A stretch of DNA of 35,621 nucleotides from Prolixibacteraceae bacterium. Lineage in GTDB: Bacteria; Bacteroidota; Bacteroidia; Bacteroidales; Prolixibacteraceae. The notes below the pieces were generated by a model. The model ran no database searches. It had not been told where the DNA came from and worked only from the letters and a program-made list of their open reading frames with translations. Both the position numbers and the translations under genes were made by a program. Numbering within the stretch: the first letter of the stretch is position 1; each line of letters begins with the position of its first letter. This document shows positions 1 to 35,621 of the stretch, piece after piece. The DNA is taken from NCBI GenBank assembly GCA_028282195.1, contig JANQII010000287.1, positions 1 to 35,621 on the forward strand. The letters run 5' to 3'.

Positions 1-183
1 TTGGGGTGATAGGGCATGCTTGACTTGACACTAGGATCATAAGATAAAAAAACAGAAGTCTAATACAAACTTAGTCCATCAGATATTTCAACTGATCCAA
101 TCGGGCATCCGTCCAGCAATCATTCATCCCCCAGAAATATTAAGTGATCCAATGATAAACCTTTTTTGGAAATTTTTGGCAAG

Positions 184-209
184 AAAAAAGGCAGCTTCAA
201 CAAGCTGCC
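184..209 (-). terminator. Rho-independent terminator of frr
   Basis: On the minus strand GGCAGCTT and AAGCTGCC form an 8-bp stem around a GTTG loop, followed directly by six T. It lies about 55 nt past the frr stop, so it ends the frr transcript. Confidence 0.9.
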
Positions 210-263
210 TCAAAGCCATGAAAACAATTAAACAATGTTCAGAAAACAGAAAACTAGAAACAA

Positions 264-827
264 TTATATCGTTAAAATCTCTTTATTCTTTTCTTCAAGT
301 TGGTTGTCTATTTCTTTACCAAACTTATTGGTTAGCTCTTGAACATCCCCTTCGGCATCTTTTTCAAGATCTTCGGACAAACCATTTTTCAACATCTTTT
401 TCAAAGAATCGTTCGCCTCTTTACGGGCATTCCTGATACTTACCTTTGCATTTTCACCTTCCTGACCAACTTGTTTTGTTAGTTCTTTACGGCGTTCTTC
501 AGTAAGTGGCGGAACGTTGATTCTTATAATCTCTCCGTTGTTCTCAGGATTAAATCCCAAATTGGCATTCATAATTGCCTTCTCGATCGGAGCGATCATC
601 GTTTTTTCCCAGGGCTGAACAGCAATTGTTCTTGCATCTGGTGTGCTAAGGTTTGAAACCTGGTTGAGGGGAGTCATGCTCCCGTAATAATCAACCATCA
701 CACCATCTAACATCCTTGGAGAAGCCTTTCCTGCACGTATATGAACCAATTCAGTCTCTAAATGTTTAATGGCGGCTTCCATTTTTTCTTCACAAACACC
801 TAGTATTAATTGTACTTCTTCTTCCAT
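264..827 (-). CDS. frr: Ribosome recycling factor
   Basis: Ribosome recycling factor (RRF) splits post-termination ribosomes together with EF-G so that subunits can be reused; it acts in the cytosol. The product is 187 aa, the usual RRF length (about 185), with the conserved N-terminal core around IRAGKASPRMLDG, the central VSNLSTPDARTIAVQPWEK and INVPPLTEERRKELTKQ. The start chosen is the ATG at 825-827, giving MEEEVQLIL. A longer reading from a TTG at 864-866 is unlikely because that TTG lies inside a -7 box. The gene follows pyrH in the same direction, the common pyrH-frr arrangement, but a promoter-like box and an 80-bp gap suggest it can also be transcribed alone. It ends at a clear terminator. 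Confidence 0.97.
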   Translation of the reverse strand: MEEEVQLILGVCEEKMEAAIKHLETELVHIRAGKASPRMLDGVMVDYYGSMTPLNQVSNLSTPDARTIAVQPWEKTMIAPIEKAIMNANLGFNPENNGEIIRINVPPLTEERRKELTKQVGQEGENAKVSIRNARKEANDSLKKMLKNGLSEDLEKDAEGDVQELTNKFGKEIDNQLEEKNKEILTI

Positions 828-863
828 ATAAGATAAAATGCTCTGTTCATTTTGTGCTGAGAG

Positions 864-871
864 CAAATATA
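864..871 (-). promoter_or_regulatory. Bacteroidota-type -7 box for frr
   Basis: The minus strand reads TATATTTG, a perfect TAnnTTTG -7 element, 36 bp before the frr ATG. No convincing -33 TTTG was found at the expected spacing. It argues against the in-frame TTG inside it being a start codon. Confidence 0.5.
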
Positions 872-935
872 GAAAAAATTAAAGAATCCTTAAAATTTCT
901 TAATGATTTTAATGAAAAATGCTCTATAATATGTT

Positions 936-1646
936 TTAGTTATGTACTAAAGTGCCAATGTTTTCGCCCGAAATAACCTTTTTAAGATTTCCTGCAATAT
1001 CCATATTAAAAACTACAATTGGGAGCTTATTTTCTTTACACATGGTTGTTGCTGTAAGATCCATAACCTTCAGCCCGCGGTTATAAATCTCATCAAAAGT
1101 TATTTCATCAAATTTAGTTGCTGAAGGGTCTTTTTCAGGGTCCGCAGTGTAAATCCCATCTACACGGGTCCCTTTAAGCATGGCATCTGCTTCAATCTCA
1201 ATTCCTCTTAACGAAGAGCCGGTATCGGTTGTGAAATATGGGTTTCCGGTACCAGCAGAGAAAATGGCAACTTCTCCTTTATTTAAAATTTCAATGGCTT
1301 TATCCTTCGAATAAAATTCTCCAACAGGTTCCATGCGGATTGCAGTTAAAACCCTTGATTTTACTCCAGAAGCCTGTAACGCAGAATTTAATGCCAGGCT
1401 GTTAATAACAGTAGCAAGCATGCCCATCTGATCACCTTTAACACGATCAAAACCATTGGCAGCTCCACTTAAACCTCTGAAAATATTACCACCACCGATT
1501 ACAATACCAAGCTGAACTCCCAAGTCAACTATTTCTTTTATTTGGGTAGCATATTCTTTAAGTCTTTTTTGGTCAATGCCATATTCTTGTTCTCCCATTA
1601 GGGATTCTCCACTTAGCTTTAATAGGACACGATTATATTTAGCCAT
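936..1646 (-). CDS. pyrH: UMP kinase
   Basis: Bacterial UMP kinase phosphorylates UMP to UDP with ATP in pyrimidine nucleotide synthesis; it is a cytosolic hexamer of the amino-acid-kinase fold. The 236-aa length is typical. Visible signatures are the N-terminal LLKLSGESLMG, the glycine loop IVIGGGNIFRG, GDQMGMLATVINSLAL, the nucleotide-site stretch GTGNPYFTTDTGSSLRG, and the late ADPEKDPSATKFDEITFDE block. The ATG at 1644-1646 gives the normal MAKYNRVLLK start. It is followed by frr on the same strand and is divergent from the DUF4834 gene. A perfect -7 box lies 20 bp upstream of the start. Confidence 0.97.
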   Translation of the reverse strand: MAKYNRVLLKLSGESLMGEQEYGIDQKRLKEYATQIKEIVDLGVQLGIVIGGGNIFRGLSGAANGFDRVKGDQMGMLATVINSLALNSALQASGVKSRVLTAIRMEPVGEFYSKDKAIEILNKGEVAIFSAGTGNPYFTTDTGSSLRGIEIEADAMLKGTRVDGIYTADPEKDPSATKFDEITFDEIYNRGLKVMDLTATTMCKENKLPIVVFNMDIAGNLKKVISGENIGTLVHN

Positions 1647-1665
1647 GTTTAAAAAATGATTTTTG

Positions 1666-1673
1666 CAAAGGTA
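1666..1673 (-). promoter_or_regulatory. -7 box for pyrH
   Basis: The minus strand reads TACCTTTG, a perfect TAnnTTTG element, 20 bp before the pyrH ATG. No clear TTTG at -33 was seen. Confidence 0.5.
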
Positions 1674-1698
1674 GAAAAAATTGAGTTTGCTATTAGTA

Positions 1699-1733
1699 TA
1701 TTGAGAGCCTCACTCCAAGTGAGGCTCTCAATA
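1699..1733. repeat. Perfect 16-bp stem hairpin between divergent genes
   Basis: TTGAGAGCCTCACT (1701-1714) and its exact reverse complement (1718-1731) are separated by only CCA, and two more A/T pairs extend the stem to 16 bp. It lies just upstream of the pyrH -7 box, between the divergent pyrH and DUF4834 genes. No T-run follows on either strand, so it is not a standard terminator; an operator or relic of a transcript end is possible. Confidence 0.8.
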
Positions 1734-1797
1734 AAATTCTAATGGTTTCTGTTTAGTAATAAATTACTAATTTTACAGCCGCTGATTTTCAATCGTT

Positions 1798-2058
1798 ATG
1801 ATTTATTTAAATGAAATATTATTTCTTGGACCTGGTTTATTCAGAACCATTCTTGTAATCGCAGTTATTTATTTTTTAATTCGGTTTTTCAGGAGAGTTG
1901 TTAGTCCAATGTTCAATCCTCCACAAAAACCTCCAGGTAATTTTCAACGTGATGATAACCGAAGGGAAGGAGATGTTACGGTTGAAAAGAAAAGAAAGAA
2001 AAAATCGAATGTAAAGGAGGATGAAGGAGAATACGTCGATTTTGAAGAAGTAGATTAA
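1798..2058 (+). CDS. DUF4834-type small membrane protein
   Basis: An 86-aa protein of unknown function resembling the Bacteroidota-specific DUF4834 family. It has one N-terminal membrane segment (about residues 5-27, LGPGLFRTILVIAVIYFLIR), then a basic stretch (RFFRRVV), a proline-rich linker with PPQKPPGNF, and a highly charged Lys/Arg- and Glu-rich tail ending EYVDFEEVD. The layout predicts an inner-membrane anchor with a cytosolic charged tail. It starts at ATG 1798 and sits 28 bp upstream of glycyl-tRNA synthetase, so the two are probably co-transcribed. The family call is by recollection of the pattern; no biochemical role is known. Confidence 0.75.
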   Translation: MIYLNEILFLGPGLFRTILVIAVIYFLIRFFRRVVSPMFNPPQKPPGNFQRDDNRREGDVTVEKKRKKKSNVKEDEGEYVDFEEVD

Positions 2059-2086
2059 TCCCAAAAGAAAATAAAACCAAAAAATT

Positions 2087-3640
2087 ATGGCGCAGGAAGA
2101 TGTTTTTAAGAAGCTGATTGCCCACTGCAAAGAGTATGGATACGTGTTTCAATCGAGTGAAGTTTATGACGGGCTTGGTGCAGTTTATGATTATGGGCAA
2201 AATGGCGTTGAGCTAAAAAACAACATTAAAAAATATTGGTGGGATAGCATGGTGCTGTTGCACGAAAATGTAGTTGGAATTGACTCTGCTATTTTTATGC
2301 ACCCTACTATTTGGAAAGCTTCCGGCCATGTGGATGCGTTTAATGATCCGTTAATTGACAATAAAGATTCCAAAAAAAGATACCGTGCTGATGTTTTAAT
2401 TGAAGATCAGCTTGCCAGGTTCGAGGAAAAAATGAACAAGGAAGTAGCCAAGGCAAAGAAACGCTTTGGTGATGCTTTTGACGAAAGGCAATTCCGCGAT
2501 ACAAACCCTCGTGTACTGGCCAATCAGCAAAAATGGAATGACTTACACGAGCGTTTTTCTAAAGCATTAAACGATAATAATCTGGAAGAATTAAAACAGA
2601 TTATTGTTGATCAGGAAATTGTTTGTCCGATTAGCGGAAGCAGAAACTGGACTGATGTTCGCCAATTTAACCTGATGTTTGCTACAGAGATGGGATCAAC
2701 TTCTGATGGAGCCATGAAAGTTTACCTTCGTCCTGAGACAGCGCAGGGTATTTTTGTAAACTACCTGAACGTTCAGAAAACCGGACGAATGAAAATCCCT
2801 TTTGGAATTGCACAGATTGGTAAAGCTTTCCGTAACGAAATCGTAGCACGTCAGTTTATTTTCCGTATGCGTGAATTCGAGCAAATGGAAATGCAATTCT
2901 TTGTGCGCCCCGGATCAGAACTTGATTGGTTTGAAAAATGGAAAGAAACCCGGATGAAATGGCATAAAGCACTTGGATTTGGAGATGATAATTATCGTTT
3001 TCACGAGCATGAAAAACTGGCTCATTATGCCAATGCAGCAGTAGATGTTGAGTATAAATTCCCATTTGGGTTTAAAGAAGTTGAAGGAATTCACTCCCGT
3101 ACTGATTTTGACTTATCCCAGCATCAGGAATATTCAGGGAAGAAGATTCAATATTACGATCCGGAATTAGGAGAATCATATGTACCCTATGTTGTTGAGA
3201 CTTCAATTGGTGTTGACCGTATGTTCCTTCAAGTGATTTCCGCTTCGTATTGTGAAGAAGAAGTGGAGGCTGCAAATGGTAAAAAAGATACCCGTGTGGT
3301 ATTGAAACTTCCGGTAGCGCTAGCTCCAATTAAACTGGCAGTAATGCCGCTTGTTAAGAAAGATGGTCTTCCTGAAAAAGCAAGGGAAATTATTGATGAC
3401 CTTAAGTTTGACTTCAATTGTCAGTATGACGAAAAAGATTCTATCGGTAAACGTTACCGTCGTCAGGATGCAATTGGTACACCTTTCTGCGTTACCGTTG
3501 ATCATCAAACGCTGGAAGATCAAACAGTAACTATTCGTTCCCGTGATACAATGGGGCAAGAACGAGTTACTATCGATAAATTGAAAGGCATTATTTCAGA
3601 ACAAACCAGTATTAAGGCTTTGTTTGAGAAATTGAAATAG
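2087..3640 (+). CDS. glyS: Glycyl-tRNA synthetase (alpha2 type)
   Basis: Class II aminoacyl-tRNA synthetase that charges tRNA-Gly. At 517 aa it is the single-chain homodimeric type found in Bacteroidota, archaea and eukaryotes, not the alpha2-beta2 GlyQ/GlyS type. The N-terminal part has the typical GYVFQSSEVYDGLGAVYDYG motif 1 region. Next come YLRPETAQGIFVNY, motif 2 as FRNEIVARQFIFRMREFEQ, and motif 3 as VVETSIGVDRMFL. The C-terminal anticodon-binding domain begins around LAPIKLAVMPLV and includes GKRYRRQDAIGTPFCVTVD. It starts at ATG 2087. The region after the stop carries a MITE-like repeat and, nearly 500 bp on, a plus-strand terminator. Confidence 0.97.
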   Translation: MAQEDVFKKLIAHCKEYGYVFQSSEVYDGLGAVYDYGQNGVELKNNIKKYWWDSMVLLHENVVGIDSAIFMHPTIWKASGHVDAFNDPLIDNKDSKKRYRADVLIEDQLARFEEKMNKEVAKAKKRFGDAFDERQFRDTNPRVLANQQKWNDLHERFSKALNDNNLEELKQIIVDQEIVCPISGSRNWTDVRQFNLMFATEMGSTSDGAMKVYLRPETAQGIFVNYLNVQKTGRMKIPFGIAQIGKAFRNEIVARQFIFRMREFEQMEMQFFVRPGSELDWFEKWKETRMKWHKALGFGDDNYRFHEHEKLAHYANAAVDVEYKFPFGFKEVEGIHSRTDFDLSQHQEYSGKKIQYYDPELGESYVPYVVETSIGVDRMFLQVISASYCEEEVEAANGKKDTRVVLKLPVALAPIKLAVMPLVKKDGLPEKAREIIDDLKFDFNCQYDEKDSIGKRYRRQDAIGTPFCVTVDHQTLEDQTVTIRSRDTMGQERVTIDKLKGIISEQTSIKALFEKLK

Positions 3641-3685
3641 AAGAATTACAGGCTATGAAGTTGTCAAAAGTTAAATGACAATATT

Positions 3686-3951
3686 AACGTGAGTTTTGGG
3701 TTGATCTTAACATTTTGCAAAATAATCATTGTCCCAAGTCACCCCTTAGCGCACTTTCCGATAAAAACTTTGTGCACTTTGCGGTTAAATAATCCGATGA
3801 AAACCAATGAAATAAATAAAATATGAATTTATCAATGCCAAATAAATAAACCGCAAAGGAACATAAGAACCCGCAAAGACGCGAATAGAGATCAATACAG
3901 ACTAACACCATAAACCATGAAAAACAATTTATTGAATCCAAAACTCACGTT
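3686..3951 (+). mobile_element. MITE-like inverted-repeat element, copy 1
   Basis: A 266-bp noncoding element bounded by terminal inverted repeats AACGTGAGTTTTGG(G/A)TT. The hexamer AATATT flanks both ends (3680-3685 and 3952-3957), a possible target duplication. A second copy, about 90% identical by eye and in opposite orientation, lies at 18503-18765. The interior carries CTTTGCGGTT-type motifs pointing both ways and no credible ORF. It sits in the glyS-ppk2 intergenic space. Which transposase mobilises it is not visible in the window. Confidence 0.8.
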
Positions 3952-3997
3952 AATATTATGCTATTGAATGGAATAATTGGTTTTTTTGACTCTCCCT

Positions 3998-4019
3998 CCC
4001 TGCCTGACGGTAGGCAGGG
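3998..4019. repeat. GC-rich hairpin (CCCTGCCT / AGGCAGGG)
   Basis: An 8-bp perfect inverted repeat with a 6-nt loop in an AT-rich intergenic region, 47 bp after the MITE-like element. A similar CCTGCC/GGCAGG hairpin occurs next to the other element copy at 18784-18803, so this may be a dispersed intergenic palindrome. Confidence 0.6.
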
Positions 4020-4128
4020 TGAGTTAATTGAAAAAAAGTGTCACAATTCATGACATTAGCAAATAACTCTATTTTATATAATTACAGCCACTTTCAGCTT
4101 CTAACTTTAAACAAGTTCTATATATGAC

Positions 4129-4162
4129 AAGCTGTTCTCTCAATCGAAAGAACAGCTTTTTT
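4129..4162 (+). terminator. Rho-independent terminator, plus strand
   Basis: AAGCTGTTCT pairs perfectly with AGAACAGCTT (4149-4158) across a 10-nt loop and is followed by a run of T ending near 4162. Read on the plus strand it is a strong terminator. The nearest upstream plus-strand gene is glyS, 490 bp away beyond the repeat element. It could also serve ppk2 from the other side, though without a good T-run. Confidence 0.8.
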
Positions 4163-4174
4163 ATTGCAGTATTT

Positions 4175-4972
4175 CTAATAAACTTTTGGGACGTAGGTCA
4201 TTTCATCTAAAGGAGGGCGTACATAGCCCTTGTTTTCAATCCGGGCAGGTAATTCTATAGGAGCGGGTGTTAAATCGTCGTAAGGAATCATAGAAAGCAA
4301 GTGGCTGATGCAATTTAACCTTGCCCGTTTTTTATCATCAGCTTCAACCACATACCAGGGACTTACTTTTGTATCCGTATAAGCAAACATTTCATCTTTT
4401 GCTTTTGAATATTCAACAAAATATTCTCTCGATTTCAAATCCATATCGCTAAGTTTCCATCGTTTTGTCGGGTCGTTTATTCTTGCCTGGAAACGTTTTT
4501 CCTGCTCTTCTTCACTAACCGAGAACCAGTACTTGATCAGGATAATCCCTGACCGGATCAGCATCCTTTCAAAATTGGGGCAAGATCTTAAAAATTCCCA
4601 ATATTCCTCATTGGTGCAAAAACCCATTACATGTTCAACCCCTGCCCGGTTGTACCAGCTTCGATCAAACAATACCATCTGTCCGGCAGCAGGCAGGTGA
4701 TGTACATAACGTTGAAAATACCACTGTGTTTTTTCTTTTTCAGTAGGGGTGCCCAGTGCAATAACACTGCATATGCGTGGATTTAAAGACTGAATGATTC
4801 GTTTTATCGTTCCTCCCTTCCCAGCTGCATCGCGCCCTTCAAAAAGTACAACTACTTTTAATCCTTTAAACTTTATCCATTCCTGAAGTTTGACCAATTC
4901 TATCTGGAGTTTCTCAAGCTCATCTTCATAAACTTTTTTTGATAGTTTTGGTTCTGTTACCGTTTTCCCCAT
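4175..4972 (-). CDS. ppk2: Polyphosphate kinase 2 family protein
   Basis: PPK2 enzymes transfer phosphate between polyphosphate and nucleotides (for example ADP or GDP to the triphosphate). The 265-aa single-domain P-loop protein shows the Walker A motif GRDAAGKGG (residues 46-54), the Walker B/lid region LFDRSWYNRAGVE (about 101-113) and the later lid basics KRWKLSDMDLKSREYF. The C-terminal PWYVVEADDKKRARLN is also typical. The length fits single-domain class I or III PPK2; which nucleotide it prefers cannot be read from the sequence. It is transcribed alone, divergent from a secreted unknown. No ppk1 or exopolyphosphatase gene is nearby. Confidence 0.93.
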   Translation of the reverse strand: MGKTVTEPKLSKKVYEDELEKLQIELVKLQEWIKFKGLKVVVLFEGRDAAGKGGTIKRIIQSLNPRICSVIALGTPTEKEKTQWYFQRYVHHLPAAGQMVLFDRSWYNRAGVEHVMGFCTNEEYWEFLRSCPNFERMLIRSGIILIKYWFSVSEEEQEKRFQARINDPTKRWKLSDMDLKSREYFVEYSKAKDEMFAYTDTKVSPWYVVEADDKKRARLNCISHLLSMIPYDDLTPAPIELPARIENKGYVRPPLDEMTYVPKVY

Positions 4973-5494
4973 AAGCCAAAAGTTTTGATTAAACAGTTAT
5001 TTTGAGCCTATTAAATTTATAAAAATAACTTACGCTGAGAAAAATTAACTTAGTTTTTCTTGTTTGTCTTAGTGTTGTGTTTGATTAATTCCATTCTGTT
5101 TATTGTCAAATAACTTTCTTTTTTCAGTATGCACTTATAAATTTCTGTAATTTGTGAGCATAGCTATTGGATTGAATTAGAGTTGCTAAATATTTAGCAA
5201 CTCTGACATTTTTTAACTTGCATTAATTCAGGTGTTTATAGTTTTAAATTTATAAAATGTGTTGTAAAACATATGACTTTAAGATTATAAGCAATGTTGA
5301 TATTTTTCTTGATTTAAGTGGGATTTTTATCCTTTTTGAGTTATAAAATCAGCCAATTTTTAGATTTTGCTTACAATTTGGAAGAAGGCTTTTAAAGGCT
5401 AATAAAAAATATGGAGTTTTGTCAGTTTTTTAGGTGTATGGAGAATCTATTTTTGCCGCCGTCCATAAGAGATAAACAATTAAAAAAGTTAGCT
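4973..5494. other. Divergent intergenic region, ppk2 to secreted protein
   Basis: About 520 bp of AT-rich DNA with no credible ORF or RNA gene recognised. Its main landmark is the 26-bp perfect palindrome at 5179-5204. Regulatory sequences for ppk2 (minus) and the following gene (plus) must lie here, but no perfect TAnnTTTG box could be fixed for either. Confidence 0.6.
5179..5214 (+). repeat. 26-bp perfect palindrome followed by a T-run
   Basis: The half-site AGAGTTGCTAAAT (5179-5191) is followed without spacer by its exact reverse complement (5192-5204). Four bases later comes a run of six T. As RNA read on the plus strand this resembles a terminator, but no plus-strand gene lies upstream. 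As DNA it could be an operator between the divergent genes. Confidence 0.75.
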
Positions 5495-5962
5495 ATGAAA
5501 ATCAGGGTTATTTGTATTTTGTTTATGGCTTTTTGTGCCATTTCTTTTAGTGTATCAGCTGGTGAGAAAAACTCTTTTATTGATGACTACAAAATATCAG
5601 TTGTAGAAGATTTTGAACCAAACAAATTGTTTCATCAAAGCTGGGAGATTACTTATGGTGAGTCAAACAGGCCCGTTCAGGTATTCCTAAAGGAGACTAA
5701 AAAAGGAAAGCAATATATAGTGCGAACTAAGTATTTTGAAGTAAAATACTTAAATACGAAAGATGGTTTTGGTGTTCATCCCCTAAAATATTCAGAGGCT
5801 ACGGTTCCTGAAGAATTGAACAGCAAAGTAATTAATCAGGCTCAAATGAATTCCCAAAAAGTTATTTCAAAGTCTAAAGTAGATCAGAAAGAGGCATTGG
5901 AATTAATCGCAGGGTTTCTTCCGGAGTTGGTCAATGATTCTTACAAAAACATCTTGAATTAA
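5495..5962 (+). CDS. Small secreted protein of unknown function
   Basis: Not recognised as a known family. From the ATG at 5495 it is 155 aa with a clear Sec signal peptide: basic MKIR, a hydrophobic core (VICILFMAFCAISFS) and a likely signal-peptidase site after VSA-G. The mature part is charged and soluble, with DYKISVVEDFEPNKLFHQSWEITYGES and a Lys-rich segment before a C-terminal helix (KEALELIAGFLPELVND). No lipobox cysteine or repeated motif is seen. A longer reading from an ATG at 5411 would put 28 unlikely residues before the signal peptide. The gene stands alone and ends at a strong hairpin terminator. Confidence 0.7.
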   Translation: MKIRVICILFMAFCAISFSVSAGEKNSFIDDYKISVVEDFEPNKLFHQSWEITYGESNRPVQVFLKETKKGKQYIVRTKYFEVKYLNTKDGFGVHPLKYSEATVPEELNSKVINQAQMNSQKVISKSKVDQKEALELIAGFLPELVNDSYKNILN

Positions 5963-5981
5963 TAATTATTACAGCTTAGTT

Positions 5982-6011
5982 AAAAACCGCTCTGAAAAGG
6001 GCGGTTTTTTT
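5982..6011. terminator. Bidirectional terminator between convergent genes
   Basis: The stem AAAAACCGCTCT / AGGGCGGTTTTT (one G-T wobble) around a GAAA loop is followed by T on the plus strand and preceded by A (T on the minus strand). It lies 20 bp after the secreted-protein stop and touches the wbpB-like stop at 6010-6012. Confidence 0.88.
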
Positions 6012-6945
6012 ATTTCAAAAACGGATGATAATCTCCAACCAAACCAACTGGATTTGAGTTAGCAATTTCATGGGTCAATAAAATGCATGGTTTAGCTTCC
6101 TGCAAGCCAAAGCCCTTCCCTTGAAGGATGTTCAGATACGATTTAGTATGCAAGTTTGTAAACCCTTCACTAAATTCGGTTTCTTCTCCTTCAATGGTTA
6201 TTGAACGGTAAGTACGAATTCCCTGAACTTTTGTTTTTTCAGGTATATCATTATAATCAAGGCTTAAATACCAGCGAACATTTGCATTTTCTAATTCAAG
6301 AAATCCGGCAGCCTTGTCGTGTTCAAATTTGTGAACAACACTATTTTTAACTTCTCCAAAAATCCAACGGAGCATATCAAAAAAGTGAATGCCAATGTTA
6401 TTAGCCACCCCTCCTGACTTATTGATGTCACCTTTCCAACTTTTGTAGTACCATTTTCCCCGGGAAGTAATGTAAGTTAGATCAATGTCATAAACTTTAT
6501 CTTTTGGGCTATTTTTTATCTTTTCCCTTAAGGTAATGATGGAAGGGTGCAAACGTAATTGAAGAATATTGAAAACCTGTTTGCCAGTTTCTTTTTCTGC
6601 TTTTTCAATGTCGTCAAGTTCTTTGGGATGAAGAACAAGCGGTTTCTCACAAATAGCAAATGCCCGGTTGTTTAAAGCGAACTGAATGTGTTGCGCGTGA
6701 AAATGATTGGGTGTACAAATGCTCATGTATTCGATTGGCGAATCCGTTTGTTGTTGTTCTGCAACAAACTGCCCAAATTTATTAAAATCAAGATAAAACT
6801 CAGCTTGAGGAAAATAGCTGTCCATTCTTCCCATTACATCAAAAAGATCTGTTGCTGCAATTATCTGGTTGCCGGTTTCTTTTACAGCTCGCATGTGTCG
6901 CTCAGCGATAAAACCAGCTGCACCAATCAGGGCAAAATTCTTCAT
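6010..6945 (-). CDS. wbpB: UDP-GlcNAcA 3-dehydrogenase (WbpB/WlbA-like)
   Basis: Gfo/Idh/MocA-family oxidoreductase; WbpB/WlbA oxidises C3 of UDP-N-acetylglucosaminuronic acid to the 3-keto sugar using tightly bound NAD. The Rossmann fold starts with ALIGAAGFIAERH (residues 5-17), followed by SICTPNHFHAQH and the catalytic-region EKP (100-102). GGVANNIGIHFFDMLRW carries the family's active-site histidine region. The ATG at 6943-6945 gives 311 aa; a TTG nine bases upstream is less likely. It lies 120 bp downstream of the wbpA-like gene and completes a four-enzyme set with the three genes before it. Assignment to WbpB, not another Gfo/Idh/MocA enzyme, rests strongly on this neighbourhood. Confidence 0.88.
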   Translation of the reverse strand: MKNFALIGAAGFIAERHMRAVKETGNQIIAATDLFDVMGRMDSYFPQAEFYLDFNKFGQFVAEQQQTDSPIEYMSICTPNHFHAQHIQFALNNRAFAICEKPLVLHPKELDDIEKAEKETGKQVFNILQLRLHPSIITLREKIKNSPKDKVYDIDLTYITSRGKWYYKSWKGDINKSGGVANNIGIHFFDMLRWIFGEVKNSVVHKFEHDKAAGFLELENANVRWYLSLDYNDIPEKTKVQGIRTYRSITIEGEETEFSEGFTNLHTKSYLNILQGKGFGLQEAKPCILLTHEIANSNPVGLVGDYHPFLK

Positions 6946-7066
6946 ACGTTTCAATTATAAATTTTAACTTCTATATTTCAAAAACCAAACAACGGTATAG
7001 GATTCGCTTAAAAGATTTAATCATTTCTAATTCTACATAATGATGAAATTATTCATGTTTATTTCA

Positions 7067-8377
7067 TTATAGTTTGTAAACGTTTTCGGATGGTTCTTTA
7101 ATAAGGTTCTTTAAATCAACAATCAGCTTAGAGTGCTCCTTGATATATTCAGCATCAAAGACATCGTGCTTGGTACTGATTACAACACAATCCATGCTAT
7201 TTAAGAACTCAGGAGTGAACTCACTTGAATTGTATAACCGGCCTTCATCAGTTTTTATTTCAGAAATAAAAGGATCGTGGTAATAAACATCGCCACCTTT
7301 TTTAGCCGTTTCATCAATTATTTTTAGTGAAGGGGACTCCCTTTCGTCGTCAATGTTTGGTTTGTAAGCAACACCTAAAAATAAAATCTTACTACCATTG
7401 ATTGCTTTTTTATGGCGGTTCAATGCTGATGTTATTTTGAGAGTCATGCGGTGAGCCATCATATTATTGATGTGCCCTGCGGCATGGATCATACTTAAGT
7501 CAAAACCAAATTTTTTGGCGATGTGTTCAAGGTAGAACGGATCAAGAGGGATGCAGTGACCCCCAATTCCAGGGCCAGGGTAAAAGGCCTGAAACCCATA
7601 CGGTTTTGTTTTAGCAGCATCAATAACTTCCCAAATGTTAATGTCCATTTTGCCACAGAGCAAGGCAAGTTCATTGATTAAGCTAATGTTTACCAATCGA
7701 TAAGTGTTCTCCAAAATTTTAACCATTTCAGCAATACGGGGTGAACTGACTGAATAAACTGATTCAATGACTTTTTGGTAAACCGCTTTACCAATCTCGA
7801 GTCCATCATCGTTCATTGCTCCGATTACTTTAGGAGTATTTCGGGTGTCAAATTGTTTATTACCCGGATCAACCCGTTCAGGCGAAAAAGCCAACCAAAA
7901 ATCTTTACCTTCTTTTAAACCGGATTTTTCTTCCAAAATTGGCAAAATGAAGCTTTCTGTTGTTGTTGGGTAGGTCGTACTTTCAAGACAAACAAAAGTA
8001 CCTTGTTTCAAATACGCTCCAATTGTTTCACAAGATTCCTGAATATAGCCCATGTCTGGTTTCTTAAAAATATCAAGTGGAGTTGGAACACAGATCAATA
8101 TTGCATCGCATTCAGCTAATTTTGAGAAATCGGTTGTTGCTTTTAGCTTGTCATTTTTTACAACCTGCTCCAAATCTTCATCTTTTACATCGCCGATATA
8201 ATTTTCTGCAGCATTTACCTGTTGTACTTTTTCTTCGGATTTTTCAAATCCGATCACCTGTATGTCTTCAATTGCAAAGCTCACTGCTAAAGGCAATCCA
8301 ACATAGCCAAGCCCTATTACACCAACCAGTTCTTCTGACTTATTGATTTTATCCCGTATATTTTGTTTCAGCGTCAT
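7067..8377 (-). CDS. wbpA: UDP-N-acetylglucosamine 6-dehydrogenase (WbpA-like)
   Basis: Nucleotide-sugar dehydrogenase of the UDP-glucose/GDP-mannose DH family; WbpA-type enzymes oxidise UDP-GlcNAc at C6 with two NAD to UDP-GlcNAcA. The 436-aa protein has the NAD-binding [12 protein letters not shown] (residues 20-31), [29 protein letters not shown], the [11 protein letters not shown] lysine/asparagine site (K220) and the catalytic cysteine in GGHCIPLDP (C275). The C-terminal part [16 protein letters not shown] is also standard. Its ATG overlaps the wbpD-like stop by four bases (ATGA), showing translational coupling. WecC-type UDP-ManNAc dehydrogenase is the main alternative; the WbpB/D/E neighbours favour WbpA. 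Confidence 0.9.
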
Positions 8378-8940
8378 GCTTTAATAATTTCAAGTTGATC
8401 ATTAACAAGCTTATACTTTTCACCAGTTTCCGGACAAATAAGTTTTTCACCCAAAATTACCCCGGCCTTACTGACCCAGCCTTTTTGAACAGCCGGAACA
8501 CCAACCATTAATGCATATGGTTTAACATCTTTTGTAATAACGGCACCGGCGCCAATAAAAGCATATTCGCCAATAGTCACCCCACAAACAACAGTTGCAT
8601 TTGCACCGATGGAAGTACCTTTTTTTACTACTGTTTCATCATACTCAGTTTTCCTTTCGACAAACGACCTTGGATTATTTACATTGGTGAACACACAGCT
8701 TGGCCCGCAGAAAACATCATCTTCCAGAATAACAGAATCGTATATGCTTACGTTATTCTGAATTTTCACACGATTCCCAATAACTGCTTTCCCTCCGACA
8801 TAAGTATTCTGCCCAAGAATACATTTTTCACCAATTTGTGCTCCGCTCATCACATGGCAAAAATGCCAGACTTTTGTCCCTTCCCCGATTGATACAGGTT
8901 CATCAATACAAGCAGTCTCGTGTACAAAATAGTTACTCAT
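8374..8940 (-). CDS. wbpD: UDP-GlcNAc3NA 3-N-acetyltransferase (WbpD/WlbB-like)
   Basis: Left-handed beta-helix acetyltransferase that, in the Wbp pathway, acetylates the 3-amino group of UDP-2-acetamido-3-amino-glucuronate with acetyl-CoA. The 188-aa protein is built of hexapeptide repeats (for example [20 protein letters not shown] and [17 protein letters not shown]). It has the loop [15 protein letters not shown] and the closing coil [20 protein letters not shown], then [23 protein letters not shown] short C-terminal extension with [14 protein letters not shown] resembles a small treble-clef tail. It overlaps the aminotransferase gene by 8 bp and the dehydrogenase by 4 bp, so the three are one translationally coupled unit. 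Confidence 0.9.
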
Positions 8941-10030
8941 GATGGAAGTATTTTTTTATGGCATCTGCAACCTGGTGAATTTCTTTTTCCGTAATTAACC
9001 CGTGCAAGGGTAACGAAAGAACTGTTCGCGATAGTTCATCAGCTACCGGAAATTTTTCATTCGGATTAATATCTTTTTTGAAAGCTTCCTGCTTTGGAAG
9101 GGGCAAAGGATAGTGAACTATACTTGGAATTTCGGCTTCTGCCAGGCTTGCTTTCAATTCATCCCGTTTATTAGTACGAATAGTATATTGTGCCCAACTG
9201 CTGGTTCTTCCTTCCTGAATTTCAGGGACACAAACCATATCTTTTAATAGCCCAGTATAAAGTTCAGCAGCTTTATTCCTAATTTCTAATTCTTTGTTGA
9301 AATGTTTCAGTTTCACCCTTAAAATGGCAGCTTGAAGAGTATCCATTCTTCCATTAATTCCAATGTACTTGTGAATGTAACGTTTTACCTGTCCATGCCC
9401 GCGCATTATTTTCATGGTTTCGGCAAGTTGGTCATCATCGGTGAAAATAGCACCACCATCCCCATAACATCCTAGTGGTTTGGCAGGGAAAAAACTGGTT
9501 GTAGCGATATCAGTGAGTGAACATGATTGTTTGCCAAAATATGTAGCTCCAAACGACTGTGCCCCGTCTTCAATAACCCAAAGATTATATTTTTCTGCAA
9601 TTTCATTGATCTTTTTGCAATCGGCACATTGTCCGAAAAGGGAAACGGCAATTATACCTTTCGTTTTTGAAGTAATTTTTTCTTCAATTTTAGAAACATC
9701 CATGTTAAAGTCAATCGGAGAAACATCAACAAAAACAGGTTTGGCTTTGTAAAAGCTAATCATCGATCCGGATGCGATATAACTAAATGCAGGACAAATA
9801 ATTTCATCTCCAGGCTGAATATCCCAGGCCATTAAGGGAAGCAGCAAAGCATCAGTACCGGAGCTACAGCACAGTACATTCTTAACGCCAGTGTATTCAG
9901 CTAATTCTTCTTCCAACAAATTAATTTCATTCCCATTAATAAAAGAAGAAGAATTGATCACATTCTGAATGGCAGCATCAATTTCTTTTTTATAAGCCAG
10001 GTATTGTTTGTTAAGATCACAAAATTTCAT
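8933..10030 (-). CDS. wbpE: UDP-3-keto-GlcNAcA aminotransferase (WbpE/WlbC-like)
   Basis: DegT/DnrJ/EryC1/StrS aminotransferase; WbpE transfers an amino group from glutamate to the 3-keto sugar, using PLP. From ATG 10030 it is 365 aa. Visible are the substrate/PLP segment [15 protein letters not shown] (54-68), [12 protein letters not shown] (D155, contacts the PLP pyridine) and the PLP lysine in [17 protein letters not shown] (K184). [20 protein letters not shown] and [12 protein letters not shown] are further family motifs. The TTG at 10054, which would add eight residues, lies in a -7 box, so the ATG is preferred. It is the first gene of the minus-strand run and divergent from the GT2 gene. 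Confidence 0.92.
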
Positions 10031-10051
10031 AGGCGAGGGAATGATATGATA

Positions 10052-10059
10052 CAAAAATA
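10052..10059 (-). promoter_or_regulatory. -7 box for the wbp gene run
   Basis: The minus strand reads TATTTTTG, a perfect TAnnTTTG element, 21 bp before the aminotransferase ATG at 10030. This would make a short leader and drive the minus-strand arm of the glycan island. Confidence 0.5.
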
Positions 10060-10080
10060 AAGTAATTCGGCTAAGTATAT

Positions 10081-10088
10081 TATTTTTG
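10081..10088 (+). promoter_or_regulatory. -7 box for the GT/nonulosonate gene run
   Basis: TATTTTTG on the plus strand matches TAnnTTTG and lies 57 bp before the GT2 ATG. With the minus-strand box at 10052-10059 it suggests back-to-back promoters for the two arms of the island. Confidence 0.45.
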
Positions 10089-10145
10089 CTGAAGATTTTA
10101 CATATAGATAGGTTTCTGTAAAATTGACCTTTTTAAAATGAACGA

Positions 10146-11048
10146 ATGATTTCAGCTATTATTTCGACATATAACCGGGCAAACTATTTACCAGGGCTTT
10201 TTGAATCAATATTGAGTCAGACTGTTAATAAAAAGGAATATGAAATTGTCATTGTAAATAATAACTCTACAGATAATACTGAAGAAATTTGCAAACAGTT
10301 CATGGTTGATCATCCCGGGATAAGTTGTTCCTATTGTGTTGAAATCCGACAGGGGCTTTCTTATGGCCGTAATCGGGGAATCAAAGAATCGAAAGGAGAG
10401 ATTCTTACTTTTCTGGATGATGATGCAGTTATTGCCCCGGATTTTTTTGAGAAAACCATTTCTTTTTTTGAATTGAAACCTTATGTGAATGCCATTGGAG
10501 GAAAAATCTTACTTCAATATATGGAGGAAAAACCTACGTGGTATAACCCTTTCATTGCTCCAATTTTGGGATATTTCAACCCCGGTAATAAAACTGAAAT
10601 CTTTAAACGGAATTTTTTCAGGGGTTCGAATATGTCATTTCGAAAAAAGATCTTTGGAAAGTTGGGTGATTTTGATGTTCGTTTAGGGCGTTCAGGTAAA
10701 AATCTTTACGGGAGTGAAGAAAAAGAGCTTTTTTATCGATTTAAGAATGCCGGAGAAGAAATGTGGTATGTCCCTGAAGCCGTTGTATTTCATTTGGTTC
10801 CCATTGAACGAACGAAAGATGAATTTGTCAGGAGACAGGCTCTTGGGATTGGCAAAAGCGAGCGGGTAAGGAGTCTTGCTCAAAGTAAAATAAAATTTTA
10901 CATAAGCTCTATAAAGGAATTGATGAAATGGGGGGCCAGCATTTTAATTTCAATTTATTATCTGATAACTTTAAAACCTGCATCCTCTCGTATAATTTTA
11001 AAATTCAGAGGGTGGGTTTCACAAGGATTGCTTTTAAATCATGATTAA
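10146..11048 (+). CDS. Family 2 glycosyltransferase
   Basis: GT-A fold, GT2-family glycosyltransferase, expected to add a sugar from a nucleotide donor to a lipid-linked or surface glycan on the inner face of the membrane. The 300-aa protein begins with the classic ISAIISTYNRANYLPGLFESI, followed by IVIVNNNSTDNTEEI and the metal-binding LTFLDDDA (DDD at 91-93). Later FRGSNMSFRKKIF and GSEEKELFYRFKNAG are the acceptor-side motifs of such enzymes. The C-terminal part has a hydrophobic segment (ASILISIYYLITL) that probably associates with the membrane. It overlaps the next gene by 8 bp. Donor and acceptor cannot be told from sequence. Confidence 0.9.
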   Translation: MISAIISTYNRANYLPGLFESILSQTVNKKEYEIVIVNNNSTDNTEEICKQFMVDHPGISCSYCVEIRQGLSYGRNRGIKESKGEILTFLDDDAVIAPDFFEKTISFFELKPYVNAIGGKILLQYMEEKPTWYNPFIAPILGYFNPGNKTEIFKRNFFRGSNMSFRKKIFGKLGDFDVRLGRSGKNLYGSEEKELFYRFKNAGEEMWYVPEAVVFHLVPIERTKDEFVRRQALGIGKSERVRSLAQSKIKFYISSIKELMKWGASILISIYYLITLKPASSRIILKFRGWVSQGLLLNHD

Positions 11049-11940
11049 GATATTATTATACATACAAAATTACATCGCTCTGTTTTTTCAAATCTTAGCT
11101 TCTCTCGTCAAAATATTGTTAATATCTAAAAAGACAAAACTCGATACAATTAAAACAAATTCTAAAGAGGTTGTTATTCTTGGCAATGGACCTTCTTTAA
11201 CATCCATGTTAAATACATATCCGGAATTTCTTACCAATAAAGATTTGGTGTGTGTGAATCATTTTCCTACAACTGAAGAATATCAACGTTTAAAACCTAA
11301 GTATTTTATTGCATCAGCCGAAGATCTCTTTTTAGAAGATATCGATGATAGATTTATAAATCAGAGTATCAAATTATTTAAGAATATCAACGATAAGACC
11401 GATTGGCCTTTAATCTTCTTATTTCCTGCAAAAGCAAAAAAATACAAACGCTGGCAGAATCAAATCATCGACAATAAAAATATCTCCGTTTATTATTACA
11501 ATACAACTCCTATTGATGGATTAAGCTGGATTAGAAATGCGTTATTCAATTTAAAACTAGGAATGGTAAGGCCTCATAACATCATGATACCGTCAATCTT
11601 CACAATGATTTGGCTTGGATATAAAAAAATTTACATTTGGGGAGCTGATCATTCCTGGTTGAAAGATATTTCTGTTACTGAGAATAATGAAGCCTTGATA
11701 AATCAGAAACATTTTTACGATGAAAATGAATCGAAATCTCTTCCACTTGTATGGAAAAAGAATCAACATAGGAGGCTCCACGAGATTTTGTATAAATTTA
11801 TGACAGCATTTAAAGGATATTTTGCCGCTGAGGAATATGCTGAATCAAAACAAGTGGATATATTGAATTGTACGAAAGGCTCCTTTATAGATGCTTTTAA
11901 AAGGATTAATTTAGATCAGTATGAAAAACCAAATGTATGA
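11041..11940 (+). CDS. Sialyltransferase-like (GT42/DUF115-like) protein, putative
   Basis: Not confidently assigned. The 299-aa protein has an N-terminal hydrophobic helix (about residues 3-28). Next comes VVILGNGPSL (44-53), the nucleotide-sugar-binding start typical of Campylobacter Cst-type sialyltransferases (GT42) and related DUF115-like folds. LKPKYFIASAEDLF follows, then a PSIFTMIWLGYKKIYIWGAD segment (184-203) that matches in pattern the ALGYKEIYLSGID region of those enzymes. Its place directly before a nonulosonate synthase and CMP-nonulosonate synthetase makes a nonulosonosyl transferase attractive. This is inference from motif pattern plus context. It overlaps both neighbours (8 and 20 bp), so expression is coupled. 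Confidence 0.6.
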   Translation: MIKILLYIQNYIALFFQILASLVKILLISKKTKLDTIKTNSKEVVILGNGPSLTSMLNTYPEFLTNKDLVCVNHFPTTEEYQRLKPKYFIASAEDLFLEDIDDRFINQSIKLFKNINDKTDWPLIFLFPAKAKKYKRWQNQIIDNKNISVYYYNTTPIDGLSWIRNALFNLKLGMVRPHNIMIPSIFTMIWLGYKKIYIWGADHSWLKDISVTENNEALINQKHFYDENESKSLPLVWKKNQHRRLHEILYKFMTAFKGYFAAEEYAESKQVDILNCTKGSFIDAFKRINLDQYEKPNV

Positions 11941-12802
11941 AAAACCAAAAGTTGTAGCCGAGATAGGTTGCAACCATAAAGGGGATATTGAAATTGCTAA
12001 AGAACTTATTGTAATTGCGAATCAATGTGGTGCTGATTATGCAAAATTTCAGAAAAGAAATCCTAAAGAGCTTTTAAGTCCGGAGCAATATGACGCTCCT
12101 CACCCTAATGAAATGCATTCATATGGGAAAACTTATGGTGAGCATCGTGAATTTCTCGAATTTAATATAGAAGAACATGCAGAACTGAAGCAATTTTGTG
12201 AATCAGAAAATATAGGCTACGCTGCTTCTGTTTGGGATATTACTTCTGCAGTAGAAATTATTTCATTAAAACCTGATCTGATTAAAATACCTTCCGCTTG
12301 CAACAACCATGAGGATCTGTTAAAAATGCTATTGGAATCTTACGATGGTGAAATCCATGTTTCATTAGGAATGACAACGAAAGAAGAAGAAAAAAACCTA
12401 ATGGGGATTTTTGAAAATTATGGTAAGGCAAAAGACAAGCTTGTACTTTATAGTTGTACTTCGGGTTATCCTGTTCCTTTTGAATCCGTTTACCTAAGAG
12501 AGATTGAACGGTTGAATGACCAATATAAAAATCGTGTAAATGCTATTGGGTTTTCAGGACACCACCTTGGTATTGCTATTGATATAGCTGCATATTGTCT
12601 TGGAGCAAAATGGATTGAGAGGCATTTTACTAAAGACAGAACCTGGAAAGGTACAGATCATGCTGCTTCATTGGAGCCGGGAGGCTTACAAAAATTAGTT
12701 CGTGACCTGAATGCAAGCTATAAAGCACTACAATATAGAGACAAAGATATTTTGGAAATAGAAGAACCTCAGCGAGCGAAACTTAAATATCAAAAAAGAT
12801 GA
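11921..12802 (+). CDS. NeuB-type nonulosonate synthase lacking the SAF domain
   Basis: NeuB-family enzymes condense phosphoenolpyruvate with a hexosamine (ManNAc, ManNAc-6-P or relatives) to make sialic-acid-like nine-carbon sugars. The TIM-barrel signatures are present: VVAEIGCNHKGDIEIAKELI, GADYAKFQKRNP, LIKIPSACNNHEDLL, HVSLGMTTKEE, SCTSGYPVP, AIGFSGHHLG and IERHFTKDRTWKGTDHAASLEP. The protein is only 293 aa and stops soon after the barrel; the C-terminal SAF (antifreeze-like) domain of ordinary NeuB (about 340-350 aa) is absent. Starts at 11921 (MKNQMYEKP) or 11933 (MYEKP) are both possible; a 16-bp tandem duplication creates this ambiguity. It overlaps the next gene by 4 bp. Confidence 0.88.
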   Translation: MKNQMYEKPKVVAEIGCNHKGDIEIAKELIVIANQCGADYAKFQKRNPKELLSPEQYDAPHPNEMHSYGKTYGEHREFLEFNIEEHAELKQFCESENIGYAASVWDITSAVEIISLKPDLIKIPSACNNHEDLLKMLLESYDGEIHVSLGMTTKEEEKNLMGIFENYGKAKDKLVLYSCTSGYPVPFESVYLREIERLNDQYKNRVNAIGFSGHHLGIAIDIAAYCLGAKWIERHFTKDRTWKGTDHAASLEPGGLQKLVRDLNASYKALQYRDKDILEIEEPQRAKLKYQKR

Positions 12803-13953
12803 GTGTAATTGCATTTGTTCCTGCCCGTGCCGGAAGCAAAGGAATAAAAAATAAGAATATTAAGCTATTCAACTCAAAACCTCTTATATTTTGGGTGCTT
12901 AAGGCTTTGCAGGACTGTAATTCAGTTGACGGGATTTATCTGGCTACCGATGGCGATGATATAGCAAGAATTGCTGATGGATTTGGTTTTGATAAACTTA
13001 AAGTTTTCAGGCGTAGTCCTGAAAATGCATCAGATAGTGCTTCAACAGAATCAGTGATGTTTGAGTTTTTTGAAAAAGAAAAACCTTTAAGTGAAGATAT
13101 TTTTTTACTTGTCCAAGCTACTTCACCCTTTACCCAAAATACTGATTTTGAAAGTGCCATCAAACAGTTTAAACAGGAAAAGGCAGATAGTTTACTTTCA
13201 GTTGCCCGACAAAAACGTTTTTTCTGGAATTCTAATGGCACACCGTTGAACTACGATTACAAAAACAGGCCACGCCGGCAGGATTTTGAAGGGATATTGA
13301 TAGAAAATGGAGCTTTTTATATTTCAAAAGTTAAGAACATTTTACAATCAAATAACAGGTTAAATGGTAAAATAAGTCTTTACGAAATGCCGGAATATAC
13401 CAGTTTAGAGTTGGACGAAGATGAAGATTGGTTGATGGGCGAAATAGTAATGCAAAAGTTTAAAAAGAGCGAACTTAATGCTGACCCTTCCCAAATTAAA
13501 TTGTTCCTTTCCGATGTTGATGGGGTATTAACCGATGCAGGAATGTATTATTCTGAAAAAGGAGATGAGTTAAAAAAGTTCAGCACGTACGATGGTATGG
13601 CTTTTAGATTGCTAAAAGAAAAAGGGATAAAAGTCGGGATTATAACTTCTGAAGATTGTGAATTGAACCGTAGAAGAGCCGAAAAACTGAAACTTGATTA
13701 TCACTTCCATGGAGTTAAAAATAAATTAGAAGTCCTTGAAGGGCTTGTAAAAGAGTTAGGAATTTCGTTCAGTCAGCTTGCATACATTGGCGATGATATC
13801 AATGACCTGGAAGTTCTCCGTGAAGTAGGGATAGCAGCTTGTCCTGCAAATGCAAGAGCAGAAGTGAAGTCGATTCCGGGGATAGTCGAATTGGAAACTA
13901 AAGGAGGGAAGGGTGCTGTGCGTGAGTTAGTAAATAAATACTGGGCTCTATGA
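12799..13953 (+). CDS. CMP-nonulosonate synthetase fused to KdsC/KDN-9-P phosphatase-like HAD
   Basis: Two-domain protein of 384 aa. Residues 1-225 are a NeuA-type cytidylyltransferase that would activate a nonulosonic acid as its CMP sugar: VPARAGSKGIKNKNIKLF (8-24), LATDGDDIA, LLVQATSPF and ENGAFYIS. Residues 235-384 are a C0-type HAD phosphatase: LSDVDGVLTDAGMYY (nucleophile D239, acid D241), IITSEDCELNRRRAEKLK, GVKNKL (K309) and YIGDDINDLEVL. This second half is patterned like KdsC and the KDN-9-phosphate phosphatase of Bacteroides thetaiotaomicron. The same order of domains occurs in animal CMAS. It suggests the upstream synthase makes a 9-phosphate that this protein dephosphorylates and then activates. 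Overlaps its neighbours by 4 bp each. Confidence 0.9.
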   Translation: MSVIAFVPARAGSKGIKNKNIKLFNSKPLIFWVLKALQDCNSVDGIYLATDGDDIARIADGFGFDKLKVFRRSPENASDSASTESVMFEFFEKEKPLSEDIFLLVQATSPFTQNTDFESAIKQFKQEKADSLLSVARQKRFFWNSNGTPLNYDYKNRPRRQDFEGILIENGAFYISKVKNILQSNNRLNGKISLYEMPEYTSLELDEDEDWLMGEIVMQKFKKSELNADPSQIKLFLSDVDGVLTDAGMYYSEKGDELKKFSTYDGMAFRLLKEKGIKVGIITSEDCELNRRRAEKLKLDYHFHGVKNKLEVLEGLVKELGISFSQLAYIGDDINDLEVLREVGIAACPANARAEVKSIPGIVELETKGGKGAVRELVNKYWAL

Positions 13954-15986
13954 TTGAATGTGTTGTATGTAAATCCCCAACTAGCGAAAAGAAATATAAT
14001 TCGAGGAACGAAAATCTTTTAACTTTAAATAGGTGTAGTAAATGTGGACATTTATTTCAGGATATTGAAAATTATGAAGACATCTATTCTGATGGAAAAT
14101 TCACAAAAATTGCACGTGAAAGTGAAATAGTTCCCGGTGACAAAAAGATTAAGAATTTAGATGATATAGCATTTAAACGATTTAATTTTTACAAACCTCT
14201 TTTAAAAAAAGAATCTAAGGCACTTGAGATTGGAAGTTCAATTGGTTCTTTTGTCCATTTGCTAAAGTTGTATGGAATTCAAGCCAATGGCATAGAACCC
14301 GATCCACATTATTGTGATCATTCAGTAAAACAATATGGTTTTGCACAGGTCAATAGCTCTCTGGAAAGATATGAAAGTGATCAAAAATATGATCAGATTT
14401 TTTCTTTTCATGTGGTAGAACATGTAAAAGATCCAATCCTATTTATTGAGAAAATTTGTTCACTCTTGACTCATAATGGAATCTTATTTTTAGAATGTCC
14501 TTCGCAAGAAATATCTGAATATGGGAACAAACAGCAGATGATATGGGAACCACATATTCATTATTTCAGTTCTACTTCAATTTATCAGTTACTTTCAACT
14601 TCGTTTTCAAAAGTTAAAATATCATATCGTGGAGGAGGTCTTTCTGTTATTGCTGAAAAACCAATTAAAAGTAATTTGAAAAAGACACAATTACTTTTTG
14701 AAAAGATTAAACAAAGTTTTATTTCAGGTTTAGTTTTTTTGACGCCGCAATTTAAGAGTTATGAAAAGATCAATAGTTTGAGAAGATTGATTATTCAGTT
14801 TTTAATTGAACGAAAACTTTTCAAATTTCGAATGAAGCGAAGTGTTAAATTTGGTTTGTACAAGATTAAGGAACACAATTACCTGAAAAAAGAAAATGGA
14901 ACCGGAAAACAAAGAATTACTCACATAACAAATTTCAAAGGATGGGGAAATAATGCAGGGGACATTGTGCTTTCAAATTGTGTTAGAAATACAATAAAGA
15001 GTGAGGTAAGTTCAAATTTTAATATTCAAAGCGTTGCTAATGAAGTTAATGAAAAACTTATTCGTGATATAAACGAATCTGATGCATTGCTAGTTGGGGG
15101 TGGCGGATTATTTCTCCCAGATACGAATAAGAATTCAATATCGGGTTGGCAATGGGCAATCAGCAAATCTCAAATTGATCAAATTGATTCAAAAGTTCTA
15201 TTATATGCCATTGGTTATAATTATTTCCCGGGGCAATCCCCCAATGAATTATTTGTAGATAGCCTTAATTGCATTATCAAAAAAGCTGATTTCGTTGGCA
15301 TACGAAACAAAGGGAGTATAAATGCAATCAAGGATTTGCTTACTGACAAATCGTTATCAGATAAAATATCTTACCAGCCTTGTCCTACAACAGTTATAAG
15401 AAAGAACTTCAGCAATATTAAAGCAAAGAAGAAGACCAAAAACATAGCAGTTAATATTGCATTTGACCGGTACGAAAGAAGATTTGGAGATGGGATATAC
15501 GATAAGCTGTACTCAATAGCTATAGCTTTAAAGACGATTGAAAATTATTCGTATAATATTTATAATGTTTGTCATTTGACTGTTGATGAAAAAGCTGAAA
15601 TAGTTTTTGACAGGGTCGGTTTAAAATATACAACAGTTAGGTTGCAACATATGCTTCCCAATGAGATTTTTGACTTTTATAGTAAGATGGAAGTGGTTTT
15701 TGGTATGCGCGGACATGCACAGATGATTCCATTTGGGGTAAATACTAAAATAATTACTTTAGGTACACATCGTAAAATGAAGTGGTTTTTGGAAGATATT
15801 GATATGATGGAATTGTTTATTGATGTATCAGAATCTGAGAATGTTTATAATGATATTATTGAAAAATTTGAATACATCATGAATAATGATGAACAGGTTT
15901 CTAATCAGTTAATAAGTGAACAAGAGAAACTGTATGCTGTAACGAAAGATAATCTTGAGAAAATTAGCAATATTATAAAAGCTTAA
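13950..15986 (+). CDS. Methyltransferase-polysaccharide pyruvyltransferase fusion
   Basis: A 678-aa two-part protein. The N-terminus has a zinc-ribbon-like CVVC...CSKC (C4, C7, C29, C32), then a class I SAM methyltransferase-like domain: LEIGSSIGSF (92-101), E116 in GIEPDPH, and SFHVVEHVKDPILFIEKI. After a basic linker (about 240-320) comes a polysaccharide pyruvyltransferase domain: RITHITNFKGWGNNAGDIVL (322-341), DALLVGGGGLF, ADFVGIRNKGS and FGMRGHAQMIPFGV. Pyruvyltransferases add ketal pyruvate from PEP to glycan sugars. The normal family has only the second half (300-400 aa). The gene follows the CMP synthetase with a 4-bp overlap and meets the flippase tail to tail. Methyl acceptor and sugar target are unknown. 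Confidence 0.85.
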   Translation: MIECVVCKSPTSEKKYNSRNENLLTLNRCSKCGHLFQDIENYEDIYSDGKFTKIARESEIVPGDKKIKNLDDIAFKRFNFYKPLLKKESKALEIGSSIGSFVHLLKLYGIQANGIEPDPHYCDHSVKQYGFAQVNSSLERYESDQKYDQIFSFHVVEHVKDPILFIEKICSLLTHNGILFLECPSQEISEYGNKQQMIWEPHIHYFSSTSIYQLLSTSFSKVKISYRGGGLSVIAEKPIKSNLKKTQLLFEKIKQSFISGLVFLTPQFKSYEKINSLRRLIIQFLIERKLFKFRMKRSVKFGLYKIKEHNYLKKENGTGKQRITHITNFKGWGNNAGDIVLSNCVRNTIKSEVSSNFNIQSVANEVNEKLIRDINESDALLVGGGGLFLPDTNKNSISGWQWAISKSQIDQIDSKVLLYAIGYNYFPGQSPNELFVDSLNCIIKKADFVGIRNKGSINAIKDLLTDKSLSDKISYQPCPTTVIRKNFSNIKAKKKTKNIAVNIAFDRYERRFGDGIYDKLYSIAIALKTIENYSYNIYNVCHLTVDEKAEIVFDRVGLKYTTVRLQHMLPNEIFDFYSKMEVVFGMRGHAQMIPFGVNTKIITLGTHRKMKWFLEDIDMMELFIDVSESENVYNDIIEKFEYIMNNDEQVSNQLISEQEKLYAVTKDNLEKISNIIKA

Positions 15987-17485
15987 TCTTTTGTTGGCCT
16001 TTCATTATTTCCGATAGTTTTTTGTAAAAACTGACCAATCATTTTGTTTAAATTTTCCGATATCCTAAAAATCAATACACCCACACCAAAAACAACACTT
16101 ATAACAATACTTCTCAGAAGAAGATCAATCATCCAGTTTGAGAAAGTTGGGATGATATAGTTTGAAAGGAACGCAACAGCTGAAATCACTATTAAAACCA
16201 AATGTTTGCTTTTATAGGGGAATAAATTCATTTTACTTTTCAGGTAGATAATTCGGATTACAGTATAAATCCCCATCGATATAAGCGATGCTAATGCAGC
16301 ACCATCAATTCCCATGATTGGTATAAAAACCAGGTTTGTTATAACCGCAAGGATAATCAGGATTGAGAGCTGGTATGTTAATACTTTGTATTTAATTGAA
16401 GTTCCCAAAATCTGAAGGCTGACACCGGAAGAAACTGTAATCAAATTCCCAAGCGATATATACAAAATTACCATACTTCCATTTGCATATTCCTCAGGCA
16501 GAATCTGAAATACATTATGCAGATTTGCAATCAATAATATAAAGAGAAAACATCCAGCTATAAATTGGTTGATGCTGCTTTGATAGTAAATGGTGTTAAT
16601 GGTTTTGGTATCATTTTCTTTCCATGCATCAGCAATAATTGGAGAAGATATTTTTGCCAAAGCACGGTTGGGGATAAGGATAATTGTTCCGAAAAAAAAG
16701 CTAATCGTATAAATTCCGGTATGACTTAAGTCCAGGAAACCATTTACCATGATTTTATCAATGGCCTGTAAAGCTACACCGCTTAAACCACCTATTATTC
16801 CGAAAGCAGCAACCGTAATTATTTCTTTTCGGAAAGATTTGCTGATGAAATTTAATTGCGGTTTTAAGTTTAACTGACCTCTTGCAATGAGTAGAATCGC
16901 AAGGTAAATGGCTGGAAAACAAAGCGCAAAAGTATAACCAACGACATACCCAAAGAAGTTGATCCAATCCAGGAAATAAGCACCCAATAAGATCAGATTG
17001 ATAAATCGATAGGCAAAATCACTTAAAAAAGTCCCGGTAGTTGCATCGTAAAGAACTTTGTTATAGTTGTCAAGTAAAAGAAAGAATCCCCTAAAGAAAA
17101 TAAGTGGAACTAAAAACCAAATATAGTCTACCAGCAAAGGAGATTTTTCAATGTTATTTTCAATCAGGTATGGCTTCAAAATAAAAAAGACAGCAAATGC
17201 CAAAATAAATCCAATTAAACCAACTGCAATTGTAAGGAAAGCAAATCCATGATGGTTTTTATCTGAATTTCTGAAATAAGGGAAAAGCCTTGTTGCAACC
17301 GATCCAAAACCTAAACTGGAAAACTGGGCATAAATAGCAGAAATTGCAACCAGAATACTAACCAGACCTATTTCTTCTTCAAGAAGTATGTTGGGCATAA
17401 TAATACCGGTAGCCAAAAAGCCAACAATAACACCCAGGTACGAGTATATAGAACCTTTTATTGTTTGCCTTTGAATGATGCCCAT
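15983..17485 (-). CDS. Wzx-like polysaccharide flippase
   Basis: Multi-pass membrane protein of the MOP/polysaccharide-synthesis exporter group, expected to flip undecaprenyl-linked repeat units across the inner membrane. The 500 aa are almost wholly hydrophobic, with roughly 14 predicted segments. The start IIQRQTIKGSIYSYLGVIVGF and the early SSLGFGSVATRLFPYF match the N-terminus of this family; the NRALAKISSPIIADAWK loop is also typical. The stop codon overlaps the stop of the pyruvyltransferase fusion (4-bp tail-to-tail overlap), so it belongs physically to the glycan island but is transcribed the other way. Substrate specificity cannot be read; a Wzy polymerase is not seen in the window. 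Confidence 0.88.
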   Translation of the reverse strand: MGIIQRQTIKGSIYSYLGVIVGFLATGIIMPNILLEEEIGLVSILVAISAIYAQFSSLGFGSVATRLFPYFRNSDKNHHGFAFLTIAVGLIGFILAFAVFFILKPYLIENNIEKSPLLVDYIWFLVPLIFFRGFFLLLDNYNKVLYDATTGTFLSDFAYRFINLILLGAYFLDWINFFGYVVGYTFALCFPAIYLAILLIARGQLNLKPQLNFISKSFRKEIITVAAFGIIGGLSGVALQAIDKIMVNGFLDLSHTGIYTISFFFGTIILIPNRALAKISSPIIADAWKENDTKTINTIYYQSSINQFIAGCFLFILLIANLHNVFQILPEEYANGSMVILYISLGNLITVSSGVSLQILGTSIKYKVLTYQLSILIILAVITNLVFIPIMGIDGAALASLISMGIYTVIRIIYLKSKMNLFPYKSKHLVLIVISAVAFLSNYIIPTFSNWMIDLLLRSIVISVVFGVGVLIFRISENLNKMIGQFLQKTIGNNERPTKD

Positions 17486-17507
17486 ATTTTGAATTGATTT
17501 ACAAAAA

Positions 17508-17843
17508 CTAAGACGTTAGTAATGCTTCGACCTGAATTTTGAGTTTGGGAACATCTTTTGATACTATTCCCCAAACAATAACATCGTCAATCTTATCGTA
17601 TCCATGAATTACCCAATTTCTCAAATCAACAATTCGCCTGGCATCAGATATCTCAATGTCAGGATTAATTTTCAGAATCCGGTTTGTTGCTTCACCAATA
17701 ATTTCAAGTTCTCTTTCAGCTCTACGACGAAGTAACTTATTTGCCTTATAATCATTGAAATCCCTTTTGCTCCCAAGGTAATCATAAATTGAATCGATGG
17801 ATACCTTGATATCGTGCAAGTACTTTAAAATTTCACGCTGCAT
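17508..17843 (-). CDS. hepT: HepT-like HEPN toxin (RNase)
   Basis: HEPN-domain toxin of the MNT/HEPN class (DUF86/HepT). HepT proteins are ribonucleases with a conserved RX4HXY motif, seen here as RNWVIHGY (R75, H80, Y82). The tyrosine is the residue AMPylated by MntA in characterised pairs. The 111-aa all-helical protein starts MQREILKYLHDIKVSIDSIY and includes RAERELEIIGEATNRILK, both typical of the family. The gene overlaps the upstream mntA by 11 bp, the usual antitoxin-first order. All active-site residues are present, so the toxin is likely functional. Confidence 0.93.
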   Translation of the reverse strand: MQREILKYLHDIKVSIDSIYDYLGSKRDFNDYKANKLLRRRAERELEIIGEATNRILKINPDIEISDARRIVDLRNWVIHGYDKIDDVIVWGIVSKDVPKLKIQVEALLTS

Positions 17844-18138
17844 ACAATAACTCTTTGGTTTCTTCTATGCTTTCAATAAAATATGGATTCGATAAGGAGT
17901 TCTCGGTAAGCAGATCAACTTTCTTATTGAAAAGTTCATTTAACTTATAATGCAACTCAAAGTAGTTGTCAGTATATTTTTCAATAGAAATGTCTTTAAA
18001 CGAAACCAGAATATCGATATCGCTTGATTCATTAAATTGATCAGTGCACGCAGAACCAAATACATACAAGGTCTTCACATCATATATTTTACATAGATGT
18101 ATTACCTCGCTAAGTTTATTTTTTATCAAGCTATGCAT
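17833..18138 (-). CDS. mntA: MntA-like minimal nucleotidyltransferase antitoxin
   Basis: A 101-aa nucleotidyltransferase of the MNT family, which silences HepT by transferring AMP to its RX4HXY tyrosine. It shows the exact GSX10DXD signature: G28-S29, then ten residues, then D40 and D42 in SSDIDILV. The third acidic residue is in KKVDLLTENSL. It is followed by hepT with an 11-bp overlap and preceded, 13 bp away, by a truncated ATPase ORF. The ATG at 18136-18138 gives MHSLIKNKLSEVI, a normal family start. Confidence 0.93.
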   Translation of the reverse strand: MHSLIKNKLSEVIHLCKIYDVKTLYVFGSACTDQFNESSDIDILVSFKDISIEKYTDNYFELHYKLNELFNKKVDLLTENSLSNPYFIESIEETKELLYAA

Positions 18139-18150
18139 TGCTTCAAGTTT

Positions 18151-18324
18151 TTACCAAATATACAATTTATGCGAATCAAGAGTTGAAAATCTTGATTCGC
18201 ATAAATTACTAAGTTCCAGAAGCTCTTTTTTACGATTGTAAAAGTTACTTCCTTTTACAATTGTTCCAAACTGGAATGGATTTTTGATGTGTTTTTCCAT
18301 GACACTTTTGTCAGAATATTTCAT
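18151..18324 (-). pseudogene. N-terminal stub of an AAA-type ATPase gene
   Basis: A 57-codon ORF starting ATG at 18322-18324. Its sequence HIKNPFQFGTIVKGSNFYNR and the following KKELLEL match the N-terminal pattern of stand-alone bacterial/archaeal AAA ATPases (NPF-x-G-x-x-V...F-x-R-x-x-E). The Walker A region that should follow is missing; the frame ends LDSHKLYIW-stop inside a 17-bp inverted repeat. The gene probably lost all but its first exon-length piece when mntA-hepT or another rearrangement arrived; mntA starts 13 bp later. It could still be translated as a leader peptide, but a remnant is more likely. Confidence 0.6.
18165..18206. repeat. 17-bp perfect inverted repeat with 8-nt loop
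   Basis: ATTTATGCGAATCAAGA (18165-18181) and its exact reverse complement (18190-18206) form a strong hairpin 27 bp upstream of the mntA start. It overlaps the end of the ATPase remnant. It may be a rearrangement scar, an attenuator, or an operator for the toxin-antitoxin pair. Confidence 0.85.
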
Positions 18325-18333
18325 TTCGCAAAA

Positions 18334-18370
18334 TTACGAGTCGTTTTTTTACGAGTCGTAAATTTACGAC
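18334..18370. promoter_or_regulatory. Operator-like TTACGAGTCGT direct repeats
   Basis: TTACGAGTCGT occurs at 18334-18344 and 18349-18359, spaced 15 bp start to start, and a partial third copy TTACGAC is at 18364-18370. Each copy is nearly palindromic (TTACGA-G-TCGTAA in the second). They sit 10-46 bp upstream of the ATPase-stub ATG on the minus strand, where a promoter and operator for the ATPase/mntA/hepT unit would be expected. Confidence 0.5.
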
Positions 18371-18502
18371 AAATACGCTTATTTTTCAAAGTCATTAATG
18401 AACAAACCCGTACAGCAACATCCCAACTTGTTTTGGAGGTATATATAAATTTGTTGAAAGGACAGGCTATAAGTAACTGTTAGGAATTTATCCTTTTATT
18501 TT

Positions 18503-18765
18503 AACGTGAGTTTTGGATTTAATAAATTGTTTTTCAGTGGTTTGTGGTATTTATTTGTATTGATCCCTGCTCGCGCCTCGGACTCTTATGATCCTTTGCG
18601 GTTTATTTATTTGGCATTGATAAATTCATATTTATTTATTTCATTGGTTTTCATTGGATGATTTAACCGCGAAGTGCGCAAAGTTTTTATCGGAAAGTCC
18701 GCTAAGGGGTGACTTGGGGCCATGGTTATTTTGTAGAATGTTAAGATCAACCCAAAACTCACGTT
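18503..18765 (-). mobile_element. MITE-like inverted-repeat element, copy 2 (inverted)
   Basis: Reverse-complement copy of the element at 3686-3951, with the same termini (AACGTGAGTTTTGG.. and ..CCAAAACTCACGTT) and matching interior throughout. The flanks share a short AT-rich duplication (TATTTTA at 18497-18503 and 18765-18771). It has no coding capacity. Confidence 0.8.
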
Positions 18766-18783
18766 ATTTTATTATGCGTCTTA

Positions 18784-18847
18784 CCTGCCAGCCGGCAGGC
18801 TGGTTTCGGTTGCTGCGTTGAATTTTCCTTATCCCGAGCCATCGGGA
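18784..18847. repeat. Two GC-rich intergenic hairpins
   Basis: CCAGCC/GGCTGG (18788-18803, alternatively CCTGCC/GGCAGG) and TCCCGA/TCGGGA (18832-18847) stand out from AT-rich surroundings. They resemble the CCCTGCCT hairpin near 4000, which also neighbours a MITE-like copy. Confidence 0.5.
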
Positions 18848-19152
18848 CGCTCAAATTCGCCTTGCCTACCAAAAAAACACTATAATAATTCTAAAAAACA
18901 ATTCCCTAACAATTACTAAGAAGGGAAATAGATTGCATAAAGGCTGTAAAAAAAGAGATAACAAACTACTCAAAAACTTATTAGTATGCCTGCAGTCATA
19001 GCTCCAGACTTCTTAGGGCTATAACCCTGGTGTTTTCACTATCATACCTCCGGAGATATTAGGGTTAATACTCTGTGAACCTTAAAGTAGTAGCTCCCTG
19101 TTCAACATTTAATTGATAGTTGATAAATATTAGTATATGATTTAAAATGAAT

Positions 19153-19160
19153 TATTTTTG
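19153..19160 (+). promoter_or_regulatory. -7 box for the yfhO-ftsX-queA run
   Basis: TATTTTTG matches TAnnTTTG and lies 41 bp before the ATG at 19201. No -33 TTTG was found at normal spacing. Confidence 0.4.
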
Positions 19161-19200
19161 TAGTGATCTGTAAACATAAACATTTAATGGCATTCTTTTT

Positions 19201-21720
19201 ATGAAGAAATCGATCAACTCCCGGAGAATATTTTCATACCTAATTCCCATTGTTCTTTTTATAGTTATTGCGTTCGCTTATATGTCACCTGTTTTAGAGG
19301 GCAAAAGTTTGCTGGCTCATGATGTCAGGAACTTTCAGGGAATGGCGAAAGAAATTGTTGATCACCGTGAAGCAACGGGCGAAGAAACACTCTGGACAAA
19401 CAGTATGTTTGGGGGGATGCCATCCTATTTGATTTCACTAAAATACCCTGGAAATATCCTGTCAAAAATTCAAAGGGCAGCAAATGTTATTCCTCAGCCG
19501 GTTCGTTACATGATCCTTCATTTTATATTCTTTTTTGCCTTGTGTCTGATGTTAGGAATTAATCCATGGATAAGTTTTGGAGGGGCACTCGCTTATGGTT
19601 TCTTTTCAGTTCTTTTTATTCTGATGAGTACCGGGCACATGACTAAAGTTCATACCCTGGCATATATGCCGTTATTGGTTGGGGGAATAATTCTGGCATA
19701 TCAAAAGAATTGTATAAAAGGAAGCATTATTGCCGGAATTGGCTTGGCATGGATGCTTAGTGCCAATCACCCGCAAATGACTTATTATGCGGCCATCTTG
19801 GTTGTTGTTTTGGGAATAACTTATTTGGTTTTTGCTATTCGGGAACACATGCTCCCAAAGTTCATCAAAGCCTCTGTAATGTTGATTTTGGCTGCTATTC
19901 TTGCTGTTGGGGCAAACTTTAGCCGCTTGTATACTACCGTTGAATACGGCAAATATTCTATGCGCGGAAAATCAGAACTAACAACAAAAGAAGAAGATAA
20001 AACTTCAGGCCTGGATAAAAGTTATATCCTTTCTTACAGTTATGATTGGGGCGAAGCGATGACTGCATTTATTCCCCGGTTTAAAGGGGGTGGCATGCGG
20101 GAATCGCTGGGCGAAAAGTCAGAGGTTTATAAAATAATTGAAAAAACTAGCGGAAAGGCAAATGCTAAAAGAATTAGTTCAGGTTTACCTTTGTATTGGG
20201 GTAGTCAGCCGATTTCTGAAGCCCCATTTTATTTTGGGGCAGTGCTTTGTTTCCTTTTTGTATTCGGCTTGTTTGTTGTCAAAGGAAAAGATAAATGGTG
20301 GATTGGAATTGTTGTTTTGCTATCCTTCTTACTGTCTTTAGGGAAAAATTTTCCACAACTTGCAGACTTTTTGATTGATTATTTCCCTGCGTATAACAAA
20401 TTCAGGGATGTTAAAAATATAATTGTCATTCAGCAATTCTCAATGGCATTACTTGGTGTGCTTGCAATTCGAGAGTTGATGAGTAAAGAATTGGATAGGA
20501 AAAAACTTCTTTCCGGCTTAAAATATTCATTTCTGATTGTTGGTGGATTGGCATTTGTTTTCGTTTTGTTACCTGGACTTGCCGGTAATTTTACCAGCGA
20601 AATGGATGCTCGCCTGGCACAGTCAGGTTGGCCTGCTGAATTGATTCAGGCTCTATTGGCAGACCGGAAAATGGTCCTTCGATCGGATGCTTTACGAACA
20701 TTTATTTTTGTTGCGCTTGCGGCTGGAACAATCTGGCTATTTGTTAAGCAAAAAATTAAAGCTCAATATGCTTTGTTGGTTTGGATTGCATTGATTTTTA
20801 TTGATCTGTGGCCAATCAATAAGAAGTATCTGAACAAGGATAATTTCCAGTCTAAAAAGAAAGTTGAAAGTCCTTACGTCCCAACGAAGGCAAATCAGGA
20901 GATTTTAAAAGATACTGATCCGAATTACCGGGTAATGAATATCACAGGTAATCCATTCAGTGATCCGGCAACCTCTTATTTCCACAAATCAATTGGTGGA
21001 TATCATGGGGCTAAAATGCAACGTTACCAGGAAGTGATTGAGCAACATATTGTAGTTGAAATGGGGAAGATTGGGCAACGACTTCAAAAATTGAGTAGTG
21101 AAAGTAGTCTCGATTCTGTTTTTTATGGGTTGAATGTAACCAACATGATGAATTCACGATACATTATTTTCAATCCTGAAGCAGCACCTCTTTACAATAT
21201 GAATGCTTTGGGTAATGCGTGGTTTGTTAACGGAATTAAGATGGTTGAAAATCCGGATGAGGAAATAGATGCCCTTGATGACTTTGATCCTGCAGAAGAA
21301 GCGATTGTTGATCAAAAATTCTCTGAAATAGTTAGTGAAGTTGAGTTTGCAAACGGAAGTCAGCCCACAATTAAACTATTGGACTATAAGCCAAATCACC
21401 TGACCTACAAAGCGAATGTTGATTCAGGCAATCCGCTGGCTGTATTTTCCGAAATTTATTATCCAAAAGGGTGGAAAGCCTTCATTGATGGCGAAGAAGT
21501 TGAACATTTAAGGGTAAACTATTTGCTTAGGGCATTGCCAATTCCTGTGGGGGAGCATACGGTTGAGTTTAAATTTGAACCACAATCATACTACATGGGT
21601 AATAAGGTATCGCTAGCTGGTTCCTTAATTTTGTTGCTCGCGGCATTAGCTGTTGTTGGATTGGAAATTCGAAAGTTTATAAACAGAAAAAATGAAGAAG
21701 AAGCAACCAGCGAGGCTTAA
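19201..21720 (+). CDS. YfhO-like multi-pass membrane protein
   Basis: A large (839 aa) integral membrane protein resembling the YfhO family, GT-C-fold-like proteins linked in other bacteria to glycosylation of envelope polymers. The N-terminus has a membrane helix (YLIPIVLFIVIAFAYMSPVL) followed by the conserved loop LLAHDVRNFQGMAKEI and SMFGGMPSYLISLKYPG, where GT-C enzymes carry catalytic acids. About a dozen further helices follow up to residue 560. Then comes a soluble C-terminal region with YRVMNITGNPFSDPATSYFH and a final helix (LAGSLILLLAALAVVGLEI). It overlaps ftsX by 29 bp and leads an operon-like run. Family assignment is moderate; substrate unknown. Confidence 0.78.
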   Translation: MKKSINSRRIFSYLIPIVLFIVIAFAYMSPVLEGKSLLAHDVRNFQGMAKEIVDHREATGEETLWTNSMFGGMPSYLISLKYPGNILSKIQRAANVIPQPVRYMILHFIFFFALCLMLGINPWISFGGALAYGFFSVLFILMSTGHMTKVHTLAYMPLLVGGIILAYQKNCIKGSIIAGIGLAWMLSANHPQMTYYAAILVVVLGITYLVFAIREHMLPKFIKASVMLILAAILAVGANFSRLYTTVEYGKYSMRGKSELTTKEEDKTSGLDKSYILSYSYDWGEAMTAFIPRFKGGGMRESLGEKSEVYKIIEKTSGKANAKRISSGLPLYWGSQPISEAPFYFGAVLCFLFVFGLFVVKGKDKWWIGIVVLLSFLLSLGKNFPQLADFLIDYFPAYNKFRDVKNIIVIQQFSMALLGVLAIRELMSKELDRKKLLSGLKYSFLIVGGLAFVFVLLPGLAGNFTSEMDARLAQSGWPAELIQALLADRKMVLRSDALRTFIFVALAAGTIWLFVKQKIKAQYALLVWIALIFIDLWPINKKYLNKDNFQSKKKVESPYVPTKANQEILKDTDPNYRVMNITGNPFSDPATSYFHKSIGGYHGAKMQRYQEVIEQHIVVEMGKIGQRLQKLSSESSLDSVFYGLNVTNMMNSRYIIFNPEAAPLYNMNALGNAWFVNGIKMVENPDEEIDALDDFDPAEEAIVDQKFSEIVSEVEFANGSQPTIKLLDYKPNHLTYKANVDSGNPLAVFSEIYYPKGWKAFIDGEEVEHLRVNYLLRALPIPVGEHTVEFKFEPQSYYMGNKVSLAGSLILLLAALAVVGLEIRKFINRKNEEEATSEA

Positions 21721-22570
21721 ACGAAGACTTTTTAAGTCGTATTTAACAACGACCATCAGCATAACGTTGGTTTTGTTTTTGCTTGGGGTATTGTCATTGC
21801 TGGTATTAAATGCCGGTCGGCTTTCAGAGTATGTCCGTGAGCATGTTGGGTTTACTCTAATGTTACAAGACAATATAAGAGATGTTGATATTCTTCGTTT
21901 ACAAAAAACATTAAATGCCAGCAAATATGTCAAATCAACGGAATATGTTGACAAGGATGAAGCAGCTGCTCAGTTAACGAAAGATCTTGGTGAAGACTTC
22001 ATTGGATTTTTGGGCTTCAATCCATTACTTTCTTCCATTGAAGTCAGACTCCATGCAGCATATATGCATCAGGATACCATCGCCATACTTGAACAAAATT
22101 TTCTCACAAATCAGGAAGTCAAAGAGGTTTATTATCAGCGGGACCTGGTTCAAATCATCAATGAGAACGTTAAAAAGATAAGCTTCTTTTTACTTGTTTT
22201 TTCTGCACTACTCCTGTTTATTTTCTCTACTTTGATAAATAACACCATTCGAATTTCAATTTATTCTCAGCGTTTCATTATTAATACGATGAAACTCGTT
22301 GGGGCCACCCGGTCATTTATTCGAAGGCCCTTTGTTTTAAGAAGTACTGTTTTGGGCTTGCTTTCGGCAATGATCGCAAACCTGGCCCTGCTTATATTGG
22401 TCGTTTCGTACAAAGAAGAATTTAAAGGGATTTTTGATTTTCAACAACTTGAGACTATTGGGCTAACCTTTGGGGTTGTTATTTCTTTTGGGGTAACTAT
22501 TACCTGGATTTCAACCCATTTATCTGTTAACAAGTTTCTCAGGCTCCGGTTTAATGAGTTATTTTATTAA
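21692..22570 (+). CDS. ftsX: Cell division protein FtsX
   Basis: FtsX, together with the ATPase FtsE, forms an ABC-transporter-like complex that activates peptidoglycan hydrolases at the division site. The 292-aa protein has a basic N-terminus, TM1 (about 21-40, TISITLVLFLLGVLSLLVLN), and a periplasmic domain including MLQDNIRDVDILRLQKTL and FIGFLGFNPLLSSIEVRL. Three C-terminal helices follow (from ISFFLLVFSALLLFIFSTLI), with the conserved MKLVGATRSFIRRPFV loop between them. It starts inside the yfhO-like gene. ftsE is not in the window, as is common when the two genes are separate in Bacteroidota. Confidence 0.94.
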   Translation: MKKKQPARLKRRLFKSYLTTTISITLVLFLLGVLSLLVLNAGRLSEYVREHVGFTLMLQDNIRDVDILRLQKTLNASKYVKSTEYVDKDEAAAQLTKDLGEDFIGFLGFNPLLSSIEVRLHAAYMHQDTIAILEQNFLTNQEVKEVYYQRDLVQIINENVKKISFFLLVFSALLLFIFSTLINNTIRISIYSQRFIINTMKLVGATRSFIRRPFVLRSTVLGLLSAMIANLALLILVVSYKEEFKGIFDFQQLETIGLTFGVVISFGVTITWISTHLSVNKFLRLRFNELFY

Positions 22571-22606
22571 AATAAAGATGAGTTAATGTGTACTTAATTT
22601 TGAAAC

Positions 22607-22636
22607 TTTGGGTTTGTCCTCAATTTGTTAACTTTA
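22607..22636 (+). promoter_or_regulatory. Internal promoter before the DUF3098 gene
   Basis: TTTG at 22607-22610 is followed after 18 bp by TAACTTTA (22629-22636), close to the TTTG / TAnnTTTG pair of Bacteroidota promoters. It would start RNA shortly before the ATG at 22655, inside the ftsX-uppP run. Confidence 0.45.
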
Positions 22637-22654
22637 CGGAAATTTTGAGTGGCT

Positions 22655-22912
22655 ATGTCAAATAAAAAACAAGAAACAGACAATCAAATCTTTGCGTTGG
22701 GCAAAGAAAATTATAAACTACTTCTTATCGGTTTTGCAATTATTGTAGTTGGTTTTATTTTGATGATTGGTGGTAAAAGCGAAGATCCATCCGTTTTTAA
22801 TCCTGAAATTTTTAGTTTCAGGAGAATAACACTTGCCCCAATGGTGGTTTTGTTTGGTTTTCTTTTTGAGATATATGCGATCATGAAAAAACCAAAATCT
22901 GATAAGGAATAG
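22655..22912 (+). CDS. DUF3098 small membrane protein
   Basis: An 85-aa protein with two membrane helices (YKLLLIGFAIIVVGFILMIGG and ITLAPMVVLFGFLFEIYAIM) linked by a short polar loop with FNPEIFSFRR. This is the pattern of the Bacteroidota family DUF3098, commonly located between ftsX and uppP. The function is unknown. The ATG at 22655 is preferred to a GTG two codons upstream. Its stop codon abuts the uppP ATG with no gap, so translation is likely coupled. Confidence 0.88.
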   Translation: MSNKKQETDNQIFALGKENYKLLLIGFAIIVVGFILMIGGKSEDPSVFNPEIFSFRRITLAPMVVLFGFLFEIYAIMKKPKSDKE

Positions 22913-23695
22913 ATGAGCACCCTTCAAGCCTTAATTTTAGGAATTTTACAAGGTTTAACCGAATTCTTGCCAGTCAGTTCCAGTGGCCACCTTGAACTTG
23001 GTCATGCTTTATTAGGGGTTGAAAATAAGAATAGCTTACTTTTTGCAGTTGTCGTTCATGGTGCGACAGTATTGAGTACCCTTGTCGTTTTCCGGAAAGA
23101 TATTATTCAGCTTGTAAAGGGCTTGCTGGAATTTAAATGGAATTATGAGACCCGTTATGTAGCTATGCTTTTGGTTTCAGCCTTGCCGGTAACAGTATTT
23201 GGGATATTCTTTCGGCCCGAAATTGAAAGTTTGTATAACGGCAATCTTTTTATGGTTGGGTTGATGCTAATTTTTACAGCACTTCTGTTGTCTTTTACAA
23301 ACTTTGCACAATCAGGGAAATCAAAAATCAAATTTAAAGATGCTATTATAATTGGTGTTGCACAAGCCATGGCTGTAATGCCGGGAATTTCCAGAAGTGG
23401 ATTTACCATTGCCAGTGGTTTGCTTCTTGGCAAAAAGAAAAAAGATATGGCCCGCTTTTCTTTTTTGATGGTACTGATACCAATTATTGGGGCAAACATG
23501 GTTGATATTTTTAGTGGAGAATTGAAGGATGATGTAAGCATTGGTTTTATCCCGTTGTTAGTCGGTTTTGTGGCAGCATTCGTTTCTGGATTGCTGGCCT
23601 GCAAATGGATGATTCGTATCGTAAAAGAGAAGAAGTTAATTTATTTCGCCGCATATTGTCTTGTTATTGGCTTAATTGCTATCTTTGCGGGCTGA
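22913..23695 (+). CDS. uppP: Undecaprenyl-diphosphatase
   Basis: Inner-membrane UppP (BacA) dephosphorylates undecaprenyl diphosphate to recycle the lipid carrier used for peptidoglycan and surface glycans. The two signature motifs are present: LGILQGLTEFLPVSSSGHLE (residues 9-28, active-site E17 and S22-S24, H26) and VMPGISRSGFT (155-165, with R161). The 260-aa length and about eight helices are normal. It lies between the DUF3098 gene and truB, the usual Bacteroidota order, and its product supplies the carrier that a Wzx-type flippase needs. Confidence 0.97.
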   Translation: MSTLQALILGILQGLTEFLPVSSSGHLELGHALLGVENKNSLLFAVVVHGATVLSTLVVFRKDIIQLVKGLLEFKWNYETRYVAMLLVSALPVTVFGIFFRPEIESLYNGNLFMVGLMLIFTALLLSFTNFAQSGKSKIKFKDAIIIGVAQAMAVMPGISRSGFTIASGLLLGKKKKDMARFSFLMVLIPIIGANMVDIFSGELKDDVSIGFIPLLVGFVAAFVSGLLACKWMIRIVKEKKLIYFAAYCLVIGLIAIFAG

Positions 23696-23742
23696 AAAAC
23701 AGGACTGAATAGTTCAGGCAATACATTCAAAATCATTTATTA

Positions 23743-24456
23743 ATGGGGGAGCAACCCAAAAAGTATGACTTTCAAAAGGGGGAAATCTTGCTTTTCAATA
23801 AAGAGCTTGACTGGACTTCGTTTGACCTGGTGCAAAAAATACGCAATAACTTGTGCCGTACCATGGGCATAAAAAAATTAAAAGTCGGGCATGCAGGGAC
23901 ACTTGACCCGAAGGCAACCGGGCTGATGATTTTGTGTACGGGCAAGGCAACCAAACAGATTGAAAGTTTGCAGGCTGGGGAGAAGGAATATATTGCTACT
24001 TTGAAATTAGGAGCGACAACCCCGTCATTTGATTTGGAAACAGATGAAGATAAACAATTTGAAACGATTCATATTACCCGGTCAATTGTAGAAGAAGTAT
24101 TAAAAGAATTTGTAGGTGAAACAGATCAGGTACCTCCTGTTTTTAGTGCTGTAAAAGTTGATGGAAAAAGAGCTTATCATCACGCCCGTAAAGGCGAAGA
24201 TGTTAAATTGAGGTCCAGGACAATCACCATTTCTGAAATTGAATTGATTCGCTTCTCACAAACTGAAATTGCAATCCGGGTGGTTTGTAGCAAAGGAACA
24301 TATATCCGTTCGTTGGCAAGGGATATTGGAAAATCTTTAAACTCCGGGGCATATTTGATTGGGCTGAAACGTACGCGGATCGGGGATTATAGGTTGGAAG
24401 ATGCCTTTTCTGCAGAATTTTTTCTAAAAAATAGTAAAGAGTTTGTAACTAATTGA
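23743..24456 (+). CDS. truB: tRNA pseudouridine(55) synthase
   Basis: TruB converts U55 in the T-loop of tRNAs to pseudouridine. The 237-aa protein has the catalytic motif [15 protein letters not shown] (catalytic D55), the substrate-binding [37 protein letters not shown] and [18 protein letters not shown]. It lacks the C-terminal PUA domain of the E. coli protein, as is normal in this group. ATG 23743 gives [13 protein letters not shown]. It is 47 bp after uppP and 55 bp before queA; truB and queA both modify tRNA and share the transcript direction. Confidence 0.97.
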
Positions 24457-24511
24457 ATATTGTCACGTACAAGGTGACTTTGAAATAACGTACCGTATTA
24501 ATTTTTCTTTT

Positions 24512-25561
24512 ATGAAATTATCAAAGTTTAAATACAAATTACCGGAAGAATTGATTGCTCTTCATCCGGCTGATAACCGTGATGAATCGAAGTTGATGGT
24601 GTTGAATCGCCAAACGAAGGGGATAGAGCATAAGGTGTTTAAGGATATTGTTGAATATTTCAACGATAAAGATGTGATGGTGTTCAATGACACTAAGGTT
24701 TTTCCGGCCCGTTTGTATGGGAATAAAGAAAAAACGGGTGCTGAGATTGAAGTTTTTCTTCTTCGTGAACTGAACCGCGAACAGCGTCTTTGGGATGTAT
24801 TGGTTGACCCGGCCAGAAAAATTCGTATTGGGAATAAGCTTTATTTTGGCGAAGATGATTTATTAGTTGCTGAAGTGATTGATAATACAACTTCAAGAGG
24901 GCGTACATTACGATTCTTGTTTGACGGGCCATATGATGAATTTAAGAAAACACTTTATGGATTGGGGGAAACACCTCTCCCTAAGTTTATTCAACGTCCT
25001 GTAGAGCCGGAAGATAAAGATCGTTACCAAACTATTTTTGCCAAACATGAGGGTGCTGTTGCAGCCCCTACTGCAGGTTTGCACTTTAGCCGCGAATTGT
25101 TAAAGCGTTTGGAAATTATTGGGGTTGACTTTAGCTATGTAACCTTACATGTTGGCTTAGGAAACTTCCGTAGTGTAGATGTTGAGGATTTGACCAAGCA
25201 CAAAATGGATTCAGAGCAAATTTGGATCAAAGATGAAGCTTGCGATATTGTTAATAATGCGAAGAATATAAAGAAGAACGTTTGTGCAGTTGGTACAACT
25301 GTTATGCGTACTTTGGAAAGTTCAGTATCTACGCAAGGGCATTTAAAGCCTTTTGAAGGTTGGACGAACAAATTTATCTTCCCTCCATACGAATTTAGTG
25401 TAGCTAACCGGATGATCACCAACTTTCACCTTCCGATGTCAACCCTATTGATGATGGTTGCTGGTTTTGGAGGTTATGATTTAGTAATGGATGCCTACCA
25501 GGTTGCAATTAAAGAGGGTTATCGTTTTGGAACCTATGGTGACGCCATGTTGATTTTGTAA
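24512..25561 (+). CDS. queA: S-adenosylmethionine:tRNA ribosyltransferase-isomerase
   Basis: QueA transfers and rearranges the ribosyl part of SAM onto preQ1 in tRNA, making epoxyqueuosine at wobble position 34. The 349-aa length is typical. Motifs include the N-terminal [63 protein letters not shown] and the C-terminal [19 protein letters not shown]. It is the last gene of the plus-strand run. No ordinary terminator follows; instead a foldback repeat begins 24 bp after the stop and may end transcription. Confidence 0.97.
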
Positions 25562-25584
25562 AGAAATTAGTACCCGATATTTAC

Positions 25585-25742
25585 AAGAGGCTGTCCCAAA
25601 AGAATAAAATTCAAACCGCGAAGAACGCATAAGATTACGCAAAGAACACTAAGGATCTGATAAAGAAAGGATTGACTCTTTGTGTCTTTTGCGGTTCCTT
25701 AAAATACTTAGCGGTTAAGTTAACTTTTGGGACAACCTCTTT
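25585..25742. repeat. Foldback element with AAGAGG(C/T)TGTCCCAAAAG ends
   Basis: A 158-bp sequence whose 18-bp ends are inverted repeats with one mismatch (left 25585-25602, right starting CTTTTGGGACAACCTC at 25724). The arms are loosely complementary across the whole element, each with CCGC(A/G)AAG-type motifs. It lies between convergent queA and the LysE-type gene and ends in T on both strands, so it may double as a terminator. It is a likely nonautonomous mobile element of a family different from the copies at 3686 and 18503. Confidence 0.75.
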
Positions 25743-25769
25743 TTTAGTGCAAATAGTTCGCGTTGATTT

Positions 25770-26399
25770 TTATTTCTTTGCCAAGGCGAGGGTTATCCCT
25801 AAAATTGATAATACTGCAACTTTACTCCATTTCGTAACTTCCCAGAATTTAGAATTGTTCAGAAAGCTTGACAAGCGTCCGGAAAGTAAAGCAATGGAAC
25901 TGAAGATTAAAACTGTAAAAACCATAAATATTCCACCAAGTAACAGCATTTGTGTAATTACATTAAATCCGTCTTTGCTAACAAACTGAGGAAAAAAGGC
26001 AATAAAAAACAGAGCTACTTTTGGATTTAATACATTCATTAAAAGCCCTTTTCGGTAGATTTGAAAAAAACTTTTCTTTGAATTATTCTTGTTGAAGTTT
26101 AAATCGAAAGCCGGGCGTTTTTCTTTTGCAGATTTATAGGCCAGGAAAAGAAGGTATGCTGCTCCCAGGTATTTAATAATAGAAAAAGCGATAGCCGATT
26201 TCTGGATGATGATTGATAATCCGGTTGCGGCAGCAATGGTATGAACCACGATTCCAGAGGTCAATCCTAAAGAAATCGATACCCCGGTTCTTTGACCTTT
26301 CGTGAGGCTTTCAGTCAACACAAAAATGTTGTCTGGCCCCGGCATTAAAATAAGTAAAATTGATGCTCCAATAAATGAAAGTAAAAGTTCAGTCTCCAT
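25770..26399 (-). CDS. LysE/RhtB-family amino-acid exporter
   Basis: Inner-membrane exporter of the LysE/RhtB superfamily, which pumps amino acids or related metabolites out of the cell. The 209-aa protein has the hallmark N-terminal PGPDNIFVLTESLTKGQRTGVSISLGL, then KYLGAAYLLFLAYKS and FQIYRKGLLMNVLNPKVALFFIAFFPQF, with about six helices. It overlaps the YiiX-like lipoprotein gene by 11 bp, indicating coupling. The substrate cannot be inferred. Transcription runs towards the foldback element at 25585-25742. Confidence 0.93.
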   Translation of the reverse strand: METELLLSFIGASILLILMPGPDNIFVLTESLTKGQRTGVSISLGLTSGIVVHTIAAATGLSIIIQKSAIAFSIIKYLGAAYLLFLAYKSAKEKRPAFDLNFNKNNSKKSFFQIYRKGLLMNVLNPKVALFFIAFFPQFVSKDGFNVITQMLLLGGIFMVFTVLIFSSIALLSGRLSSFLNNSKFWEVTKWSKVAVLSILGITLALAKK

Positions 26400-27039
26400 A
26401 AAATTTATTTAGATTGCCCAATTTAATCAATTTTTCTGAGGCTGCCATTCCGTTAGGATTACACCCGGGCTGTCCTTCAGGAATTTCAATTCCCAGTTTT
26501 TGATAGTAGTTCACCCAGGTTTTTTGAAATCTTCCTGTTTCGGGATCTATAAATGTCATTGGGTTCATCTCAAAAATAGAATCATCTTCAAAGGCACGGT
26601 ATACAAATTCAGAGCAATAATGAGCAGAGTCTGACAGAACGTAGCTGAAATTATAGGGTTTCCCAAGCATGTTTTTTGCCTTTTCAATAGCTGCAGGAAT
26701 GCTTTCTTGAAATTCAGGTTTCAAGCGGTAAATAACTACCTGGGCTGAATCGCCATTAGGATTTGCAAACTTTTCTATTGAAACCCGGCAAGAACCTTCT
26801 TCAGTACCGGCATGTAAAACAGTTGGCTTTCCATTAACAATTTCAACGATACCCATATGGCTAAAATGAGTTGCCGAATCAGTTTGAGTGACTTCATCTA
26901 TTGCTTTTGATAATTTGCTTGAAACTGCTTCACGAAATAAGATATCGCCTGTTTGCAGTTTAATTTTTTGATTTTTTGAGTTGCAGGCTATCATTGCTGA
27001 AATCACAATTAATAATATTATCGGGTTCAATTTTCTCAT
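26389..27039 (-). CDS. YiiX/YebB-like NlpC/P60-fold lipoprotein
   Basis: A 216-aa predicted lipoprotein: signal sequence RKLNPIILLIVISAMIAC with the acylated cysteine at C19. The mature part has the permuted papain-like (YiiX/YebB, DUF830-type) arrangement, with a histidine first (THFSHMGIVEIV, H61) and the cysteine later (HYCSEFVYRAF, C142). GKPYNFSYVLSDS precedes the cysteine, as in the family. Such proteins are putative cysteine hydrolases or amidases at the cell surface; the substrate is not established. It lies between arfB and the exporter on the same strand and overlaps the exporter start by 11 bp. Confidence 0.87.
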   Translation of the reverse strand: MRKLNPIILLIVISAMIACNSKNQKIKLQTGDILFREAVSSKLSKAIDEVTQTDSATHFSHMGIVEIVNGKPTVLHAGTEEGSCRVSIEKFANPNGDSAQVVIYRLKPEFQESIPAAIEKAKNMLGKPYNFSYVLSDSAHYCSEFVYRAFEDDSIFEMNPMTFIDPETGRFQKTWVNYYQKLGIEIPEGQPGCNPNGMAASEKLIKLGNLNKFYGD

Positions 27040-27048
27040 AAATAATTT

Positions 27049-27465
27049 TTAAAAATCAATCTTTCCTCTCCTTGTTTTCTTTTCGCCTTGTTGCTTTTTG
27101 GTTTGAATTCGTTTTTCAACGGATACTTTTGTCGGCCGGGTTGGTTTTCTCTTTTTTACAGGTGTTAGTGCTTTTGACAAGATTGAATAAAGCTTTTTAG
27201 TCGCTTCTTCTTTATTTAAAATTTGAGAACGTTCTTTCTGACTAACAACAATTAAAAAACCATCCTGACTTATCTTCGATTTCAATTTTACTAGTAAAAT
27301 GTGTTTTTGTTCTTTGTTCAATAGCTTTGATTCAGAAATATTAAAACGAAGCTCAACCCGGGTGTTGACTTTGTTTACATTTTGTCCGCCGGGACCACTA
27401 CTGCGTGAAGTTTTAAAAATTAGTTCACTCTTTAGATCAGGGATATTTACACGTTGATTATTCAT
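27049..27465 (-). CDS. arfB: Ribosome-rescue peptidyl-tRNA hydrolase ArfB
   Basis: ArfB (YaeJ) enters stalled ribosomes without an mRNA codon in the A site and hydrolyses peptidyl-tRNA. The 138-aa protein has the catalytic GGQ (residues 26-28) in SRSSGPGGQNVNKVNTRVEL and the family's basic C-terminal tail that reads the empty mRNA channel (RKPTRPTKVSVEKRIQTKKQ followed by KTRRGKIDF). The ATG at 27463-27465 is chosen: the TTG three codons upstream overlaps a perfect -7 box. That box places the RNA start almost at the ATG, so the message may be leaderless. It starts a minus-strand run with the lipoprotein and exporter genes. Confidence 0.94.
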   Translation of the reverse strand: MNNQRVNIPDLKSELIFKTSRSSGPGGQNVNKVNTRVELRFNISESKLLNKEQKHILLVKLKSKISQDGFLIVVSQKERSQILNKEEATKKLYSILSKALTPVKKRKPTRPTKVSVEKRIQTKKQQGEKKTRRGKIDF

Positions 27466-27471
27466 GTTGGG

Positions 27472-27479
27472 CAAAGGTA
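27472..27479 (-). promoter_or_regulatory. -7 box for arfB
   Basis: The minus strand reads TACCTTTG, a perfect TAnnTTTG element. It ends 6 bp before the arfB ATG, so transcripts would have almost no 5' leader. Confidence 0.5.
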
Positions 27480-27559
27480 GAGTATTTTAAGATTAACTTT
27501 GGTGAAAATTCGTTTTCCTCATTTTTCCGATATTTACTTTTAGTTTAAACAATTTCATT

Positions 27560-28369
27560 ATGACTGAAAAAGCAAAGCCTGATTTTGAAAGTGGGAAATA
27601 CCTTTTCAAATTCTGTACTTTTAATACAAATTCATTACAAATATTAGTTAATAACACTTTATACTTTAGTTCACCTAGGAACCTAAATGATCCTTTGGAT
27701 TGTAGATTTAAAGTAAAGATCAATAAGCCAGAGAACTTTACAAATGAAACAAAAAAGATGATTAAAGAATCTTGGTTTTATAATGATGAGCTAAAGTATA
27801 AAATGAAAGAATTATATGGGGCAAGTACTGAAAAGAAAGAAGAATTTCTTCGATATCTTATTGAATATTTACAAAATATCTACTCTGGGATTTGCTGTTT
27901 TTCTCTTACCGCAGAGAATAATTTGCTTTGGTCTCATTATGCGGATGAGGCAAAAGGGATGTGTTTCGTATTTGATAAAGATAAACTTTTGGAAAGCATT
28001 CGTGAGAGTAATAATAGTAAACAAGATTTGTTAAAAGACGGTAAGATAAAATATAGAGGTGTTCGCTCAGCAAAAGTTAAATTATATAAGAGAGGAGATA
28101 TCATATATTCTACAGATCATTTCTTTGCTAAAACCTCACATTGGAGAGAAGAAGAAGAATACCGGATCATCTCACAAATAAAAGAGGATAATCGTTTTTT
28201 TCCGATGAAGCCTTTGGAATTTAATCGCTATAGGTTGTTTGATAAAAAATCATTGAAGTACATTTTTGTTGGAGAGAGAATGCCAAAAACACATAGAGAT
28301 TTGATTGAAAATATTTGCAAGAACAATTTTCAAACTATAAAGGTATTACCGCATAAGTTTAACTTTTAA
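27560..28369 (+). CDS. DUF2971-family protein
   Basis: A 269-aa soluble protein with the DUF2971 pattern: an N-terminal FKFCTFNTNSLQILVNNTLYFSSPRNLNDPLDC, then YSGICCFSLTAENNLLWSHYADEAKGMCFVF and, late, FFAKTSHWREEEEYRII and YIFVGERMP. The conserved aromatic, Asp and His residues (NDP, LLWSHYAD, W-x-EEEYR) suggest a catalytic or nucleotide-binding core, but no function is established. It has no signal peptide or membrane segment. It stands alone, divergent from arfB; such genes are patchily distributed, so it may be accessory. No mobile element adjoins it. Confidence 0.85.
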   Translation: MTEKAKPDFESGKYLFKFCTFNTNSLQILVNNTLYFSSPRNLNDPLDCRFKVKINKPENFTNETKKMIKESWFYNDELKYKMKELYGASTEKKEEFLRYLIEYLQNIYSGICCFSLTAENNLLWSHYADEAKGMCFVFDKDKLLESIRESNNSKQDLLKDGKIKYRGVRSAKVKLYKRGDIIYSTDHFFAKTSHWREEEEYRIISQIKEDNRFFPMKPLEFNRYRLFDKKSLKYIFVGERMPKTHRDLIENICKNNFQTIKVLPHKFNF

Positions 28370-28471
28370 ATTAATCTCTTTTCACCTCCCAACATCGTTT
28401 GTTTATCGAAAACTTACTGCTCGCTTCAAGCATTTTTGTAACTTGAGGAACGAATTTAAAAGACAGAAAAC

Positions 28472-29239
28472 ATGCAATCACACGAAATTGACTACAAAAT
28501 TATTGGACACGATGTACAACTGGTAGAGGTTGAGCTTGATCCTGGTGAAGTTGTAATTGCCGAAGCCGGTGCAATGCTTTATATGGAAGATGGAATTAGC
28601 TTTGAAGCCAAACTTGGCGATGGATCAAACCCTCGTGCTGGTTTTTTCGATAAACTTCTTTCAGCTGGATCAAGGCTTATAACTGGAGAGTCTCTTTTCC
28701 TTACTCACTTTGCAAACCAGGGATGGGGCAAAAAACATGTCGCTTTTTCAGCACCTTACCCGGGAACAATCATCCCGATTGAATTATCTAAAATGGGTGG
28801 TCGTATCATTGTGCAGAAAGATGCTTTCTTATGTGCTGCCATGGGCACAAAAATCTCAATTACATTCAACAAGCGTTTAGGTGCAGGTTTCTTTGGTGGC
28901 GAAGGTTTTATAATGCAGGAACTACGTGGTGATGGAAACGCTTTTATTCATGCCGGCGGAACTGTAATTGAAAGACAGTTGAATAATGAAGTTCTTAAGG
29001 TTGATACAGGTTGTATTGTGGCTTACGAACCTTCGGTTGATTTCAGTATTGAGCAGGCTGGTGGTTTGCGTTCCATGTTATTCGGAGGTGAAGGGATTTT
29101 CCTGGCAACATTGAAAGGAACCGGAAAAGTTTGGTTACAATCCATGCCAATTCGTAAGCTTATTGCAGAACTTTCACCACGTGGTGGAAACCAGCGCAAA
29201 GAGTCAGGAGGTTTGCTTAATCAATTCTTACAGGACTAG
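28472..29239 (+). CDS. AIM24/TIGR00266-family protein
   Basis: A 255-aa protein of the AIM24 (TIGR00266) family, which folds as stacked beta strands; bacterial members are poorly characterised. Family signatures are [45 protein letters not shown] and [13 protein letters not shown]. The second half has [37 protein letters not shown] and [22 protein letters not shown]. No signal peptide is present, so it is probably cytosolic or membrane-associated. It ends with a Gly-rich tail ([19 protein letters not shown]). It is a single gene between the DUF2971 gene and an intergenic region with inverted repeats. Confidence 0.93.
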
Positions 29240-29267
29240 TAGTGCATTCATAAAGTTTCGTTAAGAA

Positions 29268-29317
29268 ACTCATCGGATGACTAAAGTGTTGGTTATTAAC
29301 AAAGTCATCCGATGAGT
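29268..29317. repeat. 15-bp perfect inverted repeat after the AIM24 gene
   Basis: ACTCATCGGATGACT (29268-29282) and its exact reverse complement (29303-29317) flank a 20-nt loop. Each arm contains its own near-palindrome CATC-G-GATG. No T-run follows directly. It may stabilise or end the AIM24-family mRNA. Confidence 0.75.
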
Positions 29318-29327
29318 GAACAGCTTC

Positions 29328-29352
29328 AAAAAAGCCCGGTGGTGTGCCGGGC
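29328..29352 (-). terminator. Rho-independent terminator of the SulP gene
   Basis: On the minus strand GCCCGG and CCGGGC (29334-29339 / 29347-29352) form a stem, followed by six T (29333-29328). It lies 20 bp past the SulP stop. Confidence 0.88.
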
Positions 29353-29372
29353 AAATAAACCAATATCAAAAA

Positions 29373-30959
29373 CTATTTTGGTGTTTCGCCAATTAATTTC
29401 TTGTAATTATCTATTGAAACGAAGTAGTTTGGATCTTCTACTACGTTTACATCGCAAATCTTTTCAGCTCGTTTAATTAGCTTAATACAGTCATTGCTCA
29501 AATGTCGAAGGTGAATTGTTTTACCTTCTTTTTGGTACCGTTCAGCTAATTTGTTGATTGCTTCTATAGCTGATTGATCCATAATTCTCGAGTCCTGAAA
29601 ATCAATGATTATTTCGTCGGGATCATCCTGTATATCAAATTTTGAATTGAATAAGGTGGTTGAACCAAAGAATAGTGGCCCATAAATTTCGTAGTGTTTT
29701 ATTCCATGCCCGTCAATTCGCTTCCTGGCACGGATGCGGATCGCATTTTCCCATGCAAACACTAAAGCCGAAACGATTACACCGGCAAGTACCGCAATGG
29801 CCAGGTCAAAAATTACGGTAAGAATTGTGACCAGGGCAATTACAATTACATCGGGTAATGGGATTTTGTCGATAATTTTGAACGTACTCCAGGCAAACGT
29901 TCCAATAACAACCATAAACATGACTGCAACTAAGGCGGCGATCGGAACCATTTCAATATAAGTAGAAGCAAAGAGAATGAATGCCAGCAATGAAACGGCA
30001 GCAACAATGCCAGAAAGTCTGTTTCGCCCACCTGATTTGATATTGATAATACTTTGACCGATCATTGCACAGCCTCCCATTCCACCAAAGAAGCCATTTA
30101 CAAAGTTGGCTGCACCTTGCGCTACACATTCCCTGTTGCCGCTTCCACGTGTTTCGGTCAATTCATCAACCAGGTTCATGGTCATTAATGATTCAATCAA
30201 ACCAATTGCTGCCAGAATTAGTGCATATGGAAAAATGAACCTGAAGGTTTCAAAACTGATTGGAATAATTGGGATATTGAAGTTTGGCAGACCGGCCTTA
30301 ATACCAGTTCCACCACCAGCCTGAATAAACGATTTTACGGTTTCAGTTTCTATGCCACCCAAAATAACGACTGCGGATGTAATTAGAATTCCGACCAAAG
30401 CAGCAGGAATTGCCTTACTGATTTTAGGTAGAACGGCCATGATCAACATAGTCCCGGCAACCAATCCAAGCATGGTGTAAAGCGGTGTTCCACTCAGCCA
30501 TTCCCCTCCGGATTTAAACATATTTAACTGGGAAAGAAAAATCACAATTGCTAGGCCATTTACAAAGCCCATCATTACGGAATGAGGCACCAGGCGAATA
30601 AATTTACCCAAGCGAAGGAATCCAGCGCTCATTTGAATTATTCCAACCAGAATAAGGGTTGCAAACAAGTATTGCAGGCCCATTGCTTCACCCATCTCAT
30701 TCCCTTGTTTTACCAAAGCGACCATCACTACTGCCATCGCTCCGGTTGCCCCCGAAATCATACCCGGGCGGCCTCCGAATATCGAAGTAATCAAGCCCAT
30801 CATAAAAGCCCCGTAAAGACCAACAATTGGGGAAACCCCAGCTACGAAGGCAAACGCTACTGCTTCGGGAACTAAAGCAAGAGATACTGTCAGGCCTGAT
30901 AAAATGTCATCTTTGATTGTACCTTGCTTTTTATCGATAAATTTAAAATCAAACTTCAT
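29373..30959 (-). CDS. SulP-family anion transporter with STAS domain
   Basis: Inner-membrane SulP transporter; family members carry sulfate, bicarbonate or other anions. From ATG 30959 it is 528 aa. The membrane part opens with DDILSGLTVSLALVPEAVAFAFVAGV (the SulP signature with the Pro in TM1) and includes GLYGAFMMGLITSIFGGRPGMISGATGAM. A C-terminal cytosolic STAS domain follows (from about HYEIYGPLFFGSTTLF, with IIDFQDSRIMDQSAIEAI). GGMGGCAMIGQSIINIKSGG is also typical. The ion is not predictable here. A longer start (GTG at 30992) runs into a repeat and is rejected. It is the last of three minus-strand genes after era and der and ends in a terminator. Confidence 0.93.
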   Translation of the reverse strand: MKFDFKFIDKKQGTIKDDILSGLTVSLALVPEAVAFAFVAGVSPIVGLYGAFMMGLITSIFGGRPGMISGATGAMAVVMVALVKQGNEMGEAMGLQYLFATLILVGIIQMSAGFLRLGKFIRLVPHSVMMGFVNGLAIVIFLSQLNMFKSGGEWLSGTPLYTMLGLVAGTMLIMAVLPKISKAIPAALVGILITSAVVILGGIETETVKSFIQAGGGTGIKAGLPNFNIPIIPISFETFRFIFPYALILAAIGLIESLMTMNLVDELTETRGSGNRECVAQGAANFVNGFFGGMGGCAMIGQSIINIKSGGRNRLSGIVAAVSLLAFILFASTYIEMVPIAALVAVMFMVVIGTFAWSTFKIIDKIPLPDVIVIALVTILTVIFDLAIAVLAGVIVSALVFAWENAIRIRARKRIDGHGIKHYEIYGPLFFGSTTLFNSKFDIQDDPDEIIIDFQDSRIMDQSAIEAINKLAERYQKEGKTIHLRHLSNDCIKLIKRAEKICDVNVVEDPNYFVSIDNYKKLIGETPK

Positions 30960-30973
30960 ACACTTTCTTTTTT

Positions 30974-31040
30974 GATTCTGGATACTGGTCACTAGATGCT
31001 GGATATCCAGAAACCAGAATCAAGTATCCAGTATCGCCAG
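30974..31040. repeat. Self-complementary heptamer array upstream of SulP
   Basis: The left half is made of near-copies of CTGGATN in 7-bp register (CTGGATA, CTGGTCA, CTAGATG, CTGGATA), the right half of near-copies of its complement (TCCAGAA, ACCAGAA, TCCAGTA). They meet in the perfect palindrome CTGGATATCCAG, and CTGGATACT pairs with AGTATCCAG (31023-31031). It lies 15-80 bp upstream of the SulP start. Confidence 0.7.
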
Positions 31041-31135
31041 TTTTAATCAGTGCGCAAAAATACGTTTAAAATCAAAAAACATGCTCTACAGCATATTAAT
31101 TAAATCTATAATAATAATGGCTTAATGTTGAAAGA

Positions 31136-32443
31136 TTATTTCTTCCTGAAAAAGATTTGAATTGGAACACCTGTAAAATCAAAGTTGTCCCTGATTTGAT
31201 TTTCAATATAGCGGCGGTACGGATCCTTAATGTATTGCGGCAAGTTTGCAAACAACGCAAATGTTGGTGTTGGGCTAGGTAGCTGGGTTACGTACTTAAT
31301 TTTGATGTATTTCCCCTTAACGGATGGTGGTGGGTATTTCTCGATTGCTTCAAGTAGCACATCATTTAAAGCAGATGTTTTCAGTCGTTGTTTCCTGTTT
31401 TCAAAAACTTTAACTGCAGTTTCAAGTGCTTTAAATATTCGCTGTTTGGTTAAAGCAGACATGAAAATAATTGGCACATCAGTAAACGGAGCAATCTTTT
31501 CCTGAACCTGCTCCGTAAATTTATTGACCGATGCATTATCTTTTTCAACTAAATCCCATTTGTTAACCAGAATTACAACTCCCTTTTTATTACGAAGGGC
31601 CAGATTGAAAATATTCATATCCTGGGCTTCAACACCTCGTGTGGCATCAATCAGAAGCATGATTACATCTGATTCTTCAATAGTGCGGACCGAACGAAGG
31701 ACTGAGTAAAACTCAACATCTTCATTTACCTTGGCTTTTTTCCGTAATCCGGCAGTATCAACCAGGTAAAAATCATGTCCGTATTTGTTGTATCTGGTAT
31801 TAATTGAATCACGGGTAGTTCCGGCAACATCAGTTACAATGTTTCTTTCAACACCAATCAATGAATTGATAAATGATGATTTGCCAACATTTGGACGCCC
31901 AACCACTGCAAACCGGGGAATTCCTTCTTCAACTTCTTCTTTATCTTTTTTAGGGAAACTGTCAATAACAGCATCAAGCAAATCGCCGGTACCACTACCA
32001 TTCATTGCCGAAATGCAATAAATATCACCCAGTCCCAACCCATAAAATTCATGGGCTTCAAGAATACGGGCATTGTTGTCAACTTTGTTTACGGTAACAA
32101 AAACCGGCTTCTCTTGCCGACGTAGGATTTGTGCAACTTCCTGATCCAGGTCAGTGATTCCGCCTTCAACATCAACCGCAAATAAAATTACATCAGCTTC
32201 ATCAATTGCCAGGTGGACCTGCTTGCGGATTTCACCTTCAAAAACATCATCAGAGTTAACGACATAGCCACCCGTATCAATTACCGAAAAATCGACACCA
32301 TTCCACACAGACTTCCCATAATTCCGATCACGGGTAACCCCTGCCGTTTCGTTAACAATGGCTTTCCTGCTTTCAGTTAAGCGATTAAACAGTGTTGATT
32401 TGCCTACATTTGGTCTTCCTACTATAGCGACTATATTGCTCAT
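31136..32443 (-). CDS. der: Ribosome-assembly GTPase Der (EngA)
   Basis: Der has two tandem G domains and a KH-like domain and is needed for 50S subunit assembly. The 435-aa protein shows the first P-loop [12 protein letters not shown] (near residue 8) with DTGGYV and NKVD, and the second [12 protein letters not shown] with DTAGLR and NKWD. The KH part is at the C-terminus ([40 protein letters not shown]). All GTP-binding motifs are intact. It lies 39 bp downstream of era on the same strand, so the two are probably co-transcribed. Confidence 0.98.
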
Positions 32444-32482
32444 CCTTTTCTCTTTTTTACTTTACTTCTTTTGCCTTAGTGA

Positions 32483-33367
32483 TTACTGTATCTCATAACC
32501 AAAGTTATCTAATGACCGGTCTTTATCGCGCCAGTCTTTGGATACTTTTACATACAGCTGCAAAAATACTTTCTTTTGAAAGAACTCTTCCATATCTTTC
32601 CGGGCTTCAGTTCCCACTTTCTTAAGTGCAGTTCCCTGGTGCCCGATAAGAATCCCTTTTTGGCTATCACGGGCAACGTGAATTACGGCCCTCATATTTA
32701 TGATTTTTTCTTCTTCCTTGAATTCTTCAACCTCAACTTCAACTGAATAAGGAATTTCTTTCTGATATCGAAGCAAAATCTTTTCACGGATAATTTCAGA
32801 AACGAAGAATCGTTCATTACGATCTGTCAAGGCATCTTTTTCAAAATAAGGAGGAGCTTCAGGAAGCAGCTCAATTATTCGGTCAAAGATTGGGGCAACA
32901 TTAAATCGCTCTGTTGCTGAAACTGCACAAACATCCGCTGCAGGAAGCAAATCTTTCCAGTATTCGTAAAGTTTCATTACGTCTCCCTGGCTTGATAAAT
33001 CGATTTTATTAATCAATACAACCACAGGTGCGTTTGACTTACGGATTTTCTCCAGGTATTCTTCGTTTTTATCCGGCTTTTCAATTACATCGGTCACGTA
33101 TAAAATCACATCAGCATCAATCAGGGCTGTGTTTACAAATTTCATCATCGATTCCTGAAGCTTGTAATTCGGTTTTAAAATGCCGGGAGTGTCTGAATAC
33201 ACGATCTGGAAATCCTCTCCACTCACGATACCTTTAATTCGGTGACGGGTAGTTTGCATCTTCTTGGTAATGATAGACAAACGCTCACCAACCAAGGCAT
33301 TCATAATGGTTGATTTCCCAACATTTGGGTTCCCAATGATATTTACAAAACCAGATTTGTGTGCCAT
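32483..33367 (-). CDS. era: Ribosome-assembly GTPase Era
   Basis: Era binds the 3' end of 16S rRNA with its KH domain and takes part in 30S maturation. The 294-aa protein has the P-loop GNPNVGKSTIMN, switch KMQTTRHRIKG, DTPG, NKID and the C-terminal KH domain (GILIGHQGTALKKVGTEARK; LQLYVKVSKDWRDKDRSLDN). The length is normal. It heads the era-der pair. A perfect -7 box lies about 220 bp upstream, which would leave a long leader containing repeated GTCATT-type motifs. Confidence 0.98.
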   Translation of the reverse strand: MAHKSGFVNIIGNPNVGKSTIMNALVGERLSIITKKMQTTRHRIKGIVSGEDFQIVYSDTPGILKPNYKLQESMMKFVNTALIDADVILYVTDVIEKPDKNEEYLEKIRKSNAPVVVLINKIDLSSQGDVMKLYEYWKDLLPAADVCAVSATERFNVAPIFDRIIELLPEAPPYFEKDALTDRNERFFVSEIIREKILLRYQKEIPYSVEVEVEEFKEEEKIINMRAVIHVARDSQKGILIGHQGTALKKVGTEARKDMEEFFQKKVFLQLYVKVSKDWRDKDRSLDNFGYEIQ

Positions 33368-33439
33368 GCTATTAAGTCATTTTATTATGCCGATTGATAT
33401 AAGGATTCTGTTTTTCGCCAAAAACTTTTCAACTATCTT

Positions 33440-33539
33440 TTGTCATTCATGGTCAATGGTAGTCATTTATTTCATGTTAGACCTTATAATCACAACTAAG
33501 AATAACAACAAATGACAATCCCTGACAACTAAATGACTA
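33440..33539. repeat. GTCATT/AATGAC inverted heptamer-like repeats in era leader
   Basis: TTGTCATT (33440-33447) is complementary to AATGACAA (33511-33518), and TAGTCATTTA (33460-33469) to TAAATGACTA (33530-33539). Further related units (GGTCAATGG, CCTGACAACT) lie between. The design, repeat units in one arm and their complements in the other, resembles the array upstream of SulP. Confidence 0.6.
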
Positions 33540-33586
33540 TTAGTTAGATACAAATCCTTAAATAGCTATCGACAACAAAAGCGGTG

Positions 33587-33594
33587 CAAAGATA
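33587..33594 (-). promoter_or_regulatory. -7 box, possible era promoter
   Basis: The minus strand reads TATCTTTG, a perfect TAnnTTTG. It is about 220 bp before the era ATG, so the leader would be long. Confidence 0.35.
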
Positions 33595-34032
33595 ATAATA
33601 TCCCAGCCAACTGAAAACCAAAGTGTTTCTTTATAATAAAGAATTATTTTTTAAGAATAGTTTTTTACAAACAAACATTAAAATAGCATATCAAAGCAAC
33701 ATGTTCAATTCGCAAACGATCAAAAAAATGTTATTAAACATTGTTAGGAATAGTTCAGTCTATTTTTCCAATAATCAGCTATTTATGATTTTAATCCAAA
33801 ATAATTATAAGTAGTGATCTTGATTTTATAAATACAAAGTAATAAATTTATGTTGTGTTTGTTTAAGAAAGTTTTTATAATTGCAATGAGCCGCCCTATT
33901 AATCTGTAAGTAAGAGGAATAGCAATAAGGATTGAATGTGTGGCTAAGAATAACAGGACTCATTTGATAATCATAGATAATATCAAGATTAATAATGAAG
34001 TTTGATTTTACATACAACCGTTTCGTGAAGTA

Positions 34033-34133
34033 GGCCGCACCGGGTTTTGTACACCCTGCCGGTCTGGAAAATCTGCCGGGTATGGCCTGCCGGTGCGGTC
34101 TGCCCTGTTTGAACAATTTAACGTTAAACAGGG
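34033..34133. repeat. GC-rich patch with nested inverted repeats
   Basis: CCGCACCGG (34035-34043) pairs with CCGGTGCGG (34090-34098) and encloses repeated CTGCCGG units. Just after, CCCTGTTT (34103-34110) pairs with AAACAGGG (34126-34133). The composition contrasts sharply with the AT-rich surroundings, which suggests an inserted palindromic repeat. Confidence 0.6.
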
Positions 34134-34171
34134 ACAAAGAGTTGGAGCTTTTCCATCTTTCAATGGACCAG

Positions 34172-34221
34172 CCTTACACGTATGTAATTTTATTGTACAT
34201 GCCCATGTAAGGTTATATTTT
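34172..34221 (+). promoter_or_regulatory. Putative promoter and inverted repeat for the leader-peptide gene
   Basis: TTG at 34193-34195 is followed after 18 bp by TATATTTT (34214-34221), close to the Bacteroidota TTTG / TAnnTTTG promoter, with an expected RNA start about 35 bp before the ATG at 34262. An imperfect inverted repeat overlaps it: CCTTACA (34172-34178) with TGTAAGG (34206-34212) and an inner TATGTA/TACATG. A regulator binding this repeat would cover the promoter. Confidence 0.45.
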
Positions 34222-34261
34222 TCCACAAAATTAAGTTTTTAACCGTTTAAAACGAATTATT

Positions 34262-34438
34262 ATGAAAGAATTGAGTTTTGAAAAAATGGAAGAGGTACAA
34301 GGTGGTGGATGGTCTTGGTCGGGTTGTCTTGGAGGAGCGATAGGAGCAGGTTTGACTCCAGTTATCGCGACGATGTGGAATCCGTGGTTGGCTGCTGGTG
34401 TGTTAGCAATTGGTTGTGTTAGTGGAGGTATATATTAG
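34262..34438 (+). CDS. Double-glycine-leader peptide, putative class II bacteriocin
   Basis: A 58-aa gene. The first 15 residues, MKELSFEKMEEVQGG, form a classic double-glycine leader (charged, with L4, M9 and V12 spaced as in such leaders, ending GG) that C39-peptidase ABC exporters cleave. The predicted 43-aa core, from GWSWSGCLGG to AIGCVSGGIY, is rich in Gly, Ala and Trp. It has cysteines at core positions 7 and 37 that could form one disulfide, and small-residue motifs (GGAIGAG, LAAGVLAIG) like those of membrane-inserting class II bacteriocins. The next two genes encode small membrane proteins. Bacteriocin activity is inferred; a signalling peptide is an alternative. No processing transporter lies within the window. 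Confidence 0.75.
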   Translation: MKELSFEKMEEVQGGGWSWSGCLGGAIGAGLTPVIATMWNPWLAAGVLAIGCVSGGIY

Positions 34439-34455
34439 TACCAATAGATAATTAA

Positions 34456-34494
34456 GAAGTACCTTTTCATACTTTGTATGGTACAAGGTACTTC
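34456..34494. terminator. Hairpin after the leader-peptide gene
   Basis: GAAGTACCTT and AAGGTACTTC are a perfect 10-bp stem, and CATAC/GTATG forms an inner stem around TTT. It lies 18 bp after the peptide stop and 16 bp before the next ATG. No T-run follows, so it may be a partial terminator or RNA stabiliser that raises peptide expression over the downstream genes. Confidence 0.6.
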
Positions 34495-34509
34495 ACAATC
34501 TTTGAGATA

Positions 34510-34788
34510 ATGCAAACTATATTAATAACTATTTCTATCTATGCATTGAATGATTTTTTATTCCTTTTGGGAGGATTATTTGCAATCATCTATGGTTTTA
34601 TCGCTTTTTGCGGGTTTCTGTTAAATATAAGACATTTGGACAAATTATTTTACACAGGTTGGATAAAAAATCAAAAACCTTATGGGGTTGTGTTGTTATA
34701 TTATGTTGTTTGTAGCATATTCCTTATTACTATAGGATGTATCCTGATATTCTGTGAAGTGGAAATCACTTCTCCGTTTATGTATTGA
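34510..34788 (+). CDS. Small membrane protein, candidate immunity protein
   Basis: Not recognised. From ATG 34510 it is 92 aa, with two N-terminal hydrophobic segments (ILITISIYALNDFLFLLGGL running into FAIIYGFIAFCGFLL), a basic loop (NIRHLDKLFYTGWIKNQKP) and a third membrane helix (VVLLYYVVCSIFLITIGCIL) before a short tail. A TTG 36 bp upstream would start within the hairpin and is rejected. Position directly after a double-glycine peptide and small multi-pass form are the usual marks of bacteriocin immunity proteins; the function is inferred from context only. Confidence 0.6.
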   Translation: MQTILITISIYALNDFLFLLGGLFAIIYGFIAFCGFLLNIRHLDKLFYTGWIKNQKPYGVVLLYYVVCSIFLITIGCILIFCEVEITSPFMY

Positions 34789-34895
34789 TATAGTATTATG
34801 TAACAATGAAACAGAGTTAATTCCTTTTTCTATATTCTTAAGGATAGGGTAAAAAGTTGAATCCTTTCTTTAAACAAATCCATATAAACCCTATA

Positions 34896-35300
34896 ATGAA
34901 AAATAAAATCGAAAAAAATCTGGAAAGGTTTCAATATAAATATGTAAAGAATGATAAGTCGATTATTATTGATCTTGGACTGAGACAAGAAGTAACAGTT
35001 ACATTTACTAAAGATACTGAAATTAGCATAACTGATAAATTAAAATCCGGAAATATCCTTACAGGATTTTTAGAGATGAGCTTAAAAAAAGTGATCGTTT
35101 ACCATTCAGTTCTTATAGCGGTGACCGTATTGTTTTTATTTTATCTATTTTATTATACGGGCTTGAATATTAATACCAACTTATCCATTATAATTATTAT
35201 TTCTATTCTGGGGTTGGGGTATTTGTTATTTTGGTACAATTATTATCATATTAAGGCAGAGAGCTTCAAGCGGACATTAATGAGTTGGCTCAATGATTAA
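34896..35300 (+). CDS. Small two-helix membrane protein, unknown
   Basis: Not recognised. From the ATG at 34896 the product is 134 aa: a charged N-terminal domain of about 65 residues, rich in Lys and beta-strand-like alternation (SIIIDLGLRQEVTVTF; TEISITDKLKSG). Two membrane helices follow (VIVYHSVLIAVTVLFLFYLF and LSIIIIISILGLGYLLFW), then a short basic tail. An in-frame TTG at 34857 would add 13 residues and is less likely. It follows the 92-aa membrane-protein gene in the same direction and may be a second immunity or accessory protein of the peptide locus. The function is unknown. Confidence 0.55.
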   Translation: MKNKIEKNLERFQYKYVKNDKSIIIDLGLRQEVTVTFTKDTEISITDKLKSGNILTGFLEMSLKKVIVYHSVLIAVTVLFLFYLFYYTGLNINTNLSIIIIISILGLGYLLFWYNYYHIKAESFKRTLMSWLND

Positions 35301-35318
35301 AAGCTTGCAAAGTTATAA

Positions 35319-35597
35319 TGTCTGCTCATACTATTTTGTAATTGTTATTTTTCAGTTTTACCGGCATTTGCAGTCAGTTACCTTTTCATCTCCGATGATT
35401 TGTATTATCTGAGCCTTGGGGAACAACTGGCAACTGAGCGCATTACCAATATGTTGGATATAGCAAAAAAATGGCAATGGCTGGGTTACACCTTTATCCC
35501 GGTGATCGTTTTTTTACGTGTAAGTTTTACCTCGATATGTCTTTTTTCCGGGGTTTTTATTGCAAATGTCAAAACCTCGATTATGGGATTAATTTAG
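35319..35597 (+). pseudogene. Decaying membrane-protein gene fragment
   Basis: An open frame from 35319 to the stop at 35597, with no ATG in its first part, reads SVLPAFAVSYLFISDDLYYL, then SLGEQLATERITNMLD and KKWQWLGYTFIPVIVFLRVS. This looks like a real membrane protein: a helix, a conserved-looking extracytoplasmic loop and more helices. A start-like ATG at 35293 (MIKSLQSYN) is in a different frame, as if a frameshift lies near 35340. Past the stop the same frame continues IVL-stop, suggesting further decay. It could instead be a sequence error or a gene using an upstream non-ATG start; the window ends 24 bp later. Confidence 0.4.
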
Positions 35598-35621
35598 ATT
35601 GTGCTTTAAAACATAACCAAT

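What the first reader, a model, noticed from the sequence alone, without database searches (positions are those of the whole stretch)
34262..35300. Unannotated double-glycine bacteriocin-like peptide with candidate immunity genes
A 58-codon gene encodes the leader MKELSFEKMEEVQGG and a 43-residue Gly/Ala/Trp-rich core with two cysteines. Two small membrane-protein genes follow in the same direction. Class II bacteriocin leaders of this form are cut by C39-peptidase ABC exporters (established for the family). That this one is an antimicrobial is inference. Such systems are little studied in Bacteroidota, and the gene is below usual ORF-length cut-offs.
Basis: partly seen in the sequence, partly recalled or inferred. 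Interest (0 to 1): 0.82.

Follow-up and report, generated by a model that had tools for sequence, protein, structure and literature searches.

The report
Secreted bacteriocin-like peptide with leader RNA
A small gene at the end of this contig most likely makes an exported, disulfide-bonded peptide weapon of the kind known as bacteroidetocins, beside likely self-protection genes and behind an undescribed switch-like RNA leader that also precedes genes for other exported proteins.

Summary
In detail: the 58-aa ORF (34262-34438) has a leader scoring 47.2, against 1.9 for the next window ORF and at most 16.1 in 100 shuffled windows. The contig ends 1.2 kb later; its last 99 bases are the first 99 of contig C100, which carries a second such peptide, a 5-TM protein, a CXXC thioredoxin-like protein and a C39 ABC exporter: the published bacteroidetocin gene set (PMC6671954). 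GG peptides were found in 40 of 46 loci with this machinery; 61 of 64 peptides have at least two cysteines. Leaders are conserved, cores hypervariable (identity 0.55, 0.17). Unlike described bacteroidetocins, small membrane proteins usually follow the peptides, and companion type tends to follow core type (7/12 versus 29/1164 pairs), as for immunity genes. Upstream lies an element with no Rfam match: a short ORF ending N[KR]F[VI]-stop against a covarying hairpin, usually 170-215 nt before the start codon, in 23 (type 1) and 28 (type 2) of 140 family genomes. It precedes GG-peptide and, more often outside the training set, Sec-like genes. Killing, immunity and leader function are untested.

The parts
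33995..34033 (+). uORF MKFDFTYNRFVK-stop, the stop abutting the hairpin
   Evidence: coordinates counted; last codons N[KR]F[VI] conserved in relatives with mostly synonymous variation
34013..34180 (+). leader RNA element (covariance model R1 match, 109.2 bits; the window is one of the 14 sequences R1 was built from)
   Evidence: no Rfam family for 33700-34300 up to E 10
34034..34099 (+). hairpin P1: arms 34034-34043 and 34090-34099
   Evidence: 22 elements; covariation
34103..34133 (+). extra hairpin, an insertion between P1 and P3 seen in this copy only among the 14 of alignment A5
   Evidence: coordinates counted
34136..34160 (+). hairpin P3 of the leader element
   Evidence: coordinates counted
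34262..34438 (+). GG-leader peptide gene (leader 34262-34306, core 34307-34435, stop 34436-34438)
34510..34788 (+). 92-aa membrane protein, candidate cognate immunity protein
34896..35300 (+). 134-aa protein, soluble N-terminus plus 2 hydrophobic segments, candidate immunity protein of another peptide type
35349..35606 (+). decayed partial copy of the 5-TM gene (79% to residues 20-105 of the C100 protein, one stop inside)
35523..35621 (+). contig end identical to C100:1-99, where the locus probably continues

Best explanation
The gene makes a precursor whose 15-residue leader is recognised and cut after Gly-Gly by the C39 domain of the ABC exporter encoded on the adjoining contig. The 43-residue hydrophobic core is exported, and its two cysteines are joined or proofread with the help of the thioredoxin-like protein and the 5-TM protein. 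Outside the cell it acts as a bacteroidetocin-like antibacterial peptide against related Bacteroidota. Small membrane protein(s) encoded just downstream protect the producer. The locus holds two such peptide modules (34262 and C100:463), a tandem duplication in which leader and upstream DNA stayed alike while core and companion diverged. Expression is probably gated by the 5' leader: a ribosome finishing the N[KR]F[VI]-stop uORF would cover the 5' arm of hairpin P1. Shown by computation: ORF, leader family, linked machinery, cysteine pattern, a tendency of companions to follow cores, leader covariation and uORF coding signature. Inferred: contig linkage beyond the overlap, cleavage, disulfide, killing, immunity, attenuation.
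For: Leader far above chance. Machinery on C100: 5-TM protein (model with five long helices, pLDDT 79.6), CXXC AhpC/TSA-type protein, C39 ABC with PF03412 111.7 bits. The ABC's closest solved relatives are named 'ABC-type bacteriocin transporter' (4ry2 group, E 3.4e-102); Cys19, His96 and Asp112 (my count) align with the same letters there, their catalytic role being recalled. For bacteroidetocins, deleting the TM, peptide or oxidoreductase gene attenuated activity, a transposon in the ABC gene marked the region, and the four genes sufficed in E. coli (PMC6671954, passages). 40 of 46 loci with the 5-TM protein plus Trx or C39 hold at least one GG peptide, and 61 of 64 peptides have 2 or more Cys. 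Leader identity 0.55 against core 0.17. Companion similar in 7 of 12 core-similar pairs against 29 of 1164 others; 0 of 5000 permutations reach 7. In one pair core and companion are alike although the 5-TM proteins are distant (L012 of this genome and L062; 5-TM similarity 0.22). KFWG-type peptides with 4 and 2 Cys, fitting the published description, sit beside 5-TM and C39 homologues in L172 and L179.
Against: The C178-C100 link rests on one exact 99-base end overlap, without read support; the own-genome search that showed it scored 40 of 65 candidates. The nearest core homologue has QGR at the cleavage site. The six other genomes of the genus gave no match to the peptide. 5 of 12 core-similar pairs have no similar companion, the window's own peptide with L146 among them, and one of the 7 positive pairs is two peptides of one locus (L145). 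29 companion-similar pairs have dissimilar cores, the window's 134-aa protein with L073 among them. Phylogeny is controlled only by a breakdown on 5-TM similarity. 7 of 31 family peptides have no 45-180 aa ORF within 450 nt. Published bacteroidetocin regions have no obvious immunity gene and producers are inhibited by their own toxin (PMC6671954), so companions may do something else. The peptide's own model is low confidence (pLDDT 58.9). The locus contains a decayed gene copy, so this module could be on the way out.
Confidence: 0.68

Rival explanations
1. The peptide is a secreted signal (pheromone) rather than a toxin, exported by the same machine.
For: Small proteins with a GG secretion motif control biofilm formation in a cyanobacterium (PMC4997328, abstract in a search listing). 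The leader element also precedes Sec-like proteins, so it is not toxin-specific.
Against: Cores are hypervariable (0.17 mean identity), several different peptides share one locus, and companion type tends to follow core type. No receptor or regulator family appears among the ten C100 proteins scanned.
Confidence: 0.15
2. An ordinary two-peptide class IIb bacteriocin of the lactobin A/cerein 7B type, the C100 peptide being the partner.
For: TIGR03949 21.6 bits against cut-off 21.5; two peptides in one locus; Gly-rich core.
Against: The C100 peptide has no TIGR03949 match up to E 0.1. Of ten relatives scanned, two matched it and both below cut-off. Many loci show a single peptide. The accessory genes are those of bacteroidetocins.
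Confidence: 0.07
3. A decaying remnant with no present function.
For: A partial, stop-containing copy of the 5-TM gene lies next to it. The other six genomes of the genus gave no match. The closest homologue has a changed cleavage site.
Against: Peptide, leader, companion ORFs and uORF are open. The complete machinery stands on C100.
Confidence: 0.08
4. A modified peptide (RiPP), for example glycosylated, rather than an unmodified disulfide peptide.
For: A GT1-like glycosyltransferase gene lies directly before the C39 gene on C100. A Flammeovirga plasmid with 5-TM, redoxin and ABC genes also encodes a LanC-family protein and a glycosyltransferase.
Against: The GT1 gene had no tblastn match (E 1e-3) in the 20 family loci L060-L079.
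Confidence: 0.1

Closest known systems
Bacteroidetocins (Coyne et al. 2019, PMC6671954; Matano et al. 2021, PMC8546649)
   Same: 15-aa GG leader, about 42-aa core with cysteines, linked 5-TM protein, thiol oxidoreductase and C39 ABC; Bacteroidota host.
   Different: Core is a Gly/Ala-rich hydrophobic sequence with 2 Cys; small membrane companions whose type tends to follow core type; DUF2059 and GT1 genes between Trx and ABC; uORF-hairpin leader (not examined in the published loci).
Class IIb bacteriocin, lactobin A/cerein 7B family (TIGR03949)
   Same: Small Gly-rich peptide with GG leader; score just over the cut-off.
   Different: Margin of 0.1 bit; accessory gene set of another type; two-peptide action not tested.
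Class II microcins (colicin V type)
   Same: GG leader and C39 ABC exporter in a Gram-negative.
   Different: Colicin V export needs a membrane fusion protein and TolC (PMC10352776, passage); no fusion protein among ten C100 proteins scanned.
Leader-peptide attenuators and other uORF-controlled leaders
   Same: Short, apparently translated uORF directly before an RNA hairpin upstream of a gene.
   Different: No Rfam match; uORF motif N[KR]F[VI]-stop; targets are GG peptides and Sec-like proteins; in 393 genomes of the order type 2 was found in 3, one outside the family. Regulation itself is not shown.

Membership tests
Bacteroidetocin system | 15-16 aa leader ending in GG | tested here: met
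Bacteroidetocin system | mature peptide of about 42-53 aa | tested here: met
   43 aa; ranges from PMC6671954 section 14 and a PMC8546649 passage
Bacteroidetocin system | at least two cysteines (four in A and B) | tested here: met
   two; 61 of 64 related peptides have two or more
Bacteroidetocin system | linked 5-TM protein, thiol oxidoreductase and C39 ABC | tested here: met
   on contig C100, linked by a 99-base end overlap. The 5-TM profile also finds the TM gene of KFWG-peptide loci L172 (9e-13) and L179 (4e-15)
Bacteroidetocin system | core sequence similar to bacteroidetocins A-D | not tested
Bacteroidetocin system | no immunity gene in the region | tested here: inconclusive
   two small membrane-protein genes follow and companions tend to follow cores, but immunity is untested
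Bacteroidetocin system | kills Bacteroidota through BamA | not testable with these tools
   -
TIGR03949 class IIb lactobin A/cerein 7B | NCBIfam cut-off 21.5 bits | tested here: met
   21.6 bits, residues 2-31
TIGR03949 class IIb lactobin A/cerein 7B | two complementary peptides act together | not testable with these tools
   second peptide on C100 does not match the model up to E 0.1
PF10439 Bacteriocin_IIc | Pfam gathering score 27.1 | tested here: not met
   24.7 bits
Known RNA family (Rfam 15) for the leader | match to any of 4227 models | tested here: not met
   window 33700-34300 up to E 10; L062, L063, L064, L068, L070 up to E 1, no hit at the elements

The most novel reading that the evidence does not exclude
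The 5' element is a new class of cis-regulatory leader: a translated uORF ending N[KR]F[VI]-stop whose terminating or stalling ribosome controls a conserved hairpin, co-ordinating secreted antibacterial peptides with other exported proteins in Prolixibacteraceae. Behind it sits a bacteroidetocin-type export machine that serves swappable peptide-immunity modules.
Probability: 0.5. Interest if true: 0.78.

Novelty: new variant of a known kind. Interest (0 to 1): 0.6.

Why it matters
It would extend bacteroidetocin-type weapons to environmental Prolixibacteraceae and supply a large natural set of core sequences with likely immunity partners, which the described bacteroidetocins lack. The uORF-hairpin leader gives a sequence handle for finding such genes, which are short enough to fall below usual ORF-length cut-offs, and poses a testable regulatory question: what, if anything, the N[KR]F[VI]-stop uORF senses.

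Tried and rejected
The 5-TM protein has no significant PDB fold match (46 matches with E up to 10, none up to 0.001). It has no Pfam family at E 0.1, and its only NCBIfam match is far below cut-off. A Yip1-like fold was considered from memory and not shown. The peptide's AlphaFold model is too weak to use. No peptide match in phage records. The plasmid collection gave one 5-TM homologue, on a Flammeovirga plasmid with redoxin, ABC and LanC neighbours, and none for the L172 TM protein. The GC-rich upstream palindrome was first taken for a mobile repeat; 1-4 matches per genome, near-constant spacing to a start codon and the codon signature argue against that. The idea that the leader is specific to bacteriocins was rejected: leaving out the training elements, 6 of 29 type-1 and 4 of 25 type-2 targets are GG peptides, while 19 and 17 are Sec-like. 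The Sec call is crude: 173 of 330 long ORFs in the same loci also pass, against 36 of 40 non-GG targets that have an ORF (p 1.5e-6, related genomes not corrected for). Papers: searches for Prolixibacteraceae or Draconibacterium with bacteriocin, lactobin A/cerein 7B with Bacteroidetes, and uORF/leader terms listed nothing on this locus or element ([12 of 17 listed], 91, 103, 104); only listings were seen.

Full report
What is there. The window is contig C178 of a 5.84 Mb, 348-contig genome. The finding's gene, 34262-34438, encodes MKELSFEKMEEVQGG followed by a 43-residue Gly/Ala/Trp-rich core with two cysteines. A position matrix from 52 leaders of other loci gives it 47.2, against 1.9 for the next of 199 window ORFs and at most 16.1 in 100 shuffled windows. 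NCBIfam TIGR03949 is reached at 21.6 (cut-off 21.5) and Pfam PF10439 is not. Two small membrane-protein genes follow (34510-34788, 34896-35300). After them comes a partial, stop-containing copy (35349-35606) of a gene for a 214-aa membrane protein.

Where the exporter is. The last 99 bases of the window equal the first 99 of contig C100; no third place was reported, 40 of 65 candidates having been scored. C100 carries, in order: a second peptide gene (463-651, leader MKELSLERMEEVHGG), a 133-aa companion, the intact 214-aa protein, a CXXC thioredoxin-like protein, a DUF2059 protein, a GT1-like glycosyltransferase and a C39-peptidase ABC exporter. Upstream and leader DNA of the two peptide genes align closely, up to the end of the leader codons, and then diverge. 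This looks like a tandem module duplication. The genome has eight C39 matches in all. A second, diverged trio is on C327 with its own peptide (L012). Four other C39 stretches of this genome (L010, L011, L013, L015) show no 5-TM or Trx homologue.

Relatives. The 214-aa protein matches 34 of 140 family genomes, 19 of 395 of the class and 13 of 393 of the order; each count includes this genome. Stretches were read for 28 of the 34; the other six had weak matches only (E 3.5e-6 to 8e-4). A scan of named genomes gave 22 loci, among them Draconibacterium orientale, D. aestuarii, Maribellus maritimus and Prolixibacteraceae MAGs; four of these (L083, L101, L103, L104) entered the scripts, since the rest appear to be the same contigs as G-handle loci. 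I take the window's family to be Prolixibacteraceae because G047's contig has the length and match place of D. orientale NZ_CP007451.1. Of 69 loci scanned, 46 have this protein plus Trx or C39, and 40 of the 46 hold at least one GG peptide; the six without are L066, L072, L148, L159, L174 and L175. For that count L173 was left out, L065 and the window were added by hand, one regex hit was dropped and five peptides were set by hand. The loci are not independent: window, L014 and L012 are one genome. Of 64 peptides, 61 have at least two cysteines. Leaders of 15 aa (58) share 0.55 identity on average, cores 0.17.

Closest known system. Coyne et al. 2019 (PMC6671954; outline, passages and section 14 read) describe bacteroidetocins: a 5-TM protein, a small GG peptide with a 15-aa leader and 42-aa core, a thiol oxidoreductase and a C39 ABC exporter. 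Loss of the TM, peptide or oxidoreductase gene attenuates activity, the four genes suffice in E. coli, and no obvious immunity protein is encoded. Their target is BamA (PMC8546649, abstract and passages). The present locus has that set. My profile of the 214-aa protein also finds the TM gene of loci L172 and L179 (E 9e-13 and 4e-15), whose peptides begin KFWG and carry four and two cysteines and so fit the published description. I could not compare published letters. The thioredoxin gene was detected in L179 but not in L172. The predicted 214-aa structure has five long helices (pLDDT 79.6) and no PDB match. The C39 ABC aligns full length with solved ABC-type bacteriocin transporters.

The leader element. 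Upstream of many family peptide genes lies a conserved element. A short uORF ends N[KR]F[VI], sometimes with one more residue, and its stop codon abuts or nearly abuts a 10-bp hairpin. In the window these are 33995-34033 (MKFDFTYNRFVK-stop) and 34034-34099. Type 1 (arm GCCGCACCGG) has 43 matches in 23 of 140 family genomes; type 2 (GCCTCCCCGG or GCCTCTCCGG) has 38 in 28 of 140. A type-2 search of 393 genomes of the order found 3, one outside the family; type 1 was not searched there. These searches used the stricter filters. Coding test on 44 aligned rows (43 type 1, one type 2): minority letters at codon positions 1, 2, 3 of N-K-F-V are 11, 6 and 67; an in-frame stop follows within two codons in 42 of 44, as TAA, TAG or TGA. 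By a simple pattern the uORF motif is present in 39 of 43 type-1 and 25 of 33 type-2 elements. Structure test: 9 of 19 pairs show changes on both sides against 1.2 in shuffles and at most 3 in slid versions (the alignment was fitted to the model, and rows are related). RNAalifold on the 14 type-1 sequences alone gave only one such pair. Between types, pairs 4 and 6 of the stem change together (22 elements). Exceptions: L173 has lost the stop frame, L073 and L181 each have two mismatched or changed stem positions, and L219 and L236 lack the in-frame stop. No Rfam family matches.

Targets of the element. Of 43 type-1 elements, 19 precede a GG peptide, 19 a Sec-like protein, 3 another ORF and 2 none. 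Of 33 type-2 elements read (of 38), the numbers are 12, 17, 1 and 3. The models were trained on elements that, but for one, precede GG peptides; without the training elements the GG counts are 6 of 29 and 4 of 25. Sec-like calls are crude but exceed the local background (36 of 40 against 173 of 330, p 1.5e-6). The distance from element start to ATG lies between 200 and 212 nt for 29 of 38 type-1 GG/Sec targets; type 2 is mostly 157-231; the window's is 249 because of its inserted hairpin. I read this as a leader of genes for exported products, acting by an attenuation-like mechanism that is inferred only.

Verdict. The uORF-hairpin leader is the most novel part. That it is undescribed rests on Rfam and on the paper searches.

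Noticed in passing
L012 (G000:C327), 13164-17246 minus strand: Second, diverged trio (5-TM, Trx, C39) in the same genome with a peptide ending its leader in SAG and a 96-aa membrane companion; core and companion both match L062.
   Followed up: partly
L010 (G000:C294), 5335-5472 and 7828-7965: Two short GG-leader peptides with longer leaders near another C39 exporter, where no 5-TM or Trx homologue was detected.
   Followed up: no
L181 (G000:C247), 3005-3663: Third copy of the leader element, with uORF MSLIICNSINRFI, before a 140-aa hydrophobic protein of unknown kind.
   Followed up: partly
L014 (G000:C100), 6795-10163: After the exporter: two CarboxypepD_reg-like proteins (about 80% alike) separated by a 212-aa protein weakly related to the 5-TM family; proteins of that look also follow peptides in L172, L179 and L214.
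   Followed up: partly
L213, L216, L219, L220, L234: A family of about 242-aa proteins (MKKIILFLL...) recurs downstream of the leader element in several genomes.
   Followed up: no
L154 8184-9306 and L155 1490-1624: Short Cys-rich GG peptides (mostly four cysteines), five of them in a row in L154, beside the same machinery.
   Followed up: no
L284 263-2000 and L232: TFWG/TFFG-type peptides, resembling the KFWG type, also lie behind the type-2 leader element.
   Followed up: no
L290 (Flammeovirga pectinis plasmid NZ_CP034564.1), 5902-12543: 5-TM, redoxin and ABC genes followed by LanC-family and glycosyltransferase genes, suggesting a modified-peptide version of the system.
   Followed up: no
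L161-L171: Distant homologues of the 5-TM protein with no C39 or Trx homologue detected nearby.
   Followed up: no
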